NCBI GenBank assembly: GCA_037127255.1
Contig: JBANSL010000002.1
Location: 95,572,519-95,636,518 of the forward strand
DNA length: 64,000 nucleotides
Source: Persicaria tinctoria
Taxonomy: Eukaryota > Streptophyta > Magnoliopsida > Caryophyllales > Polygonaceae
Reading direction: 5' to 3'
Positions 1 through 64,000 of the stretch are shown here, piece by piece. A program made the translations under genes and the position numbers. The notes beneath the pieces were generated by a model. That model was not told where the DNA came from, ran no database searches, and saw only the letters and a list, made by a program, of their open reading frames with translations. Within the stretch, counting starts at the first letter, position 1. Each line of letters starts with the position of its first letter.

Positions 1-24
1 TTTGCCTAACGCAAGGCAAGCCAT
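1..24 (-). CDS. Start of an unidentified gene, cut by the window edge
   Basis: Reading the minus strand, an ATG in a good plant initiation context (CACCATGG) at 24-22 opens a frame MACLALGK that runs off the window. Upstream lies a pyrimidine-rich leader (CTCTCTATCTCC type) of the kind seen in plant 5' UTRs, and a TATATA box about 60 bases before the ATG. Eight codons are too few to name a product. The gene call rests on the coherent order TATA box, leader, ATG. Confidence 0.55.
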
Positions 25-82
25 GGTGATGGAGATAGAGAGGGTGTGTCTGTGAGAGCGAATGTGAGACAGTTAGCCTTTG

Positions 83-88
83 ATATAT
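83..88 (-). promoter_or_regulatory. TATA box of the gene starting at 24
   Basis: CTATATATCA on the minus strand places a TATATA core about 60 bases before the ATG, which would put the transcription start near position 55. The sequence between is CT-rich and free of upstream ATGs, as expected for a short leader. Confidence 0.5.
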
Positions 89-309
89 AGAGATGGTAAA
101 GGCAGATAACCCGCTTAGTAGTTACGCTAACATGGTATGGTTGGCTCATAGTTCCTTCTCGAAAAATTTACAAAGAACCAAAAAAACCCACCAAAAAACA
201 AGGGTTGGTGGGTCCATGTATGATGCTTCTCATTCCTCAAAACTTTATGTTGCCGTATAGATTTCAATGTCAAAACTAACAAATCATCAATATAATCGGT
301 AGGAACGGG
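89..309. other. Upstream region of the left-edge gene
   Basis: No coding signal. It probably holds the proximal promoter of the minus-strand gene. An imperfect inverted stretch (ACCCACC / GGTGGGT around 188-214) could form a small hairpin. Confidence 0.3.
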
Positions 310-345
310 AAGTGGCGGAGCTAGAAATTTTAAGGTGTATAATGA
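310..345 (+). repeat. Terminal fragment of a hAT-like element
   Basis: GTGGCGGAGCTAGAAATTTT matches, with a few changes, the inverted terminus of the element at 56153-56690 (GTGACGGAGCTAGGAATTTT on the minus strand). Only this end is recognisable; no partner terminus or target-site duplication was found, so it is a remnant. Confidence 0.4.
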
Positions 346-1157
346 TAAAGATATAATATCATTTTAGACTAAAATGACATTGTTTTATTTGTTTAATTAG
401 TATGATGTCATTTTAGAACAAAATAACATCGTTAAAAAATCGGTTTAGAATAAAACTTCGTCGATTTAGAATAAAATTAGTGTAATACCCGTGCCTTGAA
501 GGCACGGGAGCTTGATTTATTTTAATTTGAACATCATTTTATATATTTATATAATACTATATTAATATATACACGTGTTTAAAACAAAAATATGTATAAA
601 GTATTTTTTTTATAATTTATAAATTAGTTGGAAAGAGATACGATACAAATTTTGAAAATGATTTAATAAGGAAATGCATGTAGACGAATTATGAGAATAT
701 TGCAATCGGAAAAAAAAAATGGAAACATCTCTCAATATTTACGGCAATATAACCGAAAATTAAAAAAAAGGGAATTGATTCAAATCATATTTAAAATATG
801 AAACAAATATTTTAAAGTTTCCATAATAATATTGACCAATAAGAAAATCTCATTATAATAAAAAAATTCAACTTTAATTGTGGGCGTGACACGTCAGCAA
901 AATGCTAGCAGAATTAGTAATATATATATTGCAATCGGAAAAAAAAAATGGAAACATGTCTCAATATTTACGACAATATAACCGAAAATAAATCAAAAAG
1001 GGAATGGATTCAAATCATATTTAAAATAGGAAACAAATATTTTAAAGTTTCCATAATGATATTGACCAATAAGAAAAGCTCATTTGAATAAAAAATTCAA
1101 CTTTAATTGTGAGCGTGACACGTCAGCAAAATGCTAACAGAATTAGTAATATTAATA
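346..1157. repeat. Helitron-like region with a 21-base palindrome and a 229-base tandem duplication
   Basis: A near-perfect palindrome CCCGTGCCTTGAAGGCACGGG lies at 488-508, of a kind found at the 5' ends of plant Helitrons. Downstream a unit of about 229 bases beginning TGCAATCGGAAAAA occurs twice head to tail (701-929 and 930-1157), each copy ending in CACGTCAGCAAAATGCTA. The copies differ by scattered substitutions and small indels. No transposase is present. The Helitron label is inference; the tandem duplication is directly visible. Confidence 0.45.
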
Positions 1158-2738
1158 GATAGATAGATAATTAAAAAAAACTAACAAAATAAGGATAGCA
1201 AAACAATAAAAATAAACATTGAGTCAATATATAACTTGTTTTACTTTTAACCTGTAATAATGTGTAATCAGATGTAAAAAATTTAAGCTTAGTTGCTCTT
1301 ACTTAATTTTGAAATTGAGTAATATAAGATCTCATTAGTAAAAATAAACCTCCACTGTTGTTTTGTAAAAGAAAATAGATTCAATGGACCAAACATACAA
1401 AGAACATTGAGATGCGGATAAATCGACAGTAAACTAACCTTCATGCTACAAAATAAACAACAAACATAAGAGATCATGAACCATTTAATGAAAGAAGATA
1501 CAAGCAAATCGGCGATAAATGCAAAGAAACCTCGAGATTGGGCTAAAGATGAAAGGATATAACTATATAAGATAGTAAAAGCTAACACGATATCTCATTG
1601 TAAAAAAAGTAGAATAATAGAAACCCACATTTGCAAAATTGACAACACTTGGACAAATGCAGATCACACGACATTTCCTCATTTATTCAAATGATCTTAG
1701 AAATTACGAACACAACCACGATCGATCGTTATAACCAATCAGACATAAGTGACTACAAGCACCATCAATAGTTCCACTGTACTAGTCTCATTGGGTAGGC
1801 CAGGTTAATATTTTGGTATGGATTTTTGGTTTTGGTTTTTTAGGATTTGATAAAAACTCATTTCTATTGACATATCTTGAGCTTCCCCTACTTACTACAT
1901 TCATTTTCAATGCTCATTATTTTTTTTTCATTTATGGCAAAATACCTATTCTTAATGTCGAAGATTAAATAATTGTCATTATTTAATTTGAACATCCATA
2001 GTTATTCTGCCGGCTGTTATTCCAGTGGAACACTTTTGAATAGGCTTTACCTAATTTCAGAATTTAGGATAATCACTAAAAAAGATTCGGCTTTAATTAG
2101 AGGTTGATTAGCATATGAGAAATTGCTTCCTACACAACAGTTTTCAATACTTGTTGATTAATTAAAAAAAGATGCTTGTTCATATTGTATACCTTTCAAT
2201 TGTAAATAGTTTAATCTACGTACACTACAAGAACATATTCCCAAAGGGCTCTTAGAAATTTAGAATCTTTCAGCTTGTAAACTCGAGCATCAGAAACCAA
2301 TATTTATATTATAATATTGTTGCTTAAAGGCAAAGCTTTTCTATCCTGCTGTAAACTAGTAATTGAGATCTTCTTATACACAAATATACATGATTTTCTT
2401 CTTAATTGACCAACATATTTTCGATTTCAATATGAAGTTATTTTTATCATAAAAATAAATAATAAACAAATTGAGTGCAGTTTGTCAATCGGGTGATTCG
2501 GGTTCTGGGTAAATCTGGTCTCGAGTAGAACCCAATTTCGCAAATTCAAGTTTTTTATTTTTATTTTTGCATTTTAGAATCGGAATTTGCAATACGACGA
2601 ATATGGTCCATATGGACTAGATCAATAAGAGGTTTTTTTTTAATCGAACATTATTTGACCAAGTTTGTTCACATTATGGTATGTTCAATATTTTTACTAT
2701 CATAACTAAAATTAACAATTTAACAATGAATACACTAA
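1158..2738. other. AT-rich intergenic DNA, nothing recognised
   Basis: No frame shows a known domain, and no terminal repeats or RNA signatures are evident. A 99-codon minus-strand frame at 1289-1588 is low complexity and unlikely to be coding. Confidence 0.4.
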
Positions 2739-2899
2739 GACTATCCACAATGGTTTTGTCTATAATGTATACATTTGCACAAGGTGTGTAAAAATACACC
2801 TTACTTTTTGGTATTTTGCTCTAATGGTTAAATGTGTATTTTTACACATCATTCAAATACAATTAATTTAAAACAAAAATTATAAAAATACACCAATTG
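2739..2899 (+). mobile_element. Tourist-like MITE, left half (split by the LTR element)
   Basis: It begins GACTATCCACAATGG after a TAA target triplet (2736-2738) and runs until the LTR element at 2900. The copy at 8904-9250 has the same start and interior (ACACCTTACTTTTT and AAATACACCAAT). The interior appears to resume at 8832-8900, so the LTR element landed inside this MITE. The PIF/Harbinger (Tourist) assignment rests on the short TIR and the TWA triplet. Confidence 0.6.
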
Positions 2900-3051
2900 T
2901 GATAAACCGTAAGAATAGAGAAGAGAGGCGCAGAGAAGAGAGGAGAAACTGATGTATTATTGGGGTCTTCAGGACCCTTGATATATGAGTTTACATATGG
3001 AACTAGGGTTTACTAGTGTTTATCCATCCCTAATATAATAATATTATAACA
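2900..3051 (-). repeat. 3' LTR (152 bases)
   Basis: On the minus strand it starts TGTTATAATATTATT directly after the purine tract and ends CTTACGGTTTATCA, giving the expected TG...CA ends. Its last 96 bases recur at 8736-8831. It contains GGGTC-TTCAG-GACCC (2963-2977), the same hairpin type that fills the interior. Confidence 0.7.
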
Positions 3052-3060
3052 CTCCCCCTT
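3052..3060 (-). other. Polypurine tract of the LTR element
   Basis: The minus strand reads AAGGGGGAG immediately before the TG that opens the 3' LTR. This is the position and composition expected for the plus-strand primer of an LTR retrotransposon, and it fixes the element's orientation as minus. Confidence 0.65.
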
Positions 3061-3082
3061 GGATAAACATCCTTAAATACTA

Positions 3083-3335
3083 CTCCCTCCGTTCGGCAAA
3101 ACTTGTCGTTTTAGAGTTTTGTTTTTGTTCGGAAAAACTTGTCATTTTAGGTATTTTTGCTTCTACTTTACTAAAATGCCCTTGATTTGATTGATGTGTT
3201 GTGAGTTGTAGTTTTTGATAAAGTAAAAAGTAGAGTAATAAATGAGGGTAAATTAGTAAAAAAGGAGTGTAATTATTAGCTTTATTAAAATTTGTGTGGA
3301 GAGTTAAAATGACAAGTTTTGCCGAACGGAGGGAG
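3083..3335. mobile_element. Stowaway-type MITE
   Basis: The termini CTCCCTCCGTTCGGCAAAAC and GTTTTGCCGAACGGAGGGAG are perfect inverted complements. A TA precedes the left end and a TG (decayed TA) follows the right end. This is the typical plant Tc1/mariner-derived MITE pattern. It has no coding capacity, and the frame at 3080-3355 is only its translation. Confidence 0.85.
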
Positions 3336-3713
3336 TGCCTCATTACAAATATCACCTAGAAAACCCAATGGGACAAACAAGGTTCCAGAGAACAAATACA
3401 TATGACATTTGATACGCTTTGGTGACATGCCTCGTTAAAAACCTTGTCAGGAAAACTCAGTGGGACAAAACCTGATCGAAGGGAAAAAGAGTGCAGTGCG
3501 TATACTCCCCCTGAATTCAACACCCTTCTTGTAGTCTTCTCATTCGGATAAGCTCTTTGAACTTCTTGATGATGCTGACTGTATGACCTGCATATCCGAG
3601 TCTCAATATTTCCTTTGACGTGTATAAGTTGAGATGTCTTCATACATTACAATTGACTTCGAATGCTTGACTTCCATTTGCTGGCGTTGAGCTGCTTTCA
3701 ATGCACAAACATA

Positions 3714-6700
3714 AGGTACTTCAGGACCTAGTGTGTCATTTCATCATGGGGGATCTAGTGTATTAAATGGTGTCTAAGTTGCCTCGTTAAAAACCTTAAC
3801 TTGGGAAAACCCAATGGGATAAAAACCAAGATCAAGGAAAAGAGTACAACATTGTATGGTACTTCGGGACCTAATGCAATGTCACCATTTTCACAATTAT
3901 AGGTACTTCAGGTACCCTTATAGGGATCTTTAATCAATTGTATGTGGCAGGGCTTTGATATTAATGCTTCAGACATTTTCAATCGATCCTTTCATTTATA
4001 TGTGTATGCACCTACCACGTCCATTATTTCAATTTGGAGCCAAAATTATATTCACTTCTGGTGAATACATTATCCATATAACCTTTGATAGGTCGGCTTT
4101 TGTGCAATCAAGTTGGCTTTATATTTTATTTTGTATGAACACCCACTTAAAACCAAATGATGTTGCACTTTTCGGTGTTGGAACTACAGGTCAAATGCCA
4201 TCATGCTTAAAGAACCCATTCTTGCATGAATTTCTTTTTTCTAGCTCTTTTAATATGATTTCGATGTCGACATCCATTATTTATTTGATGATCATCATAT
4301 TCTCATAGGCTCTTTCCACTTTTGGGGAATCGTATACCAAGAGCCTAGTGATCTCCAACACTTCTGGTGTATTTGAGAACCACTTGATATTCATGGAGTT
4401 GAAGTTACTTCTGGAACTTCCAAATGAGCTAGTATCTGTGACTTTATCACTTTCTTGGCTTATAGTAAATGCTTTCGATGACATATTTGCTAAACCTTAT
4501 AATCATTTCATTTATTGAACTTCTGGTTCACTTGTATTTATCCGCGGATATGAAATGATAGAGAAATTGCTTTCGTGCAATCTCTTTCTTAATTGTCTCA
4601 TTTCCTCTCCCCCCAAATACCGAGCATTTAATCACCATTATAAAGCTCTAGGTATTTGATATCAATAGGGACTCAAACCTCACGTATCATCCAACTTCTT
4701 TGTGGTCTCATTGTAGCTCATTTGGAGGAGGTACATCTCAGAACATATGTTGTTTATTCAAAACCTTTGAATGACATACTCTCTTCTGGAGATAATTAGG
4801 GAGATGTTATTGTGTCAAATTCGAAATGCAAACATGCATGGGCCCATTTGACCAGCAACTCTTCTGGGTCGTCGTGAGCTACCGTATGCTCAACAATGTG
4901 GTTGATAACATTCTCTACCTTATGTTTCATATGACCAAAGTGTTGAGGCATCTATAATCTTGGAATTACACTGGTCCATATAATAGTGTTCCGTAGCTGT
5001 CTCATTGAATCCACTCAAGAGACATTAGAGACTTTGCATTTACTTTGAATTTAGATGGTCTTGTTGTTGATTTGCCAAGATGACAGACCATATGTGTTCG
5101 GTCACCCTTCTAGACGATCTTCGGGTCCTAGGATCTTCTGGTCCCTTTTAGTGGGTGTGTATGTGAATGTCAATGATCCCGCCCATCATCGTTTCACATG
5201 AATGACCGAATGCCACAAAGAAAAACATTTTATCATTAACTAACTTCTGGTTAGTGATAAGTTTCAATGGGATAAATGAGTGTCAAATAAACCATATATA
5301 TACATTCGCAATTATGTAAGACTTGCTTCTGGCTAGTCATATGAGATATTGGTGTTCAATACCATACATATGTGTCATTGTTACTTCAGGTAACAAGATC
5401 AATGCTCTTCTGGAGCTATATGATATTTATCTTGGTTTTTCCATTCAAGAATGTTTGAGAAAACTTCAGGTTTTCAAAATTGTTTGACACTTGTAAAACC
5501 ATATTATTCAACCATTGAACCTTGTATATGGTGATCTATTTAATTTATATGTCATTTAATGGGTATTGTCAGAACTTTCGTTGGTGTCATACTTCAGGTA
5601 TGAGTCATATATAATGTTCTTTAAGACATTTAGAATTAACCGTATAACAGACCTAGCTATAAGCCACAACAATAACTTTGGTCAAGCGCTTAACCATAAC
5701 CTCTTTCACACCCTCTACCGGAGGGGAATGCTTCAGGCAATGCTTAGAGGATAGTCAGGAAGTGGCCTTCTTAACCGGGTCGTGTTATGTGGTTACTTCT
5801 ATTGGTTGTACCAACCGAATAATAATCGTTCTGAACTTGATAAAAACCCACATTCCATTTACTTCTTCAAGAGTACAAATAATAAGATTAGAATCATATA
5901 CTCTTCTAGAGTTTATAAGAATCATTCACTCTTCCGGAGTTTAATAAAAATCCACCAGCAGAGTCTTCAGGCTCTTAGGTTTGTGTTGAAAATTTTACAA
6001 TCTACGAGATTGTGGTCAACCTTTCTCCCAAATGTTCATTTGCCAAACAAAACCTCGTGTTATACACTCATGATAAGTTTTTTCTTCGAGAAAAACTTTG
6101 ACCTTTGAATACAATAAGTAAAATCATAATAATTTTATTCAATATAAAAGCAATGAAAACAAAACAAATAAATAAATAAATAAAATAAAATAAAATAAAA
6201 TTGTATTTGTCCACTTTAGGTGGAGCCATGAGAAAAACTTGTCAATTTATCATCTTTTTCCATAAATGAGTGACAATTAATCTCTATTATGTATATTTCG
6301 ATCATATACTCCAAAAGATGATAAGTTGCAATTCAAAAATATAGTAAGTTTTCATATAAACATTAACCATATTCTTCAAGAAATGGTACGTTTGATTATT
6401 ACTCACTTCATGGAGAAGACAACTTGTATACATTCATTTTAATTTCTACACTTCTGGGTATTTGTGCAACTTTAAAATAAAAACTCATACACTTCAGGAC
6501 ATGGTTTCGTCATTAAGAGAATATACAATATATCTCATATCATTCATTTACTTCAGGAAATGAATATTGTCACTTCAGAGACAAATTTGTGTTGATGAGA
6601 TAGTGAGACATTTTATGAATTTCTTTTTCATATACAACTCTTCAAGAGATGATTGTCGTTACTGCAGGAACGATTTAATTATGAGCATGATGTGTTCATC

Positions 6701-7930
6701 CTCTTCAGGGGATGAGTTTATTTATTTCAAGAGATAATGATAAATAAATACACAATTGATATATTTAATAAAATTATAAAATCGTAAATAAATAAAATCA
6801 AATTGGCATATTGTCAACTTCTGATGACAAGAAAATGAACATTTGCAAATACATGTTCGTCTACTTCTGGAGACTGGTGGAGAAACCATAATTTGCTTGT
6901 TTAGCTATAAAAATCATCGGTTCAGGGACGATTATGAATTTTAATTTATTTTTTTATCTACTACGGGAGATAAATTTTATCATGATATATAAGCTAAAAT
7001 ATTTATCTTCTTCAGGAAATAAATAAGAATTTCATCTTCTTCAAGAGATGTGATACATAAATTGTGTTTACTTTATCTACTTCGGGAGATAAACTATCAT
7101 TTTTTGGGATGATATGCAAATTTATCAATTTATATCTACTTCGGGAGATAATGTTTGTCTACTTCTGGAGACAAAAAAAAATACAAAAACTAAAAAAAAT
7201 CATCACTACGGGGATGGTTTTCAATCGTTCAAATCTACTTCAAGAGATGTTCCGTTCATCTACTTCGGGAGATGATGATTAAACAAATATAATTTAAATA
7301 AATTAAATTAAATAACATACATACATATAAATAAATAAATAAACATAAATAATAAATATAATTTCATCACTACAGGGATGAAATTTATCGACTTGATCAT
7401 CTCTATGGGGATGAGATTTATCGTTTCATCGCTTCGAGGATGAGATCAATTTATCATTCATCTACTTCGGGAGATGTGCTCGTTCATCTACTTCGGGAGA
7501 TGATTTCGTTCATCCACTCCTGGAGATGATATATAAATTTAACAATTTTATCTACTTCAGGAGATAATTCATCTACTTCGGGAGATGAAAAATAATTAAA
7601 AAAAACCATAAAAATAAGATAAATAAAATAAATAAATAAATCATCACTACAGGGATGAAATTCGACCGTTTTTCATTTCAGTGATATAATAAAATAGCAT
7701 CCACTTCAGGGGATACTACCGATTGATTCAATCACTTCAGGGATTGAGATTACTTTATCAATCGCTTCGGGATTGAGATTCCACTTCAGGGGATACTACA
7801 ACTTCGATTGATTCAATCACGATTGAGATTACTTTATCCTTTATCCGCTTCAGGGATATTATAATTTCGATTGATTCAATCACTTCAGGAATTGAGATTA
7901 TTTTATCCGCTTCAGGGGATACTACAAAAT
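3714..7930. repeat. Array of more than 40 short hairpins with a conserved ACTTCNGG loop and varying stems
   Basis: Units have the form stem, ACTTCNGG (N = A, G or T; sometimes ACTACNGG), complementary stem. Examples: AGGT/ACCT at 3714-3729; GAAGTT/AACTTC at 4401-4420; TTGTTAC/GTAACAA at 5378-5396; TCATAC/GTATGA at 5587-5603; ATTCATTT/AAATGAAT at 6542-6565; TTGTCA/TGACAA at 6811-6830; TTTATCT/AGATAAA at 6953-6974 and 7072-7093; TTTGTCT/AGACAAA at 7154-7175; AATTTCATC/GATGAAATT at 7360-7385. Density rises toward 7000-7930. The loop is conserved while both stem arms change together. As RNA the plus strand gives C(UUCG)G-type tetraloops. The minus strand, the likely genomic RNA, gives C(GAA)G-type loops. 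Function is unknown. Confidence 0.85.
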
Positions 7931-7999
7931 CGATTGACCACTTTGGGGGTTACACATCATCTTTGGAGATGTGTGAATACGTCACAGGGGCAAAATATG

Positions 8000-8735
8000 A
8001 AAACCCTATCAGTTTTAGGCCGTTTTCTGTAAATATATAAAATATACAGCCCGATTTGTGATTTTAAGAAATTGCCGGCCGGTTTTATAATTATTAAAAC
8101 GAAACCTGCAACTTAACCTTCTTCCTCCAGAATTATAGATCGGCGGCGGAGGTTTATGCCGTAATTCATCTTCTTCGTTGATGGTCGCGGCGGTTGCTGG
8201 AGAAGCGTCCCCCACCGAAGCAGGCGGATGATCATCGCGCTGCCGTCGCGGTGGAGTTACAGCTTCATCGATCCCTTCGAGGCGGCGATCGGAATCGCGC
8301 GGAGGGGAGACAGAGGGCTCTGCGAGATCAAGGCCGATGAAACGGCGTCGTTTTCGGGATCAAGACGACTGCGACCATGACGCGATTCCTGACCCGATCG
8401 AGGCGTTGCCGGCCCAGTCAGCATCTTTAACGGGCCACAATTCAGGGGAGTTGGAATCCATCGTCTTCTTCAATCGAACAAAGGCGGTGTCAGGGCACCG
8501 TGAAGGCGCCAAGTCCGGTACAACTGATCTCTTTTCGTTTGCATCATCGACCGGCGGTGGCGCACAGTGACGGTGTGGTGGTTGCAGACTGACGTCGCCG
8601 GTCAAAGACTAATCAACGGTAGTTAGGGATTTGGGGGAAACGAGTTTACGACGAGAGAGATTGGGTTGGGAGACCGAGAAAAGGGCCGGACAACAATCTT
8701 GAAACCCTAGAGCATTAGAGCAAACTGACAACGTG
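8000..8735 (-). other. GC-rich leader region of the LTR element with weak open frames
   Basis: This stretch is much richer in GC than its surroundings and reads on the minus strand as a pyrimidine-rich leader after the 5' LTR. Two minus-strand frames (8605-8360, 81 codons, starting MTGDVSLQPP; 8215-8015, 66 codons, starting MGDASPATAA) are open but lack recognisable domains. They could be gag remnants, captured host sequence or chance frames. Confidence 0.35.
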
Positions 8736-8831
8736 TGATAAACCGTAAGAATAGAGAAGAGAGGCGCTGGGAAGAGAGGAGAAACTGATGTATTATTGGG
8801 GTCTTTAGGATCCTTGATATAGGAGTTTACG
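8736..8831 (-). repeat. 5' LTR, truncated
   Basis: It is the 96-base counterpart of the 3' LTR, with about 6 differences. The first 56 bases of the LTR (minus-strand sense) are missing: similarity stops at GTAAACTC. This means deletion of the outer end after insertion. Confidence 0.65.
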
Positions 8832-8900
8832 TGTGATTAGTAAAATTTTTGAAAAAAAAATTTGCGCGTGGGGGAGGTGATGTGCTCAAATTTGCACACA
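8832..8900 (+). mobile_element. Tourist-like MITE, right part
   Basis: TTGCGCGTGGGGGAGGTGAT followed by GTGCTCAAATTTGCAC matches the middle of the copy at 8904-9250. It appears to continue the MITE whose left half lies at 2739-2899. Confidence 0.5.
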
Positions 8901-8903
8901 TTA

Positions 8904-9250
8904 GACTATCCACAATGGTTTTGCCTATAATGTATACATTTGCACAAGGTGTGTAAAAATACACCTTACTTTTTACTAATTTGCTCCAATGGTCAAATAT
9001 GTATTTTTTACCCACTATTCAAATACAAATAATTTAAAAACAAAAAAGAAAACAAAAAACACAAAAAATACACCAATAAAATTGTCTTACTTTTTAAAAA
9101 AGTTTTTGCACATGGGGAGGTGATGTGCTCAAATTTGCACATTGCATTCTCAAATGTGCACATTTGCACACTCCAAAAGCGACCAATGGAGCTAAACAAT
9201 GTTTAAAAAATACACATTTAGACATTCACACACAACCATCGGAGTTACTC
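8904..9250 (+). mobile_element. Tourist-like MITE, second copy
   Basis: Starts GACTATCCACAATGG after TTA (8901-8903) and ends CCATCGGAGTTACTC before TAA (9251-9253). The ends are weak inverted repeats. The interior shares long stretches with the copy split by the LTR element. Confidence 0.6.
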
Positions 9251-9658
9251 TAACAGATTTTCATAACATGCAAAAAAAAAAGAAAAAAAAAAGGGGACAA
9301 ATTCAAACAATTGTCAAAAGAGAACCTGTTTTCTCTAACTCACGAGAAATTGAGTGAAAGTTAAGTTATTATATGTGTTATTCCAAATGCAACTAATCAC
9401 TTGAAAGATTTGTGAGTTGTAAACATGAATAACCTCCAAGACATCACTTGAAAGATTATGAGTGGTAACTCATTAGTCATTACGTTATTATTCATGTTAA
9501 AAAAAAAACAAATAGAGCCATCACAAAACACAAACTCTTACATTATTTCCAAAAGCAAACCACAACCTCTTGGCATTGCAAGAGTTGGTTTCAAAACCTC
9601 AAAACCCTCCGCCTTACATTATTTCCACAAACCGAACACCCTATGCACATGGCATTCC
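9251..9658. other. 3' flank of the 11S globulin gene
   Basis: No coding signal of its own. Just downstream of the globulin stop codon the minus strand contains GAAATAATGTAAGG (around 9620), a possible polyadenylation region. The antisense frames across 9458-10025 are shadows of the globulin exon. Confidence 0.4.
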
Positions 9659-11376
9659 TTACGCCATGGCCCTCCTCTCAGACTCGTCACCGCGGCCACG
9701 AGACCTCGAGCCTGCAGCGAAGAGCACGGTCTCCTCCCTCTCGTTCTTCAGCTTCTCCGCTTCCACTCGGGAGACCTGGTACATGTTCATGATCACATCG
9801 AGGGGCAATGCCCTAAGGAAGGACGTGCGCCCTGCCACTGTCTGGGCGATGGCATTGTCGTTGGTCTTGAACGAGACCCACTCGAACCCTTCATCTCCGG
9901 CTTGCTTCACTAGGACGAAGTTCTGCGGTGCCACCACCAGCTGGTTCTCCTTTAGCTCTCCTTGGAAGACGTCCTGCCCTCTCTCGTTCACGATCTGGAC
10001 CCGAGCGCTTCCCCTTATCGCGTAGATCAGGCTGTGCGCGTTCAGGTTCCAGTGCGGTGCCATCAACGCGTTCTAGCAAGCGAAAACATAGAGTTAGATT
10101 CGGATGTTGAAGTTAACACGATGTATGCTTTCGTGTTTTCGACTTACACTATAAAGGACGCCCTTCTCGGCGCTCAAGCGGACGTTTCGGAGGAATGGGA
10201 GCTTGAAGCTGTTGAGGGCGGTAAGGCGGCCTGCTTGGGGGACAAAGACATCGGCCTCTGATGGATCGTCGATGTTCTCCTTCATCTTGGCGTAGCAAGC
10301 TGTCTCTTCCACACCATTAAACGCGGCCAACAGGCTGTTATCTCTGGTGCTGCGGCTTCCTCTCCTCCCTCCACGGCCTCTGCCTCCTTCATGGCGGCTC
10401 GATCTTCCTCCCTGGCGCTCCTCCCATTGCTCGTCTTCCCTAGCCGTAGGGGGGCTGATCACGCGCAGTTGCTCCGCTCTCACAATCTGGCCCTTCCTGT
10501 TGTCGTCGTTGCTTCGGATCTTGTCGATGATCTCCCTAGGTAGCTGAAAGACCTCCTCTAGGAACTCCGGGTCGAAGCCAGCTAAGATGTTCTTAACACC
10601 TTCCTGTCCTCGTTCGCCTCGCTCCTCCTGGAACTCTTGTTGTGGGTTCCCCGCCAAGAAGAATCCCTACAGACATTAAAAAGTACCATGTAAAATCGAT
10701 CTTCCATGAGGGTGTAACTTCATGAATATACATTCTTACTCTAGGGAAGCTCTGATCGAGTTGGTTGTTTTCGTTGGCAGTGTCGAGGAGATTAACAAGG
10801 ACCAATTCCTCCTCTCCGTCATTGAACACCCATTCAACAATTCCGGCTGGGCCGACAAAGACGTCTCCCTGACGGATCCTCCACACTTTCTGGTGCTGGT
10901 CCCGGACCCCACGGCTCTCCGATTGCCCTCTAGAGACGGATTGGTAGGTCTCCGGGCAACCAGGGGCCGATAGGCCTCGGATTCCCTTACCTGTCACAGA
11001 CACATTTCTTACATCAGGTATATATCATAATGTAATGTCAAAACAACTCACATAAGCCCAAAAAAACAGTAACAAAAAAGTTACCTTTGATGACATAGAA
11101 GAGCTCAGGGGCGCTCCTGAAGTAAGGCAAAAGGAGACCATTGGGATCAATGGAGCGCCTCATGAAGGCGACACCAGAGCACCTGAACTGATCTTCATTC
11201 GGGTCCCAGTATTCGGTCACACCCGCCTCAGACTTGACCCTGCTAGAGGGCTCAAGGGCATTGATTTGGTCGAGCTGGCACTCATCTCCCCTGTCCCGGA
11301 TTCCTAGTGCTAGCAGAAATGAACAACTAAAGGCTAAGAAGCACAAGAACAGAAGGGATGGTGAGGACTTAGCCAT
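9659..11376 (-). CDS. 11S globulin (legumin-type seed storage protein), four exons, complete
   Basis: Exons are 11376-11085, 10990-10740, 10666-10148 and 10072-9659, all with GT-AG introns, giving 491 residues, normal for the family. The start is the second ATG of the longer frame: it follows the TATA box at a suitable distance and opens a signal peptide (residues 1 to about 25, [18 protein letters not shown]). Two cupin domains follow. Cys33-Cys66 would bond within the acidic chain and Cys109-Cys304 between chains. The Asn298-Gly299 bond is the vacuolar asparaginyl endopeptidase site, in the context NGVEETAC. A Gly/Arg/Ser-rich variable stretch precedes it. The protein should trimerise in the ER and be stored as hexamers in protein bodies. 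RY motifs upstream support seed expression. No defect is visible. Confidence 0.95.
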
Positions 11377-11428
11377 TTTCAGAGGACTGTGTGAGTTGGT
11401 TGGTAAGTGGAGAATGGACAATGTGTGG

Positions 11429-11436
11429 TATTTATA
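11429..11436 (-). promoter_or_regulatory. TATA box of the 11S globulin gene
   Basis: The minus strand reads CCTATAAATACC, with TATAAATA 53 bases before the ATG at 11376. This implies a leader of roughly 25-30 bases, typical of legumin genes. Confidence 0.8.
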
Positions 11437-11473
11437 GGGTGACACTCTAAGGAGGTGGGTAGCCATTACTCAT

Positions 11474-11481
11474 CATGCATG
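11474..11481 (-). promoter_or_regulatory. RY element (legumin box)
   Basis: CATGCATG lies 38 bases upstream of the TATA box. RY repeats are bound by B3 factors (ABI3/FUS3/LEC2) and drive seed-specific expression of storage protein genes. A second RY core, CATGCA, lies at 11557-11562. Confidence 0.8.
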
Positions 11482-11556
11482 GAGTTCTGGGTCTGCTTTG
11501 CTTCCACATAATACCAACAATTTGGGGCAAGTGGCTGAAGTGCTGTGACTTGTGTG

Positions 11557-11562
11557 CATGCA
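11557..11562 (-). promoter_or_regulatory. Second RY core of the 11S globulin promoter
   Basis: CATGCA sits within TGTGCATGCAAC, about 120 bases upstream of the TATA box. Its spacing from the first RY element fits a composite seed promoter. Confidence 0.6.
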
Positions 11563-12100
11563 ACTTCTGTACAATAGGTGAGGTGTGCTCTTTTGCAGTA
11601 CATCTACCAAATGTCATCCAATATATTACAGCAGAAACGTTGTAATGATCAATTCCTGGGTGGGTCTTGAGTGAATATCAGATGGCTGTTGGTAAACTAC
11701 TGTAAACTAGAGCTGGCATTTACAAGGGATCAGAAAGGATAAAATAAAACTTAAGTGGTATTTTTTTAATTCATGGCAGCACTGTGGAAAACCATCCATG
11801 ACAATATCATATAGGGTCTTAACTGAATATCAGATTGGTATTAGTAAACTACTGTGAAATAGATTCAATAGACCAGGTGATGTATCTGTAAGTCATAAGA
11901 CAGTAAGACTATCACATTACAGAAAAGTATCACATTACTAGCCTAGTTAATCTTGGACATTCAAGATAGCACAACTCAAGTAAAGAAGGTATGAAGCTTC
12001 TACTGTCAGTGTATTTGAATGTCTAAAAGAGTTACACTATAGAATATGAGGAAAATAAGATGAACTGAAAGGGAAGAAAAAGTGTTTTCTTATTAAAAAA
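11563..12100. other. Intergenic spacer between the globulin promoter and the patellin 3' end
   Basis: No open frame or repeat end is recognised. It should contain the distal globulin promoter and the 3' UTR of the patellin gene, both on the minus strand. Confidence 0.4.
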
Positions 12101-13905
12101 TCAAGGGTGTAGGATTTCATTATGTACATAAGCAGGAAGAGTAAATTTACATTTGTATCTCCAGAAAACTCTCTTCTTGCGAAAGTGAGAGTTCCTGATG
12201 GTGATTACAATCTTACCAGGCTCGCTTATGTAAAAGGAATTCCTAACAGTCGCCGCAATCCTCCCTTCCCTTTGAAGCTGAACCTTGTACGAGCCTTCAT
12301 CATCTGGCACGAACTCTTCCTTGTAAATCACGTCCCATCCGACCACCATTACATCCCACATGATCGTAACGTGGGGCTAATAACAAAATTTGAATGAACA
12401 CATCAAGTATCCAAGATTAGCAGATTTTCAATTGCACTAAAAGCATTCAATAACAGCATTCCCAAAAGTCAAATGTAACATGTTATTAGTTCATTTACAA
12501 GACCCTTTGACAGGGTTCTGCATTCATTCAAACATAAAGCTATACCTCCATGGCGGGGATCTCAATCTTCCCGTGTTGTCCGCCCTTGATGACAGTTACA
12601 AGTACATGGGCATCATCCGGTGGAAACTCTTCCTCCTCTCTCCGTTTGAGGCCACCAAATTGGACTGGGATGTTCTCAGGTACCATATACCTGTAATTGG
12701 ATTTCACAATTGTCAACAAATTGACATATGAATCTGACAAAAGCTTCAGAGAGAGGTGTTCATTACTTGAGAAGTCTGGATGTGACCCTACTCGGCCTTG
12801 CAACCACAAACTTCTTTCTTGTTCCTGCACTGCAATGTTGACCTAGAAACGCATGCATCGTGTTGAACCATGAGGGAATGTTTATGATGATCTACAACCA
12901 TGGATACAACACCAGGACCAATTCAATTTCTGAACATCTTGTCTAATTGATCAATTGGATTGCTAAATTAGAGTAATTTCAAGGAGAAGAAGAACTTGCG
13001 TTTCTGTAGACGATGTCAGGGTAATACTCCTGGAAGAGGTGCAGCAGCTTCTTCCCCGTCGAAAGGAGATCGGTCAAGCCCTTCACCGGCGCGTTCTTCA
13101 AATCCGATATCTGGATAAGAGACACCGTAACGCCACCGCCATCTGATTCGCCGTTTTCTGGAGGTTTGAACTTGAATTTGGTCCTGATAATCCGCTCCAG
13201 GAACTGGATCCGCCAGCGGAGAAACTCCTCCCTGCTCCTCTCCGTCCCGAACACCTCCTGGTAGAAATCCGCGTCGCTAAGCGTTCCGAATAGATTGAAG
13301 CACACCGGCCGCCCCTCCCTGTCCGTACCATCGGAGTAGACCATCTTCTCCGCGGCGGCCCCGATCGGCAAATCCTCGCTTAGGATCCCGTCGATCCGCT
13401 CCCTCCTCCGCCAGACGAGAGTCCGGTGGAGCATATCGTACGCTTCTCCAACCTTCCAGTCGCGAGCCTTAAGGAATTTCAGCAAAATCACGTCCGTACC
13501 GTCGTGGCCTTTGCTCGGAAGCAACGGAATCCCCCACATGCTGATCTCCTTTTCCTTTTCGCGATCACCGATGATTTCTCCGGAAACAGTTTTTCCGATT
13601 AGCAAGTCCGACTGGATTGCTTCCTCCAATAACCTCCGTAGATCGTCGAGCGCCTTGTTCGCATTCCTCCCCCGGCGAAAGGCGCTTTTGATCGATAGCT
13701 TTCGACTTTTCTTCTTCTTCTTGTGGAGCGAAGCGGCGGAGGAGGCGGCGTCGGTGGCGTCGCTGATTGGAAGCTCTATCGCCGGTTCTTCCGCGGCGTG
13801 GATTTCTTCGTCCCAGATAGATTCGTAGTCGGAGAACGCCTTGTCATCTTCTATCCCGGCATCATCAGATGAGTCCGCCGACGTGTAATCTGAATCATCG
13901 TCCAT
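12101..13905 (-). CDS. Patellin (SEC14/CRAL-TRIO plus GOLD domain protein), four exons, complete
   Basis: Exons are 13905-13000, 12891-12767, 12690-12546 and 12376-12101, giving 483 residues. Residues 1 to about 55 are acidic. A basic KKKKKSRKLS-type stretch follows. A CRAL-TRIO N-terminal segment starts near the patellin motif WGIPLLPS, then comes the SEC14 lipid-binding fold (HLFQEYYPDIVYRN, then NIPSWF across the first splice site), ending at PENIPVQFGGL. The C-terminal GOLD domain (residues about 360-470) carries IMWDVMVVGWDV. Patellins bind phosphoinositides and act in membrane trafficking and cell-plate formation. Intron 1 has a GC donor (AAC|GCAAGT): without it the frame stops within seven codons, and with it the conserved block is restored. 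Other introns are GT-AG. The C-terminus (LPAYVHNEILHP) is longer than usual. Confidence 0.92.
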
Positions 13906-14502
13906 TTACAGGTGATTCCGGCGAGTTGTTCTCCGTTGGCCGGTGTGTAGGCCGGCGGTTTTGGGGGTAATTGATTCTCGCTGTCGTGGTCAAGAAGGTA
14001 AAAAACAAAAGGGAAGTGGTTACTTTTTTACGTTTTCTTTTTTTGTAATTTTTAAAATTACTGGAAATAAAACGGTGCGTTTAAACCTCCACTCTTTTCC
14101 TTTTTTTCCCTTTTTGTTGTTTTTTTCATAATTATGGGAAAGAAAATAATAAGCAAATAAATCTCCGTTAGTAATTGAAAGGCAAAAAAAAAAAAAAAGT
14201 ATTGGGTGAAAAGAAAGTAAATTATTATCTACCAAACGTATGAAATTGGTGGTTGTCTAATATAATGATGGTCTAAAAACTTTTTAATTTCTTTTTTCAA
14301 ATCCTACCAATAGTTTTCAAAACCCGATTTTATTTTCATATAATTAAAACCTTAAAAAACCATAATAATATATTTACTGTATTATATATATAACGTAAAT
14401 GGATAACAAATTGCGAATATTAGTCAAACTAAATTTAAAAGCTCCTGTCGAAGTGGCCAAGTCATATAGGGTATGTATGGATGTCAGTTAAAAAAAGTAG
14501 TT
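13906..14502. other. Upstream region of the patellin gene
   Basis: AT-rich with homopolymer tracts. It should hold the patellin promoter and leader on the minus strand. No TATA box stands out, and the short frames here are low complexity. Confidence 0.35.
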
Positions 14503-15759
14503 TTTTTTTTTTTTTTTAATATATTAGGCAAAAAGGGGGCAGAAATCCCAACAGGGACGCCACCCTAATCATCCTTTCGGATGATGTTACAGAAATCCCT
14601 ATTAAAAGGGATATTGGACATAGTACAAATATTCGTAGACTTAGCTAAATAATCAGCAGCTACATTTGCTTCCCTAAAACAATGTCTAAATTCAATAAAC
14701 TCAAAGTTAGGCATCAAGCTTCTGATGAATTCCACTTCCCGAAAGATTTCCCATCTTGCTCTTGAGCTATCATTAATGCTCCTGATCACTTCCAAACAAT
14801 CCCCTTCAATCACAATTCTTCTTAGGCCTTTTGTTATGGCTAACTTGAGACCTGCACAAAACGCAGCAACTTCTGTTTGTATGGCAGAGCTACATGGAAC
14901 CTGTTGTTGAAAAATATCCAGAACACATCCTCCACTATCCCTAAGTATCCCACCCACTTGGCAAAGGCCAGTGGGTTTAGTCGAACCATCTACGTTAATT
15001 TTGTAGGTGGTTCCAAGCGGCTTCTTCCAGCCCACATTTCTATTTTTCTTAATCCGGTTGAGATCCTTGCCTTTATCCTGGGTCATGGCCGTCTGGCATT
15101 CTCGAAATTGGATGCAAGCTTTCATTGCTACCTGTGAAGGCGAATCAGGGTTCTTATTTTTGAAGATCGCACTATTTCTAACTTCCCATATATTTTACCA
15201 GATGTAGATCAGATGATCAATGTTGGAATTAGTCGGTTTTGAGTGAATGAATTCTTTAATAGTAGTTTGGCCATCCGTAGTCGCCCCAAGCGCCAAACCA
15301 ACCAATTGTTCATAGGTGGAAATCACCCTTCTAGTAAATGAACAGTTCAAGAACAAATGTGAATCATTTTCAATATTGTCATCACACAAAACACATCCCA
15401 AGGGGACCCTGTTAAAGTATCTATTGAGTCTTTCTTTGGTGGCTAACGCATCTTGCTGAATTTTCCAAATTAAGTTCTTCAGCCGAGGGGGGATGTTGAG
15501 TTTCCAACACCACTCAGCACCCCCGTAGTTTGTCGCATTGTTGAGAAATAAATGCCTGCAAGAGGCGGTGGTGAAATTTCCATCTGGGTTTAATTCCAGA
15601 CCAATTTATTATGGGGACTCCATGAGGGAATGTTGATCTTCTTAATTTGAGAAACAATAGTATCTGGGAATAACATTTCCAATTTACGAGTGTCCCATTC
15701 CTTATGCTCAGTAATTAGAGTGCTAAGATAAAGATTAGAGTCGTGATGAGCTTGCAAGC
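14503..15759 (-). pseudogene. LINE 3' fragment: zinc-binding RT tail plus RNase H domain
   Basis: A poly-T tract at 14503-14518 marks the poly-A tail of a minus-strand element. The frame at 15125-14565 encodes a plant LINE RNase H-fold domain (INVDGSTKPTG, IEGDCLEVIRSI, FRHCFREANVAADYLAKS). Upstream, 15401-15195 carries the zf-RVT motif (CVLCDDNIENDSHLFLNC). Stop codons and frameshifts separate the pieces. The left part of the LINE is missing: at about 15760 the sequence changes abruptly to Copia reverse transcriptase. There is no second target-site duplication, so the junction arose by deletion or illegitimate joining rather than simple insertion. Confidence 0.85.
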
Positions 15760-18700
15760 GTTCAAGATTTTGAAGCCATCACCCAAAATCACTTCATCAA
15801 ACTTTTGATGCCATTGTTTTGGCGCTTGTTTAAGTCCATAGAGGGACTTGATCAATCGGCACACTTTGTGTTCTTGACCTTCTACTATGAAGCCTTCGGG
15901 TTGCTTCATGTAAACCTCTTCATCCAAATCTCCATTGAGAAAGGCTGTTTTTACGTCCATTTGATGGATGACAAGACCATGAATGCTTGCTAAGGCAATT
16001 AAAAGTCTTATAGTGGTGATTCTAGCCACGGGAGCATAGGTGTCGAAATAATCGACTCCTTCTCTTTGCTTAAAACCTTGTATTACCAATCGGGCTTTAA
16101 ATTTGTCAATGGACCTATCGGCCTTCATCTTCCTTTTGAAGATCCATTTACAACCTAGAGGTTTGCACCCGGTTGGAAGGTCTGACAACTCCCAAGTGTT
16201 GTTGCCAACAATAGAGTCCATCTCATCTTGGATTGCTTCTTTCCAAAATGCGACATCTTGAGAACTCATTGCCTCGGTGAAGGTCTTAGGATCCTCATCC
16301 ATATGTAGATATGAGATGATTTGACCTTCTTTATTCCTAGAACCCTCCATCAAGAAGACTTGAAATATTGGTTCAGGATACGTATGTCCTACTAAGAGTG
16401 CGGAGTACACTCGTTATCGCTTGGGTGTGTGGGACGTCGAAGTAGGAGCTTCGCCCTCATCGTCGCTCGCATGCGTCGAGTGCATGTTTTCACCATCACT
16501 ATCGTCGCTAGTGTCTTCCCCAGGTACGCCCATGGCCATGCGTTTTAGCGCCCTTGGCCCTGTAGCTGGGGAGTCTTTGTCGAGCAGTGGCTTTGGGTCA
16601 GCGACATCGATGCTTGGTGCTTGCAGCAAGCTAGCGCGCGTCATAGACCTAGTGACCCTAGGTCCAAGTACAGGCGTCGGCTCCTCGGTTTCCATTGGAT
16701 CCGATGATGGGTCGACATCCTCTTGGTCTATCTCCCTAGGCCTAGGGCTCGACGTGAACCTAGTCTCATCGAATATGGCATCACGTGATTCTATCACGGT
16801 GTTGACCGAGATAGCGTGATTGGGTTCTATGACGAAGAACCTATAGGCCTTAGAGATGTGTGCATATCCAATGAATATGCACTCAATACCTCTATCTCCT
16901 AAGGTTTTACGCTTAGGGTCCGTTAGTCTAACAACCGCACGACAACCCCATATACGAAGATAATGGAGATTTGGTTTTCTTTTAAACCAAAGCTCGTATG
17001 GTGATTGACGACTTCTCTTGCTCGACACCCTATTTAAGATATAGTTGGATGTTAGCATCGCCTCACCCCAAAACGAGTTCTTTAACCCGGAGTATGACAA
17101 CATGGCATTAACCATGTCCTTAAGAACACGATTCTTTCGCTCCGCCACTCCATTTTGTTGTGGGGTATATGGAGCCGTCGTCTCATGAATTATGCCACAA
17201 GACTCAAAATACTCCACATCCATGTATTCACCACCACGATCGGTTCGTAGCCTTTTAATTTTATTTCCCGTTTGCAATTCAACTTCGGTCTTGTATGCTT
17301 TAAACCTATCTAGTGCCTCACTCTTTGAGTGAACTAAATAGACATAGCAAAACCTTGTTACATCATCGATGAACGTTATGTAGTAACGTTTTTGACCCAA
17401 TGATAGCGTTGCATGTAGGTCCCCTAGGTCCGAATGGACTAGGCCTAGGACCCCTTCTTCTCTTTTAATTTCCTTAAAAGGAAGCCTTGTTATTTTTGTT
17501 AACAAGCAAGTTTTACACTTTTCATTTGTTGGTTCAAAGGCGGGAATTATATTTTCCTTAGCCATATCTAGTATACGCTTCATATGTACATGTCCTAACC
17601 TTGCATGTCAAAGATCATATAAAGAATCATTAGACACAACCATGTAATCAAATAATACTTTATTATTATTGATAACATTGAGTAGGAACATATTATTTTT
17701 ATAATGGCCGAAGCCTACAAATATTCCTGCCCTACTTATTACTAATCGATCGGCTTCAAAAACCAATCGATAACCTAACTTGTTAAGCACACCACCGCTT
17801 ACAACATTTTTTCGGATGGCGGGTGCATACAATACATTATGTAATACAAGTTCCTTCCCACTAGTAAAGTTGAGATGTACGTCCCCTTTACCTAGGACCG
17901 GGGTTGTTGACTCGTTTCCCATGTAAAGCACTAAACCGTCCTCTACATCCTTCATGTGCTTGAACCATTTCCTTTCCATACACACATGGGTGGTGGCACC
18001 CGAGTCAAGCCACCAAAGGAGTTTTTCATCCTTCATAACAAGACATTGATCAATGTTAGATACAAAGAATAATGACTCATTTGTAACTAAAGACACAGAA
18101 GTGCCCTTACCTTGCCCGGGGCTTGTGCCCGAGCCCGACGCCGGTGTCATGACACCTTTGTCCTTTGACCCCTTGGACCTGCAGTCCCTCTTCATGTGGC
18201 CTGCCTTTCCACACTTCCAACAAGTTCCCTTGGCCTTAGCCTTCTTGTTAGAACCTTGCTTACTGCCGTTTCCTGATTTGGGACGCTTGGAGCCCTTAAC
18301 GCCCACGGTGCGTTTGTTGTTGCCCGCCTCCATTGTGTTTATTGAGTGGGATGATTTGTCTTCGCCTTTCTTTCCCTTGTCATTCGCCTTGAATTCCTCC
18401 TCTATACGTAGATGGGAACCCAATTGGACAAGGTCCATGTCCTCCTTCGAATGCTTCAAGAGATGTTTCGCCTCCTTCCACGAGTGAGGTAACTTATCGA
18501 TTATGGATGAAACGGCGAAGTTCTCATCCAAGGTGATCCCATGTTGGGTTAGTTGACCCAATACTCGGAGCAATTCGTGGTATTGCTCCATTACCGGTCT
18601 ATTTTCAACCATCTTGTAATTGTTGAAGTTAGACACGAGAAACTTCTTTGAAGAGGCATCTTCCGCCAAGTACTTGGCTTCGAGTGCTTCCCACAAAATC

Positions 18701-19047
18701 CGAGATGTCTCATGATTTTGATACACATCAAATAGGGAGTCGGCCATGCCATTGAGGATGTGCCCACGACAAATGTAGTCGTCATTCTCCCACTTCCCAA
18801 CACGCCTATGTTGAAGCATTATAGCCTCCCTTTCGGCGATTTGAGCCTCGGTCTCTCCGTCGACTTTTTCCGGAATCGGAGGTGGCTCTTCGGGACATGG
18901 CGTTGAGAGCACGTACGCCACCTTAAATGAAGTAAGCATGAAATGCATCTTCTTTTGCCATCGACGAAAGTCTTGCCCTTCAAACTTCTCAAGTTTCGCG
19001 AATTTGGATGCTATCTCCGCCATCGGTAATTCCTTCGTTCTTGCCAT
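15760..19047 (-). pseudogene. Ty1/copia gag-pol polyprotein, truncated in RT, two nonsense mutations
   Basis: A single frame runs from the ATG at 19047. Gag occupies the first 270 residues, with a zinc knuckle CWKCGKAGHMKRDC (Cys276, Cys279, His284, Cys289). The protease has DSGA at 348-351. Then come the GAG-pre-integrase HARLGH motif, integrase (HSDLGDLHA, RTDRGGEYM, YTPQQNGVAERKNR) and the start of reverse transcriptase (WKEAIQDEMDSI, KARLVIQGF, DVKTAFLNGDL, SLYGLKQAPKQWH). A TGA at 17610-17608 replaces the usual Trp before HARLGH. A TAA at 16416-16414 interrupts the integrase-RT linker. Both stops are in the same frame with no frameshift. The YVDD core, RNase H and 3' LTR are lost at the LINE junction near 15760. 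Confidence 0.9.
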
Positions 19048-20232
19048 TCCAACCTTGTTTCAAAACAACAAAACCAAACAATAAATAAACGTTGAAGATT
19101 GTTAGGTTTAAAGGTAATGTTGTTTTAATAGGTTGAAGGTAAATTCGGTTCTTGTAGATCCTTTCGGATAATCAAGACAATTTGAGTAGACCCAAAAAAG
19201 GGTAATCTCATGGGTAGACCTCGAAAGGTAATCCCGAGGGAGTAGGCCAAAAAGGCAATCTCCACCGAATTCTTTTAGGCGACAAAACTAAGTGTTTAAG
19301 CTCTTTAGAAAAGATATATAAAATGGCTTGGATAATGGCAAACGAGTCACTCAAATAAATCGAGTTTTCCTTCAACGTTTATTGCCCCTATATGTCAAAG
19401 GGTTGCACTACAATAATGTTGTGGGATAAAACGTTTCCTATACAATAAAAGGGTGGCATCCCATTTCATTATTGCATATATACATACCTTGTTTGTGTTT
19501 TAAGTGTTTGTTCTTCCGATTGAGAGAGATATCGGAAAAACTCATACCTTTCCAAGTGGATGGCAAAGGCCTTTTATAGGCAAAATGGGGTGGAAGTTTT
19601 TGGGTGGTTATGGGTAGTTATTGGTAGTTATTGGTGGTTATGGGTAGTTATGGTGGTTGGGCGGTTACCCCCCAATAACTACCCCCAACCGCCGGCCCAA
19701 TAAGGCCCAATAAAGGCCCAATAAAAACCAGCCCAATTAAGGACAAGCTAGCATGACGGAGCTAGCATGGTGGAGCTAGGTCACTCATAAAATATGAAAT
19801 GTGCATGACATTTATACGAAGCTGGGTGTAGCTACCATGCAGCTAAAATGACAAAGCTAAAGCTTCAATGAAGCTAAAACCCTAATCAAGCTCAAAATTA
19901 GAGCTAGGTCATTTTTGGAGTTCCGAAGCTCGGCTAGCTCTCAAATTTTGCACCAAGACTTTAGAGCTTAATATCTTCCTTTACAAATCATGAGACGGTG
20001 ATTTAACTTACTATAAGTGAACAAAACTCGATCATAACCATATTAGATCGAATACCGAACATATCCTATTGCTCACTTTTATGGAAAACATCCAAACAAG
20101 CTCAAGACCGATTTTCTCAATGTTGATATCATTGCATGGGTCTTTCCTCCTGATTTCCTTTCCCCTTAAAATCTTAGAATTGCTTAGGGCCGATCACATG
20201 GGCCGTGCCTCCCGCACACCCTAAGCCCGAGT
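19048..20232 (-). mobile_element. Copia 5' untranslated region and probable 5' LTR
   Basis: Upstream of gag on the minus strand, CCTATAAAAGG at 19580-19572 looks like an LTR TATA box, followed by a leader with CGATATCTCTCTCAATCGG. The exact LTR ends and the primer-binding site could not be fixed, because the 3' LTR is gone and no TGGTATCAGAGC-like stretch is seen. The GGTAGTTATTGGTGG-type imperfect repeats at 19609-19660 lie upstream of the TATA box. Confidence 0.5.
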
Positions 20233-20239
20233 GATGCTC

Positions 20240-21217
20240 TTAGCAATTCTCACACTTAACATTTATGATTTCAGACAAATGGATTGATGACTTTTCACAA
20301 ATCACCAACATGTGTCTGCCAACATTGTTACGCTGTGATGAACACCAAATCTTGGTGTTTTTCTTGAGAAGCTTTTGTTTCTGCACAAACTTGTAAGCAA
20401 ACGAGCCTGCGAACTTATTCTGCCACACTCTCTTGACCATCTTTTCAAACAAAGGATTAGAGGTCCAAGCCATCTCAAATTTGAAGGGCGTCCCTTTAGG
20501 CAGTTGTTTTGATCCAATTTGAAGCGTGATCGGACAGTGATCTGAAGAAGAAAAGGGATGGTGTTGCACACGAATGTCTGAGTATCTGGTGATAATATCA
20601 TGGTGAGCAAGCACTCGGTCCAAACGCTCATAGGTATTGTTGTAGGCATGTGGATGTTTCCTCCAAGTGAAGGGTGAACCTGTGAAGGGAACGGTATGGA
20701 GGCTAAGATCAGTCTTAAGCTCCTTTAGCCTTCTGAATCTTGCCAGAGTAGGAGAGTTTCCCCCTTGTTTGTCAGAAAAATCTTCCAGATCATTTAAGTT
20801 ACCCATTATGATGATAGGAAGACTGCCAGAGTTGATGATTCTTGAGATTTCATTCCAGAAACCAGTTTTCTCATGTTCGACAGAAGGAGCATATACAAAT
20901 ATAATGGAAAATTCAAAATTTTCAAGAGAGATGCTAATTAAACAGAATCTAGAGCCTTGCACCAGGACTTTCGAATTGGCTAACAATGGATTATTTTTAA
21001 CCAAAATCCACAGACCTCCCTTGGTGCCAGTTGAGCTAATGAAAATCAGTTTATGGAAGCCAACAGCGAAAATCTGATTGTCAGGAGGAGGGGAGTTTGT
21101 TTTGGTTTCAGAAAGGGCTAAAATATCCAGATTATTATCCTGTCTTAATTGTGAGATTTCTTGCCAAATAAGGGGGCGTTTAGAGCCCCTGATATTCCAG
21201 TAACCAACACTAATCAT
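20240..21217 (-). pseudogene. LINE ORF2, endonuclease domain only
   Basis: The frame opens MISVGYWNIRGSKRPL, the usual start of plant L1-type ORF2, and contains an apurinic-like endonuclease: WNIRG, LSETK, FVYAPS, ERLDRVL and SSSDHCPI. The step normally reading GD(F/L)N is GNLND, so the metal-binding Asp is Asn. After about residue 280 the similarity decays and the frame ends at 20240 beside the Copia LTR. The reverse transcriptase is absent here. A LINE RT region exists at 37.9-41.1 kb in the other orientation, but I cannot show that it is the same family. Confidence 0.85.
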
Positions 21218-22181
21218 AAAAGTGAGGATTAGTCATGCTACATGACTTTTTATGATCAAGCAAATAGATAAAGACGGTATGAAATGCAGTAGCTTTGATG
21301 TAAAATTCATGCCTTGAACTCAATCCTTGCAAGTAGTTGACAGGCTCCGATACTTTCCAATTTACAGCAATAGTATAATACCTAAAGAGACTTAGAAATA
21401 GATGGTAGGTACCTCTGATTTTGGATGTAGCTATGAGCCAATTAAAGCCGGAGAGAATCATAAGTTGATGTTGATGGCCTTGAATTATCGATCTCCCCCA
21501 GTGAGTACAAAATCTGTGAATGTTGGTAGTAGCACTTGTTTGACAGGTATTGTTGTTAATCCAAGTTTTGATAGAGGTTTTGGTTTTGCGTCCCACCACT
21601 CTAGTGCAAAGCATCCAGATGGTAGATAGCAAGAGTTTTGTGAGGGAGAAAAGCCAGAACTTCATACCTTGATGGATAAGTAGAAGCTGGTGTTTTCGTT
21701 TGGTGTTGCTGCTGCTGCATATTCTCGTTAGCCAGCAACTCGGAGGTTGAACAGTGGTGTAGCGATTTCTGGTGCAAGACTGTACCTGGATACAGAGAAT
21801 TTGATTTGGGGGATACCCAGTCCCAAAAAGGGAGAGACTTGGCCAAGAGAACCCCATTTTTGAACAACAACAAACAGTCCCAACTCTATAGAGATCATAA
21901 ATAGAAAAATTGTTAAGACCGTAAATCAGGGAAATAGCATTCATAATTAAACTAAAGATAGAGCCATGGATCCCAACATCAAACTGAAAATTGGGGAACC
22001 AGAGGGCATTCATACAAACTTCAGAATTGTAAACACAAGCATAATTAACCAATGTAGTAGACCAGCCAATTATAGGACTGATTTGCAGGGGGTAGAGGGT
22101 GGGATAACACCTAAAATTATTTAAAATTGACTGTCCAGCAAGAGCGACAGCCAAGCCCCTGGTCGTGTGGAATACCATCAT
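21210..22181 (-). CDS. 323-codon open frame between LINE ORF1 end and ORF2, function unknown
   Basis: This frame is open for 323 codons. Its ATG overlaps the stop of the upstream frame as TGATG, and its stop overlaps the ORF2 start as ATGATTAG. Composition is unusual (many Cys, Trp, His, Ile and Ser) and no domain is recognised. Such tight packing resembles coupled ORFs of some retroelements, but the residue mix also resembles an out-of-frame translation of a spacer. Coding status is undecided. Confidence 0.3.
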   Translation of the reverse strand: MMVFHTTRGLAVALAGQSILNNFRCYPTLYPLQISPIIGWSTTLVNYACVYNSEVCMNALWFPNFQFDVGIHGSIFSLIMNAISLIYGLNNFSIYDLYRVGTVCCCSKMGFSWPSLSLFGTGYPPNQILCIQVQSCTRNRYTTVQPPSCWLTRICSSSNTKRKHQLLLIHQGMKFWLFSLTKLLLSTIWMLCTRVVGRKTKTSIKTWINNNTCQTSATTNIHRFCTHWGRSIIQGHQHQLMILSGFNWLIATSKIRGTYHLFLSLFRYYTIAVNWKVSEPVNYLQGLSSRHEFYIKATAFHTVFIYLLDHKKSCSMTNPHFYD

Positions 22182-22456
22182 CAGTTCTTCTTCTTTTTCG
22201 GCTTCTTGTTAGCCGGAGAGAAGGCCTCATCTTGATCTTCTTCCTCTTTGCGCTTGGTCTGTTCTACAGCATTGAACATGTCCATCTCTTCAGAAGATCT
22301 AATCACAATTCCTCCCATTCTTCTAACCACTGAGTGATCAGATCGGAGGGACAAGTGAGAGCCTTCGGATTCGACTCCAGTGTCAATCATCTTACCCTTA
22401 ACTTGAGCTTTCAAAAAAGTAGTTGAATTTAGCTTATTTGGTGTATGGGTTGACAT
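22181..22456 (-). pseudogene. Probable C-terminal part of LINE ORF1
   Basis: 91 codons ending in a basic tail (ANKKPKKKKN), with acidic and Ser-rich stretches before it (SSEEMDMF, RKEEEDQDEAF). Position directly upstream of ORF2 on the same strand and the basic tail suggest the end of a nucleic-acid-binding ORF1. The N-terminal RRM or zinc-knuckle part is missing, so it is partial. Confidence 0.45.
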
Positions 22457-22499
22457 TTTAACTAGTTTATAGTTAAAAAAAAGAGTTAAAAAAAAAGCT

Positions 22500-22700
22500 A
22501 CATCAACAAGTTTATTTGGGGTTTATTTTGTTTATTTGGTTTGAAAGTACCACAATACTCCTAATAACAACCAAATAAACTGTTTTTTTTCCATACAGAG
22601 ATTATCTTGTTGATAAAAAATTTAACTACTTTTACCAACATTTTATAAATTTTACCCTGTTTATAATTTTAGTCCGTTTATTAACTCCGTCCCATACGAA
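22500..22700. repeat. Dispersed repeat shared with 57240-57430
   Basis: Sequence such as GTTTGAAAGTACCACAATAC followed by AACCAAATAAACTG recurs in inverted orientation near 57335-57400 (CAGTTTATTTG, TTGTGGTACTTTCAAAC). Ends are not resolved. A low-copy MITE is the likeliest explanation. Confidence 0.45.
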
Positions 22701-23071
22701 CTCATAGTGAATAAGGAGGTTAATGATGATTGTAGTATTTTACCTTCGTCCCTTTTGGGTAAAAACACCAAAGTTTACCTTACTTCTTATAATTAGATTT
22801 AGCTTGTCGGCACAAATCGATTTGTCTATTGTATAGCTTTTATCGGTTGGGTCATGAATTCGAAGTTTATCACCAAATTTGGGCTATCCTCGGTATAAAA
22901 ATAAATAAATAAATTTAATAATTGAGAATATAAATCTATTAAAATCTTTTTAAGATTTCAAAATTCATTAATAAGGTAATGGTTTAACTAACCCTACATT
23001 TCATGGAATCTTAGGGAGTAATTGGGCCATAGGCCCGTAGCAAGCCTTGATGCAGTGGGTGTTTTTTTTTT
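22701..23071. other. AT-rich spacer, nothing recognised
   Basis: No open frame with known motifs and no terminal repeats. Confidence 0.35.
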
Positions 23072-24453
23072 TTTTGGGTAATCGGCAGGAAACCACCCCT
23101 TAAATGGACCTTTTGCACAAAACCACCCCTTAAAATCAAAATTGCAGAAAACCACCCTTTAAATAGCATTTGTTACCAAATCACCACCCCACACCACTTT
23201 TCTGTCAAAGTTCCGTTAAATATGTGAAATGACTATTTTACCCCTATTTTTTTCATTGAAATAAGGGCATATTTTATAAAAATAAAAAGTATGGGAGGAA
23301 GAATACAATTAATTCATCTTCCTCCCCAAATCGACACCATTAGAGTACCAGACCAGGACATCGGCGGCAAAATACTTCGGCGAGGCTTCGGTAGGTTCCC
23401 GATGGAATTTGGAGGCACGGAAAGGCAAAAGGTAGGAGGCTACGGACTTCTGGTGGTACGGCGGATCTCCTGGTGGTGCAAGGAGGCGGCGAAAACAACG
23501 ATAGGGTGGCGGGCTGCAACCTTCGGGTAGCTTATGTCAGAAATGGAATCCGATTATTTTGCACAGTTTTGAGAGGGGTTTTTACACTAAAACGACGCTT
23601 GAGGTATAATAAACGCGATAGAGTAATTTAAGAGCTCGGATTTTAGCCAACAATGGTGGAATAGGGTCCTAAAGAGGACGAAATCCCCTTTTGTAGGGAG
23701 AGTGGATGGAGTCCATAAAACCCACAATTGAATACACCAATCTCTTTCACTTTATTTGTTGATTGATTTTGTATATTCAATTACAAGAAACGGCTTCAAA
23801 ATTATCCAAAACGACGTCGATTTCAATTTGGGCAAAGACGAACTTGAACGGAATTGAGGTTGAATCATTAGATTAAATTACAAATTGAACACGTTTTTTA
23901 GATGAAGGGAGTGATTATAACTTAATAGAGGTATTTTGAAGGTGAAACAATGGAAATTAACCAACCCCCATTGAAGCCCCTACAACCCAATTTGGAGGAA
24001 GAAGACAATGAGTTGACTCGGCCGAGTTGGGCGAGTGAACTCACCGAGCAAACTCACCCCTTGAGTTCTAACAGATCTTTTGACAGAAAATTGGCGTGGG
24101 GTGGTGATTTGATAACAGATACTCCCTCCGTTCAACAAAACTTGTCGTTTACTATTCACGCACGCTTTTTTAGAATGATAAAAACTATATAAAATATTCA
24201 TTTTTTTTAATTTTTTTTTTAACAAGTTTGTACTTATTAATAATAACTACGAAATTGTTAAAAGAAATTATTTAAAAAGTCGATATTTTATATAGTTTTT
24301 AGCTCCTAAAAAAGCGTGCATGAATAGTAAAACGTCAAGTTTTGTTGAACGGAGGGAGTACTATTTAAAGGGTGGTTTTATGCAATTTCGATTTTAAAGG
24401 GTGGTTTTATACAAAAGACCATGTTTAAGGGGTTTTTTGCAGATTACCCAAAA
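23072..24453. mobile_element. Mutator-like foldback element with a GC-rich core and nested MITE
   Basis: Left terminus TTTTGGGTAATCGGCAGGAA and right terminus (minus strand) TTTTGGGTAATCTGCAAAAA are inverted repeats. Both arms carry short repeats of AAACCACCCTTTAAA type, also found in the palindrome at 30157-30858. The core 23285-23530 is GC-rich and open (79 codons, GGRIQLIHLPPQIDTI), unlike the arms, and may be captured host sequence. The second arm is interrupted by a Stowaway MITE. No clear target-site duplication remains. Confidence 0.65.
24122..24358. mobile_element. Stowaway-type MITE nested in the foldback element
   Basis: Perfect TIRs CTCCCTCCGTTCAACAAAAC / GTTTTGTTGAACGGAGGGAG with TA on both sides (24120-24121, 24359-24360). 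Intact ends and duplication suggest it is younger than the host element. Confidence 0.9.
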
Positions 24454-24760
24454 TTTAAGTTTAAATTATATTTGCGACGTAGTATTTATCATTTTTTTCA
24501 ATCTTAACTAAATTTATAATAAATTAAACGTGCAACTTCAGATTTCAAAGTAAAAAAATGGATAAGAATGACGAGGTTAAGAAAATAAACTTGACGAAAA
24601 TCTATGAAATTTTTTTATTGCACCGCCTAAAAGATTTTAATAGAAACCATTTTTTATATGTTTTCATAAAAAAAGAAACCATTTTTTATACGGTCGTTGC
24701 ATTGTGAATTGTGATTGATGATAAAAAATAATAATGAGGAAAATGTTGCACGTGAACTCA

Positions 24761-25039
24761 GACCATCTCCAACAGCTTTCCTAAAATTTTCCCAAAATGG
24801 GGAAACAAAATACATATTTTCCAAATTATTTTTGCTTTAAATCCAACAGCTTCCCCATTTCGAAGATTTGGAGAATTATTTAGTTTGGAGAATGCTGCAG
24901 ATTTAGGGAATCCTCTCCATTTTTTCTGCTGCATCTCCATTTTGGAGAATGTGATGGAGAATCTGTTGGACTTAAAAATCCATTAAAATTCCCCAAAAAC
25001 TCCAAAATCACCAAAATGGGAAAACTGTTGGAGATGCTC
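24761..25039. mobile_element. Tourist-like MITE
   Basis: TIRs GACCATCTCCAACAG and CTGTTGGAGATGCTC, with TCA duplicated at 24758-24760 and 25040-25042. The interior repeats CCCAAAATGGGGAA-type words. A truncated relative lies at 29266-29445. No coding capacity. Confidence 0.85.
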
Positions 25040-25276
25040 TCACAGCTACGAACAAAAGTTACATGCTCCATATATTAATTAATATAATAATAATTATTAT
25101 TATATCGGTATATACATGCATGCACCTTTGATTAACAATATATATTTGTGTCATCTTTGACAATGTATTTATAATTTCCTTTATGTATATATTAAATATC
25201 AAGTGTATATTCACCGGGTTCTTATAAAATAATAAGTAATTTATTTAGACGAGTTTGTCCAAGTTCCACTCTCATA

Positions 25277-25509
25277 CCTCCGTTGACTTTTTTGACACGT
25301 TTGTTAAGGAGTTAAAAACCATAAAGTACAGTATAAAATAATATATTTTTTGTTAATTTTGTACATAGTCTTCTATATATTACTAATAAGTATATAATTA
25401 TGTAAAAAAAATACTCGTACTAAAATATATATTATTTTATATAGTAATTTTTAACTCCTTAAAAAACGTGTTAAAAAATTAATGGAATTATATTTGCAAA
25501 TGGAGGTAG
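25277..25509. mobile_element. Diverged Stowaway-type MITE
   Basis: CCTCCGTTGAC at the left and AATGGAGGTAG at the right, with TA at 25275-25276 and 25510-25511. The interior contains the paired motif AACTCCTTAAAAAACGTGTT that recurs in the MITEs at 50987 and 52460. Confidence 0.7.
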
Positions 25510-25542
25510 TATGCTGTAAGCCATTACCTTTAATATATAGGT

Positions 25543-25896
25543 CAGACACGGAACCAGGAATGAAAATCGGGGTAGACTAAAATTGTCTTACACTATTATC
25601 AAAATTGTAAGAGTTATTAATATCACATGTATAGCATATATATATATACACACCTAGGAAAAAAAAACTAGTAAAGAAAAAATTCCTAATGAATGGCCGG
25701 GCTGGGCAGATGAAAATAAAAACATATACCAGTGGGATTCGAACCCTGGTGCTTCAGGTTACTGTAAAACTGAACATTCAAAACCAACCAGTTGTGCTAT
25801 GCAGGCTTTGTGATACATATTGCTCAATATTATACAAGTTCTAAAATTTTGGGGTGGGCTGCAGCAAAGCCCAGCCCACCCCTAGGTCTTTCCCTG
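25543..25896. mobile_element. hAT-like MITE with internal tRNA-like promoter boxes
   Basis: A perfect 8-base duplication ATATAGGT flanks it (25535-25542, 25897-25904). The ends CAGACACGGAACCAGG and CCTAGGTCTTTCCCTG form a degenerate TIR. On the minus strand the interior holds a B-box-like GGGTTCGAATCCC (25746-25734) and an A-box-like TAGCACAACTGGTTGG (25799-25784), spaced as in a tRNA or SINE head, but there is no acceptor stem. The TSD length points to hAT rather than a retroposon. Confidence 0.75.
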
Positions 25897-25904
25897 ATAT
25901 AGGT

Positions 25905-26675
25905 TGATCTCAATTTAAATTTTTTATTGGTCAAAACTTTTATCAATAAGTGATTTATAAATTGATGTATAATCTAATCAAAACTCGAGAACTGGTTGAA
26001 CACCCTTTCTTAATTTGAATTTGGGTTTAAAAATACGTTCATACTCCACTCAGTTAGTAAGTTAACGAGCTCAAAGTCATGCTTTTTTTGGAATTATACT
26101 TTCTAATGACACAATAAATTTCACACTGTTTGAGTTTGAATTGATTCTCGATTTGAATCGATTTTAAGAGTGTGTTTATACTTGACTTGTTTTTATAAAT
26201 GAAAGGATTTAACTCAAACCTTTTTTCAAGCCGAACTCAAGTTTTTTTTTTATACATTTGTTTAACTTTCCAATATACCTAACAAGTCCAATGATATCAT
26301 TGCTCAAATAGACTCATATGTTATACATCGGTTTTAGTGTTGCAAAACTTCTCACACATTGAATTGTGGAGCAAAAACATTTCAAAATATAAAGGAGGAA
26401 AGTAATAAGTCTCTACCTAGTGGTCTAAACTTTTGTGTAACCAAAAATAAAATAAATCTGCCATTTCTCCAACCCGTCACTCTTTGGGATCTCAATCCTC
26501 ACTATCAATAATGCGATATGAATTCAAACAATTTGCGACAAAACAAATATTCATAAATACTTTTTTTTTGGTATGAAAAAATCACAAATACTAATCAGGA
26601 TCAATAACAGAATATATAAATTCCAAAAATAATACTGTATAATTTTTTTGAGGAAAAAATAAATAAATTTATGGA
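25905..26675. other. AT-rich 3' flank of the ALOG gene
   Basis: No coding signal. The part next to 26676 should contain the 3' UTR of the minus-strand ALOG gene. Nothing else is recognised. Confidence 0.35.
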
Positions 26676-27272
26676 TTAATTATACCGATGGATCGGGCCA
26701 GGCGACGACGGCGGAGGCAGCGGCGGCAGCTCAACGGGGGAGTTGGTGGCGCCGGGTGACATGTCGGAGGGGCGGTGCTTCCGCTTCTTCTTGCAATAGC
26801 TGACGCCGCGGGCCTTGGACTGCTCGTCCCTGACCTCGCGGAGGTAGAGGCGGACGGCGGGGGCGGCGAAGGGGTTGGTGTTGGTGTCGTCGGACTCGGA
26901 GGAGTTGACGTGCTCGTTTAAGGCGGCGCGGAGGCGGCCGACGAGGGAGTCGAGGCTGCCCCAGGCCTGGCGGAGGGGGCAGGGGCAGGGGGAGGGCGGG
27001 CAGGGGAGGCCGAAGAACGGGCAGCCCGGGCAGTGGACCTTCGTCTTGCCGAACTGGTCGAGGTACCGGAGGAACTCCAGCACGTGGGCCCCGCCGCACT
27101 CCGACGGGGACACCGCCGGCTTGTAGTGGCTCCGGAGGAACTGCCCGAACGTGTTCCAGTCCCTCCTCTTCTGGCTCTCGTAACGGGTGCAGCCTAGCTG
27201 TTGGTGGGACCCATTGGTGGTGGTGGTGGTGGCGGCGGCGGCGGCCGGAGATTCAGGGAGGGGAGAGTTCAT
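26676..27272 (-). CDS. ALOG-domain (LSH/G1-like) DNA-binding protein, single exon
   Basis: 198 residues, normal for the LIGHT-DEPENDENT SHORT HYPOCOTYLS family. A short Ala/Thr-rich N-terminus precedes the ALOG domain (residues about 28-160): [33 protein letters not shown], the zinc-ribbon insert with CPGCPFFG and [40 protein letters not shown] and the basic KKKRKHR nuclear localisation signal. The C-terminus is Pro-rich. ALOG proteins are nuclear transcriptional regulators of organ boundaries and meristem maturation. The insert [12 protein letters not shown] between helices is longer than in Arabidopsis members. The coding region is GC-rich against AT-rich surroundings. Confidence 0.95.
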
Positions 27273-27689
27273 TTTCTTCGCTTTGGAGTTTGGGTTTGGA
27301 TTTGGAAAATAACCCTAGAAACCGAGATGCACAAATTAATGGAAACAGATTACATAATTTACATTATAAGTATATTTTATTGGTTAAAATTTATCCATTT
27401 ATATTCGATACCATAGATTTATTAATTATAATTTTAAATAAGTTATAAACTAGATAATTTTAAAAATAAAATAAAGAAATGATTAATAATAATAAATAAA
27501 TAAAAGAGCATTATCAATAGTCGAGTTCCCCAAAATTTTCTTTTTCTTATTCGTCCATCCTACTTTTCAGTAAATAAATAAAAGAGCATTCTCAATGGCC
27601 GAGTTCCCCAATTCATGCCTCTTCTCATCGTTTTTTTTTATTTACGATTTGTTGGAGGCGTGTTATCATATTTCCTTGTTATCTTGTTA
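27273..27689. other. Upstream region of the ALOG gene
   Basis: AT-rich; expected to hold the ALOG promoter. Two MITE-end-like words, AGAGCATTATCAATAGTCGAG and AGAGCATTCTCAATGGCCGAG, occur about 85 bases apart near 27510 and 27590, suggesting remnants of a Tourist-like element. Confidence 0.35.
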
Positions 27690-27803
27690 TTTGGGTAACT
27701 AGGAAACACCCTCTCGACCTAGTCGGGGTAAAGGTGCGTACAATTCGACCTCCATACTCTGCTTGGAGCGGGACATATTGGGCTTGTTGTTGTTGTTGCT
27801 TCT
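27690..27803 (+). mobile_element. Au/TS-type SINE, 3' part
   Basis: GGAAACACCCTCTCGACCTA, then GGGGTAAAGGTGCGTACAAT and a TTGTTGTTGTTG tail match the conserved 3' half of plant Au/TS SINEs (GGTAAGGCTGCGTACA, GTTTGTTGTTG) as I recall them. The tRNA-derived head is missing, so it is 5'-truncated. Confidence 0.65.
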
Positions 27804-28143
27804 GCAATTCATTTCTCCCTCCTCATAATGGTCGGGTTATCAATAATTTATCCCATTACCTTTTTCATGGTTATTATGTTGTACACGTGTCATCGTTTTA
27901 TTGGTTTTGGATATGGGAAAGTGCCCAGTACAAGACTACAAGTACAAGTATGGAACATAGTTATCAATTAATTACCAATATGACTATCTCTTATTCTTAT
28001 TGAAATAGGCCTAAGTGGGTAAAATTGCAGTATATATATATATATATAACGGACATGGATGGTAATTTTGTCAAAGTAATTGGCACTAGATACGGAATCA
28101 AAAAATAAAATTCTGATGGACTAGATAAGTTAAAATTTTCTTA
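27804..28143. other. Spacer, nothing recognised
   Basis: Unremarkable AT-rich DNA with a short (TA)n run near 28032. Confidence 0.3.
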
Positions 28144-28317
28144 GAGCATGTGCAATGGTGAGCCCCAACCTCGGGCCCTTAACTTACTTTTCTTATGGCA
28201 CATCAGCTTAAGAGCTTTATTCTAACTTTTTAATTTTTCACCTTCATTCGTGAGCCCGAGTCTTGAGCCCTTAAATTACCTTTTATTATTTTTTCTTTTT
28301 ATTTACTCAATTTTTTT

Positions 28318-28365
<48 letters not shown>

Positions 28366-28733
28366 GTAATTAATTTAAATTAACATAGCATAAAAAAATA
28401 ATTTTTTAATGTTTAAAAAGGAAAATATGGGTATTATCCAAATGAACTTTTTTCCAACAAACATATGCAAGAGGGGTGTCTATGCGTAGATAAAAATAAA
28501 TTAAATTCAAAAATAAATTTTTTATTTTTTTTAAACAAATAAAAAACAACCGAAAATCATTTAAAAGTAAATAAAACATAAGTTCTGTCATGTGGCAGTT
28601 ATGAGCCATACTTTTTGGATCTCATATATAAGAGCCCGAAACAATGAGCCATTACATTAAATTTTTATTTTTCACCATTTTTTTTCCCACATGGCAACTA
28701 TAAGAGTCTCAAGTCTCACCATTGCACATGCTC
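28144..28733. mobile_element. Large Tourist-like MITE with long terminal inverted repeats
   Basis: Ends GAGCATGTGCAATGGTGAG and CTCACCATTGCACATGCTC are perfect inverted complements, flanked by TTA and TCA. The centre contains a palindromic (AAT)n/(ATT)n block (about 28318-28365). It has no transposase. Confidence 0.8.
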
Positions 28734-29265
28734 TCATACACATAATTTTCATAATAAAACCCTTAATTTAATAAATAAATGAATAATTTTTTACTAATTT
28801 TTTTATATTATTAGTATTTACGTATGTAAAAAAAATGTTCAGCCTGCCTCGCGGTCTGTCCCTGACTGACACCTCTCTCACCGTCACCGTAAAGTGAAGG
28901 ATACGAGTCATCTCACTCATAAAAAGTACGGGACATGGATGGTAATTTAGTCAAAGTAGGGGGTCCCAAACGAGGAAAAAATAAGCGGGAGACATGGTTG
29001 TCTATCAAACGTCCTCTCCTATTGACCTTTGAATCCCGGATTCTCGTATGCTCAGCCCTTGTAGATGACTACTCCCTATGAGTAATATGCACGTGTTGTC
29101 GGTGTTATATGTATTTTAAATAGACGAATTCGCATGCGGGACTGTTGTAGTGGTTATGGAGTTATATCTTATATCAAAGAGGATCGAAGTTTAAATCTTA
29201 TTGGAAATATGGAGTACGTCGCTAGTGTGTGTTGGGTCAAAGTTCGAATCTCATACACCATGTAC
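28734..29265. other. Spacer with degenerate tRNA-like words
   Basis: TAGTGGTTATGG (about 29147) and AAGTTCGAATCTC (about 29240) look like A- and B-box remnants of old SINE heads. Nothing intact is seen. Confidence 0.3.
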
Positions 29266-29445
29266 GTCCAACGGCTTCTTCATTTGAAGATTTGGATAAT
29301 CTTTTTGTTTGGAGAATGTTGCAGATTTAAGGAAGCATCTCTATTTTTTCTCCATTTAGGAGAATGTGATGGAAAATCCGTTAGACAAAAAAACCTTAAA
29401 ATTCTCCAAAAACTCCAAAATTAAAAAAGTGTCGGAGATGCTCTC
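29266..29445. mobile_element. Truncated Tourist-like MITE
   Basis: Shares AGATTTGGATAATC, GGAGAATGTTGCAGATTTA and the right end GTCGGAGATGCTC with the complete copy at 24761-25039. The left end has decayed, and the right end hosts the adjacent LINE insertion. Confidence 0.65.
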
Positions 29446-29457
29446 ATATGAAACTAT

Positions 29458-30115
29458 TTTTTTTTGTGAACAAACGGAGGAAGATCCTCCCACACTAACA
29501 CAACGTACTACATACAAATAAGATGGGGGTAGCCCTTCCCCTACGATCCTCATCTAGCAATATTCCAACCCCATCGGGAGGTTCCCCTAATACATGGAAG
29601 CCTCTCGGGAAAGATAACTCCGCTTTAGCGAGGGAGTCAGCGACATAATTCGCTTCCCTGAAGACATGACGAAACTGGATCTCCCAGTTCCTTTTGATAA
29701 AGCATTGGCATTGGTACACCAGGCTAGACATCGGGTGATAATCTGCAACACCTTTTGTAACCATCGAGTGGGCCGTCAACAAATCTGTCTCGACCACCAC
29801 CGCTCGAAAACCCATCTCCCACGCCAATCGGAGGCATCCCAAGACTCCCCATAGCTCTGCCGTGACCACCAGGCCAACTCCGATGTTATGGGAGAACCCC
29901 CGGATCCAGTTCCCACCGCCATCCCTAAAGACTCCAGCCGCAGCAGCTCCACCGTCTTCATCCCTTGCTCCATCGGCATTGGCTTTGATCCAACTCTGGG
30001 TCGACCTCTCCCAGCTAACCCGCTTCACCACTCTTTCCATCTTCTTTGGATTACCCAATCTCCTCTTCCAACCCTCTTCATACTCATTCGTGCAGCTCTC
30101 AATCAGCATAGCCTT
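29458..30115 (-). mobile_element. 5'-truncated LINE (RNase H domain) with 12-base target-site duplication
   Basis: ATATGAAACTAT occurs at 29446-29457 and 30116-30127. A poly-T tract follows the left copy, so the element is on the minus strand. The frame 30139-29495 encodes an RNase H-like domain (WIKANADGARDEDGG, AELWGVLGCLRLAW, VVETDLLTAHSMV, FRHVFREANYVADSLAKAE). The frame is intact across the domain, suggesting a fairly recent insertion. Reverse transcriptase and endonuclease are absent. Confidence 0.85.
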
Positions 30116-30156
30116 ATATGAAACTATAATAAGACCCAAATTCGCTATTACTAAAA

Positions 30157-30858
30157 GGCAAAATTACAGAAAACCACCCATTAAATATGAGTGTTTTCAC
30201 TTAACCACCCCTTAAATACAAAATTACAGAAAACCACCCTTTAAATGGTATTTGGTTACAACTCACCACCCATTCAACTATTTTCTTTAATTTATTATTA
30301 AATATCTTATATTTTAATATTTTTAAACTCAAATTTGATTGTAAATATATTCATATTTTGAATTTAATGGCTCGATCATATTTTAGGGATTATTTTATTT
30401 ATTTTTAAAAAATAATAATAAATATAACCTAGAATTATTATCTTAATTTATGGTTGAAAATGTTTATAAATTTTAAAAATATTATAGAAATTACTCTTAT
30501 TTATTTATATTTTAAATAAGAGTAATTTACATAATGTTTTAAAAATTTATAAACATTTTCAAACATAAATTAAAATAATAATTCTAGGCTTTATTGATTA
30601 TTATTTTTAAAAATAAATACAATGATCCCTAAAATATAATTGGGCCCTTAAATTGAAATTTTGAATATATTTATATTCAAATTTGAGTTTAAAAATATTA
30701 AAATATAATATATTTAATGATAAAGTAACAAAAATAGTTGAATGGGTGGTGAGTTGTAAACAAATACCATTTAAAGGGTGGTTTTCTGTAATTTTGAATT
30801 TAAGGGATGGTTAAGTGTAAACACCCATATTTAAAGGGTGGTTTTCTGTAATTTTGCC
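30157..30858. mobile_element. 700-base near-perfect palindrome (Mutator-like foldback element)
   Basis: Starts GGCAAAATTACAGAAAACCA and ends with its inverted complement. The arms are near-complementary all the way to a centre around 30505. Flanking 9-mers TTACTAAAA (30148-30156) and ATACTAAAA (30859-30867) match at 8 of 9, as expected for a Mutator-like insertion. Both arms contain AAACCACCC/TTTAAA words shared with the element at 23072-24453. A transcript would fold into a hairpin of about 345 bp. Confidence 0.85.
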
Positions 30859-30867
30859 ATACTAAAA

Positions 30868-31598
30868 TCCTAACCCAAACTTTTGATGTATCCTAACATA
30901 AAATGTAGAGAAGAAGATGAAATAAACCGGTCATGATGGGCTTTATACTGGGCCATTTCTTGGGCCATTGTTTTAGCCCACGCAACGTTTGTTCAAATAA
31001 ATTTCAAACCCGAATTAGTTAAATCCCCATCATACAAATTTTTAATTTTTAATTTTAACAATTATACTCCGTATTTGATTTAATGTAGGATAATATTAAA
31101 TCGGAATAGTAGTGTGATTACTTTTTTCGATCATTTTTCATATAAATTTTATTTTATTTCTTCTCATTTTATTTCCTAATTTTAACATATATGAATATGA
31201 CAGAGTTGAGAGCAGAGTGAGTTATAAATGATCCAAATCTTTTGACATGGGTTGCGTCATAAGACATTGGGTTTTACATACATCATTTTAATCAATTATA
31301 TATAAGCTTATATAATAATATAAAGTATTACAAGTACATTAAAATATCAATCCCATACATAATTCAATCCCTATATATATACACGCCTATACACATCTTT
31401 CAACCTTAAAAACTAAGTAATATAACCTTTCACTATCATGAGTAACCTTTCATCACAAGACCACAAAATGTATTATATATCTTGACCTACACACATTTTA
31501 TATATATATATATCATATATATATAAAAAAAAAGTATATTTCACCCTTCATATATATTGCTCTATATATAACTAACATATATATATATATATATTGAC
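30868..31598. other. 3' flank of the NAC gene
   Basis: AT-rich with short (TA)n runs near 31500-31590. It should contain the NAC 3' UTR. No other feature is recognised. Confidence 0.35.
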
Positions 31599-33162
31599 TT
31601 ACAAAAGCACTATACCATTATCATCCTTGAGCAATCCCATGTCTCCAAATGCATTGTGATGATGCCCTAAACTCATGCCATCATCCAAGTCCAAGTCCCA
31701 CATGAACCCATACTCATCGGCCTCATGGCGGTGATCATCGTCGCCAAACCCATCAACATCAATCTTTGAAGCATCCTTCAACATGTCATTGATGGAGTAG
31801 TTGCTTGGACTACCCTCCTTGAGGAGCTGCAGCAAACTACCTGGAGTGTTCAACATCGGTGTCGAGTCCAAGTCATCCAGGCCGTTATGGAATCCGACTT
31901 CAGTAGGCGGCTTCGAAGTGAACGAATCGCAGCTTCGGTATCCATAGTTTGTAGGCATTGTGCTTTGCTCCGCCATGGGAGGCGTCGGAGAGGAAGAAGT
32001 GGTTGTGTTGTTGTTCTCCCCTTTGCTTTTGTTGAAAACCCTACAAAGAACCCAATCTTCCTGCAAACCCATCACAAATTCAACAATTAATTAATATATA
32101 CAGAGAGAGATTGGTTCCAGTGTACACAATCCTTATCGTGTATGTAAAAATTCTTCGCTTATTTGCTCATACTTATTCGTCTATTTTCACATGATTAATT
32201 ATTCGCCTATAATTATGTAATTATTTGTCTTTACAAATAATACAAAAAAAAAAATTATACTATCGAATAATCGCTCAACACCACCGAATAATTTCATTAA
32301 TTTCAACGAATAATATATCTCTCAATACCAGCGAATAATAATAAGTTACTTTTAATCTCATCTATTGATTTCTTAATTCATTGACATGATACACAAAATA
32401 AGGGTTATATATATATATATATAAATAAAATGAATGTTATTTTATACATCTAATTTAGTAATATAAAGTTGAGCTAAATAGCTTGTAGACTTTATACTCC
32501 TATATATAAACAATTAATTGAAGATTGTTAAGAGAACTATTAATCAATTTCATTGATTATATGTATAAGGTGGATATATTTATGTAAGCAGTTTTTTAAT
32601 TGTAAAATATATGATTATTCGTATATAACAATGAGGTACCTTAGGAGGCATATGAGGGGCTTCCATGCGAAACTCGTGCATGATCCAGGCAGTCTTGATC
32701 CCATTGGGAGCACGGTTGCGATAAAACACCAACGTCTTCCTCATCCCAACGACTTGTCGGGTTTTCGGGTCAAGTATGACCCGATCCTTACCAGTCGCCT
32801 TCCAGTATCCACATGCCGTCGCCCTATTGGCCCTGAACCCCGTCGTGTATTTTCGGTCCCTGAAGCTGAAGAAGAACCACTCGCTCCCGTTCAGCTTTGC
32901 TACCTCTGAAATTTGCAATCAAATCTTGTTAAATTCATAATTAACCATATGTGATTTATATATATTAGTACACAAAAATACTCCTTATAAGAAATAAACA
33001 TATATTCTGTATTAGTTAAGCCATGCATTTACCAAATTGGATGTTTTAATTTGGGTTTATGTGGGTTAAAATATATTTTTTTATTAGGAAATAATTTGAG
33101 GCTAGACATATCTGACGTCTCGATAGGCCGACTAATAAGATTTTAGATAGGGCTACATTAAT

Positions 33163-33241
<79 letters not shown>

Positions 33242-34968
33242 AATTAAAAAATCAGGTTGGGTGATGAAGTTGGTATGGGTCAAATATTTTCTAGCTTGTG
33301 ACAACCACTAAATTGATAAGAATTAGCATTCTTGGTTTGCAACTCTTTATTTCTATTAAATATTGTCTTTTCTATATTAAGTATTTATACCAAAACTATC
33401 TTGACAAAACATTTCTTTCTTTAATTCTGGGTCTGAAACTTATATATATAGCAAAAAAAGAAGACAATGCAAACTAATTGTATCATGCCCATGTCCTCCT
33501 CAGTTATCTAATTTAATTTTGTAGGAATAATTTTTTTTAATTAAAATGGACAAATAAGTGACCATTAATGGGTATTTGGAAATTTAATTAAAATATACAT
33601 TCAAGTATATACGTTTTTTTTAAAGAATGAGCAAAACTATATAAAATATTGACTTTTAATTAATTTTAAAGTAATTTAATTATTATTATTATTAAGTATG
33701 AAATAATTAAAAATATAATTAATATTTTTATATCATTAAACATATCAGAATAGTAAAGTAAAAAAAGGAGGGAGTACTACTTATTTTGTATAAATAAATA
33801 TTTGAATGACATGAACAACGTTGTGCAAAAGGAATGAAACTATAGAAGTAAAAAGCTAGTACGTAACAAACACACCACCAATGACTGAAATGGAAATGGT
33901 ACAATTGAATTAAATTTTTTAATTAAAATCATAATCATTTATGTATATGAAACCAAAACCATTTTTTTTTTTGTTCTGTATTGTTTAATTTAATTTGGTT
34001 CAATGTGAATTAATGAGTATATCTTAAACATATGGCTATTTTAGACTAGACATATCCTATATGGCTTCATGTGAATTATATGTAACGGTACCTTAATTGA
34101 ATACTATATATTGTCCCGTCTTCTATAAGTATATACCGATAAGAAAAAAAAAAACATTATTCGATTAATGGATTTAGCGTGTTAATAGATCGAATATGAA
34201 TGTATGTTACATTATTGGTATAGTTGATTATCTTTTTTCGACGTCGCTAAATGACAAGTATATATTGTATATATGTATGTTACAACAATTTTATCATGAT
34301 ACACTATTGAAAAATGAGGTATGCATGGTGTGTACAAAATGTATACCTTTAAAAAAAATAATTACCCGGAAAAAATGACTTGAAAATGGGGAAAAGGGAG
34401 AAAATAGAGGGGAATATGTAGAAAAGAACAAAAATATTTTTGAGTAAATTTAGCAAAATCCCTAAAGGAGGAAGCCTTTACAAGTCATGCCTATTTCCTT
34501 CTACAACATGCAAATTAGTCAATTTTTCAAGGAAAAGGGGGAAGGAAAAGACAAAATTTATCTAGATTAAAATCATGGCCTAAATGAATGAACAATACAA
34601 AAATATTGGGAAAAACATGAAATAAATTTTAAAAATCAAGGAAAAATAATGAGAAAGAAGGAGAAAGGATTGCTCAATCTTTTTGATTGCAGCTAACAAA
34701 GATTTTCTCGATCTCATCCATTAGGATGCTATCGGTTAGGTGGAATATCAGCTAAATTCTTAGAAGAAGAAGAAGAAAGGGTATAGTTTAATGAATTACC
34801 AGGAAGTTCCCATGGCTCACAAGTGTGAAGGTCAATTTCAACCAAAGTGCCCTTCAAGACCTCCTCGTTCGCGATCTTCTTGCAGAGATAATGGCAAACC
34901 AATTCCTCGTCGCTGGGAAAGAACCTAAACCCGGGTGGAAGGCTTTCTCCAATGTCCTTCAAACCCAT
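31599..34968 (-). CDS. NAC transcription factor (NAC21/22-like), three exons, complete
   Basis: Exons are 34968-34800, 32905-32640 and 32060-31599, with GT-AG introns, giving 298 residues. The NAC domain (residues about 10-155) shows subdomains A to E in order: [89 protein letters not shown] with WIMHEFRME, and EDWVLCRVF. The start [13 protein letters not shown] matches the NAC21/22 group. The C-terminal activation region is Ser/Thr- and acid-rich ([11 protein letters not shown]). NAC factors bind CACG-core DNA as dimers in the nucleus; this subgroup is linked to lateral root and shoot development. Intron 1 is long (about 1.9 kb) and contains an (AT)n run and a Stowaway end. I saw no miR164 target site. 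Confidence 0.95.
33167..33237. repeat. (AT)n microsatellite in NAC intron 1
   Basis: About 70 bases of uninterrupted AT dinucleotides on the transcribed strand of the first NAC intron. It is likely polymorphic in length and able to form a cruciform. Confidence 0.9.
33605..33775. mobile_element. Stowaway-like MITE remnant in NAC intron 1
   Basis: The right end reads AAAAGGAGGGAG followed by TA. The left part shares the AGCAAAACTATATAAAATATTGAC words of other Stowaway copies here, but its CTCCCTCC end has decayed. Confidence 0.5.
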
Positions 34969-35569
34969 CTCCGTTATCTCTATCGATCTTCTTCACCTTC
35001 AAAAGTATATATGGCTACTCAGAAAACAAGCAAATGACTGAAATCTCTATCAACCTATATCTATATATATAGTTGGCTAAACCCTAGAATGATTTGATTT
35101 TAATGTTTGGAGGAAAAGGGTAAGAAGAAAAAGGAAGGAGATGCATGAATAGGGAAGAGATAAAGCCATACAAGAGAGTATATAGTGTGGGGAATGAGGA
35201 ATATACATACATATAATATAAATATATATATTTATATAGAAATAAAAAAAAGGGGAAGGGGATATTAATTAATATTAATAAATAAGGGTGTGAATGTGGG
35301 TCCATAAATAAAAATAAATGTAATGTCATTTTCTAAGGTACAATAGAAATAGGGAGGCTTGCATTGCATGGTTAGTTAAAGCGTGGGGGAGCTTTCAATG
35401 AAATCCAAAGTCACAAGAAATGGTTTTAATTAAGCCCGGTGAATGGGGAGGATTTGTGGGGGCACAAACTACTTAGATACATCTAATTAAGTGTAATTAA
35501 TGCTATATATGTGCATAATTCCAAAGTAATTTAATTAGGGGTGAAGGAGGGATTAACTTAATTTCAAGT
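34969..35569. other. Proximal upstream region of the NAC gene
   Basis: Expected promoter and leader of the minus-strand NAC gene. TATATATA runs around 35060 and 35215-35240 could serve as TATA boxes. No open frame of note. Confidence 0.4.
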
Positions 35570-36830
35570 CAACTTAATTCCTTATTTTCCATCTAATTAT
35601 AATTTCGGGTTTAGGACGCGTTGTATAGGTGCAAAATAAGGGTAGGAGAATCTCATAATCTTAAAGGGTTTCGTACGCCTCTGGTATTTTCACACGGATT
35701 TAGATGCGTACTGTATACTTAAGCAGCGGTTTGGATTCAAAAGAAAAAAAGAAAATGGGGTTGGGTTTAGGAAAAAGAGAAAATCAACTTAATTCCATAT
35801 TTTTCATCTAATTATAATTTTGGGTTTAGATCGCGTTGTATAGGTGCAAAATAAGAGTAGGAGAATCTCACCATCTTAAAGGATTCCATACGCCTCTGGT
35901 ATTTTCACACAGATTTAGATGCGTACTGTATACTTAAGAAGCGGTTTGGATTCAAAAGAAAAAAAAACGGGGTTGGCAGGGGTTGAGGAAAAAGAGAAAG
36001 CCAACTTAATTCCTTATTTTCCATCTAATTATAATTTTGGGTTTAGCACACGCGTTGTATAGGTGCAAAATAAGGGTAGGAGAATCTCCATCTCAAAGGA
36101 TTGCGTACGCCTCTGGTATTTTCACACAGATTTAGACGTGTACTGTATACTTAAAAAGCGGTTTGAATCCAAAAGAAAAAAGAAAAGAAAATGGGGTTGG
36201 CAGGGGTTGAGGAAAAAGAGAAAGAAGATTTTTATCCGTTGGATCCAAGGTAATTAAGCAAGGTTTAGGAGTGCGGAAAATTGTCATCGAGAATATATTG
36301 TACTTGATTTTGGTGTATTTATGAGAATATAGTTCATTTTACATGAGTTGTGGATATTGTACATATACAAAGTATCTTGGATTTGGTCTTTAACCGCCAG
36401 GTGAATAAATTTGATTATCTAGTATGAGTTTATGGTAAGAAATCTGTATGAATTGATCCAAGGTTTTCGTACACCTCTGTATTACACATAGATTTAGATG
36501 CGTATTGTATACTTAAGAAGCGGTTTGTATTCAAAAGAAAAAAGAAAACGGGGTTGGTAGGAGTTGAGGAAAAAGAGCAAAAAGATTTTTAACCATTGGA
36601 TCCAAGGTAATTAAGAAAGGTTTAGGAGTGCGGAAAATTGTCATAGAGAATATATTGTACTTGATTTTGTTGTATTTATTTATGAGGATATGGTTCATTT
36701 TATATGAGTTGTGGATATTCTACATACGAAGTATCTTGGAGTTGGGTTTTAATCGCCGTTGAATAATTATGATTATCTAGTATGAGTAATTTATGGGTAA
36801 GAAATTTGTATGAATTGATGAATATATATT
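35570..36830. repeat. Compound tandem repeat upstream of the NAC gene
   Basis: A unit of about 216 bases starting CAACTTAATTCC occurs three times (from 35570, 35785 and 36002) and contains GCGTTGTATAGGTGCAAAAT, TACGCCTCTGGTATTTTCAC and TGTATACTTAAG. A partial fourth unit from about 36460 lacks the first third. The last full unit and the partial one are each followed by a second module (GGATCCAAGGTAATTAAG to GTATGAATTGAT), at about 36240-36455 and 36598-36820. So the order is A-A-A-B-a-B. No coding potential. Confidence 0.85.
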
Positions 36831-37589
36831 AGAGAAAATATTAGAATCCTACACATAAAAATATTAATTTCTTCATTTTACCCACTTTGAAGTAAAAGAT
36901 AGCAGATACAGTAGCTAAACCTGATATATAGCTTGTGTGGTGTTAAAGTAGCCGCTGAAAACTTGTAAATAAAAAATCAAAAGTTCTTAAAAGTTTCGGT
37001 GACTGTTGAAAATCTATGATTTCAAAAGCAAATTAAACTAAAATCTTAAATTTATTTCATTTAGAACTATATAATATCAAAATCAAAAGGTTTTAAAAGC
37101 TAATTGTTGGTGTCAAACAATATACTTCATTTTCTTTTTTGTTGAATCAACTTTGTATATTGTCCATTTAAGTTGCAAAACCTAAGAATATGCATAGGAA
37201 ATGTTTTTTAATTGATTAGAAAACATCTGTCGAAGAAAAGATTTTAACGCTTTACAAAAGATCAAATTGTCGTTCTCATATAATCTATCTTGATACACAA
37301 CACATGCATTAAAATCATGTCTATTATCCCATACATTTCAAAAGCCAACCAATTACAAATAATCATTCGCTTGATCCATCTTAATCAACAAGTTAATGTG
37401 TTGATTAAGAAAGTGATGACAGTATACTTGCAATTTTTTTTATACAATGCGAGGATTTGGGGATGGTTAACCGCGATTAAACCACCGTTCAATGACGTCG
37501 TGTCGGACCGCATCAGCACATTGAGTAGGAACTCCATGCTATTAGGTTTGTTTAAAAAAACAATTTAAGACTCCTTCCAATTCACTGGC
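36831..37589. other. Spacer, nothing recognised
   Basis: A 92-codon frame at 37290-37568 is open but shows no known motif. The stretch 37450-37520 is locally GC-richer. No terminal repeats. Confidence 0.3.
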
Positions 37590-37830
37590 CGAGTCGGGTG
37601 GCCTAGTGATGTAGAGTAAGGGGAGGGGTAAGGAGATCCCGGGTTCAGTCATTGCTTCCGCCTCTTTCCTTGAGTGAAAAATCCAAAGTTTGCTTTGCTT
37701 CCTATCAAATGGATTGAGTTGGTCGACACAAGCTGGTTTACTTGGTCGGTGACTCTTCTCGACTAGACCACATGTCCAGTGTTTGCCACCAAATGGTGGG
37801 TTTCTTAGTAAAAATTTTTTAAAAAAAAAC
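37590..37830 (+). mobile_element. tRNA-derived SINE
   Basis: A box-like TGGCCTAGTGATG (about 37600) and B box-like GGGTTCAGTCATT (about 37641) are followed by a body (CCGCCTCTTTCCTTGAGTGA, TTGGTCGACACAAGCTGGTT, GGTCGGTGACTCTT) and an A-rich tail near 37815. The body matches the second half of the element at 48931-49372. No clear target-site duplication was found. Confidence 0.7.
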
Positions 37831-37909
37831 TCCGTAATATGAACTTACCGCCGAATTTTGTGGTAATTCAATCACATGGCAGATGGAGTTTATAAAATTT
37901 TATGACTCA

Positions 37910-40900
37910 TGATACCATAAACATTAGGCGTAATAGATTGTTAAGTAAGCGTGAAGCTCTCATATATGGACTTTAATAATACATTTTGGAAACAACGAGC
38001 TAAATCAAATTTTTTTAAGGTTTGGAGATAGAAATACTAAATACTACCAATCAATATCTAAAATAAGAAATTCTAAAAATGTCACTCGTAATTTTACAAA
38101 TAAACATGGTTTATTGATTGAGGATGAGGATCAAATTAGAGATGAAATTACGACTGAATTGGCTGAAAGATTTATTTCAAATAATGCACCGATTAGTAGT
38201 AATCCATATTTCCTAAATTTAATTGATCAAACCATTACTGAATCTGAAAACAAAATGTTGACACAACCTTTTTCAGATGAAGAAATTAAGGATACCTTAT
38301 TTTCAATGACAGATGACAAGTCTCCAGGTCCTGACGGTTTTCCACCAGAATTTTATAAAAAATACTGGAATATTGTTGGTAAATTAGTTTGCAAAGCTAT
38401 TAAATCTTTCTTTCATTCTGGTGTGCTACTCAATGAAGTAAATTCAACGTTCATTGCACTTATTCCTAAAATTGATACACCTAGTAACATTAACCATTAC
38501 CGTCCGATTAGTCTGTGCAATACTATTTATAAGGTTATTTCGAAACTTTTGGCTAACCGTTTGAAGCCTATATTACCACGTATTATTAATCCTTTTCAAG
38601 GAGCTTTTGTACAAGGTAGAAATATTCAAGATAACATACTAATAGCTCATGAGGTTTTCCACTCTTTTCATAACAAAAAAGGTAAATCTGGGTGGATGGC
38701 ATTAAAGCTAGATATGGAGAAAGCTTATGATAAAATAACCTGGAGTTTTATTCGCATTATTCTAAATAAATTTGGTTTTGATCCTAGATGGATTGATTGG
38801 GTTATGACATGCCTAACTAAAACTAGCTTTTCAGTTTTAGTGAATAATTTGCCGGGTCGTACGTTTCATACTTATAGGGGAATTCGACAAGGAGATCCTC
38901 TTGCACCATATATTTTTGTATTGGTTATGGAACTATTAGGGAGAATGTTGCAACAGGAATCATTGGAATGTGACCCTTTGGTTGGAATCAAACTTACAAA
39001 TAATAGTGATCCTATTCCATTCCTTTCCTTTGCAGATGACACTCTAATTTTTGGACGAGCTGATGACTTAAGTCTTCATACGATTAGAAATCTTTTGAAT
39101 ACTTTCTCCAATGTCTGGATTAACCATAAATTACAATAAAAGTTCTTTACAAGTTTCTAAAAATATTCATTTCAGTAAAGCCCAATCCCTTGCTCAACAA
39201 CTAAATATTCCAATTACGAAGTCAATGGAAAAATACCTAGGTATTCCACTTATTAGTGGTAGGGTTTGTAATGTCTTGTTTGATGAGGCGATTAATAGCC
39301 TTAAAAAGCAGCTTTCCAAGTGGAAATCTAACGCTCTCTCTCAAGCTGGTAGATCCGTACTAATTCAGGCAAATTTAAATTCTAAAACAAATTATTCAAT
39401 GCAATCATTTCTTCTTCCAAAAGGAGTTCTACAAAAAATTGATCAAATCAACAAAAATTTCTTTTGGAATAAAATTCAATCTGATAACTATCATCCTCTA
39501 ATCAGCTGGGAACATCTGTGCACTCCTAAAAAAGATGGTGGGTTAGGTTTTAAATCGGCTGAGCAGATTAATATTGGCATGCAAATGAAACTTCTATGGA
39601 GAATTATGGCTGATCCTGATAATATTTGGTCAAAGGTAATCACGGAGAAATATCTCTCGACAGAATCTCTTATGGAAAGAGGTAGATTCAAAACTTCTTA
39701 GCAATTTGGTAGACTTCTTAATGTTAGGGATCTATTCTCTAAAGGATTGCTATGGTTAGTTGGTAATGGGAAAACCATAAATGTATGATCTGACATTTGG
39801 GTTGATGCGCAATATCTGCATAGGTTTCGGAATGATCGTGATCCTAATTTAAAAGTATGCGATTTATTTACAAATACCAACTCTTGGGATACTGATAAGT
39901 TAAATTCTATCTTTCCTTCTCATATTGTTCAAGCAATTACTAATATCCATATTCCTGTAATTGATATTCCAGACAAGTTAATTTGGATTTACAGTAATAA
40001 TGGAAAATTCTCTGTCAAATCCACATCATCGCTTTATAAAACTAGGAATACTAAGAAAATTCCAGCAAATTGGATTTGGAAACTTAATATCCCTCCGAAT
40101 ATTAAAAATTTTATTTGGAAAATATTTTTGGATATCTTGCCCACGACTGTCCGGTTAAATAGATATATAAATAGAGTTCCTAGTACTTGTTCTCTTTGTA
40201 ATTCTGGTATAGAAGATACAAATCATTTATTGTTTAATTGTCGGATTACAAAATCACTTATTCAAAATCTAGGTGTTAAGTTGAAAAAATGTTTCATTAT
40301 ACCAAATTTAACAAGTGATGTGCAAGAGAATATTTTAAATACTAGGGCTTTTAATCTAGATTTTACAGATTTATGTCATTTATGGCATTCAATTTGGGAG
40401 CTCAGAAAATGGAATTATTTTTCGCAATACTTCTGATACAGGTATGATCTATGCGTTAACTCGAGCTATTGATAATATCTCTTGTTGGAATAAAGGTCAG
40501 GTTAAAACGAAATTATCTAAATGTGTTAGGCCTCCTGATAAAATGATGTGGAAATGTCCTCCAATAGATGTAGTTAAGATTAATGTAGATGCTTCGGTGA
40601 AAAGTGATACTCAGCCACAGGTTGGTTGTGTTGTGAGGAATAATGATGGTCAAGTTATTCGGATACATAAATGTAACGCTAGGATGGGTTCTGTCATCTT
40701 GGCAGAAGCTTTTGTTGTATACACAGGTATAAGATTGGCAACGGAGATGGGGATCCGAAGATTTATAGTTGAGAGTGATTATGCTATCATCATCGACGCC
40801 ATCAATCATGCGAACAATATACCATGGGAGGTCGCTCAAATAGTTCAAGAAATCCATTCATTAAGAAGAGATTTTGAGAGCGTCACGTTTCAGCATTGCT

Positions 40901-41062
40901 ATAGAGAAGCCAATGGTGCAACTGATTTTATTGCTAAATCTCAGTTCAATTGTAATTTTATTTTGAGTGATTGTTGTTGTGAGTTCCAAAACATCATCTT
41001 GCGAGATGATCATGGATGTCGGTAGTACATCCAATCTTTTGCCTACTGTAAAAAAAAAAATT
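37910..41062 (+). pseudogene. LINE ORF2: reverse transcriptase, zinc-binding tail and RNase H, decayed
   Basis: Reverse transcriptase motifs: SPGPDGFPPEFYKKYW, NHYRPISLCN, QGAFVQGRNIQDNI, LKLDMEKAYD, GIRQGDPLAPYIF and the catalytic FADD (38114-39139). A frameshift near 39117 leads into SGLTINYNKSS. Stops replace Trp codons at 39699-39701 (TAG) and 39786-39788 (TGA). The zf-RVT tail CSLCNSGIEDTNHLLFNC lies at 40186-40240. A frameshift near 40415 precedes the RNase H frame 40444-41025 (INVDASVKSD, FIVESDYAIIIDAI, QHCYREANGATDFIAKS). Upstream, FGDRNTKYYQS at about 38020 is joined by another one-base shift to WKQRAKSNF, so the element reaches at least to 37910. The endonuclease is missing; a poly-A tract at 41049 ends the element. 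Confidence 0.88.
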
Positions 41063-41166
41063 ATATATATATAAACTAATAATAATAAATAAATAAATAA
41101 TAGGAATTTTGAAAATCACTAATTCACCTATATTTGATAACGCGATGTTCGTAGTCACCGGAAATC

Positions 41167-41505
41167 TTTTTTTTTTCTTTCTGAAAGTCGAGAGATCGAC
41201 GAATCGACAGACATACTAACCGTCAACATACAAAATAACACATATGAAAGAAACAACTCTAAGAACCCTTAGAAGTCATCGGCCAGCGAAGGAGTCAACG
41301 AAGATCCAATGTGAGTCACGAATATCGAGAACACGGGAGAGTGCGACGACTCACGATTTCTCCACGCCAAAAAGGTGGAGAACAGTAATCCACCACCAAA
41401 AAGGGCGAAACCTGAGAAAGTGTGGATCACCGACGTTGCCTCACCTAGATGAGGGATTTTCGAAGAACACGAACACAACCACGACCCAACGAAAATCTTT
41501 CTAAA
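41167..41505 (-). mobile_element. Retroposon related to 50121-50546
   Basis: A poly-T start (41168-41178) and shared sequence with the 50.1 kb copy, such as GTGGATCACCGACGTTGCC, CTAGATGAGG and ACCGTCAACATACA, in the same order. It lacks the last 30 or so bases before the tail present in the other copy. A short possible duplication (GAAATCTTT-like) flanks it. Confidence 0.65.
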
Positions 41506-42094
41506 TTCACCACCACCCTTCACATAAGTAAGTGGGTAAGAATTAATAGACCAAAAAAAGTAAGTGGGTAAGAATTGTTTTTTACTAAATCAATAATAAT
41601 TTTGTGACTCATCTTCTAAAAAAGATTTCTTTTAGCTCACTTCTAAAAAAGACTTAATTAAAGCTAAAATTGTTAAGGTATTATATTTTTATTAAATTAT
41701 AAAATGTATAACAAATACAATTCAAGTACTTGTGAGTATAATTATATTATAATTATATAATACAACTAGTACAGGTCATGTCCCGTAAACGGAAAATACA
41801 TTAATATTATATTATAAACAATCTAGATAGATTCTAATAAATAAAAATAATAATCTAAATATAAATAAAATTAGTTCGACATATTATATATAATTTTTTT
41901 AATTTATCGTTAATTAAATCTCATGTAATATAATAGATAGTTGATTTTTAAAAATATTTTAATATTTTTTTTATTAAATATGTAGTAATATTTTTTATGT
42001 TAGTTTACTAAAATATCTATGCACGGATGAATTGTAACTACATATTATTATTATGGCTACATAATATCATAATAATTTATTTTGGCCTAAAAAT

Positions 42095-42155
<61 letters not shown>

Positions 42156-42382
42156 ATAAAAATGATTAAATAATTAATTTTCATATAAATAATTCCCTCC
42201 AACAAAAAACAATCTATGATATTTTTAGTAAGTATGACTATGAAATGTTTTTTTATTTATATTTTTCTCAATTAACTAAAAAATATATAGATAGATTGTG
42301 GCTTATATAACTTTCTATAAACTATGATAACATATTATTTTATTAAAATTTTCCATACGATCAATCACAACGCGCCACATAG
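41506..42382. other. AT-rich spacer with an (AT)n microsatellite
   Basis: No coding signal. An (AT)n run of about 52 bases lies at 42097-42148. Confidence 0.5.
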
Positions 42383-42394
42383 GATTTTTTCCCT

Positions 42395-43335
42395 TTTTTT
42401 TTTTTTTTTTTTTTTTGATTAGGTAAAAATTCGGATGGAGAACCCTATCCGAAAGCATCCTGTCGGATGAGGTCAAGAAGACCTGTATCGAGGTAAAGCT
42501 CAGACCCCCTGGTAGAGTAGCAAAGGTGTGCAACCTTATCCGCTACCCGGTTACCAATACGGGGAATATGTGATACACTAACATTCCTTATTCCTTGGAG
42601 AAGACTTTGGATATCAGACATAACCATTTCTATTTCCCAAGGGCAACCAACTTGTGATCTTAGGTAGTCCGTGATAATCTTTGAGTCTCCTTCTATTATT
42701 AGATCGGTTATGTTTAGTTCTCTCGCTTTTTCTAACCCTAGGCGTAGAGCTAAGGCTTCCGCTATAAGGGGTGATTGTCCACCATTAGCTTTTCCACCAA
42801 TGTTGATTGGGTCTCCACGCCAGTCTCTGATGATGTATCCAATGGAACTGTTTGTGGCGGATTTAAAAGATCCGTCAAAATTTAGCTTATATTTACCCGC
42901 CGGAGGTTTCCTCCATTGATAGGTTTTCCTATTGTTCTCAGAGAACCCTTTTCCTTATTTTGTTTCTGTATGCCGTCATCCTCCATTTCATTCCATCTAC
43001 GAGCTTTCCTCCAGTTATCAATATTATTCGTGATCATTTTCTTGATAGCCTCCGCAGAGGGGATGGTTTCATTTCTAAAGATTGTTTGATTTCTTATAAA
43101 CCAAATGGTCCACCATCTGATTGCTATCTGTTGTTTCTTCTCCATCGGAAGAGTAGAGCCTAAAATTTGTAAAATTTGATTCATATCTCTGTTTTCTGTA
43201 ATTAGGTTGTTAATGTTTTGAGATATTTGTCCAGTGAATTGTTGTTGGAAATTGTTGATGGGACATTCTATGAATAGGTGAATATCATCTTCCACAAACT
43301 GGTTGCACAAGGTACATGTGTTCGGTACCGCCACC
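42395..43335 (-). mobile_element. 5'-truncated LINE with 12-base target-site duplication
   Basis: GATTTTTTCCCT occurs at 42383-42394 and 43336-43347. Poly-T (about 42395-42416) is the tail of a minus-strand element. It opens inside the zf-RVT motif (CTLCNQFVEDDIHLFIEC), runs through a linker to 42882, then after a frameshift near 42895 gives an RNase H domain (YKLNFDGSFKSATNSS, LIIEGDSKIITDYLRSQ, SHIPRIGNRVADKVAH) ending at 42445. The 3' end reads CGAATTTTTACCTAATC plus poly-A, a tail shared with the retroposon at 50121-50546. Confidence 0.9.
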
Positions 43336-43347
43336 GATTTTTTCCCT

Positions 43348-43654
43348 ATGATATATCAACCACAATGCGTCGCATATGACGTTATACATCGATTTTAGTA
43401 TATGTTTATAGATATATAAATAAAATCCAAACACACCTCACATGAAGCTATGAAGCTAGGATGATACCAGTAGTAGCTAGGTTAAGTTAATCCGCCAACA
43501 ATTTTCAGTAACGTACCCATTATAACGCCTGATTTAAAGTCGTAACGGAAAATCCCCACTCTCACCCCAAAATTAAATTAAATTTAATTAAATGTTAATT
43601 CCAAACACGTGAATCGCCGTTTGCTTCATGTTTCGGGATATTCTTGTTTTTTCC

Positions 43655-43697
<43 letters not shown>

Positions 43698-44003
43698 TAG
43701 TCCTTTTCCCGAACCTTGTTCGGGTTTTTTTCTTCATTATATTTCAAATCGAACTTGACGCGTAAAAAATACCCAACACATACTCCTCGTTATGTCGTTC
43801 TTCAAAATATTCGATCAGTTGTTATGATAAAGTTTTTTCTCAAAATAATTAATACTTCAAATTTGACAAAGAATAACAGATCGATCACTTCCACCCAAAC
43901 TGAATTTCATTAATAAACACATAAATAGAATATAATCATACATAAATGCACACTAATTTCACAAAATACAACTACCAAACGGGATGAACGACAACCTTCA
44001 TCA
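43348..44003. other. Spacer with (TAA)n microsatellite and a palindrome
   Basis: (TAA)n at 43655-43696. Next to it CCCGAACCTTGTTCGGG (about 43717-43733) is a palindrome in ACTAGTCCTTTT context, similar in plan to the one at 488-508 and possibly a Helitron 5' end. A plus-strand 65-codon frame at 43716-43913 is not convincing. Confidence 0.4.
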
Positions 44004-44011
44004 ACAAAAAC

Positions 44012-44439
44012 TAGACTTGTCAAAATACAACACGACCCGGTGACCCGACCCGACCGGCCCGAAAAATTTCCGACCCGAACCCGAAAATTTTGACCCGAAT
44101 TTTTTTTCCGACCCGAACCCGAAAAACCCGAAATTTCCCGGGTAATCTGGGTTTCGACCCGGTGACCCGATTGACCCGGTAATTTTGACCCGATTGACCC
44201 GGTTGTTATATATAATTAATTTTTTATATATATAATTAAAATTTACCACAAAATTATCAAATAATGATTTTTTAAATTTGAAAAAGAAAAAATTGACAAA
44301 CCCGAAATCGACCCGAACCCGACCCGAAACCCGATCAAACCCGAGTTCGAGTCAACCCGAAAAACCCGAAACCCGTTTTACCCGAAACCCGAAGTGACCC
44401 GACCCGAACCCGACCCGAATGACCCGTTTGACGGGTCTA
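44012..44439. mobile_element. hAT-like MITE built of ACCCGAACCCG repeats
   Basis: A perfect 8-base duplication ACAAAAAC (44004-44011, 44440-44447) flanks the TIRs TAGACTTGTCAAA and TTTGACGGGTCTA. The body is two blocks of degenerate GACCCGAACCCG repeats around an AT-rich centre (about 44208-44300). TSD length and the TIR form (TAGnnnnGnCAA) indicate the hAT superfamily. Confidence 0.85.
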
Positions 44440-44447
44440 ACAAAAAC

Positions 44448-45737
44448 ACATATGTAAATACAATAACAAACCATGAATTTCTATATTAATAGAATATGGA
44501 GGCTAGACTGGACATGAACAATTAATCGAATTTCTATGTGATAATTGATCTATTTTTCGATTTCTATTTTACCATCACTGTAACTTCTACGTTTTAAACT
44601 TCGATTCCCCAACTCTAATTCAACCATCAACTCACCTTTATCCAATTATATTTTAAAACCATTATATTTTATCAAAAAAACAAATCTCCTTAATTAAATT
44701 ATATTAAATTTCATTTGTAAATAATTTCAAATAAATATATCTTTTTAAATATTTTTAAAAAATAAAAAACTATCGATCATTACTATATTGTCGATGTAAG
44801 TTTCATACTTATAACTAATTATATATGATATATACACTTTAAAATTAAGAAAACCCTTTTTAGTTAGCATTTGTTTAATCTGCTCCTAGATTTCCACTTC
44901 ATCTCATCACATTACATGTTCCCATTTTCAATCTCAAGAGAGGATAAAATGGGGGCAAGATACTGAATTTGCAGAAACATTCTTAAAATCAAACAACTGT
45001 CAATGTTTCTTTCAAGGATCCAGTTTCAGTGGAGTTTGTGAAAAATTCTATGGGTAGGTTTGAGAGGATCTCAACCACTTATTTTAAAAGTGGTTAAAAA
45101 TCCTCCCCCTCCTTTCCCTCCCCTCACCCCATCCCCAATTTTTTTTTTTTTTTAATTTATTTCTTGTGAGAGGAATTGGAAACTCTACTGGATAGAGTTT
45201 CCCTTGAACTCCACCGGAACGGGACCGTTCTTTCAATTACCCATTGCTAAACTGTTAGTACAGAATGGAGTAGGCATTTGGTTTGTAGTGCTTACAATGC
45301 AATATTTAGCCATCCCTAAATCGAGTAGTATGATCTAGAACAACATGGACCAAATACTCTGACAAATCATGTCTCTCTTGATTAAAACAACTTTGAAACC
45401 GCTAAAACTCTTAAAAACACCTAAAAGAAAGTTTAATTATAAGTAGATTTTCACATGACATAAAAAGGGCTAGAGATCAAAGATAACAAAAGAGCCACAA
45501 TTAATCAGCTTGAAGATTAATTAATTTATTTTAATTTGTTGTTAATTTTTAATCGATTTGTTTTATTTGTTTGTTAAATTATTGTTAAAATCTAAACTTA
45601 TCTAATTTAGTTGTGATCCTAACCAAATCTTTAAAAGTCATCTTGATGTAAATATATACTCCGTACTATTGATTTTTATCCCATCAGTCAGCCGACTATC
45701 GGTAGTTTTTAATTTATTTTGATATATATATATATTA
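44448..45737. other. Spacer, nothing recognised
   Basis: AT-rich DNA without convincing frames. 45120-45240 is locally pyrimidine-rich. Confidence 0.3.
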
Positions 45738-45925
45738 GGGGTGTGCAGAAAAATCCGACACGGCTGATACGACACGAAAACACGACGATACGACACGAGA
45801 AAATACGAAACCGAAAAAGACACGACACGAAAATGACACGAACCGCTAAAACACGACATTAAATGGTTCGGATACGGTTCAGGCAAATCCCCTTGTCGGA
45901 TACCCGACACGAACCGTTTAATTTT
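45738..45925 (+). mobile_element. hAT-like terminal fragment with ACACGACACG repeats
   Basis: TAGGGGTGTGCAGAAAAATC is a typical hAT left end. It is followed by degenerate ACGACACGA/ATACGACACG repeats, parallel in design to the GACCCGAACCCG elements here. No right end or duplication was found, so it is truncated or interrupted. Confidence 0.5.
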
Positions 45926-45999
45926 TTAAAATTTTATAGATATGGTAATTTTAGTACTAATATATTTACTATCTACAATGAGACAGTAAAATTGAATAG

Positions 46000-46082
46000 C
46001 TTAGTTGGTTATGTGTTGAAACTTGAAAGGAAGGCAGGTTATGTTTTACATATCCTGGGTTCGACTCCCGCTGGTGGCCTTT
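46000..46082 (+). repeat. tRNA-like SINE head remnant
   Basis: TAGCTTAGTTGGTTA (A box-like) and GGGTTCGACTCCC (B box) are in tRNA spacing, but the acceptor arms do not pair. No SINE body or poly-A tail follows. It is not a functional tRNA gene. Confidence 0.5.
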
Positions 46083-46127
46083 TAATTAATTTTCAGCTTC
46101 TGCGTTTTTTTTTTATTATTTCTTTTA

Positions 46128-46956
46128 GGCCAAAATACCAAATTGGTATTTAAAACTGGCAATGTTGGACAAATTGGTATTTAAAAAAACTCCGGCGCCA
46201 AATTGGTATTTAAAAGTGCACCGATGGACAAATTGGTATTTTTTTGTAGCCGGAAATTCGGTTTGGCTGGTTTTCATGCACCAAACCCTTTTTTTATTTA
46301 GTTTGACCGGTTTTCAACCCTTTGTTAATTTAATTTGGCCGATTTTCATGCACTGAACCCTTTTTATTTATTTATTTCACACATATAACTCCCCTAATTC
46401 AACAATATAACCGCACATATATAAAAATCCCGAAATGGTTAGTGACAAATCCCGAAAGGGTCTTGATTATCTCCCGAAAGAGATTGCAGGTGCGCTCCTT
46501 GCGAAGGTGGTTCTCGACGGTGTTTCTAGTTGTTCTTGGCGGTCCTAATTTGAGTTGAAGCTCTTGCGTCCGGTGTCGGGTCTGGCTGGGGTCGTGGCGG
46601 TGGTAAATCCACAGTGGATTTACCATCATTAAACACTGATGGTAAATCCACTATTCAATTTTATATGTGCGGTTATATTGTTGAACTAGGAGAGTTATAT
46701 GTGTGAAATAAATAAATAAAAAGGGTTCAGTGCATGAAAACCGACTAAATTAAATTAAAAAAAGGGTTGAAAACCGGCAAAACTAAATAAAAAAAGGGTT
46801 TGGTGCATGAAAACCGGCCAAACCGAATTTCCGGCTACAAAAAAATACCAATTTGTCCATCGGTGCACTTTTAAATACCAATTTGGCGCCGGAGTTTTTT
46901 TAAATACCAATTTGTCCAACATTGCCAGTTTTAAATACCAATTTGGTATTTTGGCC
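46128..46956. mobile_element. Mutator-like element with 295-base TIRs and 10-base TSD
   Basis: A perfect 10-base duplication ATTTCTTTTA lies at 46118-46127 and 46957-46966. The arms 46128-46422 and 46661-46956 are near-perfect inverted repeats starting GGCCAAAATACCAAATTGGT. The 238-base centre is GC-richer and on the plus strand reads LPKEIAGALLAKVVLDGVSS from about 46471, reminiscent of an F-box start. It also holds the hairpin GTGGATTTACCATCA / TGATGGTAAATCCAC (46614-46651). No MURA transposase. It is a non-autonomous element, perhaps a small Pack-MULE. The frames in both arms are mirror images of each other. Confidence 0.88.
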
Positions 46957-46966
46957 ATTTCTTTTA

Positions 46967-47581
46967 TAAAAAAACCCTAATTACTAAACGCTCAATGAGA
47001 AAGCCGCTCCCAACCTGTCGCCGCTCTCTTTCTATTTTCCAGTTCAAGCCTTTGTGTTCTCTTCTTTCTCAAACACAATCTTCTCCTTCAACATCTCTCA
47101 AACTCAGATCTAGCAAAATCTCTCCATCTCTGACGAGATTTCTTTGGTCGTTCTCCATCACCGTACGAGGGGGTCCTTTTTTCAGATCTCCATTGTCCGA
47201 TTCAAATCCGACAAGATTTCTCCATCTCCGGCGTATATAGTCTCCGATTCAGATCCGACAACACCTCTCCATCTCCGTCAAGATCGCTTTGTGTTGTCTC
47301 CGTCATTCGATGAGGGGATCGTCTTCCATTTCTTTGCTCCTCTTTCCCTCTTTCGCTTCTATTTGTTTTCCTGTGTAATGGGTTGTTCTCAAACTGCTGA
47401 GGGATTTGAGCACTTGAGAACATGGGTTGAGAAAGTAATTTGAGAAACAATTTCAGTTTTTAGTATTGGTAACCAAAAGAACGTGGGTGAGAGAACTGTT
47501 TATTTTTGCTCAGAGAAGGAGGACACGTGGCTCAATTTTTTGTGAAGACGTTGCTTCTAAAATTATAAGTATAAGGGGTGG

Positions 47582-47622
<41 letters not shown>

Positions 47623-48910
47623 TGCCTCAACAAGTACAAAGACCTGAAATATAAAATATATATATTATACTAAAACGGAGACATGAAGTATCTTTTAGTG
47701 CAATTCGTCTATGTGTCGTTTTCTGGTTTTCTAGTGCGAACTTACCTAACCCAACACATGCTGGGATAACATAGACTAAGAACCGACGCCAAACGTCATC
47801 AAGCAGCGACATTGTCGACACCACTGGTCAGTGATACATCAGGAGTCTTTGTGAGCAGTGAAGACGATCCTCCAAAAAAAAATTCGAATCACGAAGTCGT
47901 CTCAATACACACAGTTTCAACCCCAGTCAGACCTGACATCGAACATCAGAGCACTAACTCAAAATAGGACCCCGAATTCTTGAGTTGATGGTACTATGGC
48001 AGTCTTAAGTGGGCCACCCAGGTTATGTTTAAGAGATGGGCCCCATTTTATGATAACTGTAACTACAGGCCCACCAAGCCCATCACTTGCAAAATGATCC
48101 ACGCTCAGAATAATTAATTACTCCATAAGTTGCAAAATTATATTTCTTGTAAGCCAAAAATTGCCAGATAAACAATTAGTGATAAGTAGGGACAATAGTT
48201 TGCCTGTCACAGTGTCACTTATGTACGTTTTTTTGGGACCTCTCTATCTAAAAAAAATGTTTCTTCATTTTTTATTTTTTATTTTGGATCATTGAAATAA
48301 TGTATAATGTGACACCATAAACTATAGCAAGTCGTGTGTCTAATCACACAATCATATACTGTATCATATACTTGTTAGATCTCTCGCTTCGATATTAACT
48401 GTTTCGAACATAGTTAATTATTTGAGTTAGGCGAAATTGTACTATTTAGACATGTTAATCCTCTAAATGATATGATATCATGTTTGTATGGATCAAAGTT
48501 GAATCATCAACTGGGTGCAAAAAAACAATAATGTTTGCGCACCCAAGCCTAGCACACAAGACCAACAGGGCCATCATAAAATCAATTGACAATAGGAGAA
48601 GTGATCCATTAATTTATATACAAGGCTCGGGTTCTCTTGTTTTTCGATGTGGGACAAATGTTCTATCACATCACAACAGAAGTCGATCTACAATCACTTA
48701 AAGCACTAAACTAAATACAAATATTCATCTAAAACAAAAACCTCATTTTACAAAACAATGCCTTAATTTGTCAAATCATCTTGATTACTATATATTAATT
48801 TATAACCATTATCATCAAACTTTAAGAAGCTAGCGTACAAGTTTCAACATTTTTAATTTGTAAGATTTTGCTAGTTTATACATTAAAAAAATCAATGCAA
48901 AAAGCCTATT
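46967..48910. other. Intergenic stretch with a (TAA)n microsatellite
   Basis: 46990-47450 is pyrimidine-rich with repeated TCTCCATCTC words and resembles a leader or promoter, but no gene follows that I recognise. (ATA)n lies at 47582-47622. TTTTCGATGTGGGACAAATG near 48642 is a word common in plant repeats and gene flanks. No domain-bearing frame. Confidence 0.35.
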
Positions 48911-48930
48911 AACAAAATAAAATAACAAGA

Positions 48931-49372
48931 CCAATGACCTCTTAATCTAACGGTAAGGGTGAGGTATCCCAAAGAAGAGGTCTCGGGTTCGAATCTCACT
49001 TGGTGCATTTAGGTCATATTAATTCCCACAAGCGCGTACGGCCAAGCGGTGTACTAATCCGTAGGGCCAAACCGAAGTGGTGAAGTGGTCCGTGTGCAGG
49101 TAGGTGAGGTTGCGACCGCTGATCGCACTCTGCGTAAGTGGTACTGAGCCTCCTCAAAAAATCCCGCAAGGAGCAAGGGTAGGGGTGAGGAGGTCCCGAG
49201 TTGATCCCTACCTCTGCCTCTTTCCTTGGTTGAAAAAACTTAAGGTTTACCTTGCTCCTTACTAGTGGGTTGAGCCGGTCGGCGTAAGCCGGTTTATCTG
49301 GTACGTGACTCTTGCCGACTGGATCACGTGCTCGGGATTTACCGCCGAAGGTGGGTTCCTCGTCATAAAAAA
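48931..49372 (+). mobile_element. Composite (dimeric) tRNA-derived SINE with 20-base TSD
   Basis: A perfect 20-base duplication AACAAAATAAAATAACAAGA is present at 48911-48930 and 49373-49392. The 5' module has A box-like TAATCTAACGG (48943-48953) and B box GGTTCGAATC (48986-48995). The 3' module (about 49155-49365) matches the independent SINE at 37590-37830 (CTGCCTCTTTCCTTGGTTGA, GGTTGAGCCGGTCGGCGTAA). The linker contains another tRNA-like word, GGCCAAGCGGTG. An A-rich tail precedes the duplication. The whole unit moved as one. Confidence 0.85.
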
Positions 49373-49392
49373 AACAAAATAAAATAACAAGA

Positions 49393-50104
49393 TTTGATGT
49401 GGCATATTTCACCACATCATTATTAAGGATTAAAGGATAAGTTATTTGTTATTTGTTTTTTTTTTGGGTGAGCAAGGATAAGTTATTTATTTTTTGATCA
49501 AGAGGATAAGTTATTTCTTAATCACACCAAAAGAAAATAACTTTTTTTGGATGCTACTTTAATTTTTTCTCTATATAAAAAATTATCTTAGGCTCCCAAA
49601 TCTCAAACCATTCTTTTTTAAACCTGGAAAAAGTGGCGGGTCGTAAATGTGGGCCAAGTAGGGCCCACAGTTGGGCCCAAAAGAAGAAAGTATCGGTAGT
49701 TGATGGCCCAACGGCTTCCTAACGAGCTAGATAGTGATTACCATTAACGCTTGTCTAAATGAACGTAGAGCCTTACTAATTCAATCGTAGCTTTCTAGTG
49801 CTCCGTTTGGCACATCCGCTTTTAATTTTGATATTATATAGTTTTAAATAAAAATAAATATAAATTTTTTAGAACTTTTGATTTTATATTCATAAGTTCC
49901 AATCAGTTATCCTAACAACTAGCTTTACCAAACATCATATTAGCTTATTAACATATATTTAACACATATAATCCGTTAGCTTCAACAACCCGTCAGCAAC
50001 ACTTTTACCAAACAGAACCATATTCATCTCAAGCACAGTACAACTGCAAGGCCTTAACTAATTCACCAAGGTCCAAGTATTATGGATTCAATTCCTAGTT
50101 TCCT
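49393..50104. other. Spacer, nothing recognised
   Basis: AT-rich; GGCCCA-rich words near 49650-49720. No coding or mobile-element ends seen. Confidence 0.3.
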
Positions 50105-50120
50105 ACTAATAATCCTATAT

Positions 50121-50546
50121 TTTTTTTTTGATTAGGTAAGAATTCGAGTTCAGACAAGCCTGAAACTCGAGAGGCCGACGAATGGGTAGACACCGTCAAC
50201 ATACAACATAATAAAAACACAAATTACAACGGATGAAAGAAAAACCAAACAACCCGAAGAAGTCGTTCGCCATCGGAGGAATCGAGGGAGATCCAGGGCG
50301 AGCCACGAATGCAGAGAACACGTGAGAGTGCAATGACTCACACGTCTCGACGCCGAGAAGGCAGAGAACAATAACCCACCATCGAAAAAGGCAAAATCTG
50401 GAAAAGTGCGGATCACCGACGTTGCCCCCACCTAGATGAGGAATCTTCAAATACCACAAACACATCCACGATCCTCTCGATCAAACAAGCAGCCCGATAC
50501 TGCAACCCAACTCGGAACTAAACGCCACCACGCCATAACAACGACC
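50121..50546 (-). mobile_element. Short retroposon with 16-base TSD and a LINE-like 3' tail
   Basis: ACTAATAATCCTATAT is duplicated perfectly (50105-50120, 50547-50562). Poly-T follows the left copy, so the element is on the minus strand. Its 3' end reads CGAATTCTTACCTAATC plus poly-A, almost identical to the LINE at 42395-43335. The body is shared with 41167-41505. No A or B box and no coding domain are evident, so it looks like a LINE-mobilised non-autonomous retroposon rather than a tRNA SINE. Confidence 0.85.
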
Positions 50547-50562
50547 ACTAATAATCCTATAT

Positions 50563-50986
50563 ACTTACGGTGGGACGTTGGCAAGAACAAAAAAAAAGGG
50601 AATAAATTAAACTTTTTCTTGTTAATTTTTAATCCTAATTTCAAAACAATTATACATGAAATTCAGTCTTCATACTGTTCATAATAGTGCTAAATCTTGA
50701 GAGAATCAATTACTTATAAGTTTTGATATGTAGAAACAACAGTGAATAAGATGAAAAAACACTATATGGCTATGTTTGATACAAGTTTTGAAAGCTAATT
50801 ATTAATAGTGCCCTTAAATAATTAACGTGTGTTAGATAAGTAGGGCCTTTTAATTTGGAAAGGTTTTAGCATTGGGATATGATAAGTTAATTCATTCATC
50901 AATAAATTCACAAGTTCATCGATCAATAAATTCAAGCCCTTAAAAAGTCTCAAATCGGTATATTATGTCAAATATACTGATATATA
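50563..50986. other. Spacer, nothing recognised
   Basis: AT-rich, no frames or repeats of note. Confidence 0.3.
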
Positions 50987-51225
50987 CTCCCTCCGATCCA
51001 GAAAGATTGTCGTTTGACTTTTGAACATATATTTCAAGGAGCTAAAAACTATATAATATATTAACTTTATTATTATTATTTTTTTATAATCTAATACTTA
51101 TTATTAATAAATATTAAGTTGTAAAAAAATAATTTAAAAAAAGTTGATATTTTATATAGTTTTTAGCTCCTTAAAATACGTGTTAAAAAGTCAAACGACA
51201 ATATATCTTTTTGGATCGGAGGTAG
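50987..51225. mobile_element. Stowaway-type MITE
   Basis: Ends CTCCCTCCGATCCAGAAAGA and TCTTTTTGGATCGGAGGTAG are inverted, with TA at 50985-50986 and 51226-51227. The interior holds inverted GTCGTTTGACTTTT / AAAAAGTCAAACGAC words. Confidence 0.85.
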
Positions 51226-52089
51226 TATCAAATACTACATACCAGTTATCAAATCGATATCTGATTTCTGAATATCAATATATCGATATTATTCGAGGAA
51301 TTAAATTATTTTATCAAAATATAATATGGATAACTTGCTTTAGCCGCTTTTATTAATTAAATTGGTTATCAATTTTAATTACCAAATAAGCTTCAAGCTT
51401 TCAACTCTAAAGTCTCAATTATCCGATAAGCTAAATTATAATACTCTCCGTTTATTATAGCTTCGTTTTATTATTCACCACGTTTTTTAAGAAATAAAAA
51501 TTATATAAAAACGATACTCGAAAAGAACCATGAGTAAGAGTACCAAACATAACCTTAATCAAGATGGAAATCATCAATTAACTATAAAGTTCCTCTTTAA
51601 TTTCCTTTTCAAGTAACTTATATTTACTAATTGAAGACGAGTTAAAACTTAAAAGTGATTGTTGAAAAGGTGAGTTGAAAGAAAATCAAGACATACAAGT
51701 AACGCAATAAGATTCGAACCTTCACCTTCAAGATTAATTTTCTCCGACTAAACATACGAAAAAATTAAAATCGATGGTGATTAAAATTAAAGAAATGATT
51801 GATCGATTGATGGTTACAAAATTGACAGCACGTGTTGGTGATGTGGCATAGATCCTCCCCATAAACTTCCAACTGTATATCTTTTCAAAATATATACTAA
51901 AAATAAATTCAAAATATGTGAATGTATATATAGTGGTAAATAAATGTAGTCATACGGAAAGAAAAAGTTAAATGTATAATAATTTAAATATAAATATGAC
52001 ATCTTTGAATGAAATAGTTGATAGGAACAAAAGATATTGAGAGAAATTAAGAAGAATTAATGATATAATAAAATAAATAAAAATTGGAA
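51226..52089. other. Spacer with a half Stowaway end
   Basis: TACTCTCCGTTTATTATAGC near 51440 looks like a decayed Stowaway left end. No coding frame. Confidence 0.3.
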
Positions 52090-52256
52090 GGAGTTGAGAT
52101 TTGAACTTGGGATCTTTTAATTTCCATTATCCTTCTTCCTTTCTTTACTAATTGAGCTAGAAATCACGTTTCAAATATCATTTAAATATATGCAAAAAAA
52201 ATTATTATTATTTTTTCTGCACGGAGGGTGTTCGAGCACCCCTCCGCCCCTGTATA
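52090..52256 (-). mobile_element. Fragment of the CGGAG-ended hAT-like family
   Basis: On the minus strand it starts CAGGGGCGGAGGGGTGCTCG, then poly-A/T, then tRNA-like boxes (TAGCTCAATTAGTA at about 52160, AAGTTCAAATCTC at about 52110). The same order occurs on the plus strand at 56153-56345. The far end is missing. Confidence 0.6.
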
Positions 52257-52459
52257 TGTATCTTAATGTGAAGAAATAATAGCAAATCAAGCAAATGAAA
52301 TATTCACATGATTCTCTATATCAAATAATTAATATACATAGGATGCCTATTATTTAGAAGCTTAAGACTTTTGAAACTCATCGATTAAAGAGTTTCAAAA
52401 GTCTTAAGCTTCAAAATTGATCAATGATCAATCGACGCGTATTGGCAAAAACAATTCTA

Positions 52460-52700
52460 CATCCGATCCACAAAAGATGTCGCTTGACTTTTTAACACGT
52501 ATTTTAAGAAGATAAAAACTATATAAAATATCAACTTTTTTAAAATTATTTTTTTACAACTTAATATTTGTTGGTAATAAGTATTAGATTATAAAAAAAT
52601 TAATAATAAAAAAATTAATATATTATATAGTTTTTAGCTCTTTAAAATACGTGTTAAAAAGTTAAATAACATCCATTTTTTTTTGGATCGGAGGAGAGAG
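52460..52700. mobile_element. Diverged Stowaway-type MITE
   Basis: CATCCGATCCAC at the left and GGATCGGAGGAGAGAG at the right, with TA at 52458-52459 and 52701-52702. The interior matches 50987-51225. Confidence 0.7.
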
Positions 52701-52702
52701 TA

Positions 52703-53118
52703 TATGATTTGATTCGTTGCCTAAGTAAAATCCAATCGAAAACGCGTTCTCCAAACAGTTTTTGGGCCAAGGAGCCATTCTGTTCTGGTCCAAAATCATA
52801 TCTGAAGGAACAGAATGGCGTCGATCAGGCGAAGGAGGCGGAAGTTTTAATTCTTGTAAAGTACAAGAAGGTGAGAATAATTGAGAATCTGATGGATCAG
52901 AGGAGGGAGACATATGCATGGATGATGGATGTGGAAAGCTACTTAAGACTGTAGTCCATGGATGCCTATTTGGCACCCAACTGTACCTTTACATTCACAA
53001 CTAGTACTTTAGGTTTTGTATTAATAGATGCATGCATGCATGTATGATGCATGCATACATGCATGCATGCCTATTTGGCATGCCCATGGATATATTAATG
53101 TGACATGTATTATTAATT
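52703..53118. other. Spacer
   Basis: An 81-codon plus frame at 52709-52954 is open without known motifs. 53028-53070 is a cluster of CATGCATG-like words, probably a short tandem repeat. Confidence 0.3.
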
Positions 53119-53126
53119 GATTAGGT

Positions 53127-54202
53127 TAGAGCTGGCAAGTCGGTCGTTCGGGTCGGGTTCGGGTCAGACTTGTTCGGGTCGGGTCAATTCGGGTAAAATT
53201 TATGGCCGGGTATTAGTCGGGTCGGACATTGTTCGGGTCGGGTTCGGTCATAATGAATTTTAGATTGGTCGGGTTTCGGGTTAAGTCGGGTCATGCCCAT
53301 CCGGGTTCGGGTCAAAGCGGGTCGGTCTCGTTCGGGTTTCGGGTCAAGAGGCGAGTCAGTCTCATTTGAGTTTCGAATCAAAGTGGGTATAGTATAGCGG
53401 TATAGTTGTACTTGACATTTTTTGTCGAATCATATTCGACCCGTTTGGAATTTGGATAATTAGGTTGATTTTGACTCGGTTGAATACTTAAATATGTAGT
53501 TTACTTAAAATAAATGATTTTAACTCGGTTGAATACTTAAATATGTAATTTACTTAAAATAAATGATTTTGACTCGGTTGAATACTTGAATATGTAATTT
53601 TGACTCGGTTGAATACACTCATTGTTATTGACTCATCGGTTGTTGTCCAATTTTCAAAAAAGTCATAATCGGAAATTCGATATTCGGCAACATTGTCCTT
53701 TTTTAACATTTAAACCAATTGATCGGTGCTATAATTAAATCAAATTAATTGTACATTTAGGTTTTAACCTTATTTTAACTAGCAATTTACAAATTGACTT
53801 ATCTGCTTATCTATTCATTTTACTTGGATTCTTATTCATATGATAACAATTAACAAAAATAATTGGTGTTTTATATGTTAAAGTATAATCATAAACTTGT
53901 GTTAAAAAAACATTTAACATTCAAGTATTAAAATGTTAATGTTAAATAACTATTTTAATTTGGGTCGAGTCGGGTTGAGAGTCGGGTCAGGTTCAAAGTC
54001 GGGTCGGGTTCAGAGTCGGGTCGGGTTTGGGTCGGGTCGGGTTTATCTGTGTTCGGGTCTGTGTTCGGGTCGGGTCATGTTCGGGTCAGGTTCGGTCTCG
54101 GGTTCGGGTTATGAATGACTCCAAATTTTCGGGCCCCGGTCGGGTTCGGGTTCGGGTGAGTCGGGTAGGGTTTTCGGGTCGGGTCAGATTTTGCCAGCTC
54201 TA
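53127..54202. mobile_element. hAT-like element with GGGTCGGGTTCGGG repeat blocks
   Basis: A perfect 8-base duplication GATTAGGT (53119-53126, 54203-54210) flanks the 12-base TIRs TAGAGCTGGCAA / TTGCCAGCTCTA. Both ends (53140-53390, 53960-54185) are degenerate GGGTCGGGTTCGGG repeats. The AT-rich centre includes short direct repeats of TTTGACTCGGTTGAATACTT (53470-53620). No transposase. It is the long counterpart of 44012-44439. Confidence 0.88.
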
Positions 54203-54280
54203 GATTAGGTGAAGGAAAATATGTATATTTGGTATGCATGTATACATATATTCTAATCAACTTGACATGAAAATAAAGTT

Positions 54281-55561
54281 TTTTTTTTTACCGTGGGCAA
54301 GAAGTGGATCGACAAGCGATCCTGAAGCCATCCGAAGATGACTTGTAGACCCTACGCAGAGGGTCGCCGAACAAACGAAAAGAAAAAAAAACAACATAAA
54401 ATAAAAGCTAAAACAACTAGAAAATTACAACTATAATGTCTTGAAATCTTGTCTTGATTCTTGATATCTGGACTGCTGTTGAGATGACTTTAGGTGGTGA
54501 TTGTGTCGGATCTAGACCCAAGGTCGTAGATCAAAGTTTTTCAGATTTATGGGTTTTCCAATTTTTGGTGGGTTTATCAGATTTGGGTATGCGATTTGGG
54601 TAAAACAGATTTGATAACCCAAATCTGTAGATCAGGGGATAAAATCAGATTTGGAGAGGGTTACTCACGGCTTTCGAAAGAAGAAATTGGCTTTCGCCTG
54701 CTTGCAAATATGTTGAAAGAAGAAATTTGGGGGTAAATTTTGTGGGAAAATTAGGGGTTAGATTTGTAAGCAATTTGAGACACAAGGTTTGGAATTTTGG
54801 TTTAATTTTTTGTGGGTAATTAGGGATCTGATCAGAACTTCAATTTGGGGTTATTTTCATGGCTACAGGCTGAGGAGAGGGGGAAGAGTAAATAGAGGGT
54901 TGGCCGGGAGGTTGGAGAGAAGTTCCAGACACTAATTAAATACCTCGGGGTGGAGGGGTAGTCGCACCAGGCCGCCGGAGGGAGGGACGGCGACAGTAAT
55001 CGACTCTATGGAGGAGGATCGGAGGCGTGGGTCGTTGGCGGCAACGGAGGAGGCATGGGCAGCGATTGATAACAAGGAGCGGTGACGGTGGTCAGGGGCG
55101 GCTCACGAGACGATTCGAGGGAGAAGAGGAAGGTGAAGGTGCGGTGGTCCGGTCAGTAGGGGCGAAGAACAGTGGTGGCCAGGCGGTGGAGATATGCGGA
55201 GGGGGCTCGCGACTAAGGGTCGCTGGTGGTGGTGGTTGGCCATGGAAGTTGGCTCAAGGCTGTGCTTCACGGGAGCGTTTAGAGGTGACGGTGATGGCGG
55301 ACCATGAGCAAGACGAGGCACGGCGGCGGCTGAGCCTAGGGTTTGTGTTTAGGGTGGGTTTGGGGGTTGGGTTTTTTTGGTGTTTGGACGGCGCATCGGG
55401 GGTGGGGGTGGTGCCAGGACCGACATCAGCGGACCGAACCGCCGAGGTGGTGCCGGAACTGAAGGAGGAAGATGAGAATTGGGTGGTATGTCGGCTATGG
55501 TTTTTTCAATGAGAGCTTTTTGGGGCGGCTAGGGTTTTCCTTCGTGTTTGCTGTAATGTTT
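54281..55561 (-). mobile_element. 1.28-kb retroposon with 19-base TSD and GC-rich body
   Basis: TTGACATGAAAATAAAGTT is duplicated perfectly (54262-54280, 55562-55580). Poly-T directly after the left copy shows a minus-strand element with a poly-A tail (3' end CTTGCCCACGGT). Target-primed reverse transcription explains these hallmarks. The body near 54960-55500 is strongly GC-rich. The 161-codon plus frame (55027-55512) and the 72-codon minus frame are Gly/Arg- or Pro-rich and probably not coding. No RT domain. It could be a processed host transcript or a non-autonomous LINE. Confidence 0.8.
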
Positions 55562-55580
55562 TTGACATGAAAATAAAGTT

Positions 55581-55868
55581 GAATGGGATTTTTCTCTAGT
55601 ATAAATTTGGTTTTTGTTCTCGCTTCATTGAATGGATCGAATAATGTGTTAAGACTATGTCTCTTATAAGTGGAAGAGTCTTTGGGAGATCGGAATGATC
55701 GTCATGTGTACATCTTGCAGCTTCTTTAACACTTCAAGTCGTCTTGTTGTACTCATCATGTTTTTTGCAAGATCAACAGTGACTGACAAATGACCGTTAT
55801 GTCACACAGATGTCCTCTCCCTTGTTATATGAGATGCAATTAAGTGGTGATTCTGTAAGGTCTAATCC

Positions 55869-55907
<39 letters not shown>

Positions 55908-56152
55908 CCTCACCCGTATTAAAATGCTCTATTCGTTAATTAAAACTTGTCATTTTAGAAATCTACACACTTATTAAGAAAAAAAACATTTATACCCCTA
56001 ATTATTACTCTACTTTTTTTACTTTTTCAAAAACTATAACTAACAACCATCTAATTATTACAAGGGCAATTTAGTAAAATGGATAACAAAATACCTAAAA
56101 TGTCAAGTATTTCTTAACAAGATTTACTTTATAAAACGAAATGTTTAATTAA
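55581..56152. other. Spacer with (TC)n microsatellite
   Basis: (TC)n at 55872-55905. A degenerate Stowaway-like stretch (AAAACTTGTCATTTTAG, AAAATGTCAAGTATTT) lies at about 55943-56115. Confidence 0.4.
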
Positions 56153-56690
56153 CGGGCGGAGCCAGGGGGTGCTCGAGCACCCTCTGCCGAAAAAAAATAC
56201 AATTTTTTTTTTGCATATATTTAGTATTTTTAAGGTAATATAACATCTTTAAATGATATTTTAAACAAGAGTGTTATCTAGCTAAAGTGAAGGAAAAAGG
56301 GAAGGAGAATTAAAATCAAAATGTCTTGGTTCAAATCCCAACTCCTTCACTTTTTATTTGTTTTACTATATATATTTTTTTTTATTTCTCTCTATATTTT
56401 TTGTTTCTATCAACTATTTCATTAAAAATTCTCTCTATATTTTTTGTTTCTATAAACTATTTCATTAAAAAAAAGTCATATTTATGTTTAAATTATACAT
56501 TTAACATTTTCTTTTAATATTGTTTTAAAAGTAATTCTTTGTGATTTGCATTTTAAAAAATCACAAATTTAGTGTTTTTTCAATATTTTTAAAAAGAATC
56601 TTCTTAATAAGTATACACCCAAAAAAATATTTAACGAAATTTTTTTAGCACCCCTGACCAAAATTCCTAGCTCCGTCACTAGATGGAGTA
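56153..56690 (+). mobile_element. hAT-like element with CGGAG termini and internal tRNA-like boxes
   Basis: Left end GGGCGGAGCCAGGGGGTGCT and right end (minus strand) GTGACGGAGCTAGGAATTTT are imperfect inverted repeats. Inside, A box-like TAGCTAAAGTGA (about 56279) and B box GGTTCAAATCCC (56328-56339) are in tRNA spacing. No exact 8-base duplication was found. Relatives: 52090-52256 and 310-345. Confidence 0.6.
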
Positions 56691-59679
56691 ATAAATTTCT
56701 TATAGTAGCCAACTAGCTATACCGACGATTCGATCCCTTTGTTAGGCAACCGGACATCCGCCGCAAAATATTGTGGTTTTTATTTCATAGAAGGAAAATA
56801 ATGGAAGAAAAGAAAAACAAAATGGCATGATTATCACATGATGGGCTACTTCATCAATTAATGATTTTGGAGTGAACCAAATTATTATACAACTACCCCA
56901 CAAGAATTTATTAATGGCAAACGAAACCCTAACTAGATTTGTCCTTTGAGAACAATAATTTAAGGGCCATATATCAATTAGTTTCCATCAATTTAATGGT
57001 TAGTATATATTCTTGATTTTTAAAAATAAAATCATAAAATAAAAAAACAATGAATCCCATAAAAGGATTTAAAAAATGATGAATATATCTAGTATAATCT
57101 TTCTCAAATTGAAATATTTTAAAAACATATTCTTGCAGGTTAGAAAAATCATATATTCATATGCCTACATCATATTGTATAATTTAAATATGTAATTATA
57201 TTGGGTTAGGATTCGTATGAGACGGGGTTAATAAACTTACTAAAATTATAAACAATGTAAAATTTATAAATGGTTGGTAAAAGTAGTTAAAAATTTAATC
57301 AACACAATAATCTTCGTATGAGACGAAAAACAGTTTATTTGTAAAAAGTGGAGTTTATTTGATTGTTATTAGGGGTATTGTGGTACTTTCAAACCAAATA
57401 AGATAAAAGGAAATGGGTAAAATAGTACTTGTACAAAATAAACACCCAAATAACCTTTATTTTATGGATCCAAATCCTTTGTCTCCGGGTATGTCCCCTT
57501 CTCCTGTCCCCCTCACAAAAACTTTTTTTCTTTTTTCTTTTTAATCTATTTTTATTTATTTATTTTATTTTCGTTTTTTTTTTAATTACGAGTTGTGAGG
57601 GGGAGGGGGTGGAGGGACAGGAGGGGGGGACATTTTTGGGGACAGAGGATTTGATTTCCTATTTTATAACTTTTTTTAACACAAATTTTTAACACATTTT
57701 TGTTTATTTTGGTCATCCAAACAACCCAAAAAACTGTTTAAAAAATAAACACTCACAGATGATTAATTTTAGCTGTTTATATTGACAACCCTACACACCT
57801 AATATATATCAAATCATCATCAAATATCATATCTGTATACTAGGCGGAGTTACTATTCACACAGTCATATCGCAATCAGGCACTGACATCCAGTGTTAAT
57901 AAGCTTTTTTTTCAAACTAAAAAAGTTTATCGACACCGAATATTGGTGAACCAACCATGCATTTAGTGAATTTGCACCGTGTGTATAACAAGCGGATAAT
58001 AAGCCATATGATCCATATCTTGAATTTGTAAATAAAGAGCGGTCATATCCGGAGTTTAAACTGGGGACCTTTATATACTACCCGCAAGTCCTTTCCAGTG
58101 AGTCATTCCGAAATTGTTTATATGGCCATATCGATCATATAACTACATCAGTTAGTGATTAAGAGCATGTCCACAACACATGGTTTCAATTATAAATCTT
58201 TCAAGCTGTAGTGATCAATCAATCTAGTACGTACGCGGTTCAATTCATGGCTAATATGTATGATTGTGAAATTAACCAAATATATATTAATGCCACATTG
58301 CCACGTAGTTGGGCTTATATATAGTTTTATATATGCAAGTTTCATTTGATAATTGATATTGACAATCCATTTCTCGAAAGCAAAGTTAGGTGTGCTTCAC
58401 AAACCAACTTTGCCTCATAAGATATCCATTCATTTTATAGCACATTTTTATTGCACATGTTACCTTATTTAGATATGTTAGTCTAGTTAAATGAGTCGAG
58501 TATCGATTGTTCGTATTTATCTCATTTAGAAATTAAACAAGTCCAGCTTGAATTTATGCTCCAGCTCAATGTTGAGAGAATGTGAAGAGACCAAAAGAGT
58601 CTCAATTGAAAATATGAAAATCAAGCCTTAGTATATAACCTAGTGGGTTACTTCTTCTATTGTCAATTGATTTTAAAATGGAACCTCACTCGGCTTATGT
58701 GCTAGACTACGAGTCCCAACGGACTTAAAAAATGTGATCGTATTCAACTTTTTTGGTAAAATAAACGAGATCAAACCGGTCTTTTTTTTCCAGTTGAGTT
58801 AAAGGTTATAGAGCAACCCTATTTGTTCATAAGATATCAATCTCGGAGAAATTTTGTAAATTTCATAAAATTTGAGATATTTGAGCTAAAGTCTAGAGGA
58901 CCTCTGCGATTAAATTCTACTCATGCTTGGTTGTTTAATAACGTGAACAAGTCCAAACTGAGCTCGAACTATTCAATCGGCTCATATAGCAACCCTAACT
59001 GCTATCAATCCCGAAAGTACTACCCTTAAGGCATGGGTAGTACTTCTCGAGATTTATTGGAAAAAAATTGGGGTACAAAGTTATGCTAACCTCCGTTTAG
59101 TATTATCTAATGAGATCAAGGATGGGCAATAGAAAATACCCCACTTTCATCTAAAATAAGGCACTGGATTTTCTGATACACAAAAAATTATAATTTATTA
59201 TTAAATTATATAAAATTAATATTTTATATAGTTTTCAAATCATTAAAACGAGTGTCGGAAAACTCAATGTCTTATATTTTAGATTGGAGAGAGTATATAA
59301 CGATTTTTCTATCCTGTACCCTAAGGGTATAGGATAAGCCTACTAATTTGAAAATATTTTTTTTAAATTTAATTAGTTTAACTTTTTTTTTATAATTAGA
59401 CTTCTATGGTTGATTATTCTTTTGATAGAGAATCTTTCTTAATTTAGAATCTCGTCATAGAATAAAAAGACAGTATAATATAGGAGATGTTTTATTAACC
59501 TATATACTCTTAATAGGTTAATCATTCCGATTCAAGTTAGATTCTCCCAAGTACACAATTTTTAAAATATTTTCATAGAGGTTGGATATATCGTTAATAG
59601 TTTAAAAAATAGTTTTTTTTAACCGAAAATAATTTGGCTTTAGAGAAACCCTAAGAGCAAAACAAAGAATCGTCGGGAC
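56691..59679. other. Long AT-rich intergenic stretch
   Basis: No gene is recognised. 57240-57430 repeats 22500-22700 in inverted orientation. A TTAAGAGCATGTCCACAACA word near 58160 looks like a lone Tourist-like end. CCCACTTTCATCTAAAATAA / TTATATTTTAGATTGGAG at about 59140-59290 is a degenerate inverted repeat, probably an old MITE. Confidence 0.35.
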
Positions 59680-59905
59680 TAATGTGGATGTGCATGCTAA
59701 TGTGGATGTATATGGCAATGTTCAGATGCGTTAGGCTGTCCGCAACTTGGTTTGTCTCGCAATAGACATGACGAATCTCGATAAAAGAGAAGAAATCTAG
59801 CGAGACTAGACTGTCCGAGACAATCATTTCGAAGTCTCCTGAAGGTTTTCCAAGACCTTTTAAAATGTTGATAACGATAAGATTGCCACCTTCAATTTAA
59901 AATAA
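59680..59905 (-). pseudogene. LINE RNase H remnant
   Basis: On the minus strand from 59905 the frame reads GGNLIVINILKG, then SFIEIRHVYCETNQVADSL, the C-terminal part of the plant LINE RNase H domain. Only about 57 codons remain and no flanking LINE sequence was recognised. Confidence 0.65.
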
Positions 59906-61728
59906 AAAAGTTTTCGAATTGAGATTCTTCACCATACTCCACCATACTCATTATTCGATACAAAAAGAAGTGATTTGGTGTGAGGTGGAAAATAACAATT
60001 GTTGCAGAAAGGGGGGCAAATTCAGCAGCCATACGCAACGGCAAACTATTGATACGACGTGGGGGGATTTTACACGTGGCAGCTAATCAACAAGTCCACG
60101 TCCACCTCATCAAAATCAGATTACACTCCAGCTTTAATGTACACGCCACCATTTCTATTGGGACACTTCCTTTGACAAATAAGTCCCCTACAAAGTACAA
60201 CTTCATCTTATACAGTAAGCCACCAAGGCCTGAATTTCGTCGCTAAGTTGAGCTTCTGTGAGATTAGTCCGAGAAAACCGAATACGGACCACGAGCGAGA
60301 TGTTCCCTTTACAGTCGTCTTCGCTTTCAAAATGGCAATGTGATAGATCGATGATAAGGAGCTTACTTGTGCTGATAAAGACACTATCGACGATAATGCT
60401 AACAAGGAATTTGGATAGCATTGCCCACATGAAACCCATCAGAGGATGGTACGTCGAACTCCACCAATAGATACTTAAATGAGACAGGAAGACGGATTTC
60501 ATTGGATTCAAACAAAAGGTTAAGGACTAGAGCATCCACAATGATCGGGAACTAATCTCCCCTTTTTTTTTCGAATTTGGAGAACTTAACCATTGTAGAC
60601 AACCTCTCCACTTTTCAGGTGCCTCAATATATTGAGAATCATGACCTTCCTAAATCCGAAACCAGTCAAACGAGGCCACATGCCCCTATAATAAATCACT
60701 TTTCTTTCCTTTTTTTGTTTTTAAATTTGGGATGAGATAGAAAAAGTGATTTGGGGAATCGACAAAGTGGGAGATGAAAAATGAATTGGGAAAAATTGAA
60801 AATAACGTTAGTGGAAAGTGAGGTGAACGAAACAGTGCAAGCTCAGAAGCCCACGAGAAGTGGGCTTCAGGGTGTGTCTGGTATAACACAGCCATAGCAG
60901 CACCCACATTAACATTCAGGCTCACGCGCCGTCTGACATCTTCAAACGCACCATGATGGGGGCGTGCAGGAAGAAAAAAATCGCTTCTTGATCTACTCCT
61001 TTTGCTCTCCAAGTTGCAAATTTGTGAACTACAACTACCAAAGGTTTCTATGCTTGTATTTAGTTCTCAACATATAACAATTTTTTTTTTAAAAAAATCA
61101 ACTGTTACATCTGTTGGGAGTACCAAAAAAGATGTTGAATTGAGAAGCTAATATGCAACTGACCTGTCTCATGACAAGCCTTGCTGGAGAATGCAAGGCC
61201 CACAGATCAAGTTGTGTTGTGTAAGAGCCCAATGATGTGGCTCAAAGCAATTGTATTATTTCTCCCCCACTGTTTCCATATCACAGCAAGAGAGATTGTA
61301 AGCGATACACAACAGTTACACCCAAGTGATGGAACACCTATAAAAACACAACAGGCAGATCAGCAGTGTAAGAGATGACTAGCTCCCAATAGCTGTAATC
61401 GTCGTCTAGCTATTGAACTAATGTTTCAATGTCTGACTAAGACTAAATAAACAAAATTATGAACTATAGAAGAGACAAAATATCATGACAAGTACATGAT
61501 TTCAAGACTCACGTTTTGAATAGAGGGAGCTTTGGGTATAAGATTCCTAGTTCACTGTACTGCTTCATGTGAAATTGCAGCCGGGAAAGAAAGAAAGAAA
61601 ACAATTACCTTCTGCAACTACCAGAGCGATCACTCCAATCAGGGTCTTGCAAATTCCTCCAAGATGTATTTCTGGAAGGGACTTCACGAGGAAACAACAG
61701 AAATGATGAATTGTCCCTGAGACAGGTC
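59906..61728. other. Spacer and probable 3' region of the STK19 gene
   Basis: Contains a Tourist-like start GAGCATCCACAATGATCGGG at about 60533. The 102-codon (60203-60511) and 108-codon (60686-61012) minus frames have no known motif. The part from about 61500 to 61728 should be STK19 3' UTR. Confidence 0.35.
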
Positions 61729-63943
61729 TTAGTCCTTCGAAACTCGCACCATTATTCCACTAGGTGTTTGAACGGTTTTAAGGTGACCTGAGCCGATTAA
61801 ATCCCGTAGATGAAATCTCATATCAAGAGGAGAGCTTTTTAGGTGCTTTTTCTCTAGTGAAGCAAGCATCATCTCTTTGTACTTCCTTCGGCTCATAAAT
61901 GATAGCAATTCTTTTCTCCCCTATACAAATGGAGGAAGGCGTTAATTGATTAACTAAATTTAACAACAAAGTAGATTTTTGGAAGATGAGAGCAATTTGC
62001 TTTTTTATGAACTATGCTAATATGCTTCCTTCAATTCCATTAAAATCCAAAAACAAACAAACAGTTAATTCCCTCTATCCAGATGCCTCCTATTCAAATC
62101 CAATCATCCATCAACTAGCAGCTCAATGAAGGATGAATCTTGTAAGTCAAGCAAGGAACAACCGAACAAGAACGGAAATGTAGAATGATAAGCTGACAAG
62201 AATGCAGGATAACTTTTCCACTGCAGTAAGTGATGTCACATCCTTAATAATCATATACGATAATATACATTGCATAATTCAAGTCAAATCGGCACCAAGC
62301 AGGTTCTTAGTCTAATGGTATAATGCTTGAAAATAAGTACAGTAGACACTCTTTAGTCATACCGAGCTTAATTATATTTTTCCCAACACTATTCCTTATC
62401 GTCTCATCCAAGAGGTCTGTTCTCCTTCAAGAGTGTCAATTCAGTTAATAACATCTAATGATCATGCTTATGTCCATAACCAGAAAACTGAGATAGATTA
62501 TTTGTAGCCAAAGGGTATTTTCCTATTTTTCTATATGAAGCTGGACTAATGAAAAATGTTCTCCGATCCTCATTAGAAAACAAAGTGGGTGATTATTTCA
62601 TTTATAGGTAAACTGAAGGTCTCTTTGGCAGAACATACACATGATTTATAAGGCATTTGTATAGACACATTACGATTACGTTGTTAGGCCTTACAAACTA
62701 CTGACTTATCATACAACAACAATTATATTCACCAAACAGGCCCTACATTATTACATGTAATTATTGGTGCATCAATCAATTGGATGACTAGTCCGCTTTG
62801 GGTAATTATGACATAGGTGATCATGCCTCGAAAAAAAATCATAGAATCTCAGGAAGAAATAAATACCTGTGAGAGGCCCTTGAGAATAGAACCGCTACTG
62901 GGGATAGCAAACCAATACATATTTGGATCTATAAGTTGCCGGGTCTGGATATGAATATTACAGTCAGATTTTAGTAACAGTCCAGGAAAAAAAAAGAGTT
63001 AACATGAAAAAACAGACGAAACTCATAGTTAAGATCAGCTACATGTTGATTATAAAAGATACAATAGGATATGCACTCTATCCTGGGGCGAAAATTTGCA
63101 AAAAAGTATAGATGGAGTTTACCAACGATTACTCACAAGAACACCAGCACTCATCAAGAGAGAAACATGTCGATCTTTCACCTTCCCCCCAAGTAATAAG
63201 AGCTGACACTGCAATCCACCAAAGTGTAAACAGAAGAAGGATTAAAACTATATTTTAGAGGGGCACAGAAAAACAAAGTGATCTATCACTAGAAGTAGAA
63301 GCATAAGATTGAATAAATAACAATTTCAGAGTTGAAAGGAAGAATTCAGAGGGCACAGAGACATGACAAAGAATCAAAGATGAGATAGCAAACATTCAGC
63401 ACATTGAACAACAGAGTTATTGGATTTATATGTCACATCAGATAAAAATTCATGATCCTCCACCCCTATGGAGTCCATCCAGAAAACTCTTCAGAGAGGG
63501 GGCTGTTTAGTGGATATGAAAAGGGAAAAGAAAGGGGATTTTTTTTAATTAAGGCTAAGAGAAAGTGAAGTAACTTGACTCATGAATTACTAAAAATCTC
63601 GAGAAAATCTCCTTTCCATTTTCTAAATGCCCCCTGGTAGTTAGCTACATCAGATCTGTACTCGAATCACATGCATGTGCATAAGCTGTCTAGCTGATAT
63701 TTGATTCCCATAGCAGTATTTTAAACAAAAACTATATTTCACTTACGATAAGCAAGTTGCAAACCTTTACACAAATAATGGGGGCACGTATGAACTAAAA
63801 TCACCAGAAAGAAAATGACTTACAAGCTCTTGATGCTCAATACCAGGTTCCAGATTAGACGTGATAACATGCATCTTGAACCAATCAAAAACAGCAAGAT
63901 CCTCCTTTTCCTTAATGGACATCTTGTCTACAACATAATCAAT
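61729..63943 (-). CDS. STK19: STK19 homologue, C-terminal 151 residues (last four exons)
   Basis: Exons on the minus strand are 63943-63824, 63202-63137, 62944-62867 and 61920-61729, all phase 0 with GT-AG borders (120, 66, 78 and 192 bases). The upstream exons lie beyond the window. The order of motifs matches human STK19 as I recall it: VSLLMSAGVL, then YWFAIPSSGSILK, GRKELLSFMSRRKYKEMML, FHLRDLIGSG, and TPSGIMVRVSKD at the C-terminus. Despite its name the animal protein is a small winged-helix, DNA-binding nuclear protein that works in transcription-coupled repair, not a kinase; the plant role is inferred. The remaining frame is intact. The first exon seen, IDYVVDKMSIKEKEDLAVFD, belongs to the middle of the protein. 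Confidence 0.88.
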
Positions 63944-64000
63944 CTGCAAAGAGTGATTGAGAACATAGTATATCAGTGAATCACTGCATGTACAAAAGGA

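Follow-up and report, generated by a model that had tools for sequence, protein, structure and literature searches.

Conserved loops and slot-specific stems in the hairpin array of a recently mobile LTR element family of Persicaria tinctoria that encodes no recognised protein

Dozens of hairpins sharing one loop and differing in their stems raise two questions, namely what kind of element carries such an array and what keeps the two arms of each stem complementary. We addressed these questions in a window of 64,000 nt of Persicaria tinctoria, meaning the whole stretch of DNA that was analysed (GCA_037127255.1, contig JBANSL010000002.1, positions 95,572,519–95,636,518). The array occupies 3714–7950 of the window and, like all other features of the element described here, lies on the minus strand. 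It comprises 66 loop cores with at most one mismatch, 41 of them exact, and its loop reads (A)CTTCNGG on the plus strand, equal to CCNGAAG(U) in the sense orientation. Exact CTTCNGG cores in 3714–7940 numbered 41 on the plus strand and none on the minus strand, compared with 49 and 7, respectively, in the whole window. The four hairpins given as examples in the initial annotation (4401–4420, 5378–5396, 6542–6565 and 7360–7385) were all recovered at these positions. Its wording that the arms always remain complementary describes the 57 cores with scored stems, but not the remaining 9 of the 66.

Chance and composition were ruled out as the source of these hairpins by arm-swapped and shuffled controls. 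The mean perfect stem at the 41 exact cores was 4.02 bp, compared with 1.24 ± 0.18 bp when right arms were swapped (0/5000 reached the observed value), and stems of at least 4 bp were present at 24 of these cores versus 2.8 after arm swapping (maximum 9). In 500 dinucleotide shuffles, hairpins whose stems reached 4 bp averaged 0.006, with a maximum of 1. The same held for the diverse half of the array, below 6900, where the 40 cores with at most one mismatch had a mean run of 3.77 versus 0.82 in the control (0/5000). Hairpins with other loops were not in excess: arms of at least 6 around loops of 5–8 were found in 27 hairpins, of which 20 spanned the core and 7 did not, while 60 shuffles yielded 6.6 ± 2.4. 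Covariance model R1 placed its 45 best window matches entirely within 3710–7955 and on the minus strand, ahead of any outside match, recovering 40 of the 41 training units and adding five new ones. Complementary stems around a constant loop, as claimed beforehand, therefore exceed chance under both arm swapping and dinucleotide shuffling, the latter being the composition check that had been proposed.

A covariation check on aligned units, also proposed at the outset, was positive on two measures: among the 41 units with an eight-nucleotide loop, which were chosen for having a stem, paired cells reached 77.2% versus 55.1% shuffled, and covariation 0.66 versus 0.24 (0/500). Pairs changed on both sides were not in excess in this sample (8 versus 7.7 shuffled, 369/500). 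These units carry the loop register ACTTCNGG, and 35 of them lie from 5960 up; the seven-nucleotide register CTTCNGG was found in 16 units, 15 of which lie at 3.9–5.94 kb, and it prevails in the array part at 3906–5940. The two registers are spatially clustered (2/5000 shuffles). Between slots, loops were far more alike than arms. Below 6900, the arms had 32 distinct inner tetramers in 33 units, whereas from 6900 up only 7 distinct inner arms were found in 24 units, which are partly inherited tandem units with 26-bp and 63-bp periods. The earlier assertion that arms are not inherited as a tandem repeat thus applies to the lower part of the array and fails, in part, above 6900. The sense-5' end of the array (6950–7950) consists of homogeneous units with ATCT/AGAT and CATC/GATG stems and tandem sub-repeats, and it is mostly there that copies have gained and lost units. 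TRF reported small local arrays only, and whole units were not conserved in register as in a simple tandem repeat or satellite, apart from the partly tandem behaviour from 6900 up. A decaying satellite, with units that were hairpins from the start and are functionless now, would be consistent with these periods, the few inner arms and the unit gains and losses. Given that pairing is kept across the diverse arms below 6900, that shared variants are depleted in stems and fixed loop bases, and that three slots keep their stems in a relative only 78% identical (both described below), we consider this explanation very unlikely.

The location of the array within an LTR element, also claimed initially, is confirmed by a pair of LTRs and a polypurine tract (PPT). 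The 3' LTR (2898–3051) is 154 bp long, reads TGTTATAATATT...TTTATCACA in the sense orientation, and is abutted by the PPT at 3052–3060 (sense AAGGGGGAG), which was read directly. The 5' LTR (8734–8835) is truncated, with its first ∼52 bp missing, and the repeat pair 2898–2999/8734–8835 matches at 93%. The internal region spans ∼5.7 kb and includes, besides the array, a G+C-rich 5' leader (7960–8733), alignable between copies only in part, and three hairpins of a second type: an imperfect CCTAG-type stem around CCCAATGGG at 3355–3382, a TCAGG/CCTGA stem with a similar loop at 3447–3475, and a CTTGG/CCAAG stem at 3800–3830. The primer-binding-site-like sequence CGTTATCAGCACGA follows the LTR directly in 11 of 20 other copies (0–2 mismatches) and is absent from the window element at up to 3 mismatches, where this end has decayed; the window element also has no readable target-site duplication. 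Ten of its reading frames gave no Pfam match above cut-off, and tblastn detected no hidden gag-pol when queried with copia proteins encoded in the window. The element is a minus-strand LTR element whose body is the hairpin array and which encodes no recognised protein, and we regard its anatomy and family assignment as very likely correct.

At least 24 other long copies of this element are present in the host assembly (1.68 Gb), of which we fetched and compared 20, all from the Persicaria tinctoria assembly. All 20 have the same LTR at one end at least and carry the array in the same orientation, with 25–57 exact cores each, 15–45 of which have a stem of 4 bp or longer; on the antisense strand, each copy has 0–2 cores, none with a stem. 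Over the array, these copies share 91–95% identity with the window, and their LTR-adjoining PPT is identical to that of the window or a one-base variant. LTR pairs could be obtained for 15 of the 20 copies and were 93.8–100% identical (∼98–100% in nine), and clear 5-bp target duplications were found in four (L024, L025, L028 and L034). Among the features of LTR retrotransposons, the LTR pair and PPT are present in the window and the target-site duplications in its relatives. The family was recently mobile. The longest stop-free frames in the fetched copies were 88–268 aa, and none of the 20 had a copia protein match by tblastn with the window's copia proteins, a probe that did detect pol (9e-44) in L060, a Ty1-copia element of the same genome. 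L059 is a more distant relative of the array.

We then asked whether variants shared between copies avoid the hairpins, using expectations matched for base, methylation context and region. In nine young copies, stems had 21 shared variants versus 45.4 expected and fixed loop bases 16 versus 38.4 (0/2000 each), while the free loop base N was not depleted (10 versus 3.9). As a control, 46 chance hairpins in linkers had 23 versus 26.6 in stems and 22 versus 22.6 in loops. With all 20 copies, the control stems also showed some depletion (24 versus 33.2, P 0.0495), and part of the stem signal is therefore attributed to ascertainment. Loop constraint was weaker below 6900, with 12 versus 19.9 (P 0.025) in the young nine and 20 versus 27.9 (P 0.053) in all 20 copies, both context-matched. 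Matching for base only, loops were clearly depleted in the young nine (16 versus 34.9), weakly so in all 20 copies (52 versus 65.8, P 0.027), and unconstrained in all 20 copies below 6900 (33 versus 31.3; 20 versus 19.3). Methylation-context matching strengthens the loop constraint and rests on few linker CNG sites (16–23). Taken with the controls, these depletions indicate that selection likely keeps both the loops and the stems of the hairpins.

The initial annotation also held that both arms change together, which was the case between array slots but much less so between orthologous copies of one slot, where we counted 15 pair variants of the compensatory kind across the 321 pairs of 62 units. 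Six of the 15 were common to at least two copies, and several fall in slots with homogeneous units, which may have been aligned to paralogues. Some clean double changes were also seen when copies were compared, such as T-A versus G-C at slot 6084 and A-T versus G-C at slot 7576. Changes of this kind are in line with copying, rather than selection, keeping the arms complementary, as the initial annotation also considered, whereby intrastrand template switching would correct quasi-palindromes from arm to arm during reverse transcription or replication; the almost purely Watson-Crick stems (289 of the window's 298 scored pairs) and the rarity of G-U intermediates, without strand preference, also agree with it. 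However, copying leaves unexplained why the fixed loop, outside the arms, is depleted of shared variants with N undepleted, and why slots resemble one another far more in their loops than in their arms, and we consider it unlikely. Among 30 distinct deletions between copies, both ends fell in loops in three and in units in seven, versus ∼2.6 expected for the latter from 29% unit coverage; a template-switch origin of the deletion ends was not adopted, as no clear tie to loops emerged.

LTR and PPT assign transcription to the minus strand, so that any UUCG would belong to the antisense strand. The exceptional stability of C(UUCG)G loops, invoked earlier, found no support here: the base needed for UUCG is the free one (only 12 of 57 units have G at N), and sense-strand folding in the array was unremarkable relative to the rest of the window (mean z −0.59 versus −0.48, Mann-Whitney p 0.18), and UUCG stability was rejected as the explanation on these grounds. 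Antisense folding was more stable in the array than elsewhere in the window (mean z −0.90 versus −0.47, p 0.006), and four of 57 isolated units had no stable fold. G-U pairs in window stems leaned towards the sense strand, with five in sense versus one in antisense (p 0.22), and no strand polarity was seen across 21 copies (81 sense versus 78 antisense G-U cells). The missing G-U polarity, the weak folding energies and the few compensatory changes between copies count against an RNA role. If the hairpins instead acted as DNA, in single-stranded cDNA or as cruciforms on either strand, during plus-strand priming, pausing, recombination or in integration complexes, the missing polarity, the Watson-Crick strictness and the invariable loop orientation would be accommodated, but the stems are short and A+T-rich and the ends of deletions show no clear association with loops. 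We regard such a role as rather improbable.

The copia relative L060 encodes gag, gag_pre-integrs, rve and RVT_2 domains in separate frames and shares the 3' region of the window element (3338–4195) at 78% identity, including the region of second-type hairpins; the RVT_2-bearing gag-pol is absent from the window element. In its 3' UTR, L060 has only four array-type hairpins, three of which share their stems with slots 3967, 4055 and 4184. Given that the same UTR holds one antisense hairpin of equal quality, it is stem identity alone that ties the L060 hairpins to the array. No LTR of the hairpin-array family was found at L060, whose own LTRs were neither located nor matched. The few such hairpins kept by L060 would also be consistent with the array being a sink or decoy for a host factor (a silencing or RNA-binding protein, for instance) instead of a protein of a retrotransposon, and many identical loops on differing stems would suit the titration of one protein. 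The data, however, provide no candidate host protein and nothing specific to this explanation, which seems improbable.

Among known systems, the closest are the LARDs (large retrotransposon derivatives), of which Sukkula is reportedly an example (Kalendar et al. in 2004). LARDs are described as having LTRs, a PPT and a long conserved non-coding internal domain, with protein dependence in trans assumed (PMC7215508, PMC10794571). The window element likewise has LTRs, a PPT and a long internal domain without Pfam match that is conserved between copies, but, compared with LARDs as described there, its LTRs are short and a single type of hairpin, arrayed with slot-specific stems, makes up its internal domain. 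TRIMs, with short LTRs and almost no internal domain, would fit the LTR length but not the internal region. According to PMC4918200, retrozymes are likewise non-autonomous plant LTR elements with structured RNA, with LTRs of ∼350 bp each bearing a hammerhead ribozyme and 600–1000 bp between them; the window element differs from these in having no Rfam ribozyme match, and no hammerhead match was obtained at E up to 1 in window 2600–9300. In LINEs and SINEs, 3' UTR stem-loops are recognised by reverse transcriptase (PMC5135761), and there too a protein-less parasite may bear a stem-loop to which the enzyme of an autonomous element responds, although these are non-LTR elements with conserved stem-loop positions and no array. 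Rfam yielded no known RNA family above threshold, with one weak snoRNA match (E 0.72). Some single-stranded RNA viruses have dispersed packaging-signal hairpins, many short stem-loops with a common loop motif and variable stems. This comparison is functional only and claims no homology, those hairpins residing in viral coding RNA and acting with capsid proteins. Pattern scans of viral and bacterial collections returned 0, 14 and 1 matches; 13 of the 14 viral loci had one CTTCNGG hairpin (stem of at least 4 bp) and one had two, and none of the 14 had an array. The open-licence literature, searched with partly narrow terms, yielded no report of a hairpin array in an LTR retrotransposon.

Taking these comparisons together with L060, the element is probably a non-autonomous LARD-type LTR retrotransposon of Ty1-copia descent. 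Its array may derive by expansion from the small number of hairpins present in the 3' UTR of such copia elements, growing mainly at the sense-5' end. It would be kept because, in the element RNA (or cDNA), it offers a multivalent scaffold to a copia protein supplied in trans, most plausibly Gag/nucleocapsid or reverse transcriptase, and so would help an RNA that encodes no protein to compete for being packaged and copied. Packaging, which the initial annotation had listed among its options, or recruitment is our leading, unproved and tentative suggestion for the function; the whole explanation, a LARD-type element with a selected multivalent scaffold for a copia protein, we hold to be somewhat short of evenly balanced. 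It is possible, though doubtful, that some non-autonomous LTR retrotransposons form a class of their own, having exchanged gag-pol for a growing, selected array of protein-binding hairpins. Such elements would out-compete the autonomous relative for one protein through multivalency, and the distinct stem retained by most slots would protect the array from being lost through recombination between its units. This recently mobile family, with its dozens of adjacent copies of a single candidate recognition motif, bears on the question of how other elements package and copy the RNA of protein-less retrotransposons. Recognition is directly testable given the built-in controls, namely the free N, the linkers, the slot-specific stems and a gag-pol relative with few units. 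Were the stems kept by copying instead, the array would be a natural record of template-switch correction, and under either reading it offers a naturally occurring collection of some sixty hairpins that differ by paired changes. One further hairpin, inside the 3' LTR (2963–2977), was not counted as an array unit; its GGGT/ACCC stem recurs in many copies, while its loop varies.

We found 41 exact CTTCNGG cores, N being the free base, on the + strand of the array (window positions 3714–7950) and none on the other strand. The perfect stems around these cores averaged 4.02 bp, compared with 1.24 ± 0.18 bp when arms were swapped among units (0/5000), and dinucleotide shuffles (n = 500) yielded a mean of 0.76 cores and 0.006 hairpins, which places the stems far above both kinds of control. 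With up to one mismatch allowed, 66 cores were detected, and the scored stems present on 57 of them comprised 289 Watson–Crick, 5 A–C, 1 G–T, and 3 other pairs. Given that hairpins without the core numbered 7 in the array and 6.6 ± 2.4 in whole shuffled arrays, the hairpin excess is limited to the core loop. The four example hairpins of the initial annotation were all found where it had placed them, and its observation of an array was correct and indeed understated, since the whole mobile family has it.

A search of the 1.68 Gb plant assembly, with the best 25 of 5308 candidate places scored, returned at least 24 long matches besides the window, covering 2.6–4.8 kb of the 6.0-kb query at 84–91% identity. 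In the 20 of these 24 that were fetched (L024–L043), which are partly dependent (L031 and L033, for example, have many variants in common), the array had one orientation in 20/20 copies, with 25–57 exact cores per copy and stems of at least 4 bp on 15–45. An LTR pair was present in 15 of the 20, with identities of 93.8–100%, some across truncated stretches only. None of the 20 copies matched the copia proteins that other parts of the window encode, and a Pfam search of ten reading frames of the window element gave nothing above the cut-off.

The element lies on the minus strand, as indicated by its LTR repeats, a polypurine tract (PPT) directly adjoining the LTR, and the positions at which LTRs and PPTs end in its relatives. 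In sense order it consists of a truncated 5′ LTR (8734–8835), a leader (8733–7960), the array (7950–3714), a 3′ part containing three second-type hairpins, the PPT (3060–3052), and the 3′ LTR (3051–2898). Therefore, the sense loop is CCNGAAG(U) and not UUCG, and the exceptional loop stability previously proposed was wrong, the folding energy of the sense strand of the array being ordinary.

The arms had been described as differing from unit to unit, which held below 6900 (32 distinct inner arms in 33 units) but not at the sense-5′ end from 6900 up, which is homogeneous (7 in 24 units). Length change was also concentrated at this end: of the 30 distinct deletions, 18 lay at positions from 7000 up, about one fifth of the mapped stretch, as did 29 of the 44 insertion rows, although five of these rows, in L024, are probably one event. 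The two loop registers occupied separate parts of the array (2/5000 shuffles). Among 41 units with eight-nucleotide loops, which were preselected for a stem, 77.2% of cells were paired vs. 55.1% in shuffles and covariation was 0.66 vs. 0.24 (0/500); further pair types were in slight excess (29 vs. 24.5; 13/500), and pairs changed on both sides were not (8 vs. 7.7). Given this preselection, the unselected arm-swap comparison is the fair test. The 45 best window matches of a covariance model trained on these units (40 training units and 5 new) were all in the array and on the minus strand.

We then compared variants present in at least two of the 20 mapped copies with expectations from linker sites, between hairpins, that were matched to them by base, region, and methylation context, the context classes relying on few linker CNG sites (16–23). 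Among the nine copies whose LTRs were ~98% or more identical, shared variants were depleted in stems (21 vs. 45.4 expected) and fixed loop bases (16 vs. 38.4) and in surplus at N (10 vs. 3.9), while singletons were as expected in loops (66 vs. 64.2) and somewhat low in stems (79 vs. 100.5). Variants in at least three of all 20 copies gave 23 vs. 48.5 for stems, 26 vs. 46.9 for fixed loop bases, and 15 vs. 5.2 for N. Below 6900, loop depletion under this matching was weaker (12 vs. 19.9, P = 0.025 in the nine copies; 20 vs. 27.9, P = 0.053 in all 20), and with base-only matching in all 20 it was absent (20 vs. 19.3). Because units had been picked on the window copy, 46 chance hairpins in linkers served as a control; their stems gave 23 vs. 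26.6 in the nine copies and 24 vs. 33.2 in all 20 (P = 0.0495), so that ascertainment accounts for part, not all, of the stem depletion. C1 and C4 were the most constrained loop positions, and T3 and G6 were unconstrained. G6 and N had more singletons than expected; exchange between units is one possible source of the surplus at N. Every exact loop holds a CNG methylation site, the G of which is G6.

Our preferred reading is that the array is a selected, multivalent hairpin scaffold, of RNA or DNA, in a LARD-type (large retrotransposon derivative) element. Selection on the RNA sense strand would predict more sense than antisense G–U pairs; between copies there was no such excess (81 vs. 78 cells), and in the window the leaning to sense (5 vs. 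1) was non-significant. Orthologous copies showed only a small number of compensatory changes: 15 pair variants among the 321 pairs, with 93.8% of 6174 cells paired. Given the lack of G–U polarity, these few changes, and the ordinary folding, an RNA scaffold, a DNA scaffold, and arms kept paired by copying correction are all possible. The constraint on loop bases argues against copying as the sole cause, because copying leaves loops unprotected. For the selected scaffold, recruitment of a copia protein is the most likely use, a reading we hold tentatively. Nothing like this array was found in the open-licence literature searched, and our claim of novelty goes no further than that.

Three or more hairpins with the loop TTTTnTCCCAnTGGGTTTT are located towards the 3′ LTR. 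Across the fetched loci they occur 111 times, often in elements that are copies of one another, and mainly have the stems CTTGG/CCAAG, TCAGG/CCTGA, and CCTAG/CTAGG, and the 45 distinct arm pairs had a mean run of 4.04 vs. 2.51 when swapped (maximum 3.27 in 3000). As this second type also combines a constant loop with slot-specific stems, such a combination is a wider habit of these elements.

L060 is a related copia element whose gag, pre-integrase, integrase, and RVT_2 domains occupy separate, overlapping, or broken frames; it shares 78% identity with window positions 3338–4195. Its 3′ UTR holds four hairpins, three of which have the stems seen at window slots 3967, 4055, and 4184 (the last decayed in the window and intact in L034), as well as one antisense hairpin of equal quality; its coding part has no sense and one antisense hairpin. 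In a distant relative, L059, 11 hairpins have cores with up to one mismatch, and several of the slot stems are retained; three other related loci, L056–L058 (7.5–8 kb fetched), have 0–2 such hairpins each, indicating that the array is restricted to some branches. L057 also carries a piece of MuDR-type transposase (locus positions 4643–5317) upstream of the element's 3′ region.

The G+C-rich leader was strongly divergent among the window copy and L024–L043, with a few short blocks of the window's leader aligning at most and none in 7 of 20 copies, and may contain captured host sequence. In 11 copies (L027–L030, L032, and L034–L039), CGTTATCAGCACGA directly follows the 5′ LTR. The usual tRNA 3′-end primer site begins with TGG, which this sequence does not; it may instead correspond to an internal tRNA part, as in the half-tRNA priming that occurs in copia. 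The 254-bp stretch at 3084–3337, which the listed relatives do not cover, has inverted CTCCCTCCGTTC ends and looks like a nested MITE of Stowaway/Mariner type. The element is inserted within one copy of another A+T-rich repeat (2738–2897), a second copy of which (93%) lies at 8903–9045; these two are probably MITEs of one kind, and the second would then show the site without the insertion. Also on the minus strand of the window are part of an 11S globulin seed-storage gene (10,094–10,666) and a separate copia element (15,715–19,059) that has pieces of gag, integrase, and RT but no hairpin array.
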